This document shows positions 1 through 64,000 of a stretch of DNA of 64,000 nucleotides, piece after piece. The position numbers were made by a program, and so were the translations under genes. The notes beneath the pieces are model-generated. The model did no database searches and was not told the DNA's origin. It was given only the letters and a program-made list of their open reading frames with translations. Each line of letters begins with the position of its first letter. The stretch's first letter is position 1. Source of the stretch: Chloroflexia bacterium SDU3-3 (GTDB lineage: Bacteria > Chloroflexota > Chloroflexia > Chloroflexales > Roseiflexaceae); contig WBOU01000020.1 in NCBI GenBank assembly GCA_009268125.1, positions 1 through 64,000 of the forward strand. Reading direction: 5' to 3'.

Positions 1-208
1 CAATGGCAGTGCAGCTTGTTCACCCTGGCCATCGCGTGGCAAAACCGCCAGCACGCGTTCGGTCTATCCATGCCCGTTCGCTGGAAAGTGTACTTCTGAC
101 ACTTCCCAAAAGTGACACCATGTGAGGCGGCAACACCCTGCGGCATGCCGATCTTCTCACCGGTAGAGAAAAAAGCAGCCTGGCTGCGCTTGGTGCAGCC
201 TTCCCGCT

Positions 209-262
209 ACGGTTGGGATTATGGCCAGCAATCTTCTCCATGCACCTTCGCCGGATGGGCAA
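209..262 (+). repeat. Dispersed repeat, core copy 1
   Basis: This stretch shares the core GCACCTTCGCCGGATGG, preceded by a tacggt...atggccag block, with 9826-9875. In more diverged form it matches 25676-25735 and, inverted, 35722-35780 and 35902-35960. No gene is seen in positions 1-290 around it. It is probably a non-coding dispersed element of this genome. Confidence 0.5.
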
Positions 263-290
263 GGCCAACATGATGCATGTACACTTCACC

Positions 291-540
291 ATGAACCATG
301 TCGGGCGCTGCAAGAACCATGTTGAGTTTGACATGAACCATGTTGGGTGCTGCAAGAACCATGTCGAGTTTGACATGAACCATGTCGGGCGCTGCAAGAA
401 CTATGTTGAGTCTGACATGAACCATGTCGGGCGCTGCAAGAACTATGTTGAGTCTGACATGAACCATGTCGGGCGCTGCAAGAACTATGTTGAGTCTGAC
501 ATGAACCATGTCGGGCGCTGCAAGAACCATGTTGGGTATG
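291..540. repeat. Six-copy 42-bp tandem repeat
   Basis: Units start at 291, 333, 375, 417, 459 and 501. Each begins ATGAACCATGT and carries a GGGCGCTGCAAGAAC block. Copies differ at only a few positions (c/t in the second half), and the last is cut after about 36 bp. The period is a multiple of three and free of stops, so both strands read as 14-residue repeat peptides. No Shine-Dalgarno and no non-repetitive domain supports a real protein, so it is called a minisatellite-like array rather than a gene. Confidence 0.9.
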
Positions 541-599
541 TCATTCTTATAATCACCGCCCTAGGTGATCACCGCATAGGCCACCAGCACATCGCCTCC

Positions 600-625
600 G
601 TAGGGGCGGGCCTCGTACCCGCCCG
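600..625. repeat. REP-like GC palindrome, copy 1
   Basis: GTAGGGGCGGG followed by CCCGCCC forms a short GC palindrome. The inverted version lies at 38665-38690 (GGGCGGG...CCCGCCCCTAC). It is extragenic, consistent with a REP-like element. Confidence 0.45.
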
Positions 626-837
626 CATCGTGTGCCGCAAGCGCAACCAACCGATCACAGACATAGAGACAGTAAAAATCCTTCGCGCATCTTGCAAAAC
701 GCATTGGCCCTAGCCCCTGCTTAGGGTCTATGGGTTCTTGCCATACAATGCGCTGGGGTGAACGAGCAACGCCGGAAGCAGTGCCGACGTTTTCTTCCAG
801 CGTGGGATGCTCGCGAGGTGTTCGGTCGCCTGCTTCC

Positions 838-909
838 CTTCGCGCCTTCGCGCCTTCGTCGTATTCGTTCCCTTCTCTCCTTGGTGTCTTGGCATCTTGG
901 TGGTAAAAA
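838..909 (+). repeat. Dispersed CTTGGTGTCTTGG repeat, copy 1
   Basis: The text runs CGCCTTCGCGCCTTCG, GTATTCGTTCCC, CTCCTTGGTGTCTTGG and ends TTGGTGGTAAAA. The same order of blocks is found at 25431-25515 and 25761-25842, and on the minus strand at 61311-61362. It is part of the gene-free stretch 543-1102, where nothing else is recognised. Confidence 0.6.
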
Positions 910-1102
910 TGTGCTGCCGGACGAGGGCGCATCGTCCTTCGGCCCTGCCAACCAGATATTGACCAGATCCGCCCCTTCGCAGTATGATAGAGCCCATCGC
1001 GAGGCGGCGCGCCCACACCGTGAGCGCGCCGTCTTCCTCTGTCTCACGCAGGCCGCGACCCGCCTGCGCCGGATCGTCACTTGCATCAGAAAGCTAACAG
1101 CC

Positions 1103-2092
1103 ATGAGCCTTCTAGGGTACTCACTGTCGCCCGCAACCTGCGCCCGCTGTGGGAAGGCGATCAAGCTCTTCGACAAGGTCCAATTTAACAAGGCCACCAA
1201 GCGCTGCTCGACCTGCGAGGCCGAGGTGCGCGAGGCCCTGGCCAACTTCCGACAGGCCTTCCTCACATCCAGCGCCGACGGTATGATGACCGCAGCCGAG
1301 TGGGATCAGCTGGTGGAGATGGTGCAGCGCGACGGGGTAGAGCTAGAGGAGGCGCTGGGGTCGGTGCGCGGCGAGGCCATCCAGCTGCTTGAGCGCACCC
1401 TGGCGATCGCCGCCGCCGACGGGATGCTCACCGATGGGGAGGAGCGCGATTTCCTGCAGCTGCAGGGCCTGCTGCAGGTGCCCAGCGACATGATCCTGCC
1501 GCAGATCGAGTGGATGCGCTACCTGCGGCACATCACCCAGATCCGGCGCGGCGAGCTGCCCACCTACGAGACCAGCGTGCGGCTGGCATCCGACGAGATC
1601 TGCCACCTGGAGGTGGCGGCCACCTACCAGCGGGTCACGCACGACCAGATCATGGCTGACGCCGGGCGGCTGCTGGCCAGCAGCAGGCGGCTCTACTTCT
1701 TCTCGCCCAACGGCGATATCGAGGTGGCCTACGCGGCGATCAGCCGCGTCGAGCAGCGCTCTGGCGGGGTCTACCTGCAGCTAGATCAGCGGCTGGGCAG
1801 CGGATTCTACGGGCTGGAGGACTCGAAATTTGTTGCGGCGATCATCGAGACGCTGGCGCGGCGCGCTGGCGGCCTGCGCGACCAGCAGGCCCAGGCCGAC
1901 CAGGGGCACATCCCGCGCGAGGTGAAGATCGCGGTCTGGAAGCGCGACCAGGGCCGCTGCGCCGAGTGCGGCTCGCAGTCGTACCTAGAGTTCCACCACA
2001 TCATCCCGCCCGCCAAGGGCGGCGCAAGCTCGGCCCCCAACGTGCAGCTGATCTGCCAGACATGCTACAGCACCCGGGGCGCGCTCGACTAG
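1103..2092 (+). CDS. HNH-domain protein with zinc ribbon and TerB-like region
   Basis: This 329-residue protein has three visible parts. Residues 13-38 form a zinc ribbon (C13-x2-C16 and C35-x2-C38). Residues about 45-135 hold two similar helical units, each with an ADGM(M/L)T motif followed by acidic residues, resembling the TerB-like fold. Residues about 271-329 are an HNH-type domain: C286-x2-C289, FHHI with H298/H299, N313 and C318-x2-C321. The usual Asn or His after the last zinc pair is Tyr322, so nuclease activity is not certain. The reading frame is open upstream, but that part lies over a dispersed repeat, so the ATG at 1103 is chosen. Its stop codon overlaps that of the convergent gene. 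It may be a DNA-cleaving or DNA-binding protein; the biological role is unknown. Confidence 0.7.
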   Translation: MSLLGYSLSPATCARCGKAIKLFDKVQFNKATKRCSTCEAEVREALANFRQAFLTSSADGMMTAAEWDQLVEMVQRDGVELEEALGSVRGEAIQLLERTLAIAAADGMLTDGEERDFLQLQGLLQVPSDMILPQIEWMRYLRHITQIRRGELPTYETSVRLASDEICHLEVAATYQRVTHDQIMADAGRLLASSRRLYFFSPNGDIEVAYAAISRVEQRSGGVYLQLDQRLGSGFYGLEDSKFVAAIIETLARRAGGLRDQQAQADQGHIPREVKIAVWKRDQGRCAECGSQSYLEFHHIIPPAKGGASSAPNVQLICQTCYSTRGALD

Positions 2093-3636
2093 CCCAGCTG
2101 CCGCTCGACATCCCACATCACCTCGGCGATGCTGTCGGATGCGCGGCGCTGCCACTTGTAGAAGGTATCCTCATCCACATCGGCCAGCCACTCCAGCACC
2201 TGCTCTAGCTCGCCGGGCGAGCGCTGGCCCTGGCGCTGGCGCTCCTCGCGCAGGCGGCGGGCCTCGGCCAGCGCGCCCTTGCGCGACAGCTCGCGCACAT
2301 AGGGGTAGTAGAGCACATTGTAGAAGCGCCAGGCCTCGCCGACCTTGGGGCCAGCGCTGTCCTCGGGGCGCAGCGACTCGATCTGGGCGATCAGCAGCTC
2401 GCGCAGGGCCGAGACGCGGGCCAGGCGGTTGTCGGCGGCGCTGGCGTCGGCCAGCCACGGCTCCAGCTGGCGCATGGTGAGCAGCGGGCTGTTGACCATG
2501 CGGGGCGGGTTCTTGAGCGCGGTGAGCGCCTTGCGCACATCGTTCTTGAAGGCCTTCAGCCGCGCCAGATCATCGGCATCGGGCGCGTCGGCGGCGCTGG
2601 GGGCGGCTGGCTCCTCCTCGGCGGCGGGCAGCTCCTCCTCATCGGGCGGCAGCAGCGCGGTCACCGGCTCGGTGCCCAGGGCGGTGGCGAACTCGCGGGC
2701 CTCGAAGCGGGCATCGCGCTCGGCCTGGCTGAAGAACACGCGGTCGAGCAGGGTGCGCCCGCTGTCGAAGGCGGTGTGGGTGAGCGTCACGAGGCTGATC
2801 AGGGCCAGCAAGCCGCCGACCGACACCGGCGTGACGATGAGCATCAGCGCGATGTAGAGCGCATCCAGCACCACAATGCCGGTGAGCGTGTAGATAAAGT
2901 CGCGCTGGATGTTCTGCCCGCCCAGCAGCATGCCGTAGTGGGCCACGCTGTAGCCCAGCAGCACCACGCCAGCGAACACCATCACATAGGCCACCAGCGG
3001 GCTGAACCAGCTGCCCAGCAGGTAGCCCCCGCCCAGAAACAGCCCGCCGATAATAAACAGCACCGCGCCGCCCAGCAGCACGCCGATCGAGCGGCCCAAA
3101 GCCCGCGAGGCCTCGTCGTGGCGCTGGGCCAGCGCGGCGCGGGCGCGCGTCAGATTGTAGAGCGCCCCGATCGTCATGGTCATCTGGTAGATCATGTAGA
3201 TGGGGTAGAGCGCGCCGGGGGCCACCTGCAGCGGGGCGGCATCGTAGCGGTTGAACAGCGCCGAGCAGGCATCCACCGCCACCACCAGCAGCGCCACCAG
3301 GTAGGCCGCAATCACGCGGCGCGGCACCAGCATATGCGGCGCGCTGGGCTTGCGAATGGGCAGGGCGATCACACAGCTGATGTGGAACCAGATCGCCAGC
3401 GGCAACACCGAGCTCCACCAGGTGAGGCGCTCGACCAGCGCAAACAGCCCTGGGTCGGCCAGCGAGTCGGTGAGCGCGGCGGCGAAGAAGTAGGCCGCTT
3501 GGCCAAAGGCTGCCGCCACCGAGAGCGCGATCAGCGGCGTGCGCAGCAGACCGCGCACCAGCAGGTAGAGGCCCAGCCACAGAAACAGGGCATAGCCCAC
3601 CAGCTCGGCAAAGATCACCACAGCGCCGCCGAACAT
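2089..3636 (-). CDS. 7TM-type membrane protein with cytoplasmic C-terminal domain
   Basis: This 515-residue protein has about eight hydrophobic segments in residues 1-300, resembling the N-terminal 7TM sensor region of some histidine kinases. An acidic, Ala/Glu/Pro-rich stretch (about 325-350) leads to a helical, Arg/Leu-rich cytoplasmic domain. No kinase, phosphatase or cyclase motif is visible in the C-terminal part, so the output function is unknown. GAGGAGAGG lies just upstream of the ATG. The gene lies downstream of the giant membrane protein on the same strand, but a strong terminator separates them, so it is probably transcribed on its own. Confidence 0.6.
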   Translation of the reverse strand: MFGGAVVIFAELVGYALFLWLGLYLLVRGLLRTPLIALSVAAAFGQAAYFFAAALTDSLADPGLFALVERLTWWSSVLPLAIWFHISCVIALPIRKPSAPHMLVPRRVIAAYLVALLVVAVDACSALFNRYDAAPLQVAPGALYPIYMIYQMTMTIGALYNLTRARAALAQRHDEASRALGRSIGVLLGGAVLFIIGGLFLGGGYLLGSWFSPLVAYVMVFAGVVLLGYSVAHYGMLLGGQNIQRDFIYTLTGIVVLDALYIALMLIVTPVSVGGLLALISLVTLTHTAFDSGRTLLDRVFFSQAERDARFEAREFATALGTEPVTALLPPDEEELPAAEEEPAAPSAADAPDADDLARLKAFKNDVRKALTALKNPPRMVNSPLLTMRQLEPWLADASAADNRLARVSALRELLIAQIESLRPEDSAGPKVGEAWRFYNVLYYPYVRELSRKGALAEARRLREERQRQGQRSPGELEQVLEWLADVDEDTFYKWQRRASDSIAEVMWDVERQLG

Positions 3637-3719
3637 AGCCTCTCCTCATTCATCTCTATACGCATGCTAGCGCGATTGTACACGGGGTTCTCGGAATTGG
3701 CAAAGGCCATTCTTCCCGC

Positions 3720-3755
3720 CCAAAAAAGCGGGCTGGCGGTGAGTACCGCCAGCCC
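3720..3755 (-). terminator. Intrinsic terminator of the giant membrane protein gene
   Basis: On the minus strand an 11-bp perfect stem (GGGCTGGCGGT, loop of 4, ACCGCCAGCCC; 3730-3740 and 3745-3755) is followed by GC and six T residues. It lies 23 bases past the stop of the gene ending at 3778. This is a textbook rho-independent terminator. Confidence 0.92.
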
Positions 3756-3777
3756 AACGAAACCGCCAGACCACCGC

Positions 3778-6700
3778 CTAGCTCCAGGCGCTGAGCGTGG
3801 CGATCAGGCTGCGGCCAAGGCGCAGCAGCTGCTCCTGGCGGCGCTCGAACAGCACATACAGGCCGATCAGCAGCATGCCCACCACGCCCATCACCACCCA
3901 GGTGTTGGCCGCGCGCATGGGGTCCACGCCCAGCCACAGCGCGCCAAACACCACGGCGGCCACGCCCGCCACCAGCGGCACCTGCAGCCGCCGCAGCACC
4001 CCGTAAGCGATGGAGAGCAGGCCCTCGCCGCACAGCGCGAGCGCCAGCAGCAGCGCCCGCTGGCCATCGGCCAGCACCGCGCGGGTCGCGCCCAGGCCCA
4101 GCAGCATGCCCAGCCCGGCGCACTCCAGCACCCGCGAGAGCTGGCGCTGGCCCTGGAAGCGCCGCAGGCCATCGGCCAGGGCCAGCAGGTAGAGCGCGGT
4201 GGGCGCGACGTACCATTCCGGCTCGACCCGGCCCCAGACCCACAGCTGCAGCAGCAGCGCGGCCACCAGCGCGGCGGCGGCGGCATACACCAGCATCACC
4301 ACACGGTAGCGCACGGCGGCGGTGGAGAGCAGCAGCGCCAGCATCACCAGCGTGAAGATCAGCGCGAAGAGCTGGCCCACCAGCGGGGCGACCAGGCCGA
4401 TCAGCGCCGCCAGCCCAAGCCCAACGAACAGCGGCCCCGCGCGCAGCGGGTGCAGCCACACCGCGCAGGCGGCGGAGGCGCGCTGGAAGCGGCCACCCAC
4501 CCACGCGACCAGCCAGCCCAGGGCGGCCAGCACCACCATGTCGGCCATAGCGTAGGCGCACACCCAGATCATCGGCATATCGTCCAGGCGCAGCAGCAGC
4601 AGCGCAGCCTCCAGCAGCACCAGCGAGAGGACGGCCAGCGCCACCTTCCGCTCGGCGCTGGCCAGCACAGCGGCCAGGGCGGCTATACAGACCACCTGCC
4701 AGAGCGCATCCCAGGAGGCCGCGCCCATCACGCTCGATATGGCCAGGATAAGCATGCCACATGATGCCACAGCCCCAGCGGAGAGCACCACCGTAAGGTA
4801 GATCGGCGTGCGCAGCGTGGGGGCCGTTTGCCGCACACCCAGGGCCAACAAGGCCTGTGCCCAGGCCAGCAGCGCCAACAGCCACAGGGTCATACTATCT
4901 AGCGAGCTGCCCATCGCCCAGGACTGCCCAAATACCAGAGCCAGATCGAGCGACACCAGCGCGAAGAAGGCCATCCAGCTCTTTTTCTCCCGCCCGAGCA
5001 GCCAGCCCCACCCCAGCGCCGTGGCCAGCCAGATCAAGCTGAAGCGCAGCATCTGCTCGCTGTCGCTCCACAACGTAGGTGCAAAGGTTATGCGATAGGC
5101 AGAGGGGCTAAAGGCCATTGCCAGCGGCGCGAGCAACAGCAAGCCGCCAGCTATCACTCGGTAGGGCCGCGCGTAGGCGGGCGCGGCGGGGCGCAGCGCC
5201 TCGGCCAGCAGCGCCAGGGTGAGCAGCAGCGGGATGTAGGCCAGCGAGGCCGGGAAGGCCCCCCATAGCACCAGCGCCACGTCGGCCAGCATCAGGGCCA
5301 GCAGCCCCAGCAGCCCGCCCACCAGATAGCCCAGATCGGGCGCGCGCCACAGGTAGCAGGCCAGGCCCGCCACGCCCACCAGCGCGAGCACCGCGCCCGC
5401 CTGGTAGGGCTGGAACAGCTGCGGGTAGCCCACCAGCGCCAGCAGCAGCGCCTGCGAGGCCGAGATCAGGGCAAACACCTGACCTGGCGCGCTGACTATG
5501 CGCCACGAGGTGGTGCGTGCCAGCCCCGCCGCCAGCGTATAGCACGCCGCCAGCGCCAGCAGCGCGGCCAGGTTCTCGCCAGGCGACGCATGGAAGAAGT
5601 TCAGCGACAGCATGGCCCAGGCCTGCGCGGTAAGCATCAGCAGCCAGGCCCAGCGCGCCTGCCGCCACATCAGCAGCTGGGCCAGCCACACCAGGGCCAG
5701 CATGCCCAGGCCCGGTAGGTGCGCGCCATAGGTGCCAAACGATAGCGCAGTGAACACCAGCGCCAGGCCCACGCCCGCCGCCTGCAGCACCAGCGCGTAG
5801 CCGCGCCGCAGCGAGCCAGGCCAGTAGCGCGCGGCCACGCAGGCGGCCGCGCCCAGCGGCAGCAGCGCCAGCGCGCGATGCGCGCCATCCATCGCCGCCA
5901 GATCGAGCATGGCCCAGCCCCACAGCGCCGCCAGCGGCGGCACCAGCGCCAGCGCCAGCGTCGCCAGCCCCTCCTGCCCGCGCCGCCCAAACGCGGCGAA
6001 GCGCCCACGGTGGGTGCTGGCCGCCACCAGCGCAGCCAGCGCCACCAGCACAGGCAGCGCCAAACGCTGCGGCGCTGGCCCCAGCGTACACGCCAGCACC
6101 CCCACCTGCGATGCGATCAGCAGCCCAAAGCCGTAGAGCGGGGAGGCGACCCGCACGCGGTGCGGCTCGCTGGCTACGCCCGCCGCCACATAGGCCAGGG
6201 CTAGCAGCGCAAAGCCCAGCAGCGCCACATCCACACCTGCCGCCAGCGCCACCAGCGTGCTGGCCAGCGCCAGCGGCGCGAGCGCCAGCGACACCCACAG
6301 CCAGCGCTCGCGGCGCTGCAGCCGGTAGGCCAGCGCATAGAAGCCCACTGCGGCCCAGCGCAGCCCGGCCACGCCCCAGCCCGCCCCCAGCTGGCTGGCC
6401 AGGGCCAGCGGCAGCAGTACGTGGGCGGCAGTGCGCAGCCCCAGCCCGAGCACATCGTTCCGCGCCAGCCAGCGACCCGCCAGCAGGTAGGCGAAGCCAA
6501 ATGCCATCAGCAGGCCCGACATGGGTAGCGAGAGCGCCAGATCGGGCGAGAAATCAAGCATCGCAAGGCCGATAGGCAGCGCCAGCGCGGCCAGCAGCGC
6601 CCACATCGACCTCGGCTCCATCACCAGGGCCAGCACATAGAAGGCGCAGGCCGCAAACAGCAGCAGCGCTGGGGCCGCGCCGCCCAGCCCCAGCGGCACG

Positions 6701-9657
6701 CCCACCGCCAGCACCACCGGCACCAGCGCGTGCGCCACCAGGTACGGCGGGCGCACCAGCGAGGGCCGCCAGCGCCGCAGCAGCTGCGCGCCCAGCAGCA
6801 TCAGCCCGGCCAGCGCCACGCAGGGCAGCAGCCACAGCGCACGCGGCCCCGGCACGGCCAGGCTGGTGAAGGCCAGCAGCGATCCGGGCGCGCTCACGCA
6901 CGATACCCACATCCAGCGGCGCTGGCGGTCGATCAGGGCCTCGGCCAGCATGTAGCAGGCCACGATCAGCAGCCCAAAGCCCAGCCAGTAGGCCATTTCG
7001 GCGTGGAAGTGCCCCAGCGACAGCGCCGCCGTCACCGATCCCGCCGCCACCGCAGACTCGCCCCACACACGGCGGCGGCGCAGCAGCGCCTGCGCCACTA
7101 GCGTCAGCGTCAGCAGGCCCATGCCAACAATATGCAGGCCCGCGCTGCTAAAGCTGATCAGCGTCAGCGTAATCGCTAGGAGCGCCGCAGCCGCCTGAAG
7201 CGCGTCGTCGTAGCGAGGCCGCAGCGCGCCGGGCCAGTGCCGCGCCGCCACACACGCCGCCGCCGCAAGCGGCAGCAGCGCCACCGCCCGCTCGGCGGCG
7301 GAGAGCGCCGCGAGATCGAGCATGGCCCAGCCCCACAGCGCGCCCAGCACCACCAGCGCGGCCATGGCGCTGGCGGCGGCCTGCTCGCGCAGCATCCTGC
7401 CCAGCATCGCCATCCGCCCGCGGTGCGCAGCGGTGGCCGCCAGCGCGCAGAAAAGCAGCAGGATCGGCAGCGCCACACGCAGCGCAGGCCCTCCCGCGAG
7501 CACCGCATCGGCGCAGGCCAGCGCGGCAATTACCGCCCCCAGGCCGTAGAGCGGCGCGGCGAACCGCCCCCAGCGTGGCTCGCCCAGCGCGCCGCTGGCC
7601 AGGTAGCCCAGCGCCAGCAGCGCGAACAGGGCCGCGCGCAGCGCCGCATCCACTTGCAGCAGCAGCAGATCCGTGCCCGCCGCAGCCGCCAGCAGCGCCA
7701 GCGCAGCCCACAGCCAGCGCACGCGCCGCGACAGCGCCGAGCACAGCGCGTAGAACCCAGCCGCCATCCACAGCAGCCACGACAGCTCCCACGTCAGCCC
7801 GATGTGCAGCAGCAGCACCAGCGGCGGAATGAGGTAGGCCACCACCAGCGGACCAAACGTGGCCGGGTGCTGCTGCCACCAGCGGTGCGCCAGCACGCGG
7901 TAGAGCGCGGCCAGCAGCAGCAGGGCGTACCACGTGGCAGCGGCGACGCGGAAGTCAAGCGAGAGATCCTGCAGCACGATCGCCAGCGGCAGCAGCGTCG
8001 CCGCCACCAGGCCCCAGATCTCAACCGGCTTCTCGCGCAGCACGATCAGGTAGAAGCCCAGCGCGGCCCAGGCCGCCATGGCCATGGTGGCGTGCGCGAC
8101 GCCCAGCCCCACGCCCACCAGCAGCGCGAAGGGCACGATCACATGCGCCGCCTTCCAGAGGATCGCTGCGATCTCCTGCTGGCCGCGCAGCGCCGCCCGC
8201 CCGCCCACCAGCAGCGCCTCAAGCGCGATCACCAGCGCCATCCACACATCCGGTCGCCCCGGCGCTACCGCCAGACCGGCGGCGGCCATCGCCAGCGGCG
8301 CGAGCAGGCTTGCGGCCCATGCCCAGATCGGGTTGCGGCCCAGCGTGGCGGCCAGCAGATAGAGCGCCGTGCCCGCCCCAAACGTGAGGGAGAGCATCCA
8401 CGGGTCGAGCAGCCCGCCCAGCCAGAGCGGCACCGCCACCAGCAGCCCCGCCAATCCAAGCAGATGCGCGACCCATGTGAGCTGCGGGGCGAACTCGGCC
8501 CGCCCGCCGCGCTCAAGCCGCCACGCCAGCGCGATATACCCCGCCATCGCGGCCACCAGCGCGGGCGGCACCGCCTGCCAGGAGATGAAGCTGGCCGCCG
8601 CCGCCGCCAGGCTTGCGCCAGCCAGCCCCGCATTCACCACAAAGAAGCGCTGGCCAGTGCGGCGCACCGCCCAGGTGTAGAGCGGCACACACGCCAGCGA
8701 GGCCAGCAGCCACGCGGCCTGGTTCCCCACGCCCATGGTCAGCGTGATCGCGGCCATGCAGATAGGGGCCAGCGCGCCGCTCACCGAGCGCAGCCCCGCG
8801 CCCGCGCTCGGCAGCTGCCAGCGGCGCTCGATCCTATCGCCCGCCGCCCAGAACGAGCCAGTCACCACGGCCATCAGCACGCACTGCAGCATGCGCGGGA
8901 AGCTGGCCCAGTTGAACACCACCAGCACCACCGACGAGACCAGCATCAGGAACATGCCTAGGTACAGCATCACCTGGCGCGTGCGCAGCGCCAGCGCGCC
9001 GGCCCAAGCCCGCTCCAGCAGCGATGGGGTGGGCGGCGTAGGCGGCGTCTGAACCACATTCTCCTGTTTCTCTGCTGCCGACGCCTGTACTATCGCAGGC
9101 GCTGCCTCACGCTCCGCCGCCGCCGACACCTGCGCCGCCTCAGCCACTGGTTCCCGTTCCTCCGCTGTCGGCAGCGGTGCCGCTGCCTCCGCTGTCGGCA
9201 GCGGCACCGCTGCTGCATCCGCCGCCTCTACCGCGTTGGATAGCCATTCTGGCAGCGGCGCAGGCGCGGTCAGTGCCTCGGCTGGCACCGCCGTTGGGAT
9301 CGCATCATCGGTTGGCGCAGCCACTACCTGCGCCTGGGCCTCTAGCAGCCAGGCGGGGATCGCCTGCTCGGGTGCGGGCTGCGCCTCGGGCGGCGCAGGG
9401 GCGGGCTGCGCCTCGGGCGGCGCGGCGGGCCAGGGGCGCGGGACGCCGCGCGACAGCACCAGCCGCCGCACCGGCGCGGCCTCATCCGCCGTCAGATAGC
9501 CCGCTTGCACCCAGGTGTGGATCAGGCGCTCCATCTCGCCATACAGCACATCCGGCGGCACCGCTGGCGCGCTGGACTGGCGGATGCTGACAAAGATCAG
9601 ACCGAGCACCAGCATCACCAGCACCAGGAAGCAGAAACAGCCGATAAGTTCATACAT
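3778..9657 (-). CDS. Giant polytopic membrane protein (SCO7613 C-terminal/DUF2157-like)
   Basis: This 1959-residue protein starts with one membrane segment (about residues 4-27), then a cytosolic or linker region rich in Ala, Pro, Glu and Gln (about 65-215). Several dozen hydrophobic helices follow to the C-terminus. The segment starting LRTRQVMLYLGMFL (about 225) and the following FNW and GDRIERRW motifs are typical of the actinobacterial SCO7613 C-terminal/DUF2157-like membrane family. Internal repeats are visible: AxPLYGxG, LxVALPxL, HRGR and WGWAMLDLAA blocks recur around residues 700-760 and 1180-1270, suggesting duplication. The start ATG at 9657 is chosen because AAGGAG lies nine bases upstream; a TTG 27 bases earlier would place that motif inside the gene. 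Function is unknown; the family is usually proposed to act at the envelope. Confidence 0.75.
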   Translation of the reverse strand: MYELIGCFCFLVLVMLVLGLIFVSIRQSSAPAVPPDVLYGEMERLIHTWVQAGYLTADEAAPVRRLVLSRGVPRPWPAAPPEAQPAPAPPEAQPAPEQAIPAWLLEAQAQVVAAPTDDAIPTAVPAEALTAPAPLPEWLSNAVEAADAAAVPLPTAEAAAPLPTAEEREPVAEAAQVSAAAEREAAPAIVQASAAEKQENVVQTPPTPPTPSLLERAWAGALALRTRQVMLYLGMFLMLVSSVVLVVFNWASFPRMLQCVLMAVVTGSFWAAGDRIERRWQLPSAGAGLRSVSGALAPICMAAITLTMGVGNQAAWLLASLACVPLYTWAVRRTGQRFFVVNAGLAGASLAAAAASFISWQAVPPALVAAMAGYIALAWRLERGGRAEFAPQLTWVAHLLGLAGLLVAVPLWLGGLLDPWMLSLTFGAGTALYLLAATLGRNPIWAWAASLLAPLAMAAAGLAVAPGRPDVWMALVIALEALLVGGRAALRGQQEIAAILWKAAHVIVPFALLVGVGLGVAHATMAMAAWAALGFYLIVLREKPVEIWGLVAATLLPLAIVLQDLSLDFRVAAATWYALLLLAALYRVLAHRWWQQHPATFGPLVVAYLIPPLVLLLHIGLTWELSWLLWMAAGFYALCSALSRRVRWLWAALALLAAAAGTDLLLLQVDAALRAALFALLALGYLASGALGEPRWGRFAAPLYGLGAVIAALACADAVLAGGPALRVALPILLLFCALAATAAHRGRMAMLGRMLREQAAASAMAALVVLGALWGWAMLDLAALSAAERAVALLPLAAAACVAARHWPGALRPRYDDALQAAAALLAITLTLISFSSAGLHIVGMGLLTLTLVAQALLRRRRVWGESAVAAGSVTAALSLGHFHAEMAYWLGFGLLIVACYMLAEALIDRQRRWMWVSCVSAPGSLLAFTSLAVPGPRALWLLPCVALAGLMLLGAQLLRRWRPSLVRPPYLVAHALVPVVLAVGVPLGLGGAAPALLLFAACAFYVLALVMEPRSMWALLAALALPIGLAMLDFSPDLALSLPMSGLLMAFGFAYLLAGRWLARNDVLGLGLRTAAHVLLPLALASQLGAGWGVAGLRWAAVGFYALAYRLQRRERWLWVSLALAPLALASTLVALAAGVDVALLGFALLALAYVAAGVASEPHRVRVASPLYGFGLLIASQVGVLACTLGPAPQRLALPVLVALAALVAASTHRGRFAAFGRRGQEGLATLALALVPPLAALWGWAMLDLAAMDGAHRALALLPLGAAACVAARYWPGSLRRGYALVLQAAGVGLALVFTALSFGTYGAHLPGLGMLALVWLAQLLMWRQARWAWLLMLTAQAWAMLSLNFFHASPGENLAALLALAACYTLAAGLARTTSWRIVSAPGQVFALISASQALLLALVGYPQLFQPYQAGAVLALVGVAGLACYLWRAPDLGYLVGGLLGLLALMLADVALVLWGAFPASLAYIPLLLTLALLAEALRPAAPAYARPYRVIAGGLLLLAPLAMAFSPSAYRITFAPTLWSDSEQMLRFSLIWLATALGWGWLLGREKKSWMAFFALVSLDLALVFGQSWAMGSSLDSMTLWLLALLAWAQALLALGVRQTAPTLRTPIYLTVVLSAGAVASCGMLILAISSVMGAASWDALWQVVCIAALAAVLASAERKVALAVLSLVLLEAALLLLRLDDMPMIWVCAYAMADMVVLAALGWLVAWVGGRFQRASAACAVWLHPLRAGPLFVGLGLAALIGLVAPLVGQLFALIFTLVMLALLLSTAAVRYRVVMLVYAAAAALVAALLLQLWVWGRVEPEWYVAPTALYLLALADGLRRFQGQRQLSRVLECAGLGMLLGLGATRAVLADGQRALLLALALCGEGLLSIAYGVLRRLQVPLVAGVAAVVFGALWLGVDPMRAANTWVVMGVVGMLLIGLYVLFERRQEQLLRLGRSLIATLSAWS

Positions 9658-9779
9658 ACGCCGTGGCTCCTTTTCTGTTGCCAATCTGGGCCCAGACTAC
9701 GCCACCAGCAGCTGTACAAACCAGGGAAAGTACTGCCAGCTTCTGTATCGGCCCGGCAAAAACTGCGCTGCAATGCAGA

Positions 9780-9810
9780 AAAGAAAAAAGCCCCGCCTCA
9801 TCGGCAGGGC
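9780..9810 (-). terminator. Probable terminator of the TauE/SafE gene
   Basis: On the minus strand GCCCTGCC, a five-base loop and GGCGGGGC form an 8-bp stem with one G-T pair, followed by TTTTTTCTTTT. It lies about 100 bases beyond the stop of the permease gene at 9908 and points in the same direction. Confidence 0.7.
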
Positions 9811-9825
9811 CTGCTCGCTACGGTC

Positions 9826-9875
9826 GAGATCATGGCCAGTACCAGCATCACCGCACCTTCGCTGGATGGGCAAAG
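9826..9875 (+). repeat. Dispersed repeat, core copy 2
   Basis: ATCATGGCCAGTACCAGCAT followed by CACCGCACCTTCGCTGGATG matches the copy at 209-262 and, more loosely, those at 25.7 and 35.7-36.0 kb. It sits between the terminator and the 3' end of the permease gene. Confidence 0.5.
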
Positions 9876-9907
9876 CTGCAATTTTATGTCAACATATCTC
9901 CAGATCG

Positions 9908-10642
9908 CTAGAGCAGCATCCGCACGCCCGCCAGTACCGCCAGGCCCAGCGCCAGATTCTCGAACAGCTCCTGGTTGATAAAGCGGATCAGCCAGCGCCC
10001 CACCAGCGCCCCCGCCACCGCAAAGGGCGCGAGCGCCAGGCTCACCTGCAGGCTGCCCATGTTCACCATGCCCAGCCCCACGCTAAACGGCACCTTGAAC
10101 AGGTTCAGCACCAGAAAAAACCACGCGGTGGTGCCGATAAACACCATCTTGGGCAGGCGCATCGCCAGCAGGTAGATCGCCATGATCGGCCCCGCCGCGT
10201 TCGCGATCATGGTGGTGATCCCGCCGAACAGCCCGGCCAGCGGCCCCACCCAGCGGCGCGGCGGGGCATCCGGCGCGGCGGGGCTGCGGCGGCGCAGCAG
10301 CACCATGCCCACCAGCGTCACCAGCGTCACCCCGATCAGGCGCTTCATCAGCGTGTCGTCGATCCGGCCCAGGGCCACGGCCCCGATCACCACGCCCGCC
10401 GCTGCCCACGGGAACAGCCGCAGCAGCTGCGGCCAGTCGGCCTCGCGCCGGTAGGCCGCCACCGCCACCACATCCCCCGCGATCAGCACGATCAGCATCA
10501 CCCCCACCGACTCACGCGCGGGGATGATGCTGGCAAACAGCGCCACCGCCAGAATCCCCAGACCCGTCACCCCCGTCTTCGACATGCCCACGATAAACGC
10601 CGCCAGGGCCGCCAGCGCCCACTGCCATAGCTCCATAGCCAT
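9908..10642 (-). CDS. TauE/SafE-family membrane permease
   Basis: This 244-residue protein has about eight hydrophobic segments. The N-terminal GMSKTGVTGLG motif and a second half with G(L/I)FGGITTMIANAAGP are typical of the TauE/SafE (DUF81) family, whose members are proposed exporters or importers of sulfite, sulfoacetate or related organosulfur anions. The substrate here cannot be told from sequence. GGAAGGAA lies 4 bases before the ATG; an in-frame ATG two codons later is a weaker alternative. It has its own downstream terminator and appears monocistronic. The 10643-10888 gap upstream holds no recognisable gene. Confidence 0.85.
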   Translation of the reverse strand: MAMELWQWALAALAAFIVGMSKTGVTGLGILAVALFASIIPARESVGVMLIVLIAGDVVAVAAYRREADWPQLLRLFPWAAAGVVIGAVALGRIDDTLMKRLIGVTLVTLVGMVLLRRRSPAAPDAPPRRWVGPLAGLFGGITTMIANAAGPIMAIYLLAMRLPKMVFIGTTAWFFLVLNLFKVPFSVGLGMVNMGSLQVSLALAPFAVAGALVGRWLIRFINQELFENLALGLAVLAGVRMLL

Positions 10643-10888
10643 CTATTCCTTCCCAGGCTGCCTACCTACCTATTCTTCGCAGCCAGAAGCATCATATACC
10701 GCTGAGCGTAGCAGCCAACGCCCACACCGTCAAATCGCACCGACCTGCCGAAAAGCGACGGCTGGCCATGGGCGATTCATAACGATAGGATCAAGGCGGT
10801 ATCGGTTTACAGCATCAGAGAGGGATGTATATTGAGAAGCTACTCACACAATGGGGTATGACAATTAGGCATTCTGGTATACAATAGC

Positions 10889-11605
10889 CTACGACGCGAT
10901 GCCCGGAGCCTCGTAGGGGGGGAACCGACTATGGCTGATCAACACTGCCGCCGCCTCTTGCTCGGTAAGAATATAGCTCGGGATCGCGCGGCGGCGGCGC
11001 TCGTAGGCGCTTACCACCCGGTGATTTCCATCCAGAATCACATACTGGCCGCCATCTAGGTGCACCAGCCCATGGGCGTGCGGCAGCAGCACAATCGGCG
11101 GATGCTGGATGCCTTTCGGCACCAGCACGTGGCGCACGTAGGGCATATTGATGTCCACCTGGCCCTGCTGGAACGGCTCGACCAGCGGCTCGACCGGCAG
11201 CGGGCGGGCCATGCGGCCCGTCACCAGGGCGTAGGCGGGCGTCACCCGCCAGCAGAAGGTCTGGCGTAGCTCGGCCACGGTAAACACCAAGATCTGCTTC
11301 ATGCCCTGGGCCAGGGGGATGGTGGGCGCAAGCTGCAGCGCCCGCATGGCAAAGTGGCCACGGGCCAGCAGCCCGGTCAGCGCAAACAGCAGGGTCGCCT
11401 TACGATCCTTCAGCTGCCCTGTGGTCTCGGGCCACGAGAGCGCGGCGGCGATCACCTGATCGACCAGGCCAGCATCGTCGTACTGGATGGCCGCCGCCAG
11501 CGTGCCAAGAAATTGCCGCTCGGGGTCACGCCGCGCCGCGATCAGGGCCAGCGTGCGCGCCGGGGTGGGGAAGCCGGAGAAGTTGGGACGAGCCATTCGC
11601 TGCAC
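10889..11605 (-). CDS. ParB/Srx-like DGNHR-motif protein
   Basis: This protein has 238 residues. The C-terminal part contains VILDGNHRVVSAYERRR followed by IPSYILTEQE. This resembles the D-G-x-H-R nucleotide-binding motif of ParB N-terminal/sulfiredoxin-like folds, in which the His and Arg contact nucleotide phosphates. The N-terminal half is helical and unrecognised. There is no helix-turn-helix, so it is not a chromosome-partition ParB. The start is a GTG with GAGGG about four bases upstream; an ATG lies three codons later. A LexA-like palindrome sits 23 bases upstream of the start. Confidence 0.5.
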   Translation of the reverse strand: MQRMARPNFSGFPTPARTLALIAARRDPERQFLGTLAAAIQYDDAGLVDQVIAAALSWPETTGQLKDRKATLLFALTGLLARGHFAMRALQLAPTIPLAQGMKQILVFTVAELRQTFCWRVTPAYALVTGRMARPLPVEPLVEPFQQGQVDINMPYVRHVLVPKGIQHPPIVLLPHAHGLVHLDGGQYVILDGNHRVVSAYERRRRAIPSYILTEQEAAAVLISHSRFPPYEAPGIAS

Positions 11606-11627
11606 AGCACCCTCGGGAACACAGTGT

Positions 11628-11641
11628 CGAACATTCGTTCG
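11628..11641. promoter_or_regulatory. LexA/SOS-box-like palindrome
   Basis: CGAACATTCGTTCG has perfect CGAAC and GTTCG half sites, fitting the GAAC-N4-GTTC form of the Gram-positive-type SOS box. It lies immediately upstream of the minus-strand gene starting at 11605. Similar one-mismatch sites occur at 62499-62512 and 63085-63098. Whether a LexA of this organism uses this motif is inference. Confidence 0.4.
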
Positions 11642-11815
11642 TTTCTATCCTAGCAATCCCTGAGGCGATTGTCAAGGCGCGCCCAACGCCACAAGCCCCT
11701 GCGCATGCCCTCGCTACGAAGCAGCATCGCACATGGGCATGGCAGGGCCAGGGCGCGCAGCGCACCCGATGGGATGCCCGCAATAATGTAGAACGCTATG
11801 ACACAAAGGAGCAAG

Positions 11816-12292
11816 ATGATGGGGATACGCGCACACTTTTCCGATCAGGAATGGCGGCAGATCTACGAGGCACCAGTATTTGCGGGGCTAGTGATGATCA
11901 CCGCCAAACGGAGTGCGCCGGTGCAGGCGGTGCAGGAAATGTTTGCCGTCAGCCACGCCATCATCAAGACCGACCAGCGCGTCCACAGCAGCGAGCTCAT
12001 CGGCGAGATCGTCGAGGCGATCAAGCAGCGCGAGCGCTACGAGAAGATCGCGCCCAGCACATCGCTGGGCGACGCCCACGCCAAGGCGCTTGAGCACATC
12101 CGGGCAGCCGCCAGCCTGGTCGACAGTCGGCTGCCCAGCGAGTCGGCCAGCTTCAAGCGCTGGCTGATCAGCATCGGCCAGCTGGTGGCCGACACAGCGC
12201 AGCAGGGCAGCACGCGCGAGCGCGGCGGGGCCACCGCGCTGGCCGAGCCAAGCGCCCTGCGCGATCTGCGCAGGGCGCTCGGGCTGGCCTAG
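11816..12292 (+). CDS. Hypothetical protein, helical
   Basis: This protein has about 158 residues, is mostly helical and has no membrane segment. It begins MMGIRAHFSDQEWRQIYEAP. The central part is Gln/Glu/Lys/Arg-rich. I do not recognise a family; the size and helical pattern allow comparison with TerB-like proteins only weakly. The AAAGGAG at 11805-11811 sets the start at the ATG of 11816 or 11819; the ATG at 11798 would put the ribosome site inside the gene. Its TAG stop overlaps, through CTAG, the stop of the convergent minus-strand gene. Confidence 0.5.
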   Translation: MMGIRAHFSDQEWRQIYEAPVFAGLVMITAKRSAPVQAVQEMFAVSHAIIKTDQRVHSSELIGEIVEAIKQRERYEKIAPSTSLGDAHAKALEHIRAAASLVDSRLPSESASFKRWLISIGQLVADTAQQGSTRERGGATALAEPSALRDLRRALGLA

Positions 12293-12741
12293 CCGCCAAG
12301 CTCGTCGGGGGTGACGCGGGCCAGCTGGCCCAGCGCCGCCAGCACATCGGCCAGGGGCGCGGGCACCAGGCCCTGCGCCGACCGCCACACGGCGGTGCGC
12401 CGCCCCTGGCGCACCGCCAGCTCGTAGCTCACGGTGTCGCGGCCATCGTCGGCGGGGGGCGCGGCGGGGCCAGCGGCCAGCAGCGCGCCCACGGTGCCCA
12501 CCAGCGCCTCCATCTGCGCCGCGCTCAGCGTGCGCTCCACCGCCACCGCGCCTTCGACGCGGCTGGGGCTGCGGCGGTAGGTCAGCCGCCCGCTGGCATA
12601 CACCAGCAGCTCGCTGCGGCGGAACACCAGCCCGCCCGCCGACCGCAGCCGCAGCCAGCCCCCCGGCGGGAAGCGCGCCACCAGCCCCGCGCTCTCCACC
12701 TCATCCCCGATCACGCCTAGCACACGCGGTTTCTCAGCCAT
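12289..12741 (-). CDS. Emfourin-like protein, putative protease inhibitor
   Basis: This protein has 150 residues. It contains an early WLRLRSAGGLVFRRS strand region and a later DTVSYELAVRQGRRTAVW strand pair. It ends in a helix with a PxPLxxxLxxLxxL pattern. This order (GG strand, helix, DxxxYxL...GR strand, P...L..L helix) is that of emfourin, the inhibitor of M4 proteases of the protealysin group, usually encoded beside the protease. Here it is the last gene of an operon that begins with an M4 protease, which supports the reading, though similarity is at motif level only. GAGGAGG precedes the ATG. It could instead be an unrelated small protein. Confidence 0.5.
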   Translation of the reverse strand: MAEKPRVLGVIGDEVESAGLVARFPPGGWLRLRSAGGLVFRRSELLVYASGRLTYRRSPSRVEGAVAVERTLSAAQMEALVGTVGALLAAGPAAPPADDGRDTVSYELAVRQGRRTAVWRSAQGLVPAPLADVLAALGQLARVTPDELGG

Positions 12742-12767
12742 GGGGCCTCCTCAAACATACCGGCGGG

Positions 12768-13364
12768 CTACAGCCGCACCGAGGCGATCAGCCGATCAAA
12801 CAGCTGGCTGGCCCGATCGTACTCCGCCTCGGGCGCGGCCAGGGTCAGGTAGTAGGTGCGGTCGCCTGCCACCACCACATACTCGCGGGCCACCACCACC
12901 ACCGGCAGCGAGGGGCGGCGCGGCTCGTCGATCGGCTGGGCCACATAGGCGTAGCGGATCTGCCGCGCCGTGATGCCGCCCACTAGCGCCTCATCGGCGG
13001 CGAGGAAGTGGTAGCCCTGCTGGGTGCTGCGCTCCGCAATCGCGCGGTTCACCTGCTGCTCAAGCGTGGGCGCCGCCGCCGGGTCAAGGTCGCGCACGTC
13101 CACCGTCAGGCGGGTCTTGAAGGCCGACTCGACGTAGGGGTCTTCCAGGCTCAGCAGCGCGCCCTGCAGCGTGCCCACCTCGCGCCAGCCCGCCGGATAC
13201 TGAAACTGGATGGGCGCATCCGCCGACTGGAACGCGCTGGTGCGGCCCTCGCTCTGGGTGCGCAGCACCGCGCCTGCGGCCAGCGCCAGCGCCACCACCA
13301 GCGCCACCGCCAGATCCGCCCGCAGGAACGGCATCGAACGATACGCCGCGCTATCTGTCGTCAT
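12768..13364 (-). CDS. Membrane-anchored PsbP/Mog1-like protein
   Basis: This 198-residue protein has an N-terminal hydrophobic segment (about 15-35, AVALVVALALAAGAVL) and then an extracytoplasmic domain starting IQFQYPAGWREV. The opening Y-P-x-G-W strand, the middle REYVVVAGDRTYYLTL strand pair and the terminal FDRLIASVRL helix match the PsbP/Mog1-like fold common in exported proteins of Gram-positive and Chloroflexota bacteria. No catalytic role is expected. It lies 18 bases after the PrsW gene and 26 bases before the emfourin-like gene, so co-transcription is likely. Confidence 0.6.
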   Translation of the reverse strand: MTTDSAAYRSMPFLRADLAVALVVALALAAGAVLRTQSEGRTSAFQSADAPIQFQYPAGWREVGTLQGALLSLEDPYVESAFKTRLTVDVRDLDPAAAPTLEQQVNRAIAERSTQQGYHFLAADEALVGGITARQIRYAYVAQPIDEPRRPSLPVVVVAREYVVVAGDRTYYLTLAAPEAEYDRASQLFDRLIASVRL

Positions 13365-13382
13365 GGTTTGCTCCGCTCTTGG

Positions 13383-14315
13383 CTAGATCCCGATCCGCCC
13401 GATCTTCACCGTCGTCACCCGCCGCATCAGCCCGATCAGGATGGCGAACACCACCAGCGCCACACCCAGCCCCAGCAGCAGCGAGCGCCACGGCGCCACG
13501 CCCAGGCCGCTGGCGCTCACCTCGCTAATCAGCCAGCTAAACAGGCCATTGCAGGCCGCCGCCAGCGCCACGCCCAGCGCCACCCACCATGCGGGCCGCC
13601 GCTCGAACTTGGCCGCCGCCATGAAGTAGCCCATCAGGCCGCTGAACGAGGCCATGGCCAGCGCGGTGGTGGCCACGCGGATGCTGCCGGGGCCGAGCGC
13701 CACCCCGCCGTTCTCTAGGATGAAGCGCAGGTTGAGCAGCGTGGCGCAGCCCAGACCGGCCACCGTGCCATACACGATCCCATCCATGCGCTCGTCGAAC
13801 TCGGGGGTGGTGTAGACCGTGGCCCGCACCGCCAAGTAGGCGATCGCCTGGTAGGTGAAGCCCACGATCAGCGTGGAGGCCAGCAGCGAGGTGAGCGTGC
13901 TCTGGGGTGCCCAGTCGCCTACGCGGAACCAGTCGCGCACCAGCCGCACGCCCACCACATCGGTCAGCAGCAGCGCGGTGATGAACACCAGGGCGATATT
14001 GCCCTTCGGCTCCGGCTCCAGCCGATCTTGGGCGTAGAAGAAGACCAGCCACAGCAGGCTGGGCAGCAGCGCCACCGCCACGCCCACCGCCACCAGCGCC
14101 GCGCCGTGCAGCGGCGGCAGCATCCCGGCCAGCCAGGCCAGCGCGCCGCACACCAGCGCCACGCCCGCGATCTGGGCCAGGCCAGCCAGCCACGCGCCGC
14201 CGTTCGGGCGGTTGACCGCGGCGAAATGCTCATCGCAGTAGGCCCGCCCATTGATGGTGTGGAAGGGCGGCGCGAGCGGCCTGCCGCACACGCAGCACCC
14301 CGGTTGTTGTGTCAT
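13383..14315 (-). CDS. PrsW-type intramembrane protease with N-terminal zinc knuckle
   Basis: This 310-residue protein has about eight membrane segments. Motifs of the PrsW family (glutamic-type intramembrane peptidases) are present: AQDRLEPEP (E100, E102), EFDERMDGIVYG (172-183) and a following ILEN (199-202). PrsW proteins cleave membrane substrates such as anti-sigma factors. Before the first helix is a small Cys/His cluster (C7, C8, C10, C27, H30), reminiscent of a zinc-binding treble-clef or LIM half. It begins 15 bases after the M4 protease stop. The ATG at 14315 is preferred; a TTG four codons earlier is possible. Confidence 0.75.
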   Translation of the reverse strand: MTQQPGCCVCGRPLAPPFHTINGRAYCDEHFAAVNRPNGGAWLAGLAQIAGVALVCGALAWLAGMLPPLHGAALVAVGVAVALLPSLLWLVFFYAQDRLEPEPKGNIALVFITALLLTDVVGVRLVRDWFRVGDWAPQSTLTSLLASTLIVGFTYQAIAYLAVRATVYTTPEFDERMDGIVYGTVAGLGCATLLNLRFILENGGVALGPGSIRVATTALAMASFSGLMGYFMAAAKFERRPAWWVALGVALAAACNGLFSWLISEVSASGLGVAPWRSLLLGLGVALVVFAILIGLMRRVTTVKIGRIGI

Positions 14316-14330
14316 GTCTGCTCTCAATCT

Positions 14331-16901
14331 CTACCCCCGCCCGCGCCGCATGGCGATATCGATCTGCACCGGGTTCGGGTCATCGCTTGTGATCTCCACG
14401 CCATCATCCGAGACAATCGAGCGGTAGCCGCCCGCCAGCACGATCACGCTGTAGGTCTTACCACGCGGCACCGAGCTATCGGTGCGGAAGTAGCCGTCAT
14501 CGTCGCTCACGGCGGATGTCAGCACCTCGTCATCCGACACCTCGCCGTCGTCGGCCACCTGGCTGGCGCTCAGCTCGGGGCGGATGATGAACACCTGGGC
14601 GCCGCTCACCGCGCGCCCGGTGTCGGCGTTCTGCACATTGCCCTCGATAAACACCTCGTCTGCGCTGCTGGGGGCCGGGGCCGACCCGCCGGTGCCCGCC
14701 GTGCACACCGCCAGCGACACATCATCCACAAAGAAGCTGCTCAGGTTGCCGCGCGTGTTCTCCACGGTGAAGGTGAGCCGGATGGTCTTGCCCGCAAACG
14801 CGCTCAGGTCGAACTGGGCCTGCTTCCACTCGTCGTCGCCCTCGGATGATGGCTGCTGCTCGATCGCGCCCAGCACATCGCCGCCGCTGTTGAGCACCAC
14901 CGCCGAGAACACCGAATCGTTCGAGAGCAGCCCGCCCAGCCCGCTGTACTCCTGGTGGATCAGCCGCCAGTAGCTCAGCTGCACCGAGCTGGCGTTGGGC
15001 GGGATGCTCAGCTCCTGGTAGATCAGCTGCAGCGGCTCCTGATCGGTGCCGCCCAGCCACACGCTGCGCTCGCCGCTGCGGGGCAGCTCGGGGTCGATCA
15101 GCGAGAAGTCGCCTGCGGTCGCCTCCACCCAGGCCTCGTTGCTCTCAAAGCCGCCGTTCACCAGGCCCTCGGTGCAGCCCTGGGGGATCGGCTCCTCCTG
15201 GTCGGGCTGCGCGGGGATGTTGGGCACGGTGCTGGTGTCGGCGGGGGGCGCGGGCAGCTGCTCGCCGCCGCCAGTGTCGATGCCCACCTGCGCGAAGGCC
15301 TGCGCCACCGCCTGAGCGTCGGCCTCACCGTACAGATCCTGCGCGGCGCGCACCGTGGCGGTGGCGTGGTCGCTAAAGTCGGATGAGGGCGTGAGGTACT
15401 CGGTGAGCGTGCGATAGTAGATCGCGCCGGCCTTGTCGCGGCCCAGCGCCTGGGCCACTAGGAAGGCGGCGTGGTTGGGGATGCCGCTGTTCACATGCAC
15501 GCCGCCGTTGTCATACGAGCGGTTCAGCGGCAGGTTGGCGTAGTCATCGAGCGTGGCGGGCTGGCCCACCGCGCTCAGCGGGTCGCGCGGGTCGTACTGG
15601 CCGCCCAGCGTAGGATCCTCCAGGTCGCGCAGCACCGCCGCCGGGTAGGGCGGCGAGTTCACCACCTGCTCGCCCAGCGTCCAGTTGGCCGAGTCGATCA
15701 TGGTGGCCATCACATCCGAGTACGACTCGTTCAGCGCGCCCGACTGGCCCTCGTAGACCAGCTGGGCGGTGGCGTCGGTGACGCCGTGGGTCAGCTCGTG
15801 GGCCACCACATCCAGCCCGTAGGCCAGCGGCTTGAAGATCTCGCCGCCGTCGCCGTAGATCATCTGGCGCAGCTCGCTGACCCAGGCCGCGTTCTCCGAG
15901 TCCTCGGATGATCGGCCGTAGTGCACCGTCGAGACGATCGCCATGCCCTGGCCGTCGATGCTGTCGCGCTTGAAGGTGTTAAAGTAGTAGTCGTAGGTCT
16001 TGCCCGCGTTGTCGTGGGCGGCCTGGGCGATCGCATCTTTTGATCGCTCGCCCTCGTCGATCAGCTTGCGGCCTGGCAGGCGCGTGCTGTTGCCCGCCGT
16101 GTAGGTCACGCGGCGCTTGCCCTGGTTCAGCCGGTCGAAGGCGTGGATGACCCACGGGCGGCTCGCACCCACAAAGTACTGCCACTCGCCCAGCGGCTGC
16201 TCGGTGAGGATGCGCACCGACCATGCCAGGCGCGGCTTGTTGTTCTGATCGACATAGACCATCAGCTCGGTCTTGTCATCGAGCACGGTGGCGCGCATGC
16301 CCAGCTGCTCGGCGGGCTTCAGCTGCACCTCGCGCAGGTCGCGCAGCGCCGTCGCCGCCGCATCCGCCGCCGTGATCGCCGACTCGGTAGGCACATCCAG
16401 GCCGGGGAAGACATGGCCGTTCACCGTCACCGGGCGCAGCTGCGCATCCAGGTGCACCACCAGCTGGCGCCCAAACACCGGCAGGCCGTGGTAGCGCTGG
16501 TCGAAGCGCAGGTGGTACCAGCCCAGATGCGGGTCCGGCTCGATCCGCAGCAGATCCAGCTCGCTGGCCACATCGGCGATACCGAAGATCTGGCGATTCT
16601 GGTCGAGGAACGCGCGGGCCGCCGCCTCTGGGGTGGCCGCGCTGGCCGTGGGGGCCGCCGATGGCAGCCGCCCCTGGCCCTGGGCGCTCAGGAAGGTGGC
16701 CGAGGGCAGATCGGCATCCCACCGCACCTGTAGGGGAGCGCCAGCCCTGCGCTGGAGCGCGCGGAACGCCTCGTGCGGGTCGGGCGCGGCGCTGGCGCGG
16801 GGGGCCGCCTGGGCCGGGGTGCCGAGCGCCACGATCAGCGCCAGCATGCCAGCAGCCCGCGCCATAGGCGCGCGCCACTTGGGGAGGGGGCGTGGTATCA
16901 A
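14331..16901 (-). CDS. Secreted M4 (thermolysin-like) metalloprotease, multidomain
   Basis: This protein has 856 residues. A signal peptide (about 1-32, ending AQA) is followed by an FTP/PepSY-like propeptide (to about 245). The catalytic domain follows, with H368-E-L-T-H372 and the third zinc ligand E392 in GALNESYSD. The M4 acid/base region is VHVNSGIPNHA (H469). After about 545 comes a Pro-rich linker, then a jelly-roll domain (about 585-725; starts CTEGLVNGGFES) like those in immune-inhibitor-A-type proteases. The C-terminus (about 745-850) is a carboxypeptidase-regulatory-like or Cna-B-like sandwich. All key catalytic residues are present. The start appears to be TTG, with AGGA nine bases upstream; the ATG 12 codons later has no ribosome site. 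It is the first gene of a four-gene operon. Confidence 0.9.
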   Translation of the reverse strand: MIPRPLPKWRAPMARAAGMLALIVALGTPAQAAPRASAAPDPHEAFRALQRRAGAPLQVRWDADLPSATFLSAQGQGRLPSAAPTASAATPEAAARAFLDQNRQIFGIADVASELDLLRIEPDPHLGWYHLRFDQRYHGLPVFGRQLVVHLDAQLRPVTVNGHVFPGLDVPTESAITAADAAATALRDLREVQLKPAEQLGMRATVLDDKTELMVYVDQNNKPRLAWSVRILTEQPLGEWQYFVGASRPWVIHAFDRLNQGKRRVTYTAGNSTRLPGRKLIDEGERSKDAIAQAAHDNAGKTYDYYFNTFKRDSIDGQGMAIVSTVHYGRSSEDSENAAWVSELRQMIYGDGGEIFKPLAYGLDVVAHELTHGVTDATAQLVYEGQSGALNESYSDVMATMIDSANWTLGEQVVNSPPYPAAVLRDLEDPTLGGQYDPRDPLSAVGQPATLDDYANLPLNRSYDNGGVHVNSGIPNHAAFLVAQALGRDKAGAIYYRTLTEYLTPSSDFSDHATATVRAAQDLYGEADAQAVAQAFAQVGIDTGGGEQLPAPPADTSTVPNIPAQPDQEEPIPQGCTEGLVNGGFESNEAWVEATAGDFSLIDPELPRSGERSVWLGGTDQEPLQLIYQELSIPPNASSVQLSYWRLIHQEYSGLGGLLSNDSVFSAVVLNSGGDVLGAIEQQPSSEGDDEWKQAQFDLSAFAGKTIRLTFTVENTRGNLSSFFVDDVSLAVCTAGTGGSAPAPSSADEVFIEGNVQNADTGRAVSGAQVFIIRPELSASQVADDGEVSDDEVLTSAVSDDDGYFRTDSSVPRGKTYSVIVLAGGYRSIVSDDGVEITSDDPNPVQIDIAMRRGRG

Positions 16902-17120
16902 GGCAGTTCATCCTGTCTCAAGGCGGAAGCCATCGGAGAGATCCTACAACAAAGCGTATCGCGTTACAAGCAGCAATTCTCGCGCCGCCAGCCCGCGCTC
17001 ACCCATTTAGGTGATGCCCTCTCACCACAACGATGCGGGGCATTGGCAAGCAACACATGCTACACTACAGAAAAAACAAAGCTACCAAAATATGGGAAAC
17101 GCCCAACCAGTGTATGTGCT

Positions 17121-18932
17121 ATGAAAGAGATTGACGACCACTTTTCAAAAGAAGAGATCAAGCGCCGAAGCAAACTGTTCTATGGAACGCTGATGGTGCT
17201 GCTGCTCCCCTTTATCTTGATCCCCCTGCTGCTCTCGCTGATCATACGTACCTTCTACCCTCAGATCCCAATCCCTAACCACCCGGACATGATTGGCAAT
17301 GTGATCACGCTGTTCCTGATCATCGTGGCCATGGTCGTGCTGGTGCGGCTCGGCAAGCCGACGCTCTCGGCCATCCTGCTGGTCGGGATCTGGCTCACCG
17401 CAATCATCATCACGCTGGTCAATGGCAGCATCAACGACAACGTCGCGGCGCTGCTGGTCATCCCGATCATCATCGCCGGGCTGCTGATCAATGGCCAGGC
17501 CAGCATCTCGATCGCCCTGATCTCCAGTGCGCTGGTCTGGACGATCGCCTGGTTCAAGCAGGATGCCCCCATCCTGTTCCTCGATAATCGCATCCAGTTC
17601 CAGCCCCAGTATGGGCACGCCATATTCTGGACCGCGCTATTCTGGACGATCGCCGGGCTCACCTGGATCCTCTCGAACACCATCCAGCGGGCGCTGCGCG
17701 AGAGCCACGACCAGGCCCTGGCCTTCAGCCAGCTGAGCGAGCAGCTTGAGCAGCGTGTGGCCGAGCAGACGCTAGAGCTGGCCCGCCGCGCCAACCGCGC
17801 CGAGGCGCTCTACGATGTGAGCCGCGCCCTGGCCAGCACGCTCGATCTGCTGTCGGTGCTGAACATGATCGGCGAGCAGGCCGCCCACCTGCTGGGCTTC
17901 GAGGGCGCGCTGGTGCTGCTCACCGACAGCGAGACCGGCGAGTTTGTGGTGGAGGGGGCCTCGCACGCGGCGATCAACACCTTCATCCTCGCCACGCTCC
18001 AGCCCGCGCTCCGCCACGTGCTGCACTCCAACGAGCCGCAGATCATCGCGCTGGGGGCCGGGGCTGCGGGCGAGAAGACCTCGGCGCTGGCCCTGCCGCT
18101 GCGCTACGGTACCAATGTCGAGGGTATCCTGATGCTGATGGACAGCCGGGGCGCGGCCACCCGCTCCAGCGACGACCTGCACCTGGCGCAGGGCCTAGCC
18201 GACCAGGCCGCGATCGCCATCGCCAACACCCAGTTCCTGGAGCAGGCCCGCGAGGCCGCCACGCTGGAGGAGCGCACGCGGCTGGCCCGCGACATCCACG
18301 ACACGCTGGCCCAGGGCCTCACCGGCATCGTGATGCAGCTGGGCGCGGTGCAGCGCGCCCTGGCCCACGCCCCCGGCGAGGCCGAGGTGCACCTCGATCT
18401 GGCCCAGCGCATGGCCCGCGAGTCGCTGGCCGAGGCCCGCCGCTCGGTCTGGAACATGCGCTCGCCCGCCCTTGAGCGCGGCAACATCGCCGACGCGCTG
18501 GGCAACCTGGCCGCCCACCCGGCCCAGCCCGGCCTACAGGTCGATCTGGATGTGCGCGGCGCACCCTACCCGCTGGAGACCGCCGCCGAGTCGGCGCTGC
18601 TGCGGGTGAGCCAGGAGGCGCTGGTGAACACCAGCAAGCACGCCAAGGCCACCAAGGTGCAGATCCAGCTCGACTACACGCCCGACGCGATCTGCCTGCT
18701 TATCTGCGACAACGGCATCGGCTTCCAGAATATCGACAAGGTCGACACCGCGCCCACCCCAGGGGTGCGCGGCGGCTTCGGCCTGATGGGCATGCGCGAG
18801 CGCCTGCGGGCGCTGGGCGGCAGGCTCGATATCACCAATAGCGCGGGGGCGCAGGTGCGCGCCACCATCCCGCGCGAGCGCGCCCAGCCATCGCAGCCCA
18901 ACCTGCTGCACGAGGCAAATCGCGACATCTAG
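17121..18932 (+). CDS. NarL-family sensor histidine kinase
   Basis: This 603-residue protein has about six membrane segments (20-185), a coiled-coil linker (195-225), a GAF domain (about 230-375), a HisKA_3 dimerisation domain with RLARDIHDTLAQGL (phospho-acceptor H393) and an HATPase_c domain with an N box at EALVNTSKHA (N503) and DNGIGF (530-535), then a GxGLxGMRERL box. It autophosphorylates and passes the phosphate to a LuxR-type regulator, here the next gene 38 bases downstream. The signal is unknown; the membrane part shows no periplasmic domain. The reading frame extends upstream, but the ATG at 17121 starts the recognisable protein. It is divergent from the protease operon. Confidence 0.9.
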   Translation: MKEIDDHFSKEEIKRRSKLFYGTLMVLLLPFILIPLLLSLIIRTFYPQIPIPNHPDMIGNVITLFLIIVAMVVLVRLGKPTLSAILLVGIWLTAIIITLVNGSINDNVAALLVIPIIIAGLLINGQASISIALISSALVWTIAWFKQDAPILFLDNRIQFQPQYGHAIFWTALFWTIAGLTWILSNTIQRALRESHDQALAFSQLSEQLEQRVAEQTLELARRANRAEALYDVSRALASTLDLLSVLNMIGEQAAHLLGFEGALVLLTDSETGEFVVEGASHAAINTFILATLQPALRHVLHSNEPQIIALGAGAAGEKTSALALPLRYGTNVEGILMLMDSRGAATRSSDDLHLAQGLADQAAIAIANTQFLEQAREAATLEERTRLARDIHDTLAQGLTGIVMQLGAVQRALAHAPGEAEVHLDLAQRMARESLAEARRSVWNMRSPALERGNIADALGNLAAHPAQPGLQVDLDVRGAPYPLETAAESALLRVSQEALVNTSKHAKATKVQIQLDYTPDAICLLICDNGIGFQNIDKVDTAPTPGVRGGFGLMGMRERLRALGGRLDITNSAGAQVRATIPRERAQPSQPNLLHEANRDI

Positions 18933-18970
18933 CTGTGGGCAATCCACACCAACATAGAGGGAGCTTTCCT

Positions 18971-19609
18971 ATGGTCCGCCTATTTGTTGTTGACGATCAC
19001 CCGGTGGTGCGCCACGGGATCGTCGCTATTCTGCGCTACGAGGCCGATATCGAGGTGGTGGGCGAGGCCGCCGACGGCCAGGACGCTATCGACGGCATCC
19101 TGGCGCGCTCGCCCGATGTGGTGCTGCTCGACCTGCGGCTGCCTACCCGCAGCGGCATCGAGGTGATGCGCGAGGTGCACGCCCAGAAGCCCGGCGTGCG
19201 CTTCCTAGTGCTCACCACCTACGACACCGACGCCTACATCGCCCCGGCGCTGGCGGCGGGCGCGCAGGGCTACCTGCTGAAGGATGCCACGCCCGACGAC
19301 CTGGTGAAGGCGGTGCACACCGCCATCCAGGGCGGCGTGACCCTGGAGCCAGGGGTGGCCGCCCGCCTGCTGGGCCGCGTGGCCGAGAGCGGGCGCGGCG
19401 AGGAGCTGTCGGCGCGCGAGCTGGCGGTGCTGCGGCTGCTGGTGGGCGGGGCCAGCAACAAGATCATCGCGGCCCAGCTCTACCTCTCCGAGAACACCGT
19501 CAAGTCGCATATGAGCCATATCTTCAGCAAGCTGGGCGTGCAGAGCCGCGCCGAGGCCGTGGCCACCGCGCTCCAGCGCGGCCTGATCCCCATGGACCAG
19601 CTCCAGTAG
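18971..19609 (+). CDS. NarL/LuxR-family response regulator
   Basis: This 212-residue protein has a receiver domain (1-120; acidic pocket D8/D9, phospho-acceptor D54 in LLDLRLP, switch T around LTTYD and K in LLKDA) and a C-terminal LuxR-type HTH (about 145-205; LSARELAVLRLL, SENTVKSHMSHIF). It is the cognate partner of the kinase immediately upstream. GAGGGAG seven bases before the ATG sets the start. Targets are unknown. Confidence 0.93.
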   Translation: MVRLFVVDDHPVVRHGIVAILRYEADIEVVGEAADGQDAIDGILARSPDVVLLDLRLPTRSGIEVMREVHAQKPGVRFLVLTTYDTDAYIAPALAAGAQGYLLKDATPDDLVKAVHTAIQGGVTLEPGVAARLLGRVAESGRGEELSARELAVLRLLVGGASNKIIAAQLYLSENTVKSHMSHIFSKLGVQSRAEAVATALQRGLIPMDQLQ

Positions 19610-19830
19610 CCAGCGGGGGCGCGGGCAAGCGCTGCGCCCCTCACCCCGCTCCCAGCCGCTCGGCGGCGCTGCCCTGGCCCCACTAAAGAGTTGATGAGAC
19701 TGCCCTACGCCGCCGCTGGCCCGCCCCGGCCCCAGATAGCCCGTGCCGATGGTGCAGATCGGCGATCACCCCCTTTTAAAAGGGAAGCGCCGTCGCCCCG
19801 TGCCCAGCGCAGGCGGCAGATGTTTTCTGC

Positions 19831-19836
19831 TATAAT
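19831..19836 (+). promoter_or_regulatory. TATAAT box upstream of dsbB-like gene
   Basis: A perfect TATAAT, within CTGCTATAATCC, sits 37 bases before the ATG at 19874. No good -35 hexamer is visible. The same CTATAAT context recurs before other plus-strand genes in this window. Confidence 0.45.
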
Positions 19837-19873
19837 CCTGGCAGAAGCCATCAACTGTTTGAGAGCATATCTT

Positions 19874-20482
19874 ATGAGCAACCCCGAGATCTCCGCGTCC
19901 GCCGAGGCCGACGCCCCCGAAGAGCAGGGGGGCAGCGCCTTCACCAGCTCGCTCGGTCTCTACTCGCGCTATATCGCGCTGCTGACAGCCTGGGTCGCCA
20001 CATGCGGCAGCTTGTTCTTCAGCGAGGTGCTAGGCTGGCAGCCGTGCCTCATGTGCTGGTATCAGCGCATCCTCATGTATCCGCTGGCGATCATTTTGCC
20101 GGTCGGCATCTTGCGCCGCGACAGCAAGCTGCACCTCTACGCCCTGCCCTTCCCGCTGATCGGCATGTTTGTCTCGCTCTACCACTACCTGCTGATCAAG
20201 ACCACGATCTTCCCGCCGCCCGCGTGCTCGGTGAGCGTGCCCTGCACCGTCGACTACATCGACTGGTTTGGGTTCATCAACATCCCGTTCATGGCGCTCA
20301 CCGCCTTCATCATCATCGCCGCCATGATGTTCATCTCCATGCGGCAGCCCTTCGACGAGGAGCTGGATGAAGATGGCGAGCCGGTGCAGCGCCCGCTGCT
20401 CTCGATGGAGAACATCCTGGTGGTGGCGATCATCGGCATCGTGGTGCTGTGGTTCGCGGTGGCGGGCCGGATCATGGGCTAG
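19874..20482 (+). CDS. Disulfide-bond formation protein, DsbB/BdbC type
   Basis: This 202-residue protein has about four membrane helices. It carries the redox pair C58-x2-C61 in QPCLMCWYQR and a second pair C118/C124 in PPACSVSVPC, followed by YIDWFGFINIPF. This is the arrangement of BdbC/DsbB quinone-dependent thiol oxidases, which re-oxidise a DsbA-like partner during folding of exported proteins. No DsbA-like gene is adjacent. The start was chosen at the ATG after the TATAAT box; an open frame further upstream lacks similarity. The acidic C-terminal loop and last helix lie beyond the usual core. Confidence 0.85.
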   Translation: MSNPEISASAEADAPEEQGGSAFTSSLGLYSRYIALLTAWVATCGSLFFSEVLGWQPCLMCWYQRILMYPLAIILPVGILRRDSKLHLYALPFPLIGMFVSLYHYLLIKTTIFPPPACSVSVPCTVDYIDWFGFINIPFMALTAFIIIAAMMFISMRQPFDEELDEDGEPVQRPLLSMENILVVAIIGIVVLWFAVAGRIMG

Positions 20483-20547
20483 CGCGGCATAACAAAAACC
20501 TCACGGCCAGATGACAAAACCTGAAGCCTGGCGCGGCAAAGCAGATC

Positions 20548-20600
20548 TATAATAGCCCAAGCGGTGCGGCCCCCTGCGATCGTACAGTGCGCAGGGGGCC
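20548..20600 (+). promoter_or_regulatory. TATAAT box followed by strong hairpin before uppP
   Basis: TATAAT at 20548-20553 is followed by an 11-bp perfect stem (GGCCCCCTGCG at 20568-20578, CGCAGGGGGCC at 20590-20600) and then ATTTTGT. The hairpin may end the dsbB-like transcript. If the TATAAT box is used, it would instead lie in the uppP leader as an attenuator-like structure. Confidence 0.5.
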
Positions 20601-20654
20601 ATTTTGTCTGTCGCCAGCGTGGCGGCGCACAGCTAGAGAAAGGCTCGTGAACCT

Positions 20655-21572
20655 ATGCAGAAGACATCCGGCGCGCGCGGGCGCGGCCAGGCCACCACAT
20701 GGCTCGTGCTCGCGGCGCTCGCGGCGATCTTGGTTGCTGGCAACCTGCTCGCCACAGGCGAGGTGCGCACATGGTGGAACGTGGTGACGCTCGGCGTGGT
20801 CGAGGGCATCACCGAGTGGCTGCCGATCTCATCCACCGGACACCTGCTGGTGGTGGGCAAGCTGCTCAACTTCCAAGAGAATATCGGCGGTACCTTCGAG
20901 ATCTTCATCCAGCTCGGCGCGATCCTGGCTGTGGTGGCCTACTACGCCCGCGACCTCATCCAGCAGGCCCGCGCCCTGCCCAGCAGCGCGCAGGTGCGCC
21001 ACTTCTGGGCCAGCATCGTGATAGCGTGCATCCCGGCGGGTCTGCTAGGGCTGCTGCTGCGCAAGTGGATCAAGGCCGTGCTGTTCGAGTCGCCTACCAC
21101 CATCGCGATCGCGCTGATCGTCGGCGGCATCATCCTGCTGCTGGTCGAGCGGCTGACCCTGCGGGTGACCACCACCGACGTACAGAAGACCAGCTTCCGT
21201 CAGGCGCTGGGTATCGGCGTGGCCCAGGTGTTCTCGCTCATCCCCGGCGTCTCGCGCTCGGCATCCTCGGTGGTGGGCGGCATGCTGGCCGGGCTGGATC
21301 GCCCGACGGCCACCACGTTCTCGTTCTACATGGCCATGCCCGTGCTGGGCGCGGCCACCGTGGTGGATCTGCTGGGTAGCCTGGACATGGTGACATCAGC
21401 CGATGTGCCGCGCCTGATCGTGGGCACCGTGGTGGCTATGATCACTGCATGGTTCAGCATTGGCTGGCTGCTGCGCTATATCGCCCGCCACAGCTGGGTC
21501 TCGTTTGGCATCTACCGCATCCTGGCCGGGCTGCTCATCCTCGGCCTGGTGGCCGCTGGCGCGCTTCGCTAG
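20655..21572 (+). CDS. uppP: Undecaprenyl-diphosphatase
   Basis: This 305-residue polytopic protein of the UppP/BacA family removes a phosphate from undecaprenyl diphosphate to recycle the lipid carrier for cell-wall synthesis, and confers bacitracin tolerance. Signature motifs are present: GVVEGITEWLPISSTGHL (47-64, with E50 and E54) and LIPGVSRSAS (195-204, with R201). The N-terminal extension of about 35 residues with one extra helix makes it slightly longer than typical family members. A weak AGAAAGG lies upstream of the ATG. Confidence 0.95.
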   Translation: MQKTSGARGRGQATTWLVLAALAAILVAGNLLATGEVRTWWNVVTLGVVEGITEWLPISSTGHLLVVGKLLNFQENIGGTFEIFIQLGAILAVVAYYARDLIQQARALPSSAQVRHFWASIVIACIPAGLLGLLLRKWIKAVLFESPTTIAIALIVGGIILLLVERLTLRVTTTDVQKTSFRQALGIGVAQVFSLIPGVSRSASSVVGGMLAGLDRPTATTFSFYMAMPVLGAATVVDLLGSLDMVTSADVPRLIVGTVVAMITAWFSIGWLLRYIARHSWVSFGIYRILAGLLILGLVAAGALR

Positions 21573-21763
21573 GCGCTCGCAGCCACCTGCACCTGAGTAA
21601 ATCATCACACAACTGGCTATAGCCGTGGCAGAAAAGCGATGATATGCTACACTAACGGAACGATTATTGCTGCCATGCTATGGAAGCTGCGGTCGACAGA
21701 CGCTCGCCAATGAGCGTATGGTCCTCAGCGAGCTCTGAAAGATCCGCCATTGTACACAACATC

Positions 21764-22132
21764 ATGAATATGCCCGCTACAATTCTGATCGCCGACGACG
21801 AGCAGCCGATCACCGAGTTTGTCCGCGAGGTGCTGGTTGACGAGGGCTACAGTGTTCGAATCGTCCACGACGGCGCGAGCGCGCTGCTGGCCATCGAGTC
21901 CTACCAGCCCGACCTCGTGATCCTCGATGTGGCTATGCCTGTGATGACGGGCGATGAGGTGCTGCGCCGCCTGCGCGCAGGCCGGTTCCGCACCCTGCCG
22001 GTGATCATGGCCACGGCGGGCATGCACCCGCAGCGGTTCTTGAACGAGGGGGCCACGGCGACCCTGGCCAAACCCTTCGACATCGACGAGCTGCTGACCC
22101 TCATCAGCCAAAGCCTGCGCCTGCGCCGCTAG
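21764..22132 (+). CDS. Single-domain (CheY-like) response regulator
   Basis: This protein of about 122 residues consists of one receiver domain: acidic pair D11/D12, phospho-acceptor D55 in LVILDVAMP, a T at the ATAG switch and K103 in LAKPFD. There is no output domain, so it would act by protein interaction. No kinase is adjacent except the NarL-type kinase 3 kb upstream, which already has a partner. The start is uncertain: ATGs at 21764 and 21770 lack a clear ribosome site, and the frame stays open up to 21680. Confidence 0.8.
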   Translation: MNMPATILIADDEQPITEFVREVLVDEGYSVRIVHDGASALLAIESYQPDLVILDVAMPVMTGDEVLRRLRAGRFRTLPVIMATAGMHPQRFLNEGATATLAKPFDIDELLTLISQSLRLRR

Positions 22133-22348
22133 GTGCTGGCGCGCCGCCGTGTGGTCTGGCGATGCCAGGCCGCGCGGCCTCGCCATTGGGTAACGAGCCT
22201 GCCCAGGCACCCACACCGTCCCGCCGCATCCTGGCGGGCTGGCGCACCCCGCCGCCCGAGGACACCGCCAGGGACACCCCGAGGGACCCGCATACCCTAT
22301 CATATCCACCATAGCAGCCGTATCAACCTACCGCCTCGGGGAACACAT

Positions 22349-23236
22349 ATGACAACACCTACCGTAGCAGCGCCCGCCGCCGCAACCGCATCGCCTATCG
22401 ACCCGCGCACATCGGTGGGCGCGGTCACGCTGAGCGTGGCCGACCTCGCCCGCTCCAGCGCCTACTACCAGGAGCACATCGGCCTGGCCGAGCTGGGCCG
22501 CGACGCCACCAGCGCCACGTTTGGCGTGGCGGGCCTGCCGCTGCTGCACCTGCGCCAGCAGCCCGGCGCGCGCGTGGTGCGCCGCGCCACCGGCCTCTAC
22601 CACTTCGCCCTGCTGCTGCCCAGCCGCCGCGACCTAGCCCTGATCATCAAGCACTTCGCCGAGGCCCAGACGCCGATCGGCGGGGCCTCCGACCATATCG
22701 TGAGCGAGGCGCTCTACCTCTCCGACCCCGACGGCCACGGGATCGAGATCTACCGCGACCGCCCGCGCGAGCGCTGGTACGACGCCAAGGGCAGCTTCCT
22801 GATGACCACGGTGGCGCTCGATATCTACGACATCCTGGGCGAGCTGGGCGAGAACCCGCCCGCATGGGGCGGCCTGCCCCAGGGCACCACCATGGGCCAT
22901 GTGCACCTGCAGGTCGCGCGCATCCCCGAGGCCGAGTCGTTCTACCTGGGCGTGCTGGGCATGGATCGCATGGCTGCGCTGCCCCAGGCCAGCTTTGTGA
23001 GCGCGGGCGGCTACCACCACCACCTGGGCATGAACACCTGGGCGGGCGTGGGCGTGGGTGCGCCGCCCGAGGGCGCGGCCCGCCTGATCGAGTACGAGCT
23101 GGTGCTGCCCGACGCGGCGGCGCTGGATGCCACCCTGGAGCGCATCCGCGCCGCCCAGGCCCCGCTGGAGCGCCGCGCCGACGGCTGGCTGACCCGCGAC
23201 CCCTCGCACAACCACATCCTGCTGCGCGCTGGGTAG
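22349..23236 (+). CDS. Two-domain VOC protein, CatE-like ring-cleavage dioxygenase
   Basis: This 295-residue protein has two vicinal-oxygen-chelate repeats (about 25-125 and 170-290). Motifs LYHFALLLP, LYLSDPDGHGIEIYRDRP, MGHVHLQVARIPEAESFY and HHHLGMNTW match CatE/YfiE-like catechol 2,3-dioxygenases, in which two His and one Glu bind Fe(II). The His and Glu candidates are all present, so an active extradiol dioxygenase or a related VOC enzyme is likely. The substrate is not evident and no aromatic-degradation genes are nearby. CGGGGAA precedes the ATG. It ends in the large hairpin at 23243-23299. Confidence 0.85.
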   Translation: MTTPTVAAPAAATASPIDPRTSVGAVTLSVADLARSSAYYQEHIGLAELGRDATSATFGVAGLPLLHLRQQPGARVVRRATGLYHFALLLPSRRDLALIIKHFAEAQTPIGGASDHIVSEALYLSDPDGHGIEIYRDRPRERWYDAKGSFLMTTVALDIYDILGELGENPPAWGGLPQGTTMGHVHLQVARIPEAESFYLGVLGMDRMAALPQASFVSAGGYHHHLGMNTWAGVGVGAPPEGAARLIEYELVLPDAAALDATLERIRAAQAPLERRADGWLTRDPSHNHILLRAG

Positions 23237-23242
23237 GCCCAC

Positions 23243-23299
23243 AGCACATAGCAAGAGCAGCGCTCACCCTTCTGGGGTGAGCGCTGCTCTTGCTATGTG
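23243..23299. terminator. 26-bp perfect hairpin between convergent genes
   Basis: A 26-bp stem without mismatch (23243-23268 pairs with 23274-23299) surrounds a five-base loop, TTCTG. It sits six bases after the VOC gene stop and 13 bases before the stop of the convergent pectate lyase gene. No T-run follows on either side, so it may be a bidirectional terminator or mRNA 3'-end stabiliser. Confidence 0.8.
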
Positions 23300-23311
23300 C
23301 CTAACTTTAGG

Positions 23312-25141
23312 CTATTTGAACGAGTAGCTCAGGCTGCCGTCGCTGTTGAACGACCACGAGAAGCTGCCGGTGTACGACGAGCAGGCCGAGGCGTTCGAGC
23401 CCATCCACCACGCGTTCGAGCCAGCGTCGGTGCCCACGATCTTGTCGTTCGAGCCGCTGGAGGTGCGGCACGACAGGTTGCCCTTGAACACCGACGAGCC
23501 GCCCTCGAAGGTGAAGTTGCGCTCGCCGCTGTCCACCGCCACGTTGCTGGTCATCTGGATGCTGCCGGTGTTGCGGTTCCAGGTGAAGCCATGCTTGCCG
23601 TTGTGGTAGGCCAAGTTGTTGCGGATGATGTGGTTGACGCCGATGTCCTCGCCGCCCAGCTTGAAGCCGTTGCGGTCGCCATTGCCAGCCGTCGAGCCAT
23701 CGCTCAGCGTGCCGTTGTTATAGGCGATCGAGTTCTCGATCGTCACCGCGCCGATCGCGCCGGTGTCGCTCTTGGTGTACAGATCCCAGCCGTCGTCGAT
23801 GTTGTTGTGCGAGACATCGTAGCGGAAGATGTTGCCCGGGCCGACGGTCAGCTTGGCCGCGAAGCCGTCCGCATCCTCGCCATCCGAGTCGGCGTTGTCG
23901 TGCGACTCGCAGCTGACGATCAGGTTGTTGGCCGGCCAGTCGGCGTAGGCGGCGGTGGAGACGTAGCGGCCAAGCTGCAGGCCGGTGTCGCGGTTGTAGC
24001 GCGTCACCACGCGCTCGATGATGTTGTTGTTGCCGCCCACGAACACGCCGTTGTCACCGGCGCGCTGCACGATCAGGCCCTTCACGTGCCAGTACGAGCC
24101 GTTGACGCTCAGACCACGGTTGGTGGAAAGCTCGGCCATGGCCGAGAAGTCGAGGATCGGCGTCTCGCCGGGGTAGGCGAACAGCTGCTTGCGGGCGCTG
24201 GATGTGCCATTGTTGCCGCGCTCGATCATCACCGGCGTGGCGTAGCTGTAGGTGCCGCCGCGCAGGTAGATGATGCCGCCCGCCGCCACCCGCGTGATCG
24301 CGGAGGTGAGCGTGGTGGGGGCCGAGATTGTGCCCGCCGCGCTGTCGCTGCCGTTGGGCGCGGCGTAGATGGCCGAGCCAGGCACCGGCGTGGCCGGGAT
24401 AGCCGTGGCCGTCGCCACGGTGGTCGGCGTCACGGGTGTGGCCGTCCTAGTGGGCGTGGCGGTGCCGGGCACCGGCGTGGATGTCTTGGTGGGCGTGCTG
24501 GTGGGCACGGTGGTCGGCGTGGTGCCGCCAGCGCCGGTCACGCTCACGTCGTCGAACGAGGCGGTGCCGTTATAGGTCACCAGGCCCACCTGGCCAGAGG
24601 CGTACTGGCTGTCGGTGGCGGTCACATATTTGGTGCCGTTCACGTAGCCGGTGAGCGTGCTGCCCTGCACCTGCAGCCTGAGCGTGTACCATGTGTTGGT
24701 ATCCACCGTGAACGAGACCGAGGTGAGCGTGTTGGTCGACCCCGAGGAGATGCGGCGCAGCTCGATCTTGTTGGCGTTGCGGATGATCAGCGTGTAGAAG
24801 CTGGTCGCGCTCTGGGCGCGGGCGATCACGCCCACATACTCGCTGCCGCCGCTGAACGAGAGCGGCTTGACCTTAGCCTCGACGGTCTGGTCGGCCCAGG
24901 ACGAGCCAGCGAGCGAGCGCGACTGCCCGCTGACGGTGCTCTGCTGGTAGACCTTCGAGCCATCCGTCACCACCGACCAGCTGCCGCCGGTGGTCGCCCA
25001 CCCATCCGCGTTGCCATCCTCAAAGGTGTCGCTCAGCAGCGTCGATGACTGCGCCTGGAGCGGCAGGGCCTGGGTGGCCAGGGCCAAGGCCCCGATGATG
25101 CCAACCAGGAATACGTGCCGGGCTTTGCGTGCGATCGTCAT
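23312..25141 (-). CDS. Secreted pectate lyase, PL9-like, with N-terminal beta-sandwich
   Basis: This 609-residue exported protein has a signal peptide (about 1-30, ending LQA). A jelly-roll/LamG-like domain follows (about 35-205; starts LLSDTFEDGNADGWATTGGSW), then a Thr/Pro-rich linker (about 208-255) and a right-handed beta-helix (about 260-609). Motifs GWDLYTKSDTG, IENSIAYNNG, NGFKLGGED and NNLAYHNGKHGF are those of polysaccharide lyase family 9 pectate lyases, which cleave polygalacturonate by calcium-dependent beta-elimination. AAGGAGAG six bases before the ATG at 25141 sets the start. It appears monocistronic, and suggests saprophytic growth on plant material. Confidence 0.88.
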   Translation of the reverse strand: MTIARKARHVFLVGIIGALALATQALPLQAQSSTLLSDTFEDGNADGWATTGGSWSVVTDGSKVYQQSTVSGQSRSLAGSSWADQTVEAKVKPLSFSGGSEYVGVIARAQSATSFYTLIIRNANKIELRRISSGSTNTLTSVSFTVDTNTWYTLRLQVQGSTLTGYVNGTKYVTATDSQYASGQVGLVTYNGTASFDDVSVTGAGGTTPTTVPTSTPTKTSTPVPGTATPTRTATPVTPTTVATATAIPATPVPGSAIYAAPNGSDSAAGTISAPTTLTSAITRVAAGGIIYLRGGTYSYATPVMIERGNNGTSSARKQLFAYPGETPILDFSAMAELSTNRGLSVNGSYWHVKGLIVQRAGDNGVFVGGNNNIIERVVTRYNRDTGLQLGRYVSTAAYADWPANNLIVSCESHDNADSDGEDADGFAAKLTVGPGNIFRYDVSHNNIDDGWDLYTKSDTGAIGAVTIENSIAYNNGTLSDGSTAGNGDRNGFKLGGEDIGVNHIIRNNLAYHNGKHGFTWNRNTGSIQMTSNVAVDSGERNFTFEGGSSVFKGNLSCRTSSGSNDKIVGTDAGSNAWWMGSNASACSSYTGSFSWSFNSDGSLSYSFK

Positions 25142-25333
25142 TGAGATCTCTCCTTCACACACCAGTGTGTTTCATGCGTGTTCTCGCCCTTATTTGAACA
25201 TCGCGGTTGCCCTAGTATAAAAAATGCGTTAAGGATTCTGGCGTGATCTATGTGGAGAATACCGCGCTACGTTTTATTTCTACCGCCACGGTTGAGTAAT
25301 CGCGGTAAATAATAGCGTATGGGGTGTAAAATG

Positions 25334-25402
25334 ATTTTTCGGACAAGCGGTATGTTTCCGGCAATGGTGCATTTTTCGGACGCTATGTGCTATTTTTCGG
25401 AT
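25334..25402 (+). repeat. Three direct copies of ATTTTTCGGAC/T
   Basis: Copies lie at 25334-25344, 25371-25381 and 25392-25402. They lie upstream of the pectate lyase gene in an AT-richer stretch (25190-25430) that contains no recognisable gene. They could be binding sites for a regulator or parts of a decayed repeat. Confidence 0.4.
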
Positions 25403-25430
25403 GCTCGTCCATAGTTTAGGCAGTCCTTTC

Positions 25431-25515
25431 GGGCCTTGGTATTTTGGTAGTAAAGCGGTTCCCCCTCGCGGTATTCGTCCCCTCAGAGTCTTGGTGTCTT
25501 GGTGGTAAAGCCGTT
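25431..25515 (+). repeat. Dispersed CTTGGTGTCTTGG repeat, copy 2
   Basis: Contains TTGGTATTTTGGTAGTAAAG and, after GGTATTCGTCCCCTC, GTCTTGGTGTCTTGGTGG TAAAG. It is a double version of the unit also seen at 838-909, 25761-25842 and (inverted) 61311-61362. Confidence 0.6.
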
Positions 25516-25544
25516 CTCCTTCGTGGTTAATCGGTCCCGCTTGT

Positions 25545-25735
25545 GTGGTGGGTGCATGCCCTGCGCGGGCGGCGCCGAGGGGCCAGCCCCTCGGAACCCC
25601 GCCAGAGGGAGTCGCCCCTTGGAACCCCCAATTTAAGGCGTTCCAATGCTGTTTTCTGGCAGCTGGCGTTCGTGCATATGGCCATCAAAACATCAGCGGC
25701 ACCTTCGCCGCATGGACCAGGTGGGATGCGGTAGC
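25545..25735 (-). repeat. Approximately 190-bp dispersed repeat, inverted copy
   Basis: Read on the minus strand, this runs from CATCCCACC and ATGCGGCGAAGG through GGCCATATGCACGAAC, AAATTGGGGG, GAGGGGCTGGCCCCTC and CCGCCCGCGCAGGGCA. The same blocks in the same order form the two copies at 35.7-36.1 kb on the plus strand. The embedded short palindromes (for example AGGGGCTGGCCCCT) suggest structured, non-coding DNA. Confidence 0.65.
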
Positions 25736-25760
25736 GGGCAATCCCCTATTCCCATTCATT

Positions 25761-25842
25761 CCCTTCGTGCCTTCGTGCCTTCGTGGTATTCGTTCTCGTG
25801 TTCCTTGGTGCCTTGATGTCTTGGTGGTAAAGCCGTTGGCGG
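25761..25842 (+). repeat. Dispersed CTTGGTGTCTTGG repeat, copy 3
   Basis: The text runs CCCTTCGTGCCTTCGTGCC, GGTATTCGTTCTCG and CCTTGGTGCCTTGATGTC, then TTGGTGGTAAAGCCG. This is the clearest full unit of the family. The rest of the 25142-26024 gap holds no gene that I recognise. Confidence 0.65.
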
Positions 25843-26024
25843 CGGGCGCTTTTATGCTATGATGAGCGCCACAAAAGCGCCCGCAGGGCCGCGCAAAACC
25901 GCCGCCGCTGGCATGCCAGATGCATGGCACCCCAGTAGCGGCCCGCATATGTCCAATGGCGTGACAGAAGTTCAGGCGAGGCCTGGACTTCTGTTCTTTT
26001 AGAGCTGTACGATAGGGCAACTGC

Positions 26025-27584
26025 ATGACCCACAGATTCCCCCAGGGCCGCGAGACGCGGTCCGCCGTGCCGTGGCTGCTGGCCATCGGCGCGCTCTCCA
26101 CGGCGCTGTACGCCCTGATCTGGCGGTGCTACCCGCTGCTGGATCTGTACACCAAGCAGCGCTTCGTGCTCAAGAACTACACCCAGTCCAACCCGGCCAC
26201 CGGGGCGGCCATGGCGGCGGTGGTGGTGGCGCTGTTCGCGCTGTACGCACTGGGCTGGTACGCCCTGCGCACACGGCAGCCCGGCGGGCGCGGCGCGCTG
26301 GCGCTGCTGCTGCTCTTCCCCGCGCTGGCGGTCGGCCTCCTGCTCGCGACCCAGCCGATCACCTCCACCGACCTGTACGACTACCTGTTCAGTGGGCGCA
26401 TGGCCGCGCGCTACGGGGCCAACACCTTCGTGGTGCCGCCCAACCAGTACAGCGGCGACAGCCTCTACCTCTACGTGGTGTGGCGCAACGCCGTCACCGC
26501 CTACGGGCCGCTGTGGGTGGCCATGAGCCACTTGGCCGCCTGGCTGGCGGGCGAGCGGCCCGGCGCGCCGGATGTGGCCCAGGCCCAGCTGCTCAGCCTG
26601 ATCTTCGCCTACAAGCTGCTGGCGGTGCTGGGCTACGCCCTGTGCGGCGCGGCGATCTGGCTGGCGCTCGGGCGCATCGCCCCGCAGCACCGCCGCACCG
26701 GCCTCTACATCTGGCTGTGGAACCCCATGGCGCTGTGGGAGACCGTGGCGGTGGGCCATAACGACGTGTGGCTCATCCTGCCGATCGTGCTGGCGGTGTG
26801 GCTGGCCGCGCCCAGCGCCCGCGCGCCGCGCGAGCAGGTGGGGCTTGCGCGGCCCTGGTGGGCCATGGTCGCGCTCACGCTGGGCGCGCTGATCAAATAC
26901 CTGGCGCTGCTCTACGCGCCGCTGGTGCTGGTCAGCTCGCTGCGGCGCATGCCCACGTGGCGGCGGCGCGCGCACCTGCTGGTGCTGGGCGGGCTGGCCT
27001 GCCTGGCGCTGATCGTGCTGGCCTACGCACCCTACTGGGCCGGTGCCGACACCTTCATCAACTTCGCCAACCGCAAGAGCCTGTACAACGCCACCTGGCT
27101 GGCCGCCGTGCGCCCGCTGCTGATCGCGCCCTTCGGCGAGGAGGGGGCCAAGGATGTGGCGTCGGGCGCTGGCATGGTGCTGCTGGTGCTGGGCGTGCTC
27201 TGGGCCACCTGGCTCAGCTTCCGCGCCCCCGAGCAGCTGGCGCGCCACATGATCTGGCTGACGCTGTGGTTCTTCTTCGTGGCCAACCCGTGGTTCCAGC
27301 CCTGGTACGCGCTGTGGGCGCTGGCGCTGGTGGCGCTGGTGCCGGGGCTGCGCCACACGGCCTGGGCGGTGGCGCTGATGTGTATGACCGGCACGCTCAC
27401 CTACATGGCCACCACCTTCGTGCTGCCGCGCTGGGGCCTGCGCGAGACCGAGTCGCTGTGGCACGTGCTGCTCTCGGCGCTGGTCTACGGGCCGCCGCTG
27501 CTGGTGCTGGCCTGGGGCTGGGCCGCGCCGCGCTGGTCGCGGGCCTCGGCCCAGCCGCGCGCGGCGCGACAGGGGGCCGCCTAG
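26025..27584 (+). CDS. GT-C family glycosyltransferase, MptB-like
   Basis: This 519-residue protein has about 12 membrane helices. The early loop STDLYDYLFSGRM is the acidic motif typical of MptA/MptB-type alpha-mannosyltransferases, GT-C enzymes that use polyprenyl-phosphate sugars. A later WNPMALWETVAVGHNDVW motif is the family's conserved loop. It would add mannose or a related sugar to a membrane glycolipid or glycan on the outer face of the membrane. The following gene, one base away, is a paralogue with the same WNP(M/L)xLWE and HND motifs, so the two may extend the same glycan. The acceptor is unknown. Confidence 0.75.
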   Translation: MTHRFPQGRETRSAVPWLLAIGALSTALYALIWRCYPLLDLYTKQRFVLKNYTQSNPATGAAMAAVVVALFALYALGWYALRTRQPGGRGALALLLLFPALAVGLLLATQPITSTDLYDYLFSGRMAARYGANTFVVPPNQYSGDSLYLYVVWRNAVTAYGPLWVAMSHLAAWLAGERPGAPDVAQAQLLSLIFAYKLLAVLGYALCGAAIWLALGRIAPQHRRTGLYIWLWNPMALWETVAVGHNDVWLILPIVLAVWLAAPSARAPREQVGLARPWWAMVALTLGALIKYLALLYAPLVLVSSLRRMPTWRRRAHLLVLGGLACLALIVLAYAPYWAGADTFINFANRKSLYNATWLAAVRPLLIAPFGEEGAKDVASGAGMVLLVLGVLWATWLSFRAPEQLARHMIWLTLWFFFVANPWFQPWYALWALALVALVPGLRHTAWAVALMCMTGTLTYMATTFVLPRWGLRETESLWHVLLSALVYGPPLLVLAWGWAAPRWSRASAQPRAARQGAA

Positions 27585-27585
27585 C

Positions 27586-29061
27586 ATGGCCGCCTACCCC
27601 CCGCAGCCAGCGCGCGGCCCGCTGCTGCTGTGGCTCTACGGCGCAGGAATGCTGCTGGTGGCCAGCGCCTTCGTGTGGCGCTACCCGCTCATCCCCAACG
27701 CCCACGCCCTGGCCGACATTGGGAAGCTGGCGAAGTATCAGCCCGCCGAGTTCGCGGGCTACCTGGGCGGCATGGCGGCGCTCTGGCTGCTGTACTTCGC
27801 CGCCCTGCGCGAGAGCAGGCGGCTGGCCGCGCGCCACGTAGTCGCGGCGGCCTTCGGCTGGGGCGCGGCGCTGGCCTTCGCCTTCGTGTGGCTCTACCCG
27901 GTGAGCGCCATCGACGTGTTCCTCTACGCGGTGCGCTCGCGCCTGCTCACAGCCTATGGCGAGAACCCCATCGCCATCCCGTTCGCCGCGCACCCCGGCG
28001 ACGCCTGGATGCCCTTCGCCACGCAGTACTGGGCCGCGCGGGTCTCGCCCTACGGGCCGCTGTGGAATCTGGTGGGCGCGCCGATCACCGCCGCGAGCGG
28101 GGCTGACATGCCGCTGGCCCTGCTGGGCTTCAAGCTGCTCTCGGCGCTGTGCGTGCTGGCGGCGGGCTATGTGGCCATGCGCACCGCCCATCGCGGGCGG
28201 CACGGCCAGCGCGCCAGCAGCGCCGCGCTCTTTTTCATGTGGAACCCGCTGGTGCTGTGGGAGGGCGTGGGCAACGCGCATAACGATACGCTGGTCATCC
28301 TGCTGATCCTGCTGGCGCTGTGGGCCTGGGAGGCCCGGCGCGATACGCTGGTGCTGCCGCTGCTGGTGCTGGCCACGCTGCTGAAGTATGTGGCGCTGCC
28401 GCTGCTGCCGCTGGCCGCCGTGGCGGTGTGGTTCCGGCTGCCGCCCCGCCAGCGGCCCCGCGCGGCCCTGGCCAGCGCCGCCCTGTGCGCGGCGGCGGTC
28501 GCCCTGGCGCTGTTCCCCTTCTACGATCTGGCCGCCATCCCCCGCGCCCTGGCCGATCAGCAGGCCCTGCCCTACACCTCGCCCACCTCGCTGGCGCTGG
28601 CGCTGCTGGCCCCGCCCCACGCCCCGCGCCAGGTGGAGCACTGGGCCACGCTGGTGGGGGCTGCGGCGCTCGGCCTCACCGTGCTGTGGCAGATGGCCCG
28701 CCTGCGCCGCAGCCCGCAGCGCCTGCCCCGCGCCTGCTTCGAGACGCTGTTCGTGCTGATCCTGGCGCTGGCCAGCGCGCGCGGCTGGTACCTGATCTGG
28801 CTGGTGGGGCTGGCCGCCGCGCTGCCCGGCCAGTGGCCGCGCTGGCGCTGCCACGCCTGGGCCATGGCTGCGCTGGCCACCTACGCCTTCTTCATCTGGG
28901 TCGAGGCGTGGTGGCAGCCGGGCTACACCCGCACCCAGGTGGTCGGCACGCTGATCATGTTGGTGCCGCCGCTCGCCATCACCGCCGCCGAGATCGCATA
29001 CGCCGCGCCGAACGTATTTATTCGTATAATGGGGCCAAGGGCCGTTTCTATGGAGAAGTAG
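27586..29061 (+). CDS. GT-C family glycosyltransferase, paralogue
   Basis: This 491-residue polytopic protein is related to its upstream neighbour. It has VSAIDVFLYAVRSRLL in place of the usual TDxxxY loop, so the acidic residue is kept, and FMWNPLVLWEGVGNAHNDT as the second motif. Its start follows the previous stop after a single base, so translation is probably coupled. The C-terminal Trp/Tyr-rich helices are typical of these enzymes. It probably transfers a polyprenyl-phosphate-linked sugar; donor and acceptor are not known. Confidence 0.75.
   Translation: MAAYPPQPARGPLLLWLYGAGMLLVASAFVWRYPLIPNAHALADIGKLAKYQPAEFAGYLGGMAALWLLYFAALRESRRLAARHVVAAAFGWGAALAFAFVWLYPVSAIDVFLYAVRSRLLTAYGENPIAIPFAAHPGDAWMPFATQYWAARVSPYGPLWNLVGAPITAASGADMPLALLGFKLLSALCVLAAGYVAMRTAHRGRHGQRASSAALFFMWNPLVLWEGVGNAHNDTLVILLILLALWAWEARRDTLVLPLLVLATLLKYVALPLLPLAAVAVWFRLPPRQRPRAALASAALCAAAVALALFPFYDLAAIPRALADQQALPYTSPTSLALALLAPPHAPRQVEHWATLVGAAALGLTVLWQMARLRRSPQRLPRACFETLFVLILALASARGWYLIWLVGLAAALPGQWPRWRCHAWAMAALATYAFFIWVEAWWQPGYTRTQVVGTLIMLVPPLAITAAEIAYAAPNVFIRIMGPRAVSMEK
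29025..29030 (+). promoter_or_regulatory. TATAAT box inside the end of the second GT gene
   Basis: ATTCGTATAATGG lies 34 bases before lplB. It could provide a separate promoter so that the lipoate ligase is expressed apart from the glycosyltransferases. No convincing -35 hexamer is seen. Confidence 0.35.
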
Positions 29062-29063
29062 CA

Positions 29064-29348
29064 ATGCACGGTGAGTACAAGGTGCCCGGCGGCAAGCTGG
29101 TCGTGGTCGACCTGGATGTGCGCGACGGGCGGCTCTGCGATATAGAGCTGAGCGGGGATTTCTTCCTGGAGCCGGATGAGGCGCTGGGCCGCATGGCCGC
29201 CGCCGTGGCCGGGCTGCCCGCCCAGGCCGACGAGGCCAGCATCGCCCAGGCGGTGCGCGAGGCCGCGGGCGACGCCGAGCTGATCGGCATCACGCCCGAG
29301 GGTGTGGCCGTGGCGGTGCGCCGCGCGGTCGAGGGGGGCGCGCGATGA
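29064..29348 (+). CDS. lplB: Lipoate-protein ligase accessory subunit (C-terminal domain)
   Basis: This 94-residue protein matches the small domain of lipoate-protein ligase that is a separate chain in Thermoplasma-type LplA/LplB. Conserved features are HGEYKVPGGKLVVVDLDV near the start and ELSGDFFLEPDEAL (about 30-43). This domain is needed for adenylation of lipoate by the catalytic subunit. The ATG follows the upstream stop by two bases with GGAGAAG before it; its end overlaps lplA by four bases (ATGA), so the two subunits are translationally coupled. Confidence 0.85.
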   Translation: MHGEYKVPGGKLVVVDLDVRDGRLCDIELSGDFFLEPDEALGRMAAAVAGLPAQADEASIAQAVREAAGDAELIGITPEGVAVAVRRAVEGGAR

Positions 29349-30133
29349 GCACACCGAACCGCGACGCCGCGTGGCGATCATACCCGTGGCAGCTCATCCA
29401 CGGCGCGGCGCTCCAGCCCGCCTGGCACATGGCCCTCGACGAGGTGCTGCTGGAGGAGGTGGCCGCAGGCCGCAGGCCGCCCACGCTGCGCATCTGGGAG
29501 TGGGCCAGCAACGCGGTGGTGATCGGGCGCTTCCAGTCGGTGCGCAACGAGGTGGACCTGGATGGCGCGGCCCGCCACGATGTCCACGTGGTGCGCCGCA
29601 TCAGCGGCGGCGGCGCGATGTTCATCGAGCCGGGCAACACCATCACCTACTCGATCTACGCGCCCCAGGCGCTGGTGGCGGGCATGCCCACCGTCGACTC
29701 CTACGCCTTCCTCGACCAGTGGGTGATCGACGCCTTCGCCGAGGTGGGCGTGAAGGCCTGGTACCAGCCGATCAACGACATCACCTCGGCGGGCGGCAAG
29801 ATCGGCGGCGCGGCCCAGAAGCGCCACCCCGGCGCGGTGCTGCACCACGTGACCATGGCCTACGACATCGACAGCGCCAAGATGCTGGAGGTGCTGCGCA
29901 TCGGGCGCGAGAAGCTGAGCGACAAGGGCACCGCCAGCGCCGCCAAGCGCGTCGACCCCGTGCGCAGCCAGACCGGCCTGCCCCGCGAGGCGATCATCGC
30001 CCAGCTCGTCGCCACCTTCCGCGCCAAGTACGGCCTCGCCGACTCCAGCCTCACCCCCGCCGAGCAGGCCGAGGCCGAGCGCCGCGTCCGCGAGAAGTTC
30101 GACACCGACGCCTGGCGCTTCATCGTCCCCTAG
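29345..30133 (+). CDS. lplA: Lipoate-protein ligase, catalytic subunit
   Basis: This 262-residue protein of the biotin/lipoate ligase fold activates lipoate with ATP and attaches it to E2 or H proteins of 2-oxoacid dehydrogenases and glycine cleavage. Motifs are VVRRISGGGAMF (R84, R85, G88-G90) and the lysine K152 in GGKIGGAAQ. It lacks a C-terminal accessory domain, which is supplied by the preceding gene. It is followed by a clear terminator at 30155-30190. Confidence 0.93.
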   Translation: MSTPNRDAAWRSYPWQLIHGAALQPAWHMALDEVLLEEVAAGRRPPTLRIWEWASNAVVIGRFQSVRNEVDLDGAARHDVHVVRRISGGGAMFIEPGNTITYSIYAPQALVAGMPTVDSYAFLDQWVIDAFAEVGVKAWYQPINDITSAGGKIGGAAQKRHPGAVLHHVTMAYDIDSAKMLEVLRIGREKLSDKGTASAAKRVDPVRSQTGLPREAIIAQLVATFRAKYGLADSSLTPAEQAEAERRVREKFDTDAWRFIVP

Positions 30134-30154
30134 CCCCGCATAGCATCCACCCCG

Positions 30155-30190
30155 CAGCGCGGCCCGCCGGAAGGGGGGCCGCGCTGTTTT
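30155..30190 (+). terminator. Intrinsic terminator after lplA
   Basis: An 11-bp perfect stem (CAGCGCGGCCC at 30155-30165, GGGCCGCGCTG at 30176-30186) is followed by TTTTGT. It ends the glycosyltransferase-lipoate ligase operon. Confidence 0.88.
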
Positions 30191-30477
30191 GTGCGCCGGG
30201 GCGGGGCGGAGAGCACCCTGACAGGGGCTTGACAAGGGTGTATAATGAAGGGGCAAAAGTGTTTACGATATGATATATTATCTTCGAACAAATAACTTAA
30301 TAGCTGATTAAGCAAATTCCTAAAATTTTATCATATTCACATAATAATAACACAAGACTTTCAGGAACAACATGTTACACATAAAATATCAAAATATAGT
30401 TTAATATTTTTCTATCAATATTTTTTCTTTCACATTTTATATATTTACACCTAAGTATATAATCAAAGATAAATAAT

Positions 30478-31824
30478 ATGACCAAACCAGAAATATATCA
30501 CGTAACCGATGTTTTTACACCAACACGTCCTGCACGTGCAACATTTGTTGAGCGTGATGTAATTAATGACAAACTAGTTAGCGCACTTCAAACCCCAGGC
30601 AAGCAAATCGTTGTATATGGTCATTCTGGATCAGGCAAGACTACTCTACTTGTCAATAAATTACATCAACTTTACGAGAATCATATAACTACTAGGTGTA
30701 TTTCCGATATGACATTTGATCAGATGATAATAAATGCATTTGATCAACTTAATACATTTTTTGAAACCGAGCAAGTTAAATCCAAATCCGCACAAATATC
30801 TTCTTCAATCCAAGCCGAGTACTTTGTGATAAGATCACAAATTGGATCACAAATAGATGAACAAACTCAAACAAAGCAGCAACGAATCTTACCTCCTCAA
30901 CTTACGCCACAGACACTTGCCAAACTCCTAGGAAAATCTAAGTGTTGTTGGGTATTAGAAGACTTTCATAAGATTAATTCTATTCAAAAGAAAAATCTTT
31001 CCCAGGTTATGAAGTTATTTATGGATATGTCCGATGAATATCCTACACTTAAGATCATAGCTATTGGTGCAGTAGATACTGCAAGACAAGTTATAGAATA
31101 TGATCCAGAAATGAGAAATCGTGTTTCTGAAATATATGTTCCGCTTATGAGCGAATATGAAATTAGACAAATTATAACCAAAGGCGAAGATTTACTAAAT
31201 TTTCTCGTCGACGATCAAGTTAAATCCGGAATCACTAACTACTCTAATGGAGTCGCTTCTGTCTGTCACCAACTTCTTCTTAATATATGTTTTGCAGCAG
31301 ATATTATGGAAACAAAAATCCATGATAAACAAATTATAACCCATCAAGAATTAGCACAAGCACTTGAAATGTATTTAGAAAACGCCTCAGATACTCTTAA
31401 AAGTGCTTTTGAAAAAGCATTTCGAAAAACAAAAGCTGGGCGTTTTGATAACAATAGGCTTATTTTACGTGCTCTGGCAAAGTCTGGACAAGATGGTGCT
31501 ACCCATGGAGAACTTTTAACAATTATCAGAAAGGATCAGGCAGACTACCCGTCTGGTAATCTAACTATATACCTTAATAAGCTTCAGTCATCAGAGCGAG
31601 GGTCATTGATTAGATACAATACAGCTTCAGGAAAATATTCGTTCAATGACCCTATATATAGAGCTTTTGCAATGTCGCTCTTTGCAAAAGAAAAACATCC
31701 AACCAGTAACATCGAAATAAATATACTCAATATAATAAATTCACTCACCCCGTCTAAACCCAGCAAGACGCTTATCGATTTTCTACAACTTGCTATTGAT
31801 TTTCAAAATAAGAAAAACACATAG
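30478..31824 (+). CDS. P-loop AAA-type ATPase in AT-rich island
   Basis: This 448-residue ATPase has Walker A GHSGSGKT (48-55, K54) and Walker B CCWVLEDFH (E161/D162). A sensor-1-like LKIIAIGAVDTAR lies near 195-207 and an RNRVSEIYVPLMSEYEI segment near 220, as in ORC/Cdc6- and STAND-like ATPases. The C-terminal third (about 320-420) looks like a winged-helix region. There is no nuclease, TIR or membrane domain. ATPases of this type, paired with a small protein, occur in mobile and defence contexts, but I cannot assign a family. The start ATG follows AAAGATAAATA without a strong Shine-Dalgarno. Confidence 0.75.
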   Translation: MTKPEIYHVTDVFTPTRPARATFVERDVINDKLVSALQTPGKQIVVYGHSGSGKTTLLVNKLHQLYENHITTRCISDMTFDQMIINAFDQLNTFFETEQVKSKSAQISSSIQAEYFVIRSQIGSQIDEQTQTKQQRILPPQLTPQTLAKLLGKSKCCWVLEDFHKINSIQKKNLSQVMKLFMDMSDEYPTLKIIAIGAVDTARQVIEYDPEMRNRVSEIYVPLMSEYEIRQIITKGEDLLNFLVDDQVKSGITNYSNGVASVCHQLLLNICFAADIMETKIHDKQIITHQELAQALEMYLENASDTLKSAFEKAFRKTKAGRFDNNRLILRALAKSGQDGATHGELLTIIRKDQADYPSGNLTIYLNKLQSSERGSLIRYNTASGKYSFNDPIYRAFAMSLFAKEKHPTSNIEINILNIINSLTPSKPSKTLIDFLQLAIDFQNKKNT

Positions 31825-31905
31825 AATTAAACACAATTTAAATAACTCTATCAAATATAGCATTAATTTATCAAAAACCCCAACCAATAAATATGAAAGG
31901 TTTGT

Positions 31906-32232
31906 ATGAAATTTTTCATCCCATACGCTAAAGATAAAGAACAAGAACAGAACGTTTACGACAGTACAAAAAGATTTCTCTCTGAACAACTAGGCGCTGA
32001 GTTCGCTGATAGAAAGATCTTCAGTCTACGATATCATCATAATGGAAAATCTTACTACGCCGAAGTAGGAAAGAACGACACAGTAGAAGGTGAACCTGTC
32101 ATAGTGATTCTCTACGAAGCTATGCGATCACTATACCATATCTGTACTCCTAATAGGGGCGTTGTACGAGGCATGTCTATTCTCGTTGGTTCTCATGAAG
32201 TGGAACAAGTGGTTGATTTCGAGCAAGAATAA
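31906..32232 (+). CDS. Small protein paired with the ATPase, function unknown
   Basis: This 108-residue soluble protein begins MKFFIPYAKDKEQEQ. A central strand pair reads IFSLRYHHNGKSYYAEVGK and a terminal region reads RGMSILVGSHEVEQVVDFEQE. It is 81 bases downstream of the ATPase, same strand and same AT-rich composition, so probably in the same transcript. AAAGG is seen 7 bases before the ATG. I do not recognise a family; a compact alpha/beta fold is suggested by alternating strands and helices. Confidence 0.65.
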   Translation: MKFFIPYAKDKEQEQNVYDSTKRFLSEQLGAEFADRKIFSLRYHHNGKSYYAEVGKNDTVEGEPVIVILYEAMRSLYHICTPNRGVVRGMSILVGSHEVEQVVDFEQE

Positions 32233-32629
32233 CTCTATCGTGACTCTACGACTAACAAAATCCCATCAACAAACCATAGCTTATTATCATCGGATAACCA
32301 CATAAAATAGCTTGTCATGAACTATCTTATGTAATCATCTATTCCTCCAACCTCAGTACGGATCAATGCTCACCCAACAAATGCCCGATGGGGCGAGTCA
32401 GGCAAAATCATAATGCATTCGCCATGCCTAATGATCCCTCCGCCATGCCTGGCGACGCGCCCAGCGACACCGGGCAGCGCCCACAGCGGGCATCAGCGCT
32501 ACCCACCCCTCCCCAAGCCACCGCCCGCGCTGATACAGCCTCCACGCCCCGCCCGCAGCCCCACAAGCCCCCCGCGCACAGCCCCAAGGCACACCCACAG
32601 CTATTCAGCTACCCCATCCGCGCCTATGC

Positions 32630-32635
32630 TATACT
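32630..32635 (+). promoter_or_regulatory. TATACT box before the DUF3427-like gene
   Basis: CTATGCTATACTTAG lies about 50 bases before the GTG at 32686. The gap 32233-32685 changes from AT-rich to GC-rich at about 32400; the GC-rich part has a Pro/Ala-biased open frame that I do not regard as a gene. Confidence 0.4.
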
Positions 32636-32685
32636 TAGCGGCGTCATCCCACACCGAGAGACCCACGGAGGAAGGAGCTATCGCT

Positions 32686-33081
32686 GTGCCCGTCTCCTTT
32701 GAAGCGATCGCCGTCGGCCAGACCTACTCGCGCAATGATCTCGTGCGCATCTGGGGCTATGCGGCACCCCAGGCGCTCGCTCGCGGCGTCGTCACGCCGA
32801 AGAATGACCACAAGATCATCCTCTTTGTCACAAAAGAGAAGCAGGCGAGCGCGACGCAGTACCAAGATCATATCGAGGGCAGCCAGCTCTTCTGGGAAGG
32901 CCCAAACGATCACTTCGCCGAGGATCGCATCGTAGGCGCACCCAAGAATAGCGACGAGATCCATCGCTTCTACCGCGAGCGCCATCACGCCGACTTCACC
33001 TACTATGGCCAGATCACGCCGACCCAGGCCCAGCAATATGCCGATCAGCCGAGCCGCTTTGTGTTTGCGTTAGGGTCATAG
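32686..33081 (+). CDS. Stand-alone DUF3427-like protein
   Basis: This 131-residue protein resembles DUF3427, usually found at the C-terminus of superfamily 2 helicases. Matching features are VGQTYSRNDLVRIWGY near the start, QYQDHIEGSQLFWEGPN in the middle and ADFTYYGQITP near the end. Here the domain stands alone, without a helicase. The start is a GTG eight bases after GGAGGAAGGAG, a very strong ribosome site. A 28-codon segment near its end is repeated at 34144-34228. The role is unknown; nucleic-acid recognition is a reasonable guess. Confidence 0.65.
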   Translation: MPVSFEAIAVGQTYSRNDLVRIWGYAAPQALARGVVTPKNDHKIILFVTKEKQASATQYQDHIEGSQLFWEGPNDHFAEDRIVGAPKNSDEIHRFYRERHHADFTYYGQITPTQAQQYADQPSRFVFALGS

Positions 33082-33260
33082 CAGCACCCCGCCGCCGATG
33101 CGCCCATCCAAGATCCGCTGGGGGCCGCCGTCGCACGCATGCCAGGGCGGTGCCCCCTTCAGCGCAGAGCGATGGGCAGAGGCGCGGCTCTCACATGGCC
33201 CCGCAGAAGAGAGATGTGCCGCCCCAGCGCGGCAGATCGAATGAAATCAAGGAGCGTTCT

Positions 33261-33914
33261 GTGCAGAAAGCGTTTGGCCTCGAAATCCCACAGCGCATCG
33301 AGGAGGCTTGCAGCCCGCAGCGAATGGCCCTGATCGTCTACGACATGCAGGTCGGCATCCTGCACCAGCTTAAAAATGGCCCTGCGATCACCGCCAAGGT
33401 GGCCGAGGTCGTGCAGATGGCGCGCGAGGCGGGCGTGCGGATCTTCTTCATGCGCCATATGTCCTTGCCGAACAACCTGGCCGGCGTCTTCCAGCTGCGC
33501 CAGGCTATGGCGTGGCAGCGCGCCGACTCCGTGGCCGATGTGCAGCCGTGGTTCCTCCGCGACACACCTGGGTTCGCGCTCGCCCCCGAGCTGACGCCGC
33601 TGCCCACCGAGGCGATCTTTGACAAGATCACCTTCTCGGCCTTTGAAGGGACGCCGCTCAACATCGCCCTGCGGGACTGCGGCATCCAGGCCTTCGCCAT
33701 CGTTGGGGTCGCCACCGAGATCGGCATCGAGCCGACGGTTCGCCACGGCGCGGACCTAGGGTACATCCCTATTGTTGTCACCGACGCCTGCGGTGCTGGC
33801 CATGAGGAGGCGGGCGACCGCGCCATGGCCAGCCTGCGCTTTATGGGGGATGCCTTCTTCACCACCGTCGCGGAGCTGGGCGACATCCTCCGCCAGAAAG
33901 ACGGCGTGGAGTAG
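33261..33914 (+). CDS. Isochorismatase-family hydrolase lacking the Cys nucleophile
   Basis: This 217-residue protein of the isochorismatase/cysteine hydrolase fold has the catalytic Asp in VYDMQ and Lys in DKITFSAF. The Cys position in the family motif is Gly here (GVATEIGIEPTVRHG). True isochorismatases (EntB, PhzD type) also lack Cys, whereas nicotinamidases need it, so an amidase role is unlikely. The start is the GTG at 33261 with AAGGAG six bases upstream. It is a single gene followed by an 18-bp hairpin. Confidence 0.75.
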   Translation: MQKAFGLEIPQRIEEACSPQRMALIVYDMQVGILHQLKNGPAITAKVAEVVQMAREAGVRIFFMRHMSLPNNLAGVFQLRQAMAWQRADSVADVQPWFLRDTPGFALAPELTPLPTEAIFDKITFSAFEGTPLNIALRDCGIQAFAIVGVATEIGIEPTVRHGADLGYIPIVVTDACGAGHEEAGDRAMASLRFMGDAFFTTVAELGDILRQKDGVE

Positions 33915-33943
33915 GCCAGGGTCGCCGCAACCACCACCGCGCT

Positions 33944-33998
33944 CAATCGACCAGGGCGGCCAAGGCAGCCCAATGCACAAGGCCGCCCTGGTCGATTG
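33944..33998 (+). terminator. 18-bp perfect inverted repeat
   Basis: CAATCGACCAGGGCGGCC (33944-33961) pairs without mismatch with 33981-33998 around a 19-base loop. It lies 29 bases after the isochorismatase-like gene. No T-run follows, so it is a probable but atypical terminator. Confidence 0.6.
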
Positions 33999-34143
33999 TG
34001 GGTGCGCACGTCCTCGCGGTCAGCTGCCCCTGCGCACCCTGCGCCCATGCCATCGCACGCACCGCGAGCCTTCCCGCAGGCCCACTTCGTGATCCCGCTG
34101 CGGGGCGACAGCGCCGATCAGGTCGCGCAGAGGAAAAGAGATG

Positions 34144-34228
34144 AGCGACGAGATCCATCGCTTCCACCGCGAGCGCCATCACGCCGACTTTACCTACTAC
34201 AGACAGATCACGCCGACCCAAACCCAGC
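34144..34228 (+). pseudogene. Duplicated fragment of the DUF3427-like gene
   Basis: The 85 bases here encode DEIHRFHRERHHADFTYY and nearby residues, nearly identical at DNA level to 32951-33035 in the intact gene (about eight substitutions). The fragment has no start region and runs into a different sequence after CAGATCACGCCGACCCAAAC. It is a partial duplication that lost both ends. Confidence 0.85.
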
Positions 34229-34273
34229 GCCGACGCGGTGGCGCGCTGGCATGCGATATTCGAGAGGCACACC

Positions 34274-34879
34274 ATGTTCTCCTGGCTCAAAAAGCGCCGC
34301 AGCCCCGCCCAGCCCCCCGCGCCGGACCGCCAAGGGCCGCGCTTCTCCGATCACTTCTCCGCCGACAGCGGCGGCGCGGTCTCGGGCAGCTACGCCATGT
34401 GGTTCCCCTCCGCCGAGGAAACGCCCGCATCCCTAGCGCACGCGCTCGGCGTCATCGACCGCGTCTACGAGTCCATGGACAGCATCGAGACCTTTGCCCT
34501 CGCGGAGATCCTGGGCTGCTTCGGCGGCATTGAGCGCGATGTCATGCGCGTCACGCTCCCCGACGAGACCGCTATCCTGCCCATGCGCTCGGCGGCAGGC
34601 CTGAGCTTTCTGCTATCGGTATCGCAAGAGAAGGGCATCCGGCTGCACTTTCTGCGCTCCGCCCCCGATGACCTGCGCGCCGAGGCGCTCTCCAGCTTCA
34701 CCAGCTACTTCGCGGCCCGCCGCCAGCAGATCATCCAGGATCTGCTGGGGATACCCACGCCGCCCGCCACAACCTACGTTGGGAAAGCATGGTGGGACAC
34801 GATGAAGGAGGTAGCCAGCGGCCTGCAGAAAGAGGGCGTGCCAATGGAGAAATTTGGGACCATCATCTACCAAGCCTAG
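34274..34879 (+). CDS. Hypothetical protein
   Basis: This 201-residue soluble protein has a basic, Pro-rich N-terminus (MFSWLKKRRSPAQPP) and then an alpha/beta body with ALGVIDRVYESMDSIETFAL and FTSYFAARRQQIIQDLLG segments. I do not recognise a family. The ATG at 34274 is chosen because AGAGG lies seven bases upstream. It precedes another unknown gene by 12 bases; the two may be an operon. Confidence 0.5.
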   Translation: MFSWLKKRRSPAQPPAPDRQGPRFSDHFSADSGGAVSGSYAMWFPSAEETPASLAHALGVIDRVYESMDSIETFALAEILGCFGGIERDVMRVTLPDETAILPMRSAAGLSFLLSVSQEKGIRLHFLRSAPDDLRAEALSSFTSYFAARRQQIIQDLLGIPTPPATTYVGKAWWDTMKEVASGLQKEGVPMEKFGTIIYQA

Positions 34880-34891
34880 AGCGCCACGAGG

Positions 34892-35506
34892 GTGGGCGAA
34901 CAGCGCCAGGAGCTACCCGCCCAGGAAATTGGCAGCCGCAAAGAGACACGCAGGGCTAGGTACACCTACCAGCCGCCACAGCCGCCAGACATCTTCTACC
35001 GCTTCCTGTTCGGGCATGTGACAGCCCAAGAGCTAGGGCGCTTCATCTACCAGGCCGACACGCGCGCGGCGTACGTCGGCGCGCTCTGGGAGGACGAGCT
35101 GCTGGCCTTCCCCTTCCACGTCCCCGATGCGGATCAGCGCCTGCGCCAGCTGATTATGACAATCATCCGCGACCTGCCGACCACACAGGATAACGAGCCG
35201 CGCTTCCGGCGAGCCGAGCTGGTGCGCAGCATCCACGACCTCCAGCAGAACCGCACCCCGCTGTATGAAGGGGCCGCAGCTATCTGGACTATGGGCTACC
35301 AATTCTTCGAAGATTATTCGAATGACCCAGACTTTAGGGTCTTCTGGGGCATCGCTGTGATCTTTGAGATCTGGCAGGAAGAGGGTGTGGCCACCCCCGA
35401 GCTATTCTATCGCGACACCATCGCGCAAACATGGGGCGACGCGCGCGACGACCTCGCCAGCGCGTGCCAGGGCCTGCTGCGCAGCTACGACCCCTACTAT
35501 GCGTAG
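34892..35506 (+). CDS. Hypothetical protein, immunity-protein-like pattern
   Basis: This 204-residue helical protein contains VTAQELGRFIYQADTRAAYV followed by LWEDELLAFPFHVPD. This recalls the F/Y-E-x-W-(I/L)-Y...L...Y pattern of some bacterial immunity-type proteins, but the match is weak. The GTG start has only a marginal ribosome site, so the true start may lie further in. No toxin gene is seen next to it. Confidence 0.45.
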   Translation: MGEQRQELPAQEIGSRKETRRARYTYQPPQPPDIFYRFLFGHVTAQELGRFIYQADTRAAYVGALWEDELLAFPFHVPDADQRLRQLIMTIIRDLPTTQDNEPRFRRAELVRSIHDLQQNRTPLYEGAAAIWTMGYQFFEDYSNDPDFRVFWGIAVIFEIWQEEGVATPELFYRDTIAQTWGDARDDLASACQGLLRSYDPYYA

Positions 35507-35681
35507 CGGCCACAACCCCTCCTCTTTGCGCATGCCGTCCAGATGCAGCAGATCACGGGAGAGAGCTTGCCAGCGATGGTATACTATCGTTCAACGCCAT
35601 GGGTCGAGCGATAAGCGGTAGATAGTGCGCTCTGGTGTGCCAGACCATGCGCGCAACATTGAGTCCGCCAGTAGCGCTGCA

Positions 35682-36037
35682 TGTGAACGATACGCTCAGC
35701 TCGCATGAAAATCATGATTGCGGCGCACCATCCCACCTTGCCCATGCGGCGAAGGTGCTACGCGTGCACGCTGGCCATATGCACGAACACCAGCAGCCAG
35801 GGAGCAGCACGGGAACGCCCAAAATTGGGGGATCGAAGGGGGCATCGCCCCCTCGCGGGTGTGAACGATACGCTCAGCTCGCATGAAAATCATGATTGCG
35901 GCGCACCATCCCACCTTGCCCATGCGGCGAAGGCGCTACGCGTGCAAACTGGCCATATGCACGAACACCAGCTGCTAGTTTTCAGCATAGGAACGCTCAA
36001 AATTGGGGGATCGAAGGGGGCATCGCCCCCTCGCGGG
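35682..36037 (+). repeat. Two tandem copies of a dispersed repeat, about 179-bp period
   Basis: Units begin at 35682 and 35861 with GTGAACGATACGCTCAGC and run through GCGGCGCACCATCCCACC, GCCATATGCACGAACACCAG, AAAATTGGGGGATCGAAGGG and GGGCATCGCCCCCTCGCGGG. The second copy continues into TAGGGGCTGGCCCCTAG and CCGCCCGCGCAGGGCA (to about 36080), as does the inverted copy at 25545-25735. No gene is recognised in 35507-36337. Confidence 0.85.
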
Positions 36038-36337
36038 GTCGCTAGGGGCTGGCCCCTAGCCGCCGCCCGCGCAGGGCACACACCAAACAGAAAAGAGGAA
36101 CCATCATCATCGAGGCCGCAGAAGGTCGGCCCGCCCGCGCAACGCTGCACGCATTGCCTATGGTTGGAGCGACGCAAAAACGATGTAGGGCACACGCCCG
36201 CCAACCCGCACCATCGCCCAACGGCGACAGATCGACCGGACCGGGACCAGCGCGTCTCATACCCCTGGCGCGCATAGCCAGGCCGCCGAGCAGGGCGATG
36301 CGCACGCAGATGCCGCCAAGCCACAAGGAGCAGATCG

Positions 36338-36766
36338 ATGAAGACAACCACCTCGCGGATCACCATCCAGGCACCGGCTGAACGCGTCTGGGATGCGCTG
36401 ACGCAGCCGACGCTGGTCAAGCAGTGGCAGTACGGCACCGATCTGGCGACGGACTGGGGTGCGGGCAGCCCGATTGCGTTCCGCAACGAGTGGAACGGCC
36501 AGCTGTTCACCCAGAGCGGGACGGTCCTAGAGGTCGACGCGCCGCGCCTGCTGCGATACTCGCTGTTCGCGCCCCGGCCAGGGCTGGAAGATCGCCCGGA
36601 GAACCGCTTTGTGATGACCTACCGGCTTGAGGAGCGCGCCGGGTCGACCGACCTGACGATCGTGCAAGACGACCCGCGCGAGCAGGCTGCGGGCGATGCG
36701 GGCGACGAGGATGAGGCGGGCAGCCCGATCTTGCAGGCCCTGAAAGCGCTGGCTGAGCAGGGCTGA
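36338..36766 (+). CDS. SRPBCC/AHSA1-family protein
   Basis: This 142-residue protein begins with ITIQAPAERVWDALTQPTLVKQWQYG, the typical opening of START-like/AHSA1 proteins. It has the EVDAPRLLRYSLF central strand pair and a C-terminal helix. Such proteins bind small hydrophobic ligands or act as co-chaperones; the ligand is unknown. AAGGAG precedes the ATG by seven bases. Its stop overlaps the start of the decayed phosphotransferase copy (TGATG). Confidence 0.8.
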   Translation: MKTTTSRITIQAPAERVWDALTQPTLVKQWQYGTDLATDWGAGSPIAFRNEWNGQLFTQSGTVLEVDAPRLLRYSLFAPRPGLEDRPENRFVMTYRLEERAGSTDLTIVQDDPREQAAGDAGDEDEAGSPILQALKALAEQG

Positions 36767-36990
36767 TGGAGCAGAACACCACCATAGCCGACCTGCTGCT
36801 GCGGCGGCTTCGTGCGGCGGGCGTCGACAACGCGCTTGAGATCACCCTGGCAGCCGAGGGCCTGCGGGCGCTGTGCCAGCGGGGCGGCGTGGCCACGCCC
36901 AGGCCGCAACGCGCTGGTGCTCTCGGCCCTGCAGCCGGGGCCGCCGACCGCCGCCTTCTGGGAGCACGCCGCCCAACGGCGTTTGGAAGG
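36766..36990 (+). pseudogene. Decayed copy of the fructosamine-kinase-like gene
   Basis: This copy matches the intact gene at 38868-39743: the opening codons of both (ADLLLRRLRAAGVDNAL against TDLLLQRLHAAGIDDIL), then GAGGGCCTGCGGGCGCTG, GGCGGCGTGGCCACGCCC and CTGGTGCTCTCGGCCCTGCA. Two internal segments are deleted, one of them shifting the frame, and nearly the whole C-terminal two thirds is missing. It cannot make a kinase. Confidence 0.85.
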
Positions 36991-36993
36991 CAC

Positions 36994-37147
36994 CCATGGG
37001 CGTGAAAAACCACCGCATTGAGGGCATCTTCTGCGCTGGCCAGACGACCGTCTGCGCCGGGCTGCAGCGGCGCGGCCACCACGCCATCCACGGCGGATCT
37101 GGCCTGCTAGGTGGACACCATCCTTGCGCACGCCCGCGAGGAAAACA
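36994..37147 (+). pseudogene. Decayed copy of the P-loop kinase gene
   Basis: This copy matches the intact gene at 39855-40352. ATGGGCGTGA opens both copies, followed by CTGCAGCGGCGCGGCCACCA and CATCCACGGCG. The middle is deleted, and the end (GTGGACACCATCCTTGCGCA) corresponds to the last codons of the intact gene. The P-loop lysine is lost (AGQTT in place of AGKTT). It sits directly after the decayed kinase copy, in the same order as the intact pair. Confidence 0.85.
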
Positions 37148-37427
37148 TGACATTGCTATTGCCCCGATGGAGTACGTTTGCCGCTGGGCGTGCTAGCTAC
37201 GCAGTCAAAGCACGAGCTTGGGTCAGCATGTAGCTCGAATCTTATCTGACAGCAGCAGCAACATTGTATATAATGCCCTTAGCCAACAAACAAAAAACTC
37301 CAGAGATAGGCCGCGGATCACCTATCAAGCGCTATGGGCATAGCGTGTGCATCCATTGGGAATTAGCCCGCCATCGAACCCTCATCGAAACACAGGTTGG
37401 GGCAATGCGTAAGAAAGGAACACCTCT

Positions 37428-37814
37428 ATGGAGCTTGTGTTCAAAAAAAGTGGCAAAGAGATCAAAACCGCGCTCTCTCGTCGGCGTGAGCAGCTCCTTC
37501 AGCGACTGGAGAAGCGTAATCAAACTCTCGACCAATTTCTGGCCCAGACAAAAAAAGTGCGCTCCTATCTTGTGCGAAACTCGCAGCCGACCTATGGCCA
37601 TGGGTCTCGCGCAGCAACCCTCTACAGCCAAGATGATATCTCAAGCGAGGAGAAGGAAGAGATTTCCCAGCTCTGCCAGCGCATTTTCGAGCTTGAGCAA
37701 GAGCTCTATCGCCTAGCCGCGATTGCTTCGCATCTACCAGATGATCAGATTGTTGAGCTAACGCTCAACGACCTTCTTGGATATGGCTTCGAGGTCAATC
37801 TCGAAATTGACTGA
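37428..37814 (+). CDS. Small coiled-coil protein, unknown
   Basis: This 128-residue protein is Glu/Lys/Gln-rich with two predicted coiled coils (about 8-48, about 72-100), no membrane segment and no known motif. AAAGGA is seen eight bases before the ATG. GC content is clearly below that of neighbours, so it may be acquired. It has its own terminator at 37866-37920. The 37148-37427 gap upstream shows nothing recognisable. Confidence 0.55.
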   Translation: MELVFKKSGKEIKTALSRRREQLLQRLEKRNQTLDQFLAQTKKVRSYLVRNSQPTYGHGSRAATLYSQDDISSEEKEEISQLCQRIFELEQELYRLAAIASHLPDDQIVELTLNDLLGYGFEVNLEID

Positions 37815-37865
37815 TAGCGAAGCGTCACCCAAAGCCTTCGCAAAAGCGCTCATCGCGCCCGACAA

Positions 37866-37920
37866 CAGCACATGTCGCCGTGCCACGAGATGGTGGCGTG
37901 GCGACATGTGCTGATCGTTC
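37866..37920 (+). terminator. Hairpin with T-run after the coiled-coil gene
   Basis: CAGCACATGTCGCC (37866-37879) pairs with GGCGACATGTGCTG (37900-37913); the inner arms GTGCCAC and GTGGC(G)T extend the stem imperfectly. CTTTTT follows about ten bases later. It is probably a terminator. Confidence 0.65.
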
Positions 37921-37967
37921 GGCTTTTTCAACCGTAGCCATCACCGTATCAACAGGGCAATTTTCAC

Positions 37968-38594
37968 ATGAACATTATTCTCGCTGCCGTTGAGGCAGAC
38001 CTAGCCGACGCCTTTGAACACTTCTGCGCTGGGATCGCCGACGTCACCATCCACCGAGGTTCGATCCTCGACCTAGCGGTTGACGCGGTGGTCAGCCCGG
38101 CCAACAGCTTTGGCTTCATGGATGGCGGTATTGACATGCTCTACAGCCGTTTCTTTGGCTGGCACGTTCAATATCGTCTCCAGCAGCTGATTCAGACCCG
38201 GCACTATGGCGAGCTTGTGGTTGGCACCGCCGAGATCGTCCCAACAGACCATGATCGTATTCCCTATCTGATCGCGGCCCCAACGATGCGCGTTCCCATG
38301 ATCCTGCGCGATTCCGTCAACCCCTATCTCGCCTGCCGCGCGGCGCTGTTGCTCGCCAAATACGGCACCTTGCCCGATGGAACCGCTGTCGCCGCTGTGG
38401 TTCAGTCAGTCGCGATCCCTGGTCTCGGCACGGGGGTTGGTCGCGTTAGCCCTCGTACCTGCGCCTATCAGATCCGCACGGCCATTGATGAGGTGCTGTC
38501 TGGCCATGCTGCCTTCCCCTCCTCTTGGCACGATGCGCAGACTCGCCATCAGCAGCTTTACGCTTCCTCCACTCGCGATCTGCAGTACGAGTGA
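37968..38594 (+). CDS. Macro-domain protein
   Basis: This 208-residue protein has the macro-domain ADP-ribose-binding motifs: VTIHRGSILDLAVDAVVSPA (start of the fold), NSFGFMDGGID (the NxxxxxxGGVD-like loop) and SVAIPGLGTGVGRVSP (the GxGxG loop). Macro domains bind or remove ADP-ribose and its derivatives. The protein is a single domain without partners such as a DarT toxin next door, so the role is open. The ATG at 37968 follows ACAGGGCAATTTTCAC with a weak ribosome site. Confidence 0.85.
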   Translation: MNIILAAVEADLADAFEHFCAGIADVTIHRGSILDLAVDAVVSPANSFGFMDGGIDMLYSRFFGWHVQYRLQQLIQTRHYGELVVGTAEIVPTDHDRIPYLIAAPTMRVPMILRDSVNPYLACRAALLLAKYGTLPDGTAVAAVVQSVAIPGLGTGVGRVSPRTCAYQIRTAIDEVLSGHAAFPSSWHDAQTRHQQLYASSTRDLQYE

Positions 38595-38664
38595 GCCTGA
38601 TGCCCAGCAGCGCATCCCGCTGCCGAGCCGCCATGGGTGTGATCCATGCGATGCAACGCGGTGT

Positions 38665-38690
38665 GGGCGGGCACGCGACCCGCCCCTACG
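38665..38690. repeat. REP-like GC palindrome, copy 2
   Basis: GGGCGGG, a 7-base gap, then CCCGCCCCTAC: the inverse of the element at 600-625. It lies between genes in the 38595-38867 gap. Confidence 0.45.
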
Positions 38691-38782
38691 TCAATAATTG
38701 CGTCGAGCCCATGTCCACGATGTAAAAACGTTCTGTCGAACGAGAACGCATCGCCCTCAGAAAAACCACGTCCCACGGAGTA

Positions 38783-38812
38783 TTGAACCTATCCTGCAGG
38801 GCGCTCTATAAT
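38783..38812 (+). promoter_or_regulatory. Sigma-A-type promoter of the kinase pair
   Basis: TTGAAC (38783-38788), an 18-base spacer and TATAAT (38807-38812) lie 55 bases before the ATG at 38868. This is one of the best-formed promoters in the window. A CGTTCT...AGAACG palindrome at 38729-38748 lies just upstream. Confidence 0.65.
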
Positions 38813-38867
38813 CAGAGAAGATTGCCCTGCACCGTTTGGGTGCGGCGTGCCGACCAATCGGAGGGCT

Positions 38868-39743
38868 ATGACCACCGACCTGCTACTACAGCGGCTTCAC
38901 GCCGCAGGCATCGATGATATCCTCGCGATCGCGCCTTCCGCCGAGGGCATGGCCGCCGTGGCGGGCATCGCCACGCGTCGCGCGGGCGGCCAGGTATTCG
39001 TCAAGACCTTCGCGACACCGCAGGGCGACGACCTCTTCGCCCGCGAGGCCGAGGGCCTGCGGGCGCTGCGCCAGCTCGGCGGCGTGGCCACGCCCGAGGT
39101 GGTGCACGCTGGCCGCGACGCGCTGGTGCTCTCGGCCCTGCAGCCGCGCCCAGCGACCGAGGCCTTCTGGGAGCGCACGGCCCACACCCTGGCGCAGCTA
39201 CACATGGGCACCATCTCGCAGCGCTACGGCTGGCACCACGACAACTGGCTGGGCAGCAAGCCCCAGCGCAACGGCTGGGACGACGACGGCTTCCGGTTCT
39301 TCGCCGAGAAGCGCGTGCTGCGCTGGCTGGAGGAGCCGCGCGTGCAGGCCAAGCTGGCCGCCGACGAGCGCCGCGCGCTGGAGCGGCTCTGCCAGCGCCT
39401 GCCCGAGCTGCTGCCGCCGCAGCCCGCCTGCCTGACCCACGGCGACTGCTGGGCGCAGAACATCCTGGCCACCGCCGACGGCGAGCCAGCTCTGATCGAC
39501 CCGGCGGTGTCCTACATGTGGGCGGATGTCGACCTCAGCCACCTGTGGTGCTCGCCGCACCCCGCCGAGGCGCGCCGCCTCTTCGACGTGTACGGCCAGC
39601 TGACGGGCCGAGAGCCGGGCTGGCTCGACCGCCTGCCGCTCATCCACCTGCGCCAGCACATGGCGCTGATGGCCATGTACGATCACGACTGGGGCTCCAC
39701 CGAGGCCGTGCGCGCCCTGGTCGCGCCATTCCGCACGCGGTGA
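38868..39743 (+). CDS. Fructosamine-kinase family protein
   Basis: This 291-residue protein has the phosphotransferase fold: ATP lysine K46 in VFVK, E60, the catalytic loop THGDCWAQN (H191, D193, N198) and metal-binding D211 in LIDPAVSY. The segment GWHHDNWLGSKPQRNGW is diagnostic for fructosamine/ketosamine kinases, which phosphorylate sugars on glycated amines and so promote deglycation. GGAGGG precedes the ATG. The following P-loop kinase gene also follows it in the decayed duplicate at 36.8-37.1 kb, so the two form a conserved pair. Confidence 0.85.
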   Translation: MTTDLLLQRLHAAGIDDILAIAPSAEGMAAVAGIATRRAGGQVFVKTFATPQGDDLFAREAEGLRALRQLGGVATPEVVHAGRDALVLSALQPRPATEAFWERTAHTLAQLHMGTISQRYGWHHDNWLGSKPQRNGWDDDGFRFFAEKRVLRWLEEPRVQAKLAADERRALERLCQRLPELLPPQPACLTHGDCWAQNILATADGEPALIDPAVSYMWADVDLSHLWCSPHPAEARRLFDVYGQLTGREPGWLDRLPLIHLRQHMALMAMYDHDWGSTEAVRALVAPFRTR

Positions 39744-39854
39744 TGCGCCGCCCAACGATTGTGTCAGCGCATCTCATCGGCAGAAGCGACGCGCCGCACA
39801 ACGGCGTGCTGAATCGGTAGCATCTCGACTGAATTGCGTATGGGGAAAGCGCAC

Positions 39855-40352
39855 ATGGGCGTGAGAAACTACCTCATCGACGGCGTCTCCTGCGCCGGGA
39901 AGACCACGGTCTGCACCGAGCTGCAGCGGCGCGGCCACCACGTCATCCACGGCGACCGAGAGCTGGCCTACTGGGGCGATGCCGAGACGGGGGCACCTGT
40001 GAATGATAGCGCCGACGCGCGGCGCAGCTGGATCTGGGATGTTGAGCAGGTCCGGGCTTTGGTGGCCGACCACAGCCACGCGGCCACGTTCTTCTGCGGC
40101 GGCTCGCGGAACTCCGACCGCTTCATCGATCTGTTCGACGGCGTGTTTGTGCTTGAGATCGATCTGGACACGCTAAACCGCCGCCTAGCCGCCCGCCCCA
40201 AGGACGAGTGGGGCGGCACGGCAAGCGAGGGCGAGGCCTTCGCGCGGCTGCAGCACGCCACCAAACAGGGCCTGCCCAAGGGTGCGATCATCATCGACGC
40301 CACGGCACCGCTCGCCAGCGTAGTGGATGCCATTCTTGCCCATGCCCGCTAG
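39855..40352 (+). CDS. Small P-loop kinase
   Basis: This 165-residue AAA-type small-molecule kinase has a Walker A at LIDGVSCAGKTTVC (the K and two T in GKTT), an HGDRELAYW acidic segment and EIDLDTLNRRLAARP with a lid Arg pair. The substrate is unknown; a nucleoside-kinase- or shikimate-kinase-like reaction is plausible. The ATG at 39855 has GGGGAAAG upstream and is the point where similarity with the decayed copy starts; an ATG at 39840 is the alternative. It follows the fructosamine-kinase-like gene by about 110 bases. Confidence 0.75.
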   Translation: MGVRNYLIDGVSCAGKTTVCTELQRRGHHVIHGDRELAYWGDAETGAPVNDSADARRSWIWDVEQVRALVADHSHAATFFCGGSRNSDRFIDLFDGVFVLEIDLDTLNRRLAARPKDEWGGTASEGEAFARLQHATKQGLPKGAIIIDATAPLASVVDAILAHAR

Positions 40353-40510
40353 GGGCTGCGGCAAAACCTACGAGTATAGATCTAGCAAGCCCGACCGAGT
40401 CGGCATGAACCAGCAGCGCTGCGCACGCGCGGCATCATCTCAACCATAGTCGCACACATCTTTTTTACAAAAATCCTGTGGGGAATCAAATCGTTTGAGG
40501 ATATAAACAT

Positions 40511-40918
40511 ATGATCAGCTATGCAAAAATAGAAGATATTGTTGGCATACTAGAATTAGATAAACATATTGCGAAAAGCATACTAGAACACAAAATTCGC
40601 AACAGCGAGGTCTATGTAGCTCGTGAAAATAGTACGGTCATCGGGGTGCTACGGTACTCTTTGTTCTGGGATAATACTCCCTTTATGAATATGCTCTATA
40701 TCAGATCAGCATTTCAGAGAAAGGGCCTTGGCTTATCGATGGTAATCCACTGGGAAGCAGAGATGAGCGCCAAAGGCTATCATAGCGTGATGACATCAAC
40801 ACAATCAAACGAAACAGCGCAGCATTTTTACAGAAAAATCGGATACAAAGATATTGGTGGCCTACTTCTGCCAAATGAACCGCTTGAGATAGTGTTCATG
40901 AAAGAGATCGCGGCCTAA
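40511..40918 (+). CDS. GNAT acetyltransferase, low-GC
   Basis: This 135-residue GNAT-fold protein has NMLYIRSAFQRKGLGLSMV (beta4 and the Q/R-x-x-G-x-G acetyl-CoA loop) and QSNETAQHFYRKIGY (alpha4/beta7). The substrate is unknown. Its GC content is well below that of neighbours and codons favour A/T in third positions, suggesting recent transfer. A stop-rich AT tract precedes it. Confidence 0.8.
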   Translation: MISYAKIEDIVGILELDKHIAKSILEHKIRNSEVYVARENSTVIGVLRYSLFWDNTPFMNMLYIRSAFQRKGLGLSMVIHWEAEMSAKGYHSVMTSTQSNETAQHFYRKIGYKDIGGLLLPNEPLEIVFMKEIAA

Positions 40919-41007
40919 CAGCACAAGCTCTGCGGCACCTGCCATCGCCGAATACGAGATCGGCGTCTGGCTGCCGTTCAGCTAGATCAGCACCCGAGAG
41001 GAGATCC

Positions 41008-41520
41008 ATGTCTATCACCCTTCAGGCCGTCACGGCGGCGAATTGGCAGGCCATTGCCGCGCTGGCGGTGGCCCCCGAGCAGCAGGCCTGGGTGGCCCCC
41101 AATTCCCTCTCCCTTCTCGAAGCCAACTATGGCTTCGCTGGCGAGCTTGCCCACCTCAGGCTTGTCCCGCTCGCCATAGCGCTTGGCTCCACACCTATCG
41201 GCTTTGCGCTGTATAACGTGGATCCAGCCTTCGAGCACTTCTACATCATGCGATTGATGATCGACCACGGGCATCAAGGCCATGGCTATGGCCGCGCCGC
41301 CCTCGATCAGCTGCTGGCCCTCTTCCGCGCCCACCCCCAGGCGAAAGAGGTCGCGGTAGGCTACCACATCGGCAATCAGGCGGCGCAGCGGCTGTACACA
41401 TCCTGCGGGTTCGCTGAGCTTGGGGCAGATGAAGCCGGAGAGATGCTGATGTGGCAAGCGCTCAACCCACAGGCACAGCCATGGGAATCTATCTGGAACC
41501 CCGCCTATCGCCCGACCTAG
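41008..41520 (+). CDS. GNAT acetyltransferase, SpeG/BltD-like
   Basis: This 170-residue protein has the GNAT motif HFYIMRLMIDHGHQGHGYG (acetyl-CoA loop) and GNQAAQRLYTSCGF. The order of strands and the C-terminal MWQALNPQAQPWES stretch resemble spermidine/spermine acetyltransferases, but specificity is not certain. GAGAGGAGAT lies upstream of the ATG. It is one of several unlinked GNATs in this region. Confidence 0.8.
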   Translation: MSITLQAVTAANWQAIAALAVAPEQQAWVAPNSLSLLEANYGFAGELAHLRLVPLAIALGSTPIGFALYNVDPAFEHFYIMRLMIDHGHQGHGYGRAALDQLLALFRAHPQAKEVAVGYHIGNQAAQRLYTSCGFAELGADEAGEMLMWQALNPQAQPWESIWNPAYRPT

Positions 41521-41640
41521 CCCCGAAAGCGCTCTGTTAACCTGAGGCATCAGCTTCGACCAGACCTGTGCGAGCACAGCTGGGCCGAAGTATGGTGGTA
41601 TCGTTATCTGCCGCGTTTGCGGCCAAAGGAAAGGGTACCC

Positions 41641-42219
41641 ATGGCATTGAACACCTATGATCTGTCTGCTGGCCTCTTCATACGTGGGCTGGACAACCTG
41701 AAGATGCAGCTGACCAAGGCCGAAGCGCATGCCGTCGCCAGCGGCAGCAGCGAGGCGGCGCTGTTGGGCGCGCGGCTCGCCGCCGACGAGGGCGGTGCGG
41801 CGCATGCCTCGCCGATGGATCTGCACATGTACACGCTTGCCGCCCAGGTCCACTGGGCAGCAGAGGGAGCTAGGATGGCGATCGCGCTGCTGCTGGGCGA
41901 GCCAGCGGTGCCGAACACCAGTGATGCAACCAGCTTTGCGGAGCTGCACCAGCGGCTCGACGCCACGATCGCGTACCTCCGAGCAGCTGCGCCAGACGAT
42001 CTAGAAGGCAGCCTCGATCGGACCGTGGTGGTCGAGCGCCCCCGTGGCTCGATGCGCGCTAGCGGCAGTCAGTTTCTGGTCGCGCTCGCCATCCCCCACT
42101 TCTTCTACCACATGGCCAGCGCCTACGGCATTTTGCGCAACCAGGGCGTGCCGCTCACCATGGGCGACTTCCTGGGCAACTGGGTGCAGGCCGAGCTAAG
42201 CGGCGACGCCCCCAAATGA
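41641..42219 (+). CDS. DUF1993-family protein
   Basis: This 192-residue helical protein has the DUF1993 pattern: YDLSAGLFIRGLDNLKMQL at the start, MYTLAAQVHWAAEGARMAI in the middle and LAIPHFFYHMASAYGILRN (H and H metal-like positions) near the end, with DFLGN at the C-terminus. This family resembles DinB-like four-helix bundles; function is unknown. The start at 41641 has GGAAAGGG upstream. Confidence 0.8.
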   Translation: MALNTYDLSAGLFIRGLDNLKMQLTKAEAHAVASGSSEAALLGARLAADEGGAAHASPMDLHMYTLAAQVHWAAEGARMAIALLLGEPAVPNTSDATSFAELHQRLDATIAYLRAAAPDDLEGSLDRTVVVERPRGSMRASGSQFLVALAIPHFFYHMASAYGILRNQGVPLTMGDFLGNWVQAELSGDAPK

Positions 42220-42366
42220 CCAGAGCGCGGCGCCTGTTGGCGCTCGGGTAAGCCTTCAGCGAGCATAGTGCGCAGCGGCCACTCGCGCTGCTGCGCATGG
42301 GGCTGCGGCCATAACACAACCTGCTGCGCCACCGGCTGTCTGGCGAGGGTTTGTGAAAATTCCCAC

Positions 42367-42402
42367 TTGACATCCTCTTGAGCTTGTGATAAATGTAACA
42401 AG
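42367..42402 (+). promoter_or_regulatory. Promoter with possible operator before the GT1 gene
   Basis: TTGACA (42367-42372) is followed after 17 bases by TAAATG as a weak -10. CTTGT and ACAAG, ten bases apart, form a palindrome over the -10 (42383-42402), which would suit a repressor. Confidence 0.4.
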
Positions 42403-42457
42403 CAACACACCACACCCACGCTTTCCGCCCGCCGCTCAATCAACGAGGATAACGACC

Positions 42458-43714
42458 ATGGACATCACACTCCTCAGCTATGGCTCCCGAGGCGATGTGC
42501 AGCCGTATGTGGCGCTGGCGCTGGCCCTCCACCAGGCAGGTGGCCATCACATCCGGCTCGTCGCCCCGCCAGACTTCGCAGCGCTCGCCCAGGACTATCC
42601 GCTCAACTTCTTCCCGGTGGGGGTGAACGTGCAGGAACACCTGAAGGAGCGCAGCCGGGTGCTAGCCCAGTCGGGCAAGTCGATCCGCAACCTGCGCGTG
42701 CTGCGCAACGAGCTGCGCTCGATCATGGATGACGTGGCGCGCGACACCTGGGAGGCCTGCCAAGGGAGCGAGCTGATCATCGGGGTCGGCCCGGCGAGCT
42801 ACAGCGTGGCCGAGAAGCTCGGCGTGCCCTTCATCGAGGTGGCCATGCAGCCGGTCACGCCCACGCGGGCCTTCCCATCGCCGGTGGTGCCGCCGTGGCT
42901 GCAGGGCGGCGGCACGATCAACCGGCTGACCCACGTGCTGTTCGAGCAGTTCTTCTGGCAGCTGTTCCGCGCCAGCACCAACCGCCAGCGCACCCAGGTG
43001 CTCGGGCTGCCGCCGTTCGCGATGCGCAACCCGGTTCGGCACCTACGCGAGCACGGCCTGCTGCGGCTCTACGCCTATAGCCCGCACGTGGTGCCGCGCC
43101 CGGATGATTGGCCAGCGCATCATCACGTCACCGGCTATTGGTTTCTGCCCCCGCCTGCGGGCTGGCAGCCCCCGCCCGAGCTGGCTGCGTTCCTAGACGC
43201 GGGGCCGCCGCCCGTCTACATTGGCTTTGGCAGCATGCTGGGCAAAGACCCAAAGAAAACCACCGCGCTGGTGACCGAGGCCCTGGCACGCAGCGGCCAG
43301 CGCGGGGTGCTCGCCGGGGGCTGGGGGGCGCTCGGCGAAGGTGCGCAGCCCACCGCGCACCTATTCCTAGTCGACAGCATACCGCACCACTGGCTCTTCC
43401 CGCACATGGCGGCGATCGTGCACCACGGCGGGGCGGGCACCACCGGGGCGGCGCTGCGCGGCGGGGTGCCATCGATCGTGGTGCCGTTCAGCTTCGACCA
43501 GCCGTTCTGGGGCCAGCGCGTGGCATCGTTGGGCGTGGGGCCGCAGCCCATCCCGCGCGCCAAGCTCACCGTGCGCAACCTAGCCGATGCGATCGAGCAA
43601 GCCGTACACGATGCCCAGATGCGCGAGCGCGCCGCACAGCTCGGCGCACGCATCCAGGCCGAGAACGGCACAGCCCAGGCGATCGCGCTTATTGATCAGG
43701 CGATCCATCGCTAA
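42458..43714 (+). CDS. GT1-family glycosyltransferase (sterol-glucosyltransferase-like)
   Basis: This 418-residue protein begins DITLLSYGSRGDVQPYVALA, typical of UGT-like enzymes that act on sterols and macrolides. The C-terminal nucleotide-sugar domain carries YIGFGSMLG and HHGGAGTTGAALRGGVPSIV with the FDQPFWGQRV segment (donor-binding signature). It would transfer a sugar, likely glucose, to a small lipophilic acceptor. AGGAT precedes the ATG. Single-gene context gives no clue to the acceptor. Confidence 0.88.
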   Translation: MDITLLSYGSRGDVQPYVALALALHQAGGHHIRLVAPPDFAALAQDYPLNFFPVGVNVQEHLKERSRVLAQSGKSIRNLRVLRNELRSIMDDVARDTWEACQGSELIIGVGPASYSVAEKLGVPFIEVAMQPVTPTRAFPSPVVPPWLQGGGTINRLTHVLFEQFFWQLFRASTNRQRTQVLGLPPFAMRNPVRHLREHGLLRLYAYSPHVVPRPDDWPAHHHVTGYWFLPPPAGWQPPPELAAFLDAGPPPVYIGFGSMLGKDPKKTTALVTEALARSGQRGVLAGGWGALGEGAQPTAHLFLVDSIPHHWLFPHMAAIVHHGGAGTTGAALRGGVPSIVVPFSFDQPFWGQRVASLGVGPQPIPRAKLTVRNLADAIEQAVHDAQMRERAAQLGARIQAENGTAQAIALIDQAIHR

Positions 43715-43790
43715 CCTGCGCACCAGGGCATTGCTCGTTGGGGGCTACTCGCTCAGGCGCGGGGCGTGTATCATGCACTGAGGTGACATC

Positions 43791-44369
43791 ATGGTAGCTA
43801 TGGACATCTTTCATATCGTGCGGTATGGCACGCTTGCAGATCTGCGCGCCGTACTTACGCCAAATACCGTCAATGAGCGCGATCAGCATGGCTTTACACC
43901 ACTGATGCTTGCCGAAGGGTTGGCAAAAACGGTTCTTCTGCTCCAGAGCGGCGCTCATGTCAACGCCCAAAACAGCTGGGGGCTTACCCCGCTCATGTGC
44001 GCGGTGCAGGCACCCGATAAAGGCCTGAATGTTGCGCAGGCCTTGATCGAGCACGGGGCGGATGTGAACCTCAATCAGCCGCTTGTGCTTGCGGAGGCCG
44101 CCTACATCCCGCTGCTGATCGCGCATGGGGCAGATGTGAACAGCCGCAATCGGGCGGGCGAGACCCGCCTGATACGGGCTGCCTACCAGGTCGATTATGA
44201 AGCTGCGCGCTACCTTCTGGAGCATGGCGCAGACCCCCGCCTTGAGAACACACGTGGGCAAACAGCGCGGACGATCGCGCAGGCGGTGCGGGAGAACACA
44301 TCGGAGGCGGCAAGAGGCCCGGTGGAGCGCTTTATCACCCTGCTGGCAGCATATCAAGAGCCAGCCTAG
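43791..44369 (+). CDS. Ankyrin-repeat protein
   Basis: This 192-residue protein has about four ankyrin repeats: GFTPLMLAEGLAKTVLLLQS, GLTPLMCAVQ with ALIEHGADVN, IPLLIAHGADVN and ETRLIRAAYQ with YLLEHGADP. Such proteins mediate protein interactions. No signal peptide or enzyme domain is seen. The ATG at 43791 follows GAGGTGA; an ATG three codons later is possible. Fifteen bases separate it from the next GNAT gene, so the two may be co-transcribed. Confidence 0.85.
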   Translation: MVAMDIFHIVRYGTLADLRAVLTPNTVNERDQHGFTPLMLAEGLAKTVLLLQSGAHVNAQNSWGLTPLMCAVQAPDKGLNVAQALIEHGADVNLNQPLVLAEAAYIPLLIAHGADVNSRNRAGETRLIRAAYQVDYEAARYLLEHGADPRLENTRGQTARTIAQAVRENTSEAARGPVERFITLLAAYQEPA

Positions 44370-44384
44370 CCCGGAGATCACTCT

Positions 44385-44897
44385 ATGCTTTTTGAAACCG
44401 ATCGCCTTATCTGCCGACGCTGGCTGCCGCAAGACATGGGTGCGCTGTACGCGATCTACTCCGATGCCGAGGCCATGCGCTGGGTTGGTGATGGCCAGCC
44501 CATCACGAGGAGCGAGTGTGAGGCGTGGTTCAGCATCACCGAGCGCAACTATGCCAGCCGCGGGTATGGCATGTTCACCGTTCTCGATCGAGCAACGGGC
44601 GCGGTCGTGGGATTCTGCGGGCTGGTCCACCCCGGCGGGCAGACAGACGCCGAGATCAAATACGCCTTCGCTCGGTCGCAGTGGGGCCAGGGGTTCGCCA
44701 CCGAGATCGTGCGCGCGATGCTGGGCTACGGTGCCGCAGCGCATGGCCTCGCCAGGATCATCGCGACCGTGGCCGCAGAGCACAGGGCGTCGCAGCGCGT
44801 GCTAACCAAATCCGGCCTAGTGCACGAGTCGAGCTACGCAGAGGCGGATGGCTCGATAACAGATATTTACGCCTGGAGCGCGCCGAATGTGCGCTAG
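44385..44897 (+). CDS. GNAT acetyltransferase, RimJ/RimL-like
   Basis: This 170-residue protein begins LFETDRLICRRWLPQDM, the signature opening of RimJ/RimL-type N-acetyltransferases. It has the acetyl-CoA loop RSQWGQGFATEIVRAML and the C-terminal EHRASQRVLTKSGLV helix. It acetylates an amine or protein N-terminus; the target is unknown. It directly follows the ankyrin gene. Confidence 0.88.
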   Translation: MLFETDRLICRRWLPQDMGALYAIYSDAEAMRWVGDGQPITRSECEAWFSITERNYASRGYGMFTVLDRATGAVVGFCGLVHPGGQTDAEIKYAFARSQWGQGFATEIVRAMLGYGAAAHGLARIIATVAAEHRASQRVLTKSGLVHESSYAEADGSITDIYAWSAPNVR

Positions 44898-44981
44898 CTA
44901 TCGCTGGCCTTGCTCGATCATCAGCTAGAGGCCCTGATCATCTCGCGCCTGAGTCGTAGGCCACTAATAAGGCTGCTCTCT

Positions 44982-45629
44982 ATGACCAACATCGAACATG
45001 CATATAAGCAGGTAGAACAGTTTAAGGGTACCTCCTTCCGCAAGCGTATTGCCGACCTCGAAGCAGAGCTTCAGGGCGTAGATCAGCGGTCGTGCCAACA
45101 TTTTTACTCCGCACAGCAGATTGACACATCGCTCTTGATCGCAGCGCTTTTTCTCAAAAAGGCATCAAGCCAAATCAATGAAGTAGTGCATGCGCTTGGT
45201 ATCATACTCTCTCTGCCATATCTTCTCCGTGAAGGCGAAATGATTGAATATGTGTCTCTGGCGGCAGGAAACACAGGGCGGCCATTTGATCTTGAAACGA
45301 ATATGCGCGTTGCCGAATTTAAGTTTACCGATTGGAAGGGTGGGCCAGAGGCCGTTCGTCAAAACCAGCTCTTTAAAGATTTCTACCTGCTGGCCGAGTA
45401 CGATACGCCAAAGGAACGCTTCCTGTACTTCGTCGGTGAGGCAATACCCATGAGATTTCTGCGCGGTCGCCGCGCACTACGTAGCGTCTTGAGCCGCAGT
45501 ACTACATTATGGGCCGATTTTCAGGAACAATATGGGGCGCAATTCAAAGTTGTGACGGCTCCCACGGCTAACGCGCGTGGGCTTCAAGGGAGTGCCGCCC
45601 CACTCCACCATGTCAGGTACGAAGGGTAG
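44982..45629 (+). CDS. Hypothetical protein, C-terminus formed by an IS end
   Basis: This protein has 215 residues; the first about 190 form a soluble alpha/beta or helical protein of unrecognised family (MTNIEHAYKQVEQFKGTSF, LFLKKASSQINEVVHALGII, PFDLETNMRVAEFKFTDWKG). After FKVV the frame enters the end of the TnpB element at about 45555 and stops at 45629 inside it, so the last 20 or so residues are IS-derived. The gene is probably truncated by the insertion. GC content is lower than neighbours. Confidence 0.6.
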   Translation: MTNIEHAYKQVEQFKGTSFRKRIADLEAELQGVDQRSCQHFYSAQQIDTSLLIAALFLKKASSQINEVVHALGIILSLPYLLREGEMIEYVSLAAGNTGRPFDLETNMRVAEFKFTDWKGGPEAVRQNQLFKDFYLLAEYDTPKERFLYFVGEAIPMRFLRGRRALRSVLSRSTTLWADFQEQYGAQFKVVTAPTANARGLQGSAAPLHHVRYEG

Positions 45630-46880
45630 CGAGGCCGCGTTGGAGGATGTTGATCGCCGCATTCACATCACGATCCATCACCAGCCCACACGTCGGGCAC
45701 CTATGCACGCGGTCAGACAAGGTCTTATCGACCAATGTGCCGCAGCGGGAACACATCTTAGACGTATTGCGGGGGTCGACCAGCATGACCCGCCTGCCAG
45801 CTTCTGCCGCTTTGCTGACGGTCATCGCGATAAATTGCGACCACGCCACGTCCATAATGCTCTTGCGCATCCCGCTGCTCTTGCCTATGGCTTGTGGGGC
45901 AAGGGCTTCAAACACGATGACCTGAAAGCGATTGACGAGCGCGCGGCTTGCCTGATGCGCAAAATCGCTGCGTCGGTTGGCAATGCGCTCGTGGATCTTG
46001 GCAAGGATCACCGTTTGTTTGGCGTGTTCGGCCCAGTTTGCTGCTTGCTTGGCGGCGTCCTTCCGCCGCTGGACGCGCCCCAGGTCTGCTTCATCGCGGC
46101 GGTAGAAACGCGGATTAGGGATCTGCTCGCCATCGGAGAACGTCGCGAACGACGCCAGCCCCATATCCACGCCCACCACCTCGCCCGTGGGGCGTTGTTC
46201 ATTCGCTTCCATCTCGGAGGAAAACGAGACAAACCACTTGCCACTCCGAGAACGACGTATCGTCACGGTTTTGGGCGTTCCCTCCACGGGACGATGCAAG
46301 ACCACTTGGACCGCGCCGACTTTCGAGAGGAGCAACCGGTTGCCCTCCAGCCGCACGCCGTTCCCGTACTGCGGGTAGGTGATGCTGTCGTATCGTCCTT
46401 TGCCTTTGAACCGGGGAAAGCCTGCTTGTTCAGCGCCACGTTTGACGCGTTGGAAAAAGGCGTGATACGCCAAATCAACCCGCACCGAGACGTTTTGCAG
46501 AACTTGCGAGTGAACGCCTTTCAATGCAGGTTTTGCCATCTTCCACATCGGAAGCAGGGCCTGGGTATCGTACAACCGCAACCGCTCGCCGCGTTCTTCA
46601 TACGCGCGTTTGCGTTCGGCAAGCGTCTCGTTATAGACCCAACGGCACAGTTCCAATTGCTGCTCAAGCAATCGGCGCTGACCTTTGGTGAGATAGATGC
46701 GGTATTTGTAGGTTTTCTGCATACGTTAAGCATAGCACACCACTACGTAAAATGCAACATATGTGCTATACCGACCGTGGGCGAAAGCCGCTCAAGCGGA
46801 GCGTTTCATCCCACCGCTGAAGCTGGTGGGATGAAACGACTAAAGACAAGCATCCGTAAGCGATTACTATAACTATCGAC
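45555..46880 (-). mobile_element. IS200/IS605-family element, TnpB only
   Basis: A single tnpB gene is flanked by subterminal hairpins. On one side, CCCACG and CGTGGG face each other at about 45560-45580. On the other, GTTTCATCCCACC and GGTGGGATGAAAC form a 13-bp perfect palindrome at about 46803-46838. Such elements have no inverted terminal repeats and no target duplication, so the borders are approximate. No tnpA is present, so it would need a transposase in trans. Confidence 0.75.
45613..46722 (-). CDS. tnpB: TnpB, RNA-guided nuclease of IS200/IS605
   Basis: This 369-residue protein has RuvC catalytic residues in place: D186 in VGVDMGLASFATFSDG, E272 in VIVFEAL and D352 in MDRDVNAAINIL. 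A C-terminal zinc finger is formed by C324, C327, C342 and C345. The N-terminal helix-turn-helix region starts YKYRIYLTKGQRRLLEQQL. TnpB proteins cut DNA guided by an omega-RNA made from the right end of the element; here that RNA would come from about 45480-45650, overlapping the gene's 3' end. All key residues are intact, so the protein may be active. Confidence 0.9.
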   Translation of the reverse strand: MQKTYKYRIYLTKGQRRLLEQQLELCRWVYNETLAERKRAYEERGERLRLYDTQALLPMWKMAKPALKGVHSQVLQNVSVRVDLAYHAFFQRVKRGAEQAGFPRFKGKGRYDSITYPQYGNGVRLEGNRLLLSKVGAVQVVLHRPVEGTPKTVTIRRSRSGKWFVSFSSEMEANEQRPTGEVVGVDMGLASFATFSDGEQIPNPRFYRRDEADLGRVQRRKDAAKQAANWAEHAKQTVILAKIHERIANRRSDFAHQASRALVNRFQVIVFEALAPQAIGKSSGMRKSIMDVAWSQFIAMTVSKAAEAGRRVMLVDPRNTSKMCSRCGTLVDKTLSDRVHRCPTCGLVMDRDVNAAINILQRGLATLRT

Positions 46881-46883
46881 AGG

Positions 46884-46974
46884 GGCAGTACAGCTCGTTG
46901 ATCTTGCCACGCTTGTGCCAGAGTTCCAAAACCACTATGATTTGGTGAATGACAGGGATGATATTCGCGCATAA
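46884..46974 (+). pseudogene. Possible remnant of a paralogue of the IS-interrupted gene
   Basis: After the IS end, an in-frame stretch encodes LATLVPEFQNHYDLV and ends with DDIRA and a stop. It resembles the last intact part of the gene before the IS (TTLWADFQEQYGAQF). There is no start codon region, so it looks like the tail of a second, related gene lost around the insertion. Similarity is modest. Confidence 0.35.
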
Positions 46975-47097
46975 TCGAAAGAACTCCTTACTCCAAATCA
47001 CCGCACTTTTAAACATCGTCTTCGGCTATCGTCGCTACGCAGCCTCTGGCCGATAACGGTTGGCCAGTGGGGCTGCGTAGGCACAAAGATCCAAGCT

Positions 47098-47721
47098 ATG
47101 GCGCAAGCGCATTCGCTGGGGCAGATCATCATTTTAAACGGCGCACCGCGGTCAGGGAAATCAAGCATTGCCGCCGCGATACAGAGCCGATTCGCAGGCG
47201 TATGGATGAACCTAGGCGTTGATGGCTTCATGCGCATGACGCCGAACGCATATCTGCCAGGGATAGGGCTGCGCCCAGGTGGTGAAAGGCCGGATCTAGA
47301 ACCCATTATCGCAGCCCTATATGAGGCACTGTATGAGTCGATCTCGGCACACAGCCGCCTCGGCCTGAATGTGGTGGCCGATGTGGGCCACCACGATGCA
47401 TACAGCCAGCCGAGAGGGGTAAGCTCTGCGTGCGCCCGTCGGCTCACGGGGCTGCCAGCCCTGTATGTTGGCGTCCATTGCCCAGTTGAGGTGATTATGC
47501 AGCGGCGGCGCGATACTGGCTGGCCGGTTCCTGAAGATGGATCGATACCCCGACCAGTGAGTTTATGGCAAGAGGCTGTTCACACGCCTGGCATCTACGA
47601 CATAGAAGTCGACACATCCAAGCTGAGCCCGGACGGCTGCGCAGACTTGATTATGCAGCGCCTAGAGAAAGGCCCGGGGCCGTCGGCGCTGGCGCAGCTC
47701 GCGGCCCTAGGTGCGCCCTAA
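47098..47721 (+). CDS. Chloramphenicol-phosphotransferase-like (CPT) protein
   Basis: This 207-residue P-loop kinase has Walker A at GAPRSGKSS (15-23, K21) and the conserved MNLGVDGFM (D42, the catalytic base position of CPT). It also carries GIGLRPGG, NVVADVGHHD, VGVHCPVEVIMQRR and VHTPGIYDIEVDTS, all characteristic of the CPT family. It may phosphorylate chloramphenicol or another hydroxylated compound. The ATG at 47098 has only a weak ribosome site. Located right after the IS. Confidence 0.85.
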   Translation: MAQAHSLGQIIILNGAPRSGKSSIAAAIQSRFAGVWMNLGVDGFMRMTPNAYLPGIGLRPGGERPDLEPIIAALYEALYESISAHSRLGLNVVADVGHHDAYSQPRGVSSACARRLTGLPALYVGVHCPVEVIMQRRRDTGWPVPEDGSIPRPVSLWQEAVHTPGIYDIEVDTSKLSPDGCADLIMQRLEKGPGPSALAQLAALGAP

Positions 47722-47738
47722 GCCCGTGGTAGCGCCCA

Positions 47739-48980
47739 TCACCGGAGGCATGCAGCGACCGCATCGGCCAGGTTCTGCGCCCGTGGCTCGCCGATCCGGA
47801 ACGACCACAGGTTGGTGACGTAGCCGAAGCCGACGCCCGAGTCCAGATCGCCGAACGCGACCGACCCGCCGGAGCCAGGGTGGCCAAACGACCCAGGGCC
47901 GACCCACGGCATGATCGGGCAGGACCGCCAGAAGCCGAGCGACATGTAGAAGGAGCGGTTGGCCGGAATCACCAGCCCCGGCGGCAGCCCGTTCAGCTTG
48001 GTCTTATCGGTCTGCACGGCGATCATATTCTGGACCGTCGCCGGGTCGAGCAGCCGCACCCCATCGACCTCGCTCACGGTTGCCGCGTACATGCGCGCCA
48101 GCGAGCGCGCGTCGGCAAACATGTTGCAGCAGGGGAACTCCGCAGCGCGCCAGGCCCGCGTGTTCATATAGCCAGTGGATGGGTCCATGGCACCGCCCAG
48201 CACGCCGGCGCGCGCCTGCACCGAGTTCGGGCCCCACAGTGCGTTCATCCAGGCGATGACGGTGTCCCTGCCGAGGCCGGTGGTCTCGATCATCCCGGCG
48301 GTCATCTCCTCCAGCGTGAACGGGGCGGCGTAGTGCACCGTGGCCACATTCGGCTCCTGCTCCTCGGGCAGCCCGATCCAGGCGCTCAGGCCGAGCGGGG
48401 CGGCAACCTCCTCGGCGAAGAAGCGGCCGAGCGACTTGCCGGTGATCCGGCGCACCAGCTCCCCGACCAAGAAGCCGAAGGTGATGGCGTGGTAGACGTG
48501 CTCGGTGCCTGGCGTCCACTCGGGCCGCTGGGCCTCAAGCGCCGCGATCACTGGCTGCCAGGCGCATGCCTGCTCGAAGGTCAGCGGGCCGTCGACGGCG
48601 GGCAGGCCCGCCTGGTGCGAGAGCAGCCAGCGCACCAGGATGCCCTGCTTGCCAGCAGCGCCGAACTCTGGCCAGTATTTGACCACCGGGGCATCCAGAT
48701 CGAGCAGGCCGCGCTGCACCAGCATGTGCGCGCAGATCGCGGCAGCGCCTTTGGTGGTGGATGCGACGGCGCTGATGCTGTTCTGTGCCCACGGTCGGTT
48801 TGCCTCGCGGTCGGCGAGGCCGCCCCACAGGTCGACAACCGGGCGACCGCCAACGTAGACGCAGCACGCCGCGCCGACCTCGCCGGGGTTGCCGTCGAAG
48901 TTCGCACGGAAGACATCGGCGACCTTGCCCCAGCCGTCCTCGACATAGCCCTGTACCTGTGTTCCGCTTGTTTTTGTCAC
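47739..48980 (-). CDS. Serine hydrolase, class-C beta-lactamase-like esterase
   Basis: This 413-residue protein has the S-x-x-K motif at S74-T-T-K77 (catalytic Ser and Lys) and a Tyr motif at HVYHAITFGFL (Y163, third residue Ala instead of the usual Asn). The C-terminal HPGSGGSVAFGD segment takes the place of the KTG-like box. This is the EstB/penicillin-binding-protein-like family of esterases and peptidases rather than a true beta-lactamase. There is no signal peptide, so it is probably cytoplasmic. It is divergent from the MarR-type regulator across a shared operator region. Confidence 0.85.
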   Translation of the reverse strand: MTKTSGTQVQGYVEDGWGKVADVFRANFDGNPGEVGAACCVYVGGRPVVDLWGGLADREANRPWAQNSISAVASTTKGAAAICAHMLVQRGLLDLDAPVVKYWPEFGAAGKQGILVRWLLSHQAGLPAVDGPLTFEQACAWQPVIAALEAQRPEWTPGTEHVYHAITFGFLVGELVRRITGKSLGRFFAEEVAAPLGLSAWIGLPEEQEPNVATVHYAAPFTLEEMTAGMIETTGLGRDTVIAWMNALWGPNSVQARAGVLGGAMDPSTGYMNTRAWRAAEFPCCNMFADARSLARMYAATVSEVDGVRLLDPATVQNMIAVQTDKTKLNGLPPGLVIPANRSFYMSLGFWRSCPIMPWVGPGSFGHPGSGGSVAFGDLDSGVGFGYVTNLWSFRIGEPRAQNLADAVAACLR

Positions 48981-49074
48981 GATCTCGGCCTTTCTATGCT
49001 ACAATACATTCGGCTTGAATATCCAGCAAAAGAGCAAAGCTATTAACTAGATATTCGATCTTACTTTTCTAAAT

Positions 49075-49093
49075 TATCTTGATTTTCAAGATA
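49075..49093. promoter_or_regulatory. Palindromic operator candidate between divergent genes
   Basis: TATCTTGA and TCAAGATA, three bases apart, form a perfect 8-bp palindrome 28 bases before the MarR-type start and overlapping an AT-rich promoter zone (TATATTCTATAC). A second set of GAATATC (49018) and GATATTC (49051) half sites lies nearer the serine hydrolase. MarR proteins bind such sites, so autoregulation and control of the hydrolase are likely. Confidence 0.55.
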
Positions 49094-49120
49094 TTTATAT
49101 TCTATACGGAGCAAGCGCGA

Positions 49121-50221
49121 ATGTCAAGAGGGTCGCGGGACAAACAGGCGGAAATCGGCGGGAAGCTTGTGCACGAGCTGCGACAGTGCTATGGGCTAGG
49201 CGCGGCCTTCTTCCGGGCGGCGGCGGCGCAGATCGAGATGACTGATACCGACATGCAGCTCGTCGATCTGCTAGAGAGCGGCGGCGCGGCAACCGCTGGC
49301 CAGCTGGCGCATCGCATGGGGCTCACAACCGGAACCTTCACGGCCATTCTCAATCGCCTGGAGGCGGCGGGCCTGGTGCGCCGAGAGCGCGACCCCAACG
49401 ATGGCCGCCGCGTGATCGTGAGGCTCGCCCAAGGCGCGGATGGCAAGCAGCCGATCAACCCGCTCTTTGCCGCGCTGGGCAACGCCTGGGAGGAGCTGGC
49501 GGCGCAGTACGACGACGAGCAGAAGGAATTTCTGCTCAGCTTTCTTCAGCGCAGCAACACGCTGGCCAAGCAGGAGATCGCGCGCCTGCGCGAGGGGCCG
49601 ACGGGCGATAGCGAAAGCTTCTCCGCGCCGCTGGCCGGGCTGAAGCGCGCCCGGCTTGTGCTGCAGCTAGAGGGCATCCAGCTGAGCCTGCGGGCCGGGG
49701 ATCTTGCCGACACGCTCTACCAGGCCCGCTTCGAGGGGCCAGCGCCAGAGACCAAGGCCAAAGATGGCGTGGTGACGATCCGCTACCCACGGCGTCTGTG
49801 GGAATCACGCAAGGAGCTGCGCAGCGCAGCGATCACGCTCAACGCCAGCATCCCTTGGGAGATCGCGCTCACGGGCGGCGGCGGGCAGATAACCGCCGAG
49901 CTCGGCGGGCTGGACCTACGCGAGCTGGAGGCCACTGGGGCGGGGGGCATGTTCCAGATTGCGCTGCCTGCGCCCGCTGGCCCGGTCCCCATCCGCCTGG
50001 GCGGCAGCGGCTCTCAGTTCAACATCCGGCGGCCAGCGGGCGTCGCCGCCCGCGTCCTGGTGAAAGGCTGGGCGGCTGGCGTCAGCGTCGACGGCCAGAC
50101 GGCCAGCAACATGGGCGGCAGCGAGGCGCAGCAGCAAAGCCCCGGCTACGAAGGCGCGGCCCAGCGCTACGAGATTGAGATGTCCGGCAGCGGCAGCATG
50201 GTTACCGTCACGGCGAGCTGA
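49121..50221 (+). CDS. MarR regulator fused to a LiaF/DUF4097-like beta domain
   Basis: This protein has 366 residues. Residues about 15-160 are a MarR-type winged helix (TDTDMQLVDLLE, TAGQLAHRMGLTTGTF, ILNRLEAAGLVRRERDPNDG). Residues about 175-366 form a different domain of strands rich in Gly and Ser, with IPWEIALTGGGGQITAELGG and a long Gly/Ser/Gln-rich C-terminus. This resembles the beta-helix or toast-rack domains of LiaF/DUF4097-type envelope proteins. The fusion suggests a sensor that binds a ligand or envelope signal. The ATG at 49121 has GGAG nine bases upstream. Confidence 0.75.
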   Translation: MSRGSRDKQAEIGGKLVHELRQCYGLGAAFFRAAAAQIEMTDTDMQLVDLLESGGAATAGQLAHRMGLTTGTFTAILNRLEAAGLVRRERDPNDGRRVIVRLAQGADGKQPINPLFAALGNAWEELAAQYDDEQKEFLLSFLQRSNTLAKQEIARLREGPTGDSESFSAPLAGLKRARLVLQLEGIQLSLRAGDLADTLYQARFEGPAPETKAKDGVVTIRYPRRLWESRKELRSAAITLNASIPWEIALTGGGGQITAELGGLDLRELEATGAGGMFQIALPAPAGPVPIRLGGSGSQFNIRRPAGVAARVLVKGWAAGVSVDGQTASNMGGSEAQQQSPGYEGAAQRYEIEMSGSGSMVTVTAS

Positions 50222-50404
50222 GAGGTGGGTGCGCCAGGGTTATCGGCCTACAAGCGGCGTGACCTCTAGCCCTTTCTGGAGCGCGCCGTAGCAAAAGCAC
50301 CAGGAGAACGGCCGCTGGCGGATGGCATCAGCAAAATAACGGTCGGCAAGCGCAATACAGCTTCGCTCGCACCTGCGCCGGGGATTTGAGCGAGAGGAGG
50401 TATC

Positions 50405-50803
50405 ATGCCCACAGGCTTTCAGCTTGGCTCAACCTTTCCCCATGAGGGGTTTGTACAAGCCGCTGTTGAGCAGTTTTTTCTTCGACAAGGCTTTATCGCC
50501 ATTCCTCGCGGTCACGCTGATTTTGCTTGTAGGCATCCTGATACAAACGAAGAGTGGCTGATTGAAGCAAAGGGAAAGACGAAAGAAGTGGGCCTCGACT
50601 TTCGCACAGGCCTTGGACAGCTTGTACAGCGAATGCACGGCAGCGAGCTGAAATACGGGCTAGCGTTCCCAAATATCCCAACCTTTCTCAATCAATATAA
50701 GCTGGTGAGCCCATGGGTTCGATCACAAATACAGCTGCACTGGCTTGTGGTGGGTGAGCAAGGCCACATAACCATCATCGCGCCATCAGATGCTATAAAA
50801 TAG
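50405..50803 (+). CDS. PD-(D/E)XK-nuclease-like small protein
   Basis: This 132-residue protein shows the arrangement D39 (GHADFACR) followed by E54-A-K56 in EEWLIEAKGKTKE, typical of PD-(D/E)XK/Mrr-like nuclease cores, then a helix with TGLGQLVQRM. The N-terminal helix precedes the first strand, as in restriction-type nucleases. There is no specificity or methylase partner nearby. GAGGAGG lies just upstream of the ATG. GC content is lower than that of neighbours. Confidence 0.65.
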   Translation: MPTGFQLGSTFPHEGFVQAAVEQFFLRQGFIAIPRGHADFACRHPDTNEEWLIEAKGKTKEVGLDFRTGLGQLVQRMHGSELKYGLAFPNIPTFLNQYKLVSPWVRSQIQLHWLVVGEQGHITIIAPSDAIK

Positions 50804-50896
50804 CCAAGAGCAACGATAGGATCTGCACAAGATATCATGCGCTGAGACGGCATGAATCCCATGGGCAGGACCGCCGAACCGAAGGAGGCCGACCTC

Positions 50897-51457
50897 ATGC
50901 GACCACTGCGCTACTCAATCAACATCACGCTGGATGGCTGCTGCGACCACCAGTCGATATCGCCGGACGAAGAGCTGCACCGCCACGCGGCCGAGACTAT
51001 CGCGCGGGCCGACGCCCTGCTGTTTGGCCGGGTGACCTACGAGATGATGGAAATAGCCTGGCGCGAGCCAGCGCAGACCGGAGCAAGGCCTGATTGGATG
51101 GACGAGTGGATGCTGCCGTTCGCCCAGACGATCGATGCGACCAAGAAGTATGTGGTGTCGAGCACCCTAGATCAGGTCGACTGGAACGCGGAGCTGCTGC
51201 GCGGGGATCTGGGGCAGGCGGTCCGGCAGCTCAAGCAGGAGCCAGGGCGCGGCCTGTACGTGGGCGGTGTGCGGCTGCCGCTGGCCCTGGCCGAGCTGGG
51301 GCTGATCGACGAGTACGAGTTTATCGTGCACCCCAAGGTTGCGGGCCACGGGCCGACCTTGTTCGCGGGGCTGTCCCAGCATGTCGATCTAAGGCTTGTG
51401 GGCCAGATCCCGTTCAGCTCGGGGGCGGTGGCGATGCAGTATGTGCCGAGCCGGTAG
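50897..51457 (+). CDS. Dihydrofolate-reductase/RibD-like protein
   Basis: This 186-residue protein of the RibD C-terminal/DHFR-like family has INITLDGCCDHQ at the start, ALLFGRVTYEMM (NADPH-binding G-R-x-T-Y-x-x-M), LYVGGVRLPLALAELGLIDEY and IVHPKVAGHGPTLF. These reductases are widespread; the substrate is usually unknown. AAGGAGG eight bases before the ATG at 50897 sets the start against the upstream ATG. Confidence 0.88.
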   Translation: MRPLRYSINITLDGCCDHQSISPDEELHRHAAETIARADALLFGRVTYEMMEIAWREPAQTGARPDWMDEWMLPFAQTIDATKKYVVSSTLDQVDWNAELLRGDLGQAVRQLKQEPGRGLYVGGVRLPLALAELGLIDEYEFIVHPKVAGHGPTLFAGLSQHVDLRLVGQIPFSSGAVAMQYVPSR

Positions 51458-51490
51458 CGGCAAGCCCATGCAACAGCTCGGCGATAGACC

Positions 51491-51549
51491 GCCCAACGAT
51501 GGTGCCCGCCCACCACAAGGGCGGCAGTAGCTGCGCACCACCGTTGGGG
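51491..51549. other. attC-like 59-bp imperfect palindrome
   Basis: GCCCAAC at 51491-51497 and GTTGGGG at 51543-51549 face each other. The arms CCCAACGATGGTGC and GCACCACCGTTGGG pair with one mismatch, and CCGCCC/GGGCGG pair inside. The shape recalls an integron attC site or a cruciform terminator between the convergent genes ending at 51457 and 51563. Confidence 0.45.
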
Positions 51550-51562
51550 GCAAGCGCGCAGG

Positions 51563-52918
51563 CTACTGGGTGCGCCAGCGCACATCCGCATCGGGCGATG
51601 CTGGGCCGAGCGGCTGGGCCGGCGTGTCGCGCAGGTAGCGGTCGAAGAAGCCGCGCAGGTATTTGTCCACAGTGCGCAGCCCGCCGCGCGGGTCGAGGCC
51701 CTGCGGCGCGAGCAGCGGCGAGAGCAGCGGGCTAAAGGTAAACGAGAGATGTCCGCTGTTGGGCAGCTCCAGCCAGTAGGCATCGGCTCGGGCATTTGCG
51801 ATCAGCCGCGTCCAGTCCGCTATCGCGCTGGGGTAGCGGTTGCTGTCGGCGGAGCTCATCAGCAGCAGCGGGCGCACGGCGGGCATGGCCGCGCTGCCGC
51901 CATACAGCCCGCCGTCCATGTCTACGGCGGCCCGGCAGCGGCTGTCGACGCGGCATACCTCCAGCGCGGTCGCGCCGCCGAAGGAGTGCCCAAACGAGCC
52001 GATGCGGGCCAGATCAAGCCGACCCGCCAGCAGCGGATCCTCGCGCGCCCAGGCCTCAAGCGTGTCATAGACAAAGCGCTGGTCGGCGACCCACACCGGA
52101 AACACCCGCTCGGTGACCAGCGCCGCGTCGGGCTCTACGCCAGCAGGGATGCCGAAGCGCTCCATGCTGTAGTAGCGCGTCTCGCCATCCGGGAAGACGG
52201 TCACAGCGGCGGCGTCGGTGTGGTCGATCGCCACCACCACATACCCCCAGCTGGCTAGATCCTGAAAAGTCGAGCTGTTCTGCAGGCGCAGGCCCACCAT
52301 CCCGTGCGAGAACACCAGCACGGGGAACGGCACGCCGTCCGCCTGCGCGGCCACATCTTCGCTGGCGGCCAGCTGAACATAGCGCAGGTGCTGGAACACC
52401 AGCGCGGGCAGGCCGGTGAGGTTGGCAAGCCCGGTCGCCACCTGATCGGGGTCGTGCGTGAGCGGGGCGGGCGCGCCGCCCGAGGCCGCCGGGTACCAGA
52501 CCGAGACCATCAGCCGCCGCCCGCGGGCGGGGTCGACCAGCGCACGGTTCACCAGGCCGACCGGGTAGGGGCCGGTGGGCGCGGGAAGCGTAAACACTGG
52601 CAGCGCCCAGCCCGCGAGCGTGCTGCCGAGCACCAGCGCTAGCGCGATGGCGGCGCTGGCCAGCCGACCACGCCTGCGGGCTGGCGCTTGCCTGCGGCGC
52701 GGCGTAGCCCACATGCCGCCCGCCGCCACCAGCGCCGCAAGCAGATACAGCGGGATCAGCTGCGCCCGCCAGCCTTCTGCGGCAAGATGGATCGCCAGCG
52801 CCAGGGCAGGCGCCAGCGCCGCGGGGAACAGGCCGCGCTGCCGCCAGGGCTGCGGCAGATATGGGAGCGCGATTATCGGAATAAATGACAGGCAGAAGAG
52901 CCATTCAAACAAGCGCAT
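51563..52918 (-). CDS. Membrane-anchored alpha/beta hydrolase, PAF-acetylhydrolase-like
   Basis: This 451-residue protein has about four hydrophobic helices in residues 1-115, then an alpha/beta-hydrolase domain. The nucleophile elbow is IGSFGHSFGGATAL, the oxyanion strand is PFPVLVFSHGMVGLR and the catalytic His is probably in LPNSGHLSFT, with the DNR/SADSNRYP region before it. This is the pattern of platelet-activating-factor acetylhydrolase/dienelactone-hydrolase-like enzymes. The start at 52918 has AAGAAGGA upstream. Confidence 0.85.
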   Translation of the reverse strand: MRLFEWLFCLSFIPIIALPYLPQPWRQRGLFPAALAPALALAIHLAAEGWRAQLIPLYLLAALVAAGGMWATPRRRQAPARRRGRLASAAIALALVLGSTLAGWALPVFTLPAPTGPYPVGLVNRALVDPARGRRLMVSVWYPAASGGAPAPLTHDPDQVATGLANLTGLPALVFQHLRYVQLAASEDVAAQADGVPFPVLVFSHGMVGLRLQNSSTFQDLASWGYVVVAIDHTDAAAVTVFPDGETRYYSMERFGIPAGVEPDAALVTERVFPVWVADQRFVYDTLEAWAREDPLLAGRLDLARIGSFGHSFGGATALEVCRVDSRCRAAVDMDGGLYGGSAAMPAVRPLLLMSSADSNRYPSAIADWTRLIANARADAYWLELPNSGHLSFTFSPLLSPLLAPQGLDPRGGLRTVDKYLRGFFDRYLRDTPAQPLGPASPDADVRWRTQ

Positions 52919-53205
52919 GGTCGATCCTTCTTTGTCGGCATTGGGTCGGCCCAGGGTAGCCCCCGAGCTGGAGCGCGTGGAGTCGCTCGCTCGACAGGAA
53001 AACACCACACGCGCGGCGTTTGTGACAGCGAGCCGAAGATTTGACGTTTTCGGCCACGGATGGTACAAGCATAGGTGGAACCCACGACCTTGAACGACGT
53101 TATGCCCAACACACGCCTGCAGCGGGTGCCGCCGCGCATCCAGCGCGACTGGGGTGCTCGCCCATAGGCGGCTGGCGCAGATCTTCATTCAGCGAGGAGG
53201 GAACG

Positions 53206-53613
53206 ATGGCGACGGCTGACGACAACATCGAGACAGCAAAACGCTACCTGCGGGCGATCGAGCAGGGAGCCGACTTCGACACGCTGGCGGGCTTCTACAC
53301 CCCGGATGTGGTGCAGCGCGAGTACCCCAATCAGCTTGTGCCGAGGGGAGCCGAGCGCGGGCTAGAACAGCTGCGCGAGGCAGGCGAGCGCGGGCGGCAG
53401 GTGGTCGCCTCGCAGCGCTACGAGGTGCGCAACGCGGTGGCGAGCGGGGATTGGGTGGCCCTGGAGGTGACCTGGATCGCGGCGGTGAAGGTGCCGGTCG
53501 GCACCATCCCGGCGGGCGGCGAGATGCGCGCAAACTTCGGCGTGTTCCTGCAGTTCCGCGACGGCAAGATCGCGCGCCAGCACAACTACGACTGCTTCGA
53601 CCCTTTTATGTAG
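53206..53613 (+). CDS. SnoaL-like (NTF2 fold) protein
   Basis: This 135-residue protein begins NIETAKRYLRAIEQGADFDT and has VVQREYPNQLVPRG and FLQFRDGKIARQHNYDCFD, the pattern of SnoaL-like/ketosteroid-isomerase-fold proteins. The ligand is unknown. GAGGAGGGA precedes the ATG at 53206. It lies before the SDR gene on the same strand, with about 80 bases between them. Confidence 0.8.
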   Translation: MATADDNIETAKRYLRAIEQGADFDTLAGFYTPDVVQREYPNQLVPRGAERGLEQLREAGERGRQVVASQRYEVRNAVASGDWVALEVTWIAAVKVPVGTIPAGGEMRANFGVFLQFRDGKIARQHNYDCFDPFM

Positions 53614-53691
53614 CGGCGTTGCACCAAGCAGACACACAAGGTCGTTGGGGTATCACACTGCAGCAGCTAATAGCAATGGGGGTCACAGGCT

Positions 53692-54531
53692 ATGGGAGCT
53701 TTGACAGGCAAGGTTGCGCTCGTGACCGGGGCCAGCCGAGGGGTTGGCAAGGGAATCGCACAGGGGCTAGGCGAGGCTGGCGCAACCGTCTATGTGACCG
53801 GGCGCACCACCGAGGAGGGCCGCGCAGCCGTCGATCTGCCGGGGACGATCCAGCAGACCGCCGAGGAGGTCACGAGGCTGGGCGGGGTGGGCATCGCGGC
53901 CCCGTGCGACCATACGCGCGACGAGGAGGTCGAGCAGGTTGTCCAGCGCATCCAGAATGAGCAGGGCCGACTGGACATCCTGGTCAACAATGTCTGGGGC
54001 GGCTACGAGCAGTTCAACGATGGTACCGAGTTCTGGAACGAAAAGGGCTTCTGGACCGTGCCGCTCTCGCGCTGGGACAAGTCGTTCCAGGCAGGCGTGC
54101 GCGCCCACTATGTGGCCTCCGCGCTGGCGGCGCCGCTGATGATCGCCCAAGGCTCAGGGCTGATTGTCAACGTGTCCTTCTTCGCCGCCCAGCGCGATGA
54201 CCGGGGGGTGATCTACGGCGTGGCCAAGGCGGCGGATGACCGTATGGCAGCCTGCATGGCCCACGAGCTGCGCGAGCACCATGTGGCGGTCGTGAGCCTG
54301 TACCCCGGCCTGGTGCGGACGGAGGGGGTGATGAAGGCGGCGGCGTTCTTCGACCTGAGCAACTCGGAGTCGCCGCAGTTCCTGGGGCGCGCGGTGGCGG
54401 CGCTTGCAGCAGACGCCAGGGCCATCGAGAAGACCGGGCAGGTGCTGGTAGCCGCCCAGCTGGCCCTAGAGTATGGCTTCACCGACATCGATGGCAAGCA
54501 GCCCCGCCCGCTCACCGTGGCCGAGAGCTGA
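53692..54531 (+). CDS. Short-chain dehydrogenase/reductase (DHRS1-like)
   Basis: This 279-residue protein has a Rossmann glycine loop VTGASRGVGKG (11-21), NNVWGG (99-104), catalytic S162 and the Y175-x3-K179 pair in IYGVAK. The NNxWGG variant and the long loop after it are typical of the DHRS1-like subfamily. Cofactor NAD(P)H; substrate unknown. It may be co-transcribed with the SnoaL-like gene upstream and the DUF1428 gene 46 bases downstream. Confidence 0.9.
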   Translation: MGALTGKVALVTGASRGVGKGIAQGLGEAGATVYVTGRTTEEGRAAVDLPGTIQQTAEEVTRLGGVGIAAPCDHTRDEEVEQVVQRIQNEQGRLDILVNNVWGGYEQFNDGTEFWNEKGFWTVPLSRWDKSFQAGVRAHYVASALAAPLMIAQGSGLIVNVSFFAAQRDDRGVIYGVAKAADDRMAACMAHELREHHVAVVSLYPGLVRTEGVMKAAAFFDLSNSESPQFLGRAVAALAADARAIEKTGQVLVAAQLALEYGFTDIDGKQPRPLTVAES

Positions 54532-54577
54532 TACAGCCGCCGCGATCGGTCGCGCCACAGCACAAAGGAGAAACCAC

Positions 54578-54976
54578 ATGGCCTACATCGACTGCTACCT
54601 TGTACCCGTCCCGATCGAGAACAGAGCCGCCTACGAGCAGCTGGCGCGCATCTCCGAGCAGGTGCTGCGCGAGTGCGGCGCGGTGCGCGTCACCGAGTGC
54701 TGGCTCGATCGCACCGGCCCCGAGGCCGCGTCGTACCATGGCAGTGACGCCAGGCTGGAATCGGCCCAGTACGCGACCTTCGCCCAGGCCGCAGGCGCAC
54801 GCGAGGGCGAGACCGTGGTGATCTCGTTTGTAGAGTGGCCAGACAAGGCTACAAGAGACAGCGGCATGGCGAAGATGACCAGCGACCCGCGCATGCAGTT
54901 TGCCGATCAGCCGCCAGCCTTCGACGGAAGACGGCTGATCGCTGGCGGGTTTACGCCCATGCTGGGCGGGGCGTAG
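54578..54976 (+). CDS. DUF1428-family protein
   Basis: This 132-residue protein begins AYIDCYLVPVPIENRAAYEQ and has ETVVISFVEWPDKATRDSG with a C-terminal RRLIAGGFTPML. These are diagnostic of DUF1428 (YbaA-like), a small ferredoxin-fold family of unknown function. AAAGGAG lies seven bases before the ATG. Confidence 0.92.
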   Translation: MAYIDCYLVPVPIENRAAYEQLARISEQVLRECGAVRVTECWLDRTGPEAASYHGSDARLESAQYATFAQAAGAREGETVVISFVEWPDKATRDSGMAKMTSDPRMQFADQPPAFDGRRLIAGGFTPMLGGA

Positions 54977-54983
54977 CGCTACC

Positions 54984-55136
54984 GTGCATGCGGAGCTGCG
55001 CCCCGCACCCGATGCTGGCCTTGCGCCGCGCCAGTGGCCACCGTTTCAGGATGTCTCCGGGCACACCTTCGGCGCTGGCTTGCTCTGGATCGACCAAGCG
55101 CAGATCGGCATGCTATGGATTGCGGAGGAGGACTAG
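54984..55136 (+). CDS. Possible 50-residue orphan or gene tail
   Basis: A GTG-started frame encodes a protein ending FGAGLLWIDQAQIGMLWIAE plus two acidic residues. The sequence looks protein-like in composition but has no ribosome site and no recognised family. It may be a gene fragment. The remaining bases up to 55240 become AT-rich, and no other gene is seen. Confidence 0.25.
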   Translation: MHAELRPAPDAGLAPRQWPPFQDVSGHTFGAGLLWIDQAQIGMLWIAEED

Positions 55137-55240
55137 CCCACATCTGTAAATCCAATAATCAGTCATTTAGCACCGCCTTTCTATAGGGACAAGTTAGATA
55201 AACGTACTAAACGTACTTTACACAAAGGGAACGATAAACA

Positions 55241-55993
55241 ATGGATCAAAATATCCCCGCATATATCAAAAACCGAATACGACAAGCGACACCATTACAT
55301 CATCATGTTGTCTCCTCATCAACGCCAGTTGTTGCATTCGGAGACGTACGCAAAGCAACTATTGCTACTTTGGGACTTAATCCAAGTAGGAGCGAGTTTC
55401 AAGATCGTCAAGGAAACCTCTTAAGTAATAATAGGCAGCGCCTAGAGACACTATCCTCGCTTGATATAACTTCACTTATAGATGCATCTGATGATCATAT
55501 ATCAAAAATCTTTGAACGTTGTAATATGTATTTCACCCATAATCCATATTGGACATGGTTCGGTCAGCTTGAAATCATCTTGAATGCGCTAAACACTTCC
55601 TACAAAGATGGTAGCGCATGTCATCTTGATCTTGTACAGTGGGCAACTGACCCGGTATGGGCAAAAATCCCTACCCAGATTATTCGTGAACAGCTTATTC
55701 AATCAGATGCAGCATTTCTACGGCAGCAACTTCAATCTGAGAAAATACGCGTGCTACTTCTAAATGGCAAGAGTGTTATTAACGCTTTTTCTCAAACTCA
55801 AAAGATCAAACTACGCGAGTTACCAGAAATGCTCCGCCATCGATCGGCAAAAACACAGATTTTTGTAGGGACAGGGTTTCAAGATATAACCATTATTGGA
55901 TGGACTATCAATATCCAGTCCTCATTTGGAGTAAGCACCGAATTCAAACAAATGCTTGCTCAAAGAGTAGCAGAAATAGTAGAGAGCAGATAG
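55241..55993 (+). CDS. Uracil-DNA-glycosylase-fold-like protein, low-GC
   Basis: This 250-residue protein has LGLNPSRSEF (45-54), like motif 1 of the UDG superfamily, and VLLLNGKSVINAF (171-183), in the position of the second motif strand. A central FTHNPYWTWFGQLE and SACHLDLVQWATDP connect them. The usual catalytic Asp/His pair cannot be assigned with certainty. GC content is about 40 percent, far below the flanks. GGGAACG precedes the ATG weakly. Confidence 0.5.
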   Translation: MDQNIPAYIKNRIRQATPLHHHVVSSSTPVVAFGDVRKATIATLGLNPSRSEFQDRQGNLLSNNRQRLETLSSLDITSLIDASDDHISKIFERCNMYFTHNPYWTWFGQLEIILNALNTSYKDGSACHLDLVQWATDPVWAKIPTQIIREQLIQSDAAFLRQQLQSEKIRVLLLNGKSVINAFSQTQKIKLRELPEMLRHRSAKTQIFVGTGFQDITIIGWTINIQSSFGVSTEFKQMLAQRVAEIVESR

Positions 55994-56129
55994 AACAATA
56001 GCATATACTAAGGGGGAAATCAGACCTTTTGGGTAACGTTCTCCCCGCTTGCGCCCGATCAGCAGCAGGTGGTCCAGTCCGACTCGCTCTCATGCCCATG
56101 ATCGGCTTTTGTGAAACACAAACAACACC

Positions 56130-56657
56130 ATGCCTAACCAATTACCCCCACCCATCCCGCATAGCTACTGGGTCGGGCCGGGGCGCCTCTGCGCTGGCAA
56201 GCACCCCGGCTCCCCCAGCCCGCAGTACGCCGAGGAGGCTATCCGCGCGCTGCTCCAGGGCGGCATCGCCACCTTCATCGACCTCACCGAGGCTGGCGAG
56301 CACACCAGCTACGCGGGCATCCTGCGCCAGGAGGCCGCCCGGTTCCCCTACCCGCTGGCGCACTGCCGCCACCCCATCCCCGACCGCCACACCCCGACCG
56401 CCGAGCACATGGTTGCCATCCTGGATGTGATCGATGCCAGCCTCGCGGCGGGCCGGGGCGTCTATGTCCACTGCCTCGCCTGGATCGGGCGCACCGGAAC
56501 GGTGGTGGGCTGCTACCTGGCCCGCCACGCGATGGCGGGCGAGCCTGCGCTGCGTGCGCTGGCGTACCTGCGGCGCGGCTCCCCCGACGCGGGGTTCGCC
56601 TCGCCCGAGACCGAGGAGCAGCGCCGCTTTGTGCTGGCATGGCGGCGCGGGGCGTAG
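56130..56657 (+). CDS. Protein tyrosine phosphatase/DSP-like protein
   Basis: This 175-residue protein has the C-x5-R loop VHCLAWIGRTGT (C115, R121) and general-acid candidate D85 in HPIPDRHTP, as in dual-specificity phosphatases and archaeal PTPs. The start IPHSYWVGPGRLCAGKHPGS is typical of this bacterial group. The loop has Trp at the fourth position (LAWIG) where Gly is more usual. Substrates may be phosphoproteins, lipids or nucleotides. Confidence 0.85.
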   Translation: MPNQLPPPIPHSYWVGPGRLCAGKHPGSPSPQYAEEAIRALLQGGIATFIDLTEAGEHTSYAGILRQEAARFPYPLAHCRHPIPDRHTPTAEHMVAILDVIDASLAAGRGVYVHCLAWIGRTGTVVGCYLARHAMAGEPALRALAYLRRGSPDAGFASPETEEQRRFVLAWRRGA

Positions 56658-56738
56658 GTGCAGATGTGCGGGCCTCTGACCCCGCGCGCTATGACAAAGG
56701 CGCTCCATGTTCTCAAGGCCGCCATCAGGAATATGCCC

Positions 56739-57254
56739 ATGACATCTCCTCACTACAGCGCTAGCCACCTTTTAGCGCTTGCCGCTTGGCTTATGCCCAA
56801 CAATGCAAAAATGGTAGAGGATATGCAAGAGATCTGCAACGCACATGCCGAGCAGCAGATCCTCCTCGCCAGCGAGCAGGCCGACGAGATCAACCCATGG
56901 GACATCATCGATCCATGGGTCAGCCTCACTCGCCAATTGGAATCACACAAGCAAATAGCCATCTTCGATTGGAAAACCACCCCTGAAGATCTGCGATGGC
57001 TGCTCGATTCGATTGGAATCAGCGAGCGCACCACAGCAACGTTCTGGGAATGGCATCGCCCCGACGAGTGGCGTTGCTTCTTCGCCAGGGAGCAGCTTCA
57101 GGCCGTTGGGAAGCACCTTAGAGCATATGGGTATGCTCTGGCATATTTCGAGACGGATGATGTAGCCGTAATGATCGTCCCACTTGAACATGCACCAAAG
57201 CTGGTAGAACTTGCGCAGAAATCTGGATACGGGCGTGTTGAAATCTGGGGATGA
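56739..57254 (+). CDS. DUF6630-like hypothetical protein
   Basis: This protein of about 171 residues contains QIAIFDWKTTPEDLRWLL and GYALAYFETDDVAVMIVP, recalling the DUF6630 family. Function is unknown. AGGA eight bases before the ATG at 56739 sets the start; an ATG at 56733 and an open frame from 56658 are alternatives. GC is slightly lower than in neighbours. Confidence 0.5.
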   Translation: MTSPHYSASHLLALAAWLMPNNAKMVEDMQEICNAHAEQQILLASEQADEINPWDIIDPWVSLTRQLESHKQIAIFDWKTTPEDLRWLLDSIGISERTTATFWEWHRPDEWRCFFAREQLQAVGKHLRAYGYALAYFETDDVAVMIVPLEHAPKLVELAQKSGYGRVEIWG

Positions 57255-57272
57255 TCGCGATCATATCTACCC

Positions 57273-57278
57273 TATAAT
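57273..57278 (+). promoter_or_regulatory. TATAAT box before the RraA-like gene
   Basis: CCCTATAATAACAGC lies 48 bases before the ATG at 57326. It shares the CTATAAT context with boxes at 19831, 58873 and 61463. Confidence 0.45.
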
Positions 57279-57325
57279 AACAGCGCTATATGAGTGTGAG
57301 TGAGCGAGATAGAGGAGAAGCGATC

Positions 57326-57940
57326 ATGGACATTGACTTTAGCGCGCTCTCGACCACCGAGTACGGCAACATCCTCAGCGCCCAGCAGTGTATGGACAGC
57401 GCGATCCGCCCGCTCTGGGCAGGCATGCCCAGGATCGCAGGCGCGGCCTTCACGGTTCAGCTGGCGGCGGGCGACAACCTGATGCTCCACAAAGCCATCT
57501 ACGAAGCCCCCGCCGGATCGGTGCTCGTGGTAGATGGCGTCGATCTCCGCTCGGCGGTCGCCGGGGGCAATGTCTGCGCAGTGGCGCAGCAGAACGGCAT
57601 CGTGGGCTTCATCATCGATGGCGTCATCCGCGACATCGAGGAGATCCGCGACATCCGCTTCCCCGTGTACGCCAGAGGCCTCTTCCCCGTGCCCGGGAAG
57701 AAGAACCGCTACATCGAGCTTGCCCAGCCGGTGGTGTGCGGCGGCGTGCGGGTGAGGACCGGCGATATCATTGTGGCCGATGAGGACGGCGTGGCGGTTA
57801 TCCCTGGCGAAGACGCGGCGGATGTGTTCGAGCGGGCCAGGGCGCGGGCTATGGTGGACCGAAATATGCCACTCAGCGCGTGGGAGCGCGATCATCGGGC
57901 CAAGGTTGAGCAGGCCATGGCGAAGGCAAGAAATGCCTAG
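57326..57940 (+). CDS. RraA-family protein (HMG-aldolase-like)
   Basis: This 204-residue protein has VLVVDGVDLRSAVAGGNV (G and D of the RraA/HMG aldolase site) and GFIIDGVIRDIEEI (D98, R102, D103; metal and pyruvate-binding signature), with PVVCGGVRVRTGDIIVADEDG later. The conserved active-site residues fit 4-hydroxy-4-methyl-2-oxoglutarate/4-carboxy-4-hydroxy-2-oxoadipate aldolase or oxaloacetate decarboxylase rather than the RNase E regulator. The ATG at 57326 follows GAGGAGAAG. Confidence 0.85.
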   Translation: MDIDFSALSTTEYGNILSAQQCMDSAIRPLWAGMPRIAGAAFTVQLAAGDNLMLHKAIYEAPAGSVLVVDGVDLRSAVAGGNVCAVAQQNGIVGFIIDGVIRDIEEIRDIRFPVYARGLFPVPGKKNRYIELAQPVVCGGVRVRTGDIIVADEDGVAVIPGEDAADVFERARARAMVDRNMPLSAWERDHRAKVEQAMAKARNA

Positions 57941-58006
57941 CATCCAGGGCCAAACCACATGCTGCCAGGGGGTGCGAAACCAACCTATGTGAAGGAGGGC
58001 CGATCT

Positions 58007-58843
58007 ATGTCAACCGATAAGGTCCAGTTCACAAAAGAAAAAGAGACCATGCTCATGACCCTCAGCGGTCGAGCGATCCAGAGCCGATGGCAGCAGCCCA
58101 TCCTCCCCGACCCCTGGGCCGAAGAGGCCATGCGGCATATCGACTACGACATCAGCAAGCAGCTGACCGGGGTGGCCGCATGGCCCATCTGGAGAGATAT
58201 CGGGCCGATGATCATTGCCACACGCGCCGCAACCTTCGATCTGCTCGCAACCCGCTTTCTGGCAGATCACCCAGATGCGACGGTGCTGCACGTGGGCTGC
58301 GGCATGGACAGCCGCATCTTTCGCATCGACCCGCCCGCCACGGTCCAGTGGTTCGACGTAGACTACCCCGATGTGGTCGACCTGCGCCGCAGGCTGTTCC
58401 CCGAGCAGCGCGCGGGCTACCATATGATCGGCGCGCCGCTGGACAACCTGCGCTGGCTGGACGAGGTGCCGCGCGAGCGCCCCGGCCTGCTGATCGCCGA
58501 GGGTGTGCTGCACTACCTGACCGAGCAGGAGGTGAAGGCGCTTCTTAATGCGGTTGTCGCCCATTTCCCCGGCGGCCAGATGATCTTCGATAGCTGCAAC
58601 TCGATGATTGTGAAGCGGGTGGGCGCGAATGTGGGCGGCACTGGTGCCACCTACAAGTGGGGGCTAGACGACCCGCAGGACATCAAGCGGCTAGAGCCGA
58701 AGCTGGAGCTAGTCAAAGAGTACACTATGCCCGAGATGGTGGCGTTCTCGCGGTTTCCGCTCTGGATGCGCGCGCTCTACCGCATCCAGGACGCCAACGC
58801 CACCCTGCGCAGGGTCGAGCGCACGCTTGTCTACCACTACTAG
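58007..58843 (+). CDS. SAM-dependent O-methyltransferase, LCMT/PPM1 family
   Basis: This 278-residue protein has TVLHVGCGMDSRIFR (SAM loop, about 92-106), QWFDVDYPDVVDLRRRL and LLIAEGVLHYLTEQEV, the signature of the leucine-carboxyl/TcmP-like methyltransferase family. Such enzymes often methylate carboxyls or small metabolites; substrate unknown. AAGGAGG precedes the ATG at 58007 by eight bases. It lies 66 bases after the RraA-like gene and may share its transcript. Confidence 0.88.
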   Translation: MSTDKVQFTKEKETMLMTLSGRAIQSRWQQPILPDPWAEEAMRHIDYDISKQLTGVAAWPIWRDIGPMIIATRAATFDLLATRFLADHPDATVLHVGCGMDSRIFRIDPPATVQWFDVDYPDVVDLRRRLFPEQRAGYHMIGAPLDNLRWLDEVPRERPGLLIAEGVLHYLTEQEVKALLNAVVAHFPGGQMIFDSCNSMIVKRVGANVGGTGATYKWGLDDPQDIKRLEPKLELVKEYTMPEMVAFSRFPLWMRALYRIQDANATLRRVERTLVYHY

Positions 58844-58872
58844 CCGACGCACGCGGGTGGCCAGTATTCAGC

Positions 58873-58878
58873 TATAAT
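58873..58878 (+). promoter_or_regulatory. TATAAT box before a VOC gene
   Basis: CAGCTATAATCGCAGCG lies 77 bases before the ATG at 58955. No good -35 hexamer is seen. Confidence 0.4.
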
Positions 58879-58954
58879 CGCAGCGTCACCAATCATCGTC
58901 GTTGGGCCCTGAAGACCCGACGCCCTCACACCACCAATGAAGGGGTATGCTGCT

Positions 58955-59407
58955 ATGTCATCACGTTCGCTGGGGAACAACAGGGTGATGCAGGTCGGCC
59001 TGGTTGTCGCAGATATCGACCAGGCCGCTCGCGACTGGGCGCTCCTGCTAGGGGTTGAGCCGCCCGCCATCATCATCACCGACACGGTCGACCTCGCCCA
59101 CACCACCTATCAGGGCCAGCCGACCCCGGCCCAGGCCAAGCTAGCGTTCTTTAACCTCGGGCAGGTCAGCCTAGAGCTGATCCAGCCCCTCGGCGAGCCA
59201 AGCACCTGGAACGATCAGCTGGTGGCCCACGGGCCAAGCCTGCACCACATCGCCTTCGAGATCAGCGGCATGGACCAGCACATCCAGGGCCTGCAGGAGC
59301 GCGGCATGCAGCTGGTGCAGCGCGGCGAGTACACCGGCGGGCGCTACGCCTACCTCGACGGCCAGCAGCAGTATGGCGCGGTGATCGAGCTGCTAGAGAA
59401 CGACTGA
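58955..59407 (+). CDS. VOC-family protein (methylmalonyl-CoA-epimerase-like)
   Basis: This 150-residue protein begins RVMQVGLVVADIDQAARDWA, with FFNLGQVSLELIQPL and LHHIAFEISGMDQHI and terminal GAVIELLE. This is the VOC pattern close to methylmalonyl-CoA epimerase/glyoxalase. The two Glu and one His expected to bind metal are present (LELIQP, LHHIAF, VIELLE). The ATG at 58955 is preferred because AAGGGG lies upstream; the one at 58937 would enclose it. Confidence 0.8.
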   Translation: MSSRSLGNNRVMQVGLVVADIDQAARDWALLLGVEPPAIIITDTVDLAHTTYQGQPTPAQAKLAFFNLGQVSLELIQPLGEPSTWNDQLVAHGPSLHHIAFEISGMDQHIQGLQERGMQLVQRGEYTGGRYAYLDGQQQYGAVIELLEND

Positions 59408-59473
59408 GGCCAGACAACTTGGGGGCTAATCCGCCCTCATCTATTAAGGCCTGGCAATCATCGTATACGGGTC

Positions 59474-59506
59474 GCCTGCAGCGCTGAACTGCTGCAGGCC
59501 TTTTTT
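59474..59506 (+). terminator. Intrinsic terminator after the VOC gene
   Basis: GCCTGCAGC (59474-59482) and GCTGCAGGC (59491-59499) form a 9-bp perfect stem, followed by CTTTTTT. Clean rho-independent terminator. Confidence 0.92.
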
Positions 59507-59611
59507 GCAGCGCATGTCCGCTGTGCCGTTGGGCGCATACCATGCTGCCGCATAAAAGTATAGAGTATTGCCTAACTTTAAGCTTTCTTCTCACATCCCT
59601 GGAGCTACTTT

Positions 59612-60442
59612 ATGTTCTGGAAACGCAAACAGCCGTACGTCACCTACCTCCCTGGGCCAGCAGATGCCACAATCGGGATTCTCCAACAGGTCGCCAAGCA
59701 GAAAACGCCCATCCCCACGCTCAAGATAGGACTTAGCTCGCTCGAAGCGCCGAGCGCACGCCTGGCGATCGCGCTGTTCCAGCAAGAGGCCTACGGGCAG
59801 AGCCAGGTCGAGATCGAGGTTGCAGACATACAACAGCCAGACCCTCGTGTTCCACACCGTGCGGTCGACTTTGTCCTTTGGCACTACGAGGGGACAAATC
59901 CCACAGCCGCGTATCCGCCCCCACCACCCGAGCTTGCAGATCGCATAGCCGCCATCGCATCGACCCCATACGATCTCGCGCGCTGGGCGCAGCAAGCGCG
60001 GAGGCTAGGCCAGGAAGTTGGACCAGATGCCCTCGCGCATCTGCTGGGTGTCATGGTGCACCCGCCGCAGCGCCCCACGAAAATACCAGTGTGGTCCTGG
60101 CTGCTCTTCGTCCAAGTTGCCGCCGCCTTCACCATCGCCTTCATCGATCGTGAGCGCTGGCCGCACTCGCTCCGCAGGTCGGCGCTGTTCTCGCTGGCGT
60201 GCGGGCCAATGGACTGGAGCGTTGGCGCGGCGCTCTTGGCGCTGCAGCAGATCGCGCGCGATGACCCAAGCAGCCGCGAGGACATCGGCCAGCTGCACCG
60301 AGAATTGCTGCAATCGCTTCCACGACCTGGCGGCATCCCCTATCTTGATACGCTCGTATGGTGTGTTGCCGATAGCATGCCGTGGCTGAGCGACCCGCTG
60401 CGCTCACAGATAGTTCGCCTTGTGCGATCTGAAGCGGGGTAA
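59612..60442 (+). CDS. Hypothetical protein, unrecognised
   Basis: This 276-residue soluble protein starts with a basic segment (MFWKRKQPYVTYLPGPADAT). It is mostly helical in its second half (about 110-270; SALFSLACGPMDWSVGAALLALQQIARDD). No family or motif is recognised. The start ATG has no strong ribosome site, although CTGGAG lies eight bases upstream. It appears to be a single gene. Confidence 0.55.
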   Translation: MFWKRKQPYVTYLPGPADATIGILQQVAKQKTPIPTLKIGLSSLEAPSARLAIALFQQEAYGQSQVEIEVADIQQPDPRVPHRAVDFVLWHYEGTNPTAAYPPPPPELADRIAAIASTPYDLARWAQQARRLGQEVGPDALAHLLGVMVHPPQRPTKIPVWSWLLFVQVAAAFTIAFIDRERWPHSLRRSALFSLACGPMDWSVGAALLALQQIARDDPSSREDIGQLHRELLQSLPRPGGIPYLDTLVWCVADSMPWLSDPLRSQIVRLVRSEAG

Positions 60443-60577
60443 TCGCACCTAACCCTCCAGGGATATAGTTCCGCCGATCTTGCGTGCTGTTCGCATAGCT
60501 GAAACATCTTTCTTTGATCACCGTACATATGAGATATCTTTGTGATAAAGAGTGCATCTTAGAAAGGAACGCCAAGC

Positions 60578-61282
60578 GTGCGCGCTCATTCGCCCTACCG
60601 CAGGACCGAGCTACTGGTCGCATCTCTCTGGATCATCACCGCCATTGGCGCGATAAGCGGCGCGCTGCTGATCAACCCGATCATCAACGCGCCCGACTAC
60701 CTAACCGCAGCCGCGCCCAAGAGCGCCACGATCACAAGCGGCATGTTCGGCTGGCTGATCAACGATACTGGCATTGTCTTCATCGGGATCTTGCTATTTC
60801 CGATCCTCAAGAAGCACAGCGAGGTCATAGCGCTCGGCTACCTGAGCCTGCGCATCTTCGAGTCGCTCCTGATGATCGTCGGGGTGTTCTTCGCGATGCT
60901 GCTGATACCGCTCAGCCATGAGTTCATCCGGGGCGGGGGTGCAGACGTCGCGCTGTTTCAGGCCATCGGCGCGGTGCTGAAGCAGGCCGAGAACTGGTTC
61001 CTGAACCTGCTGCAGCTCGTGTTCCTCGGCCTGAGCGGAATCATGCTCAACATCACCCTATACCAGACCAAGCTCGTGCCAAGGCCTATCGCCATCTTTG
61101 GCCTTATCGGCTACGCCCTGCTGCTGCCAGCCGCTGTCGTCGGGCTGTTTGGCATCCTCGACCCCACCCCTGGCGGCCCGGCGTCGATCGTGGCCGTGCC
61201 CGTCGCGCTCTGGGAGATCATCATCATGCCGTTCTGGCTGTTTGCCAAGGGCTTCAACACCGCAGGCATCGCGGAGCAATAG
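60578..61282 (+). CDS. DUF4386-family membrane protein
   Basis: This 234-residue protein has about six hydrophobic helices and the DUF4386 pattern: RTELLVASLWIITAIGAISG at the start, YLSLRIFESLLMIVGVFFAM in the middle and PVALWEIIIMPFWLFAKGFN at the end. Function is unknown; members are common in soil bacteria and Chloroflexota. The start is a GTG with AAAGGA upstream. Confidence 0.85.
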   Translation: MRAHSPYRRTELLVASLWIITAIGAISGALLINPIINAPDYLTAAAPKSATITSGMFGWLINDTGIVFIGILLFPILKKHSEVIALGYLSLRIFESLLMIVGVFFAMLLIPLSHEFIRGGGADVALFQAIGAVLKQAENWFLNLLQLVFLGLSGIMLNITLYQTKLVPRPIAIFGLIGYALLLPAAVVGLFGILDPTPGGPASIVAVPVALWEIIIMPFWLFAKGFNTAGIAEQ

Positions 61283-61310
61283 CCACGCCGCTGCGTGCTC
61301 ATTCGGCAGA

Positions 61311-61362
61311 ACGTTTTACCACCAAGGCTCCAAGACACCAAGGAGCAAAAGGGAGCGAATCC
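61311..61362 (-). repeat. Dispersed CTTGGTGTCTTGG repeat, inverted copy
   Basis: On the minus strand this reads CTCCTTGGTGTCTTGGAGCC and then TTGGTGGTAAAACG, matching copies at 838, 25431 and 25761. It lies in the 61283-61514 gap, which has no gene but holds the TATAAT box of the next one. Confidence 0.6.
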
Positions 61363-61462
61363 GACGGTTCCAGCCTTGCTCGTTTCATCTTGATGTCTTC
61401 GTTTTGCAGAACACATAGGCCCTGCTCGTGCTCTTACCCGCTGCTGCGCGTAGGTTCTCGGC

Positions 61463-61468
61463 TATAAT
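61463..61468 (+). promoter_or_regulatory. TATAAT box before a GNAT gene
   Basis: GGCTATAATAGCGCC lies 47 bases before the ATG at 61515. Confidence 0.45.
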
Positions 61469-61514
61469 AGCGCCGCGATCTGCTGGTCACTAGGCAAAGA
61501 AGAGGAGATGGCGA

Positions 61515-62084
61515 ATGGATCAAAAGCTGCACTTCCCCGACGCGGTGCCGGTGCTGCTTGGCGATGCGGTATACCTACGCGAGCTGGCCGAGGAGGACAT
61601 CCCCGCCTGGTTTGCGCGCGCCACCGATGCCGAGTCGGCGGAGCTGGCTGGCGACCCCATCCCCGAGTCGATCGACCTAGGCACCCAATGGCTTGAGCAC
61701 CACCGCGAGCGCTTTGACCAGCGCGAAGCCCTGCGCTGGGCCATCGTGCCCAACGGCTCGGTGGCCAGCGTGGGCACCGTTGGGCTGAGCATCACATCCG
61801 CCGAGGCGCGGGTGGCCATGCTGGGCATCGTGATCGGGCGGGCGAGCTGGGGCAGGGGCATCGGCACCGATGCCGCGCGGACGGCCATAGGCTACGCCTT
61901 CGGCACGCTCGGCCTGGCCGAGGTGCAGGCCGAGGTGCTGGTGCGCAACACGGCCTCGCGCCGCATGCTGGAAAAGGCCGGCCTGCGTATCCTGCGCAGC
62001 CTGCCGGGCGACCCCAATTCGGCAACCGACTTCGAGGACTGCCTGCTGTATGGGATTTCTCGTCAGGATGATGCCTCTTCTTAA
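61515..62084 (+). CDS. GNAT acetyltransferase, RimJ/RimL-like
   Basis: This 189-residue protein has VYLRELAEEDIPAWFARATD, the acetyl-CoA loop IGRASWGRGIGTDAARTAIG and VLVRNTASRRMLEKAGL. It is a typical ribosomal-protein-serine- or small-molecule-acetyltransferase-like GNAT; substrate unknown. AAGAGGAG lies eight bases before the ATG at 61515; an out-of-frame ATG lies seven bases upstream. Confidence 0.88.
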   Translation: MDQKLHFPDAVPVLLGDAVYLRELAEEDIPAWFARATDAESAELAGDPIPESIDLGTQWLEHHRERFDQREALRWAIVPNGSVASVGTVGLSITSAEARVAMLGIVIGRASWGRGIGTDAARTAIGYAFGTLGLAEVQAEVLVRNTASRRMLEKAGLRILRSLPGDPNSATDFEDCLLYGISRQDDASS

Positions 62085-62108
62085 CTATCAGATCATCCAT
62101 GGAGGGAA

Positions 62109-62207
62109 ATGGAACAAAACGCTTTTCCTCTCGTATCTTCATTGATATGGATCATACGAGAGGAAAAGCGTCATTATGTTACAACATGGCCCCTGCCCCA
62201 ACTGTAG
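62109..62207 (+). CDS. Possible 32-codon leader peptide
   Basis: A short frame starting just after GGAGGG encodes a peptide beginning MEQNAFPLVSSLIW. It runs through the hairpin at 62119-62171 and overlaps, in another frame, the start of the zinc-ribbon gene at 62176. It may be a regulatory leader or mere chance; ribosome-site spacing is short. Confidence 0.25.
   Translation: MEQNAFPLVSSLIWIIREEKRHYVTTWPLPQL
62119..62171 (+). promoter_or_regulatory. 18-bp perfect hairpin occluding the ribosome site
   Basis: ACGCTTTTCCTCTCGTAT (62119-62136) pairs perfectly with 62154-62171 around a 17-base loop. The right arm contains GAGAGGA, the only Shine-Dalgarno for the gene starting at 62176, so the folded RNA would hide it. 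It could also act as a terminator for the GNAT gene. Confidence 0.6.
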
Positions 62208-62430
62208 CTCCCACGATATCATGGCCAACATCCACGTCATCGACCGTGGGCATTTCGACAACACCGACCAGGAGCTGACCGTGGGTATGCACCAGAACCC
62301 AAAAGCCATGTTGATAAAGGGCCTGTACCAGAGCGCGCGGTGGGCCTGGATCTGCGGGCAGTGCGGCTACACCGAGCTGTTTGCGCAACCCCCCCGCGAG
62401 CTGCTGGAGCTATACCGGCGGGCGGAATAG
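62176..62430 (+). CDS. Small zinc-ribbon protein
   Basis: This 84-residue protein has C7-x2-C10 (GPCPNCSS) and C-x2-C in WICGQCGYTELF, forming a zinc ribbon. The middle part is hydrophilic. The family is widespread among hypothetical proteins. Translation may be controlled by the hairpin just upstream. Confidence 0.75.
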   Translation: MLQHGPCPNCSSHDIMANIHVIDRGHFDNTDQELTVGMHQNPKAMLIKGLYQSARWAWICGQCGYTELFAQPPRELLELYRRAE

Positions 62431-62478
62431 GCCTACTACGGATGCCTGCGCATGCCCCTCTCTCTCCTGCTGCGCACC

Positions 62479-62512
62479 TTGACAGACCTCGTACAATACG
62501 CACATACGTTCG
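62479..62512 (+). promoter_or_regulatory. Promoter and LexA-like box, copy 1
   Basis: TTGACA (62479-62484), a 7-base gap, TACAAT (62492-62497) and CGCACATACGTTCG (62499-62512) precede the gene at 62537. The same module stands at 63065-63098. The last block differs in one position from a CGAAC-N4-GTTCG SOS-like box. The 7-base gap is too short for a classical -35/-10 pair. Confidence 0.5.
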
Positions 62513-62536
62513 CAAAAAGTGTTGGGAGGGAGAGAA

Positions 62537-63022
62537 ATGACAACACTCGCACCTCAGACCGATCAGGGCCAGCAGCACATCCAGACGCTCTACCATCAGC
62601 TTCTGAGCTATTGGAACAGCCGCGACGCAGCCGGGTTCGCCAGCTTATTCGCCGAGGATGGCAGCGCCGTTGGGTTTGATGGCAGCACCATGAATGGGAA
62701 GGCGGAGATTTTCGCCAGCCTGCAGCAGATCTTCGCCCACCACCCCACTGGCGCATACATCGGCATTGTCCGCGAGGTTCGTCAGCTTGTCGGCGGCGCG
62801 GCGCTGCTGCGCGCGGTGGCGGGCATGGTGCCGCCCGGGGCCGAAGGCCTTAACCCGGCGGTGCATACCATCCAGAGCCTCGTTGCCATTCAGGAGCACG
62901 ATTCGTGGTCTATCGCGCTCTATCACAACACCCCAGCCCAATTTCATGGTCGGCCCGAGCTGGTCGAGCAACTGACCAGCGAGCTTGAGCAGGCGCTGCT
63001 TGCTCGCCGTCAGGCAGATTAA
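62537..63022 (+). CDS. SgcJ/EcaC-type SnoaL-like protein
   Basis: This 161-residue NTF2-fold protein has LLSYWNSRDAAGFASLFAED near the start and a later NPAVHTIQSLVAIQEHDSWS and IALYHNTPAQFHG. The pattern matches the SgcJ/EcaC oxidoreductase-like family. Substrate is unknown. GGGAGGGAGAG precedes the ATG. It shares its promoter module with the VOC gene further downstream. Confidence 0.82.
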   Translation: MTTLAPQTDQGQQHIQTLYHQLLSYWNSRDAAGFASLFAEDGSAVGFDGSTMNGKAEIFASLQQIFAHHPTGAYIGIVREVRQLVGGAALLRAVAGMVPPGAEGLNPAVHTIQSLVAIQEHDSWSIALYHNTPAQFHGRPELVEQLTSELEQALLARRQAD

Positions 63023-63064
63023 GCATTGCTGAGCCATCGCTACCCCATCCCCCTCCTGCGCAGC

Positions 63065-63098
63065 TTGACAGATCCGATATAATACGCACATACGTTCG
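63065..63098 (+). promoter_or_regulatory. Promoter and LexA-like box, copy 2
   Basis: TTGACA (63065-63070), a 7-base gap, TATAAT (63078-63083) and CGCACATACGTTCG (63085-63098) precede the gene at 63127. Nearly 50 bases upstream and including the module are shared with copy 1. Confidence 0.5.
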
Positions 63099-63126
63099 TA
63101 TCAGCGATATAGCTGGAGGGGGAGAG

Positions 63127-63603
63127 ATGACAGCAGCCGATCAGGGTGTTAGCGCATGTCCTTTGGGGACAGGGCAGCCAGCAGCAGGCCAGCAGGGCCG
63201 CACGCACCAGCAGATCTTCATCAGCCTGCCCATCGCCGATCTGGCAAAATCGATGGCCTTCTTCACCGCGCTCGGCTACTCGTTCGACCCGCAGTCGACC
63301 ACCGACGCCACGGCGTGCATCGCCATCACCCCAACCACCACCGTGATGCTGATGACGCAGGCCAAATTCCGCGAGCTGACGCCCAGGGCCGCCTGCGACA
63401 CATCCAAACATGCCGAGGTGCTCTTCAGCCTCACCTGCGCGAGCCGCCAGGAGGTCGATGAGCTAGCCGCCAGGGCCGTGGCCGCCGGTGGCACGATGGA
63501 CAGGCCCGAGGACTTTGGGTTCATGTATACGCACGGCTTCACCGACATCGATGGGCATGGCTGGGGCCTTGTCTGCGTCGGCGAGCCGCCCACGGCGGCG
63601 TAA
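63127..63603 (+). CDS. VOC-family protein (glyoxalase/PhnB-like)
   Basis: This 158-residue protein has IFISLPIADLAKSMAFFTAL, CASRQEVDELAARAVAAGG and the C-terminal FGFMYTHGFTDIDGHGW segment of glyoxalase-like VOC proteins. The N-terminal 28 residues are Gly/Gln-rich and unusual. Metal residues are only partly visible, so catalysis is uncertain. GGAGGGGGAGAG precedes the ATG. A 14-bp hairpin terminator follows. Confidence 0.82.
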   Translation: MTAADQGVSACPLGTGQPAAGQQGRTHQQIFISLPIADLAKSMAFFTALGYSFDPQSTTDATACIAITPTTTVMLMTQAKFRELTPRAACDTSKHAEVLFSLTCASRQEVDELAARAVAAGGTMDRPEDFGFMYTHGFTDIDGHGWGLVCVGEPPTAA

Positions 63604-63621
63604 GGCTGGCACAGCAGCCCG

Positions 63622-63668
63622 GCCCAAAAGCCCCGCATGCGGCAAGCGCGCATACGGGGCTTTTGGGC
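63622..63668 (+). terminator. 14-bp perfect hairpin terminator
   Basis: GCCCAAAAGCCCCG (63622-63635) and CGGGGCTTTTGGGC (63655-63668) form a perfect stem around a 19-base loop. TTTT lies within the right arm; no separate T-run follows. It lies 19 bases after the VOC gene. Confidence 0.7.
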
Positions 63669-63828
63669 GTTATGGCTAAAAAACACACAGGGATACGCAC
63701 CATGGTATAGTACAGGTCTATCCGAATACGGAGGATCGGTCAATATTACGCATTGGAATATGATATGCTCTCAATCTTCCACACTGTGCAGAACATACTT
63801 TTGATGCGTACAAACCTCTAGAGCAACC

Positions 63829-64000
63829 ATGAACATCCATGTAGATACAATCACGCTACGAGCGCCCGAGGACCGAGACGCGCAGGGATTCATCGCTATC
63901 TGTAGCGAAGCCGAGACCATGCGATACTATGGCGCAGCAGGCGCGAATATCAGAACCCATGATGACGCGATCCGGCAGATACGATGGTGCCAGGATCTCT
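63829..64000 (+). CDS. GNAT acetyltransferase, partial at window end
   Basis: From the ATG at 63829 the frame stays open to the end of the window: ITLRAPEDRDAQGFIAICSE and AETMRYYGAAGAN are the typical first strand and helix of a RimJ/RimL-type GNAT. About 57 residues are visible; the acetyl-CoA loop would lie beyond the window. Confidence 0.75.
   Translation, partial: MNIHVDTITLRAPEDRDAQGFIAICSEAETMRYYGAAGANIRTHDDAIRQIRWCQDL

Follow-up and report, generated by a model that had tools for sequence, protein, structure and literature searches.

An acquired AT-rich island in a Chloroflexia chromosome carries a probable stand-alone ATPase of the PDC-S59 candidate defense family

Within a 64,000-nucleotide stretch of contig WBOU01000020.1 from Chloroflexia bacterium SDU3-3 (the window), a short AT-rich segment lies between GC-rich flanks and encodes a P-loop ATPase and, directly downstream, a protein of 108 amino acids (aa). 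Are these two genes the parts of one undescribed system, as a sequence-only reading of the locus had proposed, or is the island better explained in another way? Using a GC profile, we mapped the island to a region of ~2.1 kb with ~34% GC, the edges being accurate to ~50 bp. The sharp compositional boundaries noted earlier on both sides were borne out: GC content fell from 70-74% to 20-30% across 30200-30300 and rose again to 70-78% across 32350-32450. The 2-kb segment at 30301 (34.2% GC) is the lowest of its size in the 64 kb, for which the mean is 64%, with a standard deviation of 4.6 percentage points outside the island. The main features are as follows.

29345..30133, + strand: lipoate-protein ligase A/B-type gene (LplA-B_cat; Pfam) in the left flank, with native GC content
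30247..32390, no strand: AT-rich island (GC profile)
30478..31824, + strand: ORC/STAND-type AAA+ ATPase with a C-terminal winged helix, 448 aa, PDC-S59/phrog_6841 (profile matches, structure model, and tree)
31906..32232, + strand: 108-aa protein of a small, sporadic family (homologue searches)

Both open reading frames are intact and separated by 81 bp, and they share direction and compositional bias as described before. The GC content at codon positions 1, 2, and 3 is 0.47, 0.34, and 0.25 for the ATPase and 0.56, 0.30, and 0.34 for the 108-aa protein, which is the pattern usual for AT-rich genes. Because homologues exist elsewhere and the codon positions show this composition, we consider both to be genuine genes. 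A foreign character of the island is supported, and horizontal acquisition is its most likely origin.

The left-flank ligase gene is conserved in nine family relatives. In an alignment with seven relatives, DNA homology ends at ~30046, inside the ligase gene, and the downstream neighborhood differs; in the one relative that we read downstream of this gene (L035), the next genes are unlike those of the window. No clean empty site was thus obtained, and no insertion junction can be defined. Searches at the island ends detected no terminal repeats, and searches at its edges detected no tRNA or Rfam element; no recognized defense gene or integrase is present at the locus. To the right, the island is bordered by a stand-alone DUF3427 C-terminal-like domain (32413-33081), and a 90-bp partial copy of it with 90% identity lies ~1.2 kb downstream (34139-34228), a sign of gene decay or recombination. 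Further right, we observed strong inverted repeats at 33944-33998 (18-bp arms that match perfectly around a 19-bp loop) and 37866-37913 (21-bp arms that match at 90% around a 6-bp loop), a 178-bp head-to-tail tandem duplication with 93% identity (35682-36037), and a lower-GC accessory region with genes for a Macro-domain protein (37968-38594) and an IS605-type TnpB (OrfB; 45613-46722). At the far left of the window, a short open reading frame (213-713), the translation of which contains repeated NHVG-CKNHVEFD motifs, is probably a tandem-repeat artifact.

A profile search of both proteins, as the sequence-only reading had suggested, gave an assignment for the ATPase and a small family of its own for the 108-aa protein. 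The ATPase matched the PADLOC profile PDC-S59 (E-value, 4.2e-31; residues 19-396 to profile positions 16-401 of 428), a match that was recovered in a genome-wide search, as well as phrog_6841 (E-value, 4e-26; residues 8-404). Its Pfam scores lie close to the curated cutoffs (AAA_16, 32.2 against 32.6; nSTAND1, 27.0 against 27.1; AAA_22, 27.1 against 27.0). PDC-S entries are single-gene putative defense candidates found via guilt-by-embedding (PMC12988326, which cites Payne et al. 2024); PDC entries as a whole are putative candidates that are mostly untested (PMC12988326, PMC11514479). Our literature search found no paper naming PDC-S59 and no antiphage experiment on it. In a phylogenetic tree, the window ATPase is sister to all 34 other rows of the PDC-S59 clade on a branch of 1.74 changes per column, a length that makes this basal placement unsure. 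By sequence, then, the ATPase is a member of a catalogued candidate family and the deepest branch sampled, and to call the locus an undescribed system was too strong. Identity to the sampled relatives is at most ~23%, and direct scans of genomes and viral contigs with the single protein recovered no close relatives; given the long branch and the low identity, the function of the window ATPase may have drifted.

The ORC/STAND-like layout that had been read from the sequence was confirmed by structure prediction and a fold search. A model built with 26 relatives from viral contigs (pLDDT, 80.5; pTM, 0.75) consists of an AAA+ core, a helical lid, a winged helix, and a short helical tail of lower confidence, with one poorly predicted insert at residues 96-139; it contains no separate N-terminal effector domain and no sensor repeats around the NTPase. 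The closest folds are archaeal ATPase_2 proteins (2qen, Z = 22; 2fna, Z = 20), followed by Orc/Cdc6 proteins (2qby, 1w5t, and 1fnn; Z = 18-19), plant NLR resistosomes (Z ~16, within an NLR/NB-ARC range of ~14-16), and TnsC/MuB (Z ~15). Matches in BFVD were mostly clamp loaders and added nothing specific, and phmmer detected no sequence similarity between the ATPase and proteins in the PDB. The following parts of the protein could be delimited.

30619..30642, + strand: Walker A, residues 48-55 (GHSGSGKT), with G48, G53, and K54 invariant among 27 aligned members
30748..30903, + strand: low-confidence insert, residues 91-142, located after helix 2 and before the Walker B strand (model and clade comparison)
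30946..30969, + strand: Walker B strand and Phe-His, residues 157-164 (CWVLEDFH), with F163 and H164 unchanged in all 27 rows of the alignment
31120..31122, + strand: R215, directly before beta 5, invariant in the 27-row alignment
31450..31650, + strand: C-terminal winged-helix domain, residues 325-391 (predicted secondary structure)

As originally noted, Walker A and Walker B are intact, the latter as VLED at residues 159-162 with the acidic pair E161/D162. R215 is conserved in all 27 rows and in eight of nine held-out members and is absent in remoter relatives; judged from its position, it would be the arginine finger of AAA+ box VII. The predicted winged helix comprises helices at 325-335, 343-353, and 359-370 and strands at 378-381 and 386-389. 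The window ATPase lacks the near-invariant W224 of the clade and K51 in Walker A. These observations bear on the possibility that the island is a decayed or neutral AT-rich fragment that remained from an earlier insertion and no longer has a function, as might be suspected for a single-copy, isolated ATPase gene that has no close relatives and is followed on its right by gene fragments (the DUF3427 remnant and the partial duplicate at 34139). We consider this highly improbable because both open reading frames are intact, the catalytic residues (G48, G53, K54, E161/D162, and R215) are kept, and the AT-rich codon usage is still coherent.

Relatives of the ATPase were found on plasmids, in 30 prophage/viral contigs, and in a few Chloroflexota genomes. 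Of the 82 genomes examined from the order, the source genome is the sole one with a full-length copy. The P2-like prophages carry the gene alone and antisense to the late genes, between genes for tail completion/tail terminator and baseplate proteins; in other prophages, it adjoins genes for CI-type repressors or terminases, and in Chloroflexota chromosomes, it also stands alone. No neighbor is shared across the relatives. One viral contig (L074) carries two diverged ATPases of the superfamily (5965-7290 and 10627-11913) on opposite strands ~3.3 kb apart. Searches of phage isolate records with the window protein and with the plasmid relative L005 gave no match. In 35 of 38 relatives, the ATPase gene is AT-richer than its own locus, by 10.6 GC points on average, compared with a mean of +1.9 GC points for 196 control genes taken from these loci, which are not all independent. 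This recurrent AT-richness suggests that the window island is an extreme case of a habit of the family.

Part of the claim that the locus is a defense or mobile-element module thus stood, namely, the foreign island, the membership in a PADLOC defense-candidate family, and the life as cargo of prophages and plasmids. P2-like prophages in general are described as carriers of antiviral hotspots (PMC9122126). Known defense genes lie beside the ATPase in only a handful of relatives: on plasmids, it adjoins AbiTii (L005), BrnT/BrnA together with an abortive-infection gene (L062), and, in a remoter relative, a BsuBI/PstI restriction-modification operon (L064). A scan of 78 open reading frames neighboring the gene in prophages gave few matches to defense models, namely, to methyltransferase models and to PD-Lambda-5_B, each of which was hit in a single member; because of this scarce signal, we do not claim strong enrichment in defense islands.

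The same distribution can be weighed against a housekeeping function, in which an ORC/Cdc6-, MuB/TnsC-, or IstB-like ATPase would help the mobile element or prophage that carries it to replicate, select targets, or regulate genes. Such a role would fit the winged helix, the presence of ORC/Cdc6 and TnsC/MuB among the closest folds, and the carriage on plasmids and prophages. However, neither the annotated plasmid loci nor the neighbor families include a consistent DDE transposase or replication operon, and the gene occupies unrelated backbones at non-replication sites, e.g., between tail genes and sometimes on the opposite strand, as well as standing alone in Chloroflexota chromosomes. Therefore, we regard a housekeeping role as unlikely. 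A transposon targeting ATPase in particular was ruled out, as no transposase neighbor family recurs in the relatives or beside the window gene.

Does the 108-aa protein work with the ATPase? It had been presented as a partner without a recognizable family, and indeed it had no match in Pfam, PADLOC, PHROGs, or the PDB, while a match in NCBIfam was at chance level; an identity as a toxin-antitoxin or restriction protein thus found no support in these searches. Its structure model was too poor for use (pLDDT, 52). Relatives were found on one Agrobacterium plasmid, twice in one Dehalococcoidia genome, and, with weaker similarity, a few times in Chloroflexota; all are solitary genes in unrelated contexts without the ATPase. 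On the Agrobacterium plasmid, genes close to the relative encode a TrlF/Ppl-like ATPase and a PD-T7-1-like fragment (L003:5992-10623). The sequence-only reading had named a lack of co-occurrence elsewhere as grounds for refuting the pair. Using reciprocal HMM searches, we found the partner at none of the ~45 other loci in a set of ~46 ATPase loci, and the ATPase at none of the other loci of the 108-aa gene, i.e., the two genes co-occur only in the window. A conserved two-gene pair was thus rejected, and the idea that ATPase and small protein form one module was not upheld. A lineage-specific version, i.e., a true two-gene defense or toxin-antitoxin-like module in which the 108-aa protein is the effector or regulator, can still draw on the adjoining, same-strand, AT-rich genes with their 81-bp gap and on the finding that both are full length in the same 1 of 82 genomes of the order, so that they were probably gained together. 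Yet the genes are adjacent nowhere else, the relatives of the small gene are solitary and in unrelated contexts, and those of the ATPase are lone cargo, which makes such a module quite unlikely. Because both genes are confined to the source genome within the order, a joint arrival on a single island is possible, on which the 108-aa gene is most likely an independent passenger.

The ATPase has no visible effector domain other than, possibly, the insert that precedes Walker B. In most clade members, this insert has ~50 residues, is rich in Gly, Ser, Thr, and Ala, and often has an xIPxxxG center. It contains the strongest strand-like alternation in the whole protein, with a mean z of 2.0 at 175 degrees and positive values in 18 of 18 members, and z values that, coming from related sequences, are not independent; helical periodicity gave no signal in these members. 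The alternation was replicated in nine held-out members (mean z, 2.0), was missing from five remote relatives (mean z, 0.13), and is weak in the window ATPase (z ~1.5 at 170 degrees and 0.7 at 180 degrees). Helix-2-insert-type loops meet DNA in other AAA+ proteins. From the sequence patterns, two readings fit: the insert may be an amphipathic hairpin touching membrane or a loop of the helix-2-insert type touching DNA, and in either case, it is a candidate for a built-in effector or DNA loop.

Taken together, the island is best read as acquired cargo, the working part of which is a stand-alone AAA+/STAND-class ATPase of PDC-S59 that moves singly and whose most likely role is to guard its carrier from other phages or mobile DNA, i.e., an ATPase for defense or superinfection exclusion; we assign this reading a probability of about 0.58. 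The family, fold, and motifs, the lone-gene habit, the location on mobile elements, the recurrent AT-richness, and the lack of a conserved partner are results of our analysis; we infer the defense role and, with it, the oligomerization, trigger, and effector of the ATPase. In the proposed mechanism, the winged helix would hold the nucleotide-bound ATPase off, in the manner of ORC/Cdc6 and STAND NTPases, until an infection cue releases it; subunits would then assemble via R215, and the assembled ring would act on membrane or DNA through the insert (residues 91-142) and the winged helix to stop the infection. A more specific and very speculative version, to which we give little credence, is that PDC-S59 ATPases are self-contained immune switches in which the insert hairpin with its hydrophobic tip (often xIPxxxG) extends upon ring formation to build a membrane pore of the beta-barrel kind (a beta-type resistosome). 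In that case, the window ATPase would have branched off first and would have a shorter hairpin.

Compared with PDC-S59, the window protein has a full-length profile match, the same length and layout of ATPase plus winged helix, and likewise no conserved partner. It differs in its canonical Walker A (GxxGxGKT, in contrast to GxSKxGKT in most members), the missing Trp at position 224, a shorter and less patterned insert, and the additional 108-aa gene downstream. Its location differs from that of phrog_6841, as we recognized no prophage genes around it in its chromosome. The range of the catalogued candidate is hereby extended to Chloroflexota, where its deepest branch lies. As the family travels in prophages and plasmids as a single gene that is recurrently AT-rich, it can be tested gene by gene. 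New here is the clade-wide amphipathic insert, a concrete and mutable candidate for the missing effector; the defense interpretation is plausible and was already catalogued at the family level.

With the archaeal ATPase_2/STAND-class proteins (2qen and 2fna) and Orc1/Cdc6, the window ATPase shares the AAA+ core, helical lid, and winged helix, whereas it is bacterial and mobile and has the insert of ~50 residues before Walker B; its location as lone cargo speaks against the replication role of the ORC/Cdc6 initiators, the fold of which it matches. Unlike TnsC/MuB/TniB regulators, it is not encoded with a transposase operon, and unlike STAND NTPases, it has no separate effector and repeat-sensor domains. 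Similarly, it shares nucleotide-binding, helical, and winged-helix domains with NLR/NB-ARC proteins (NRC4, the wheat resistosome, and CED-4; Z ~14-16) but has neither their sensor repeats nor a separate N-terminal effector domain. If the insert were indeed a pore-forming or DNA-contacting hairpin, PDC-S59 would provide a new link between single-gene immunity in prokaryotes and NLR-like switches.
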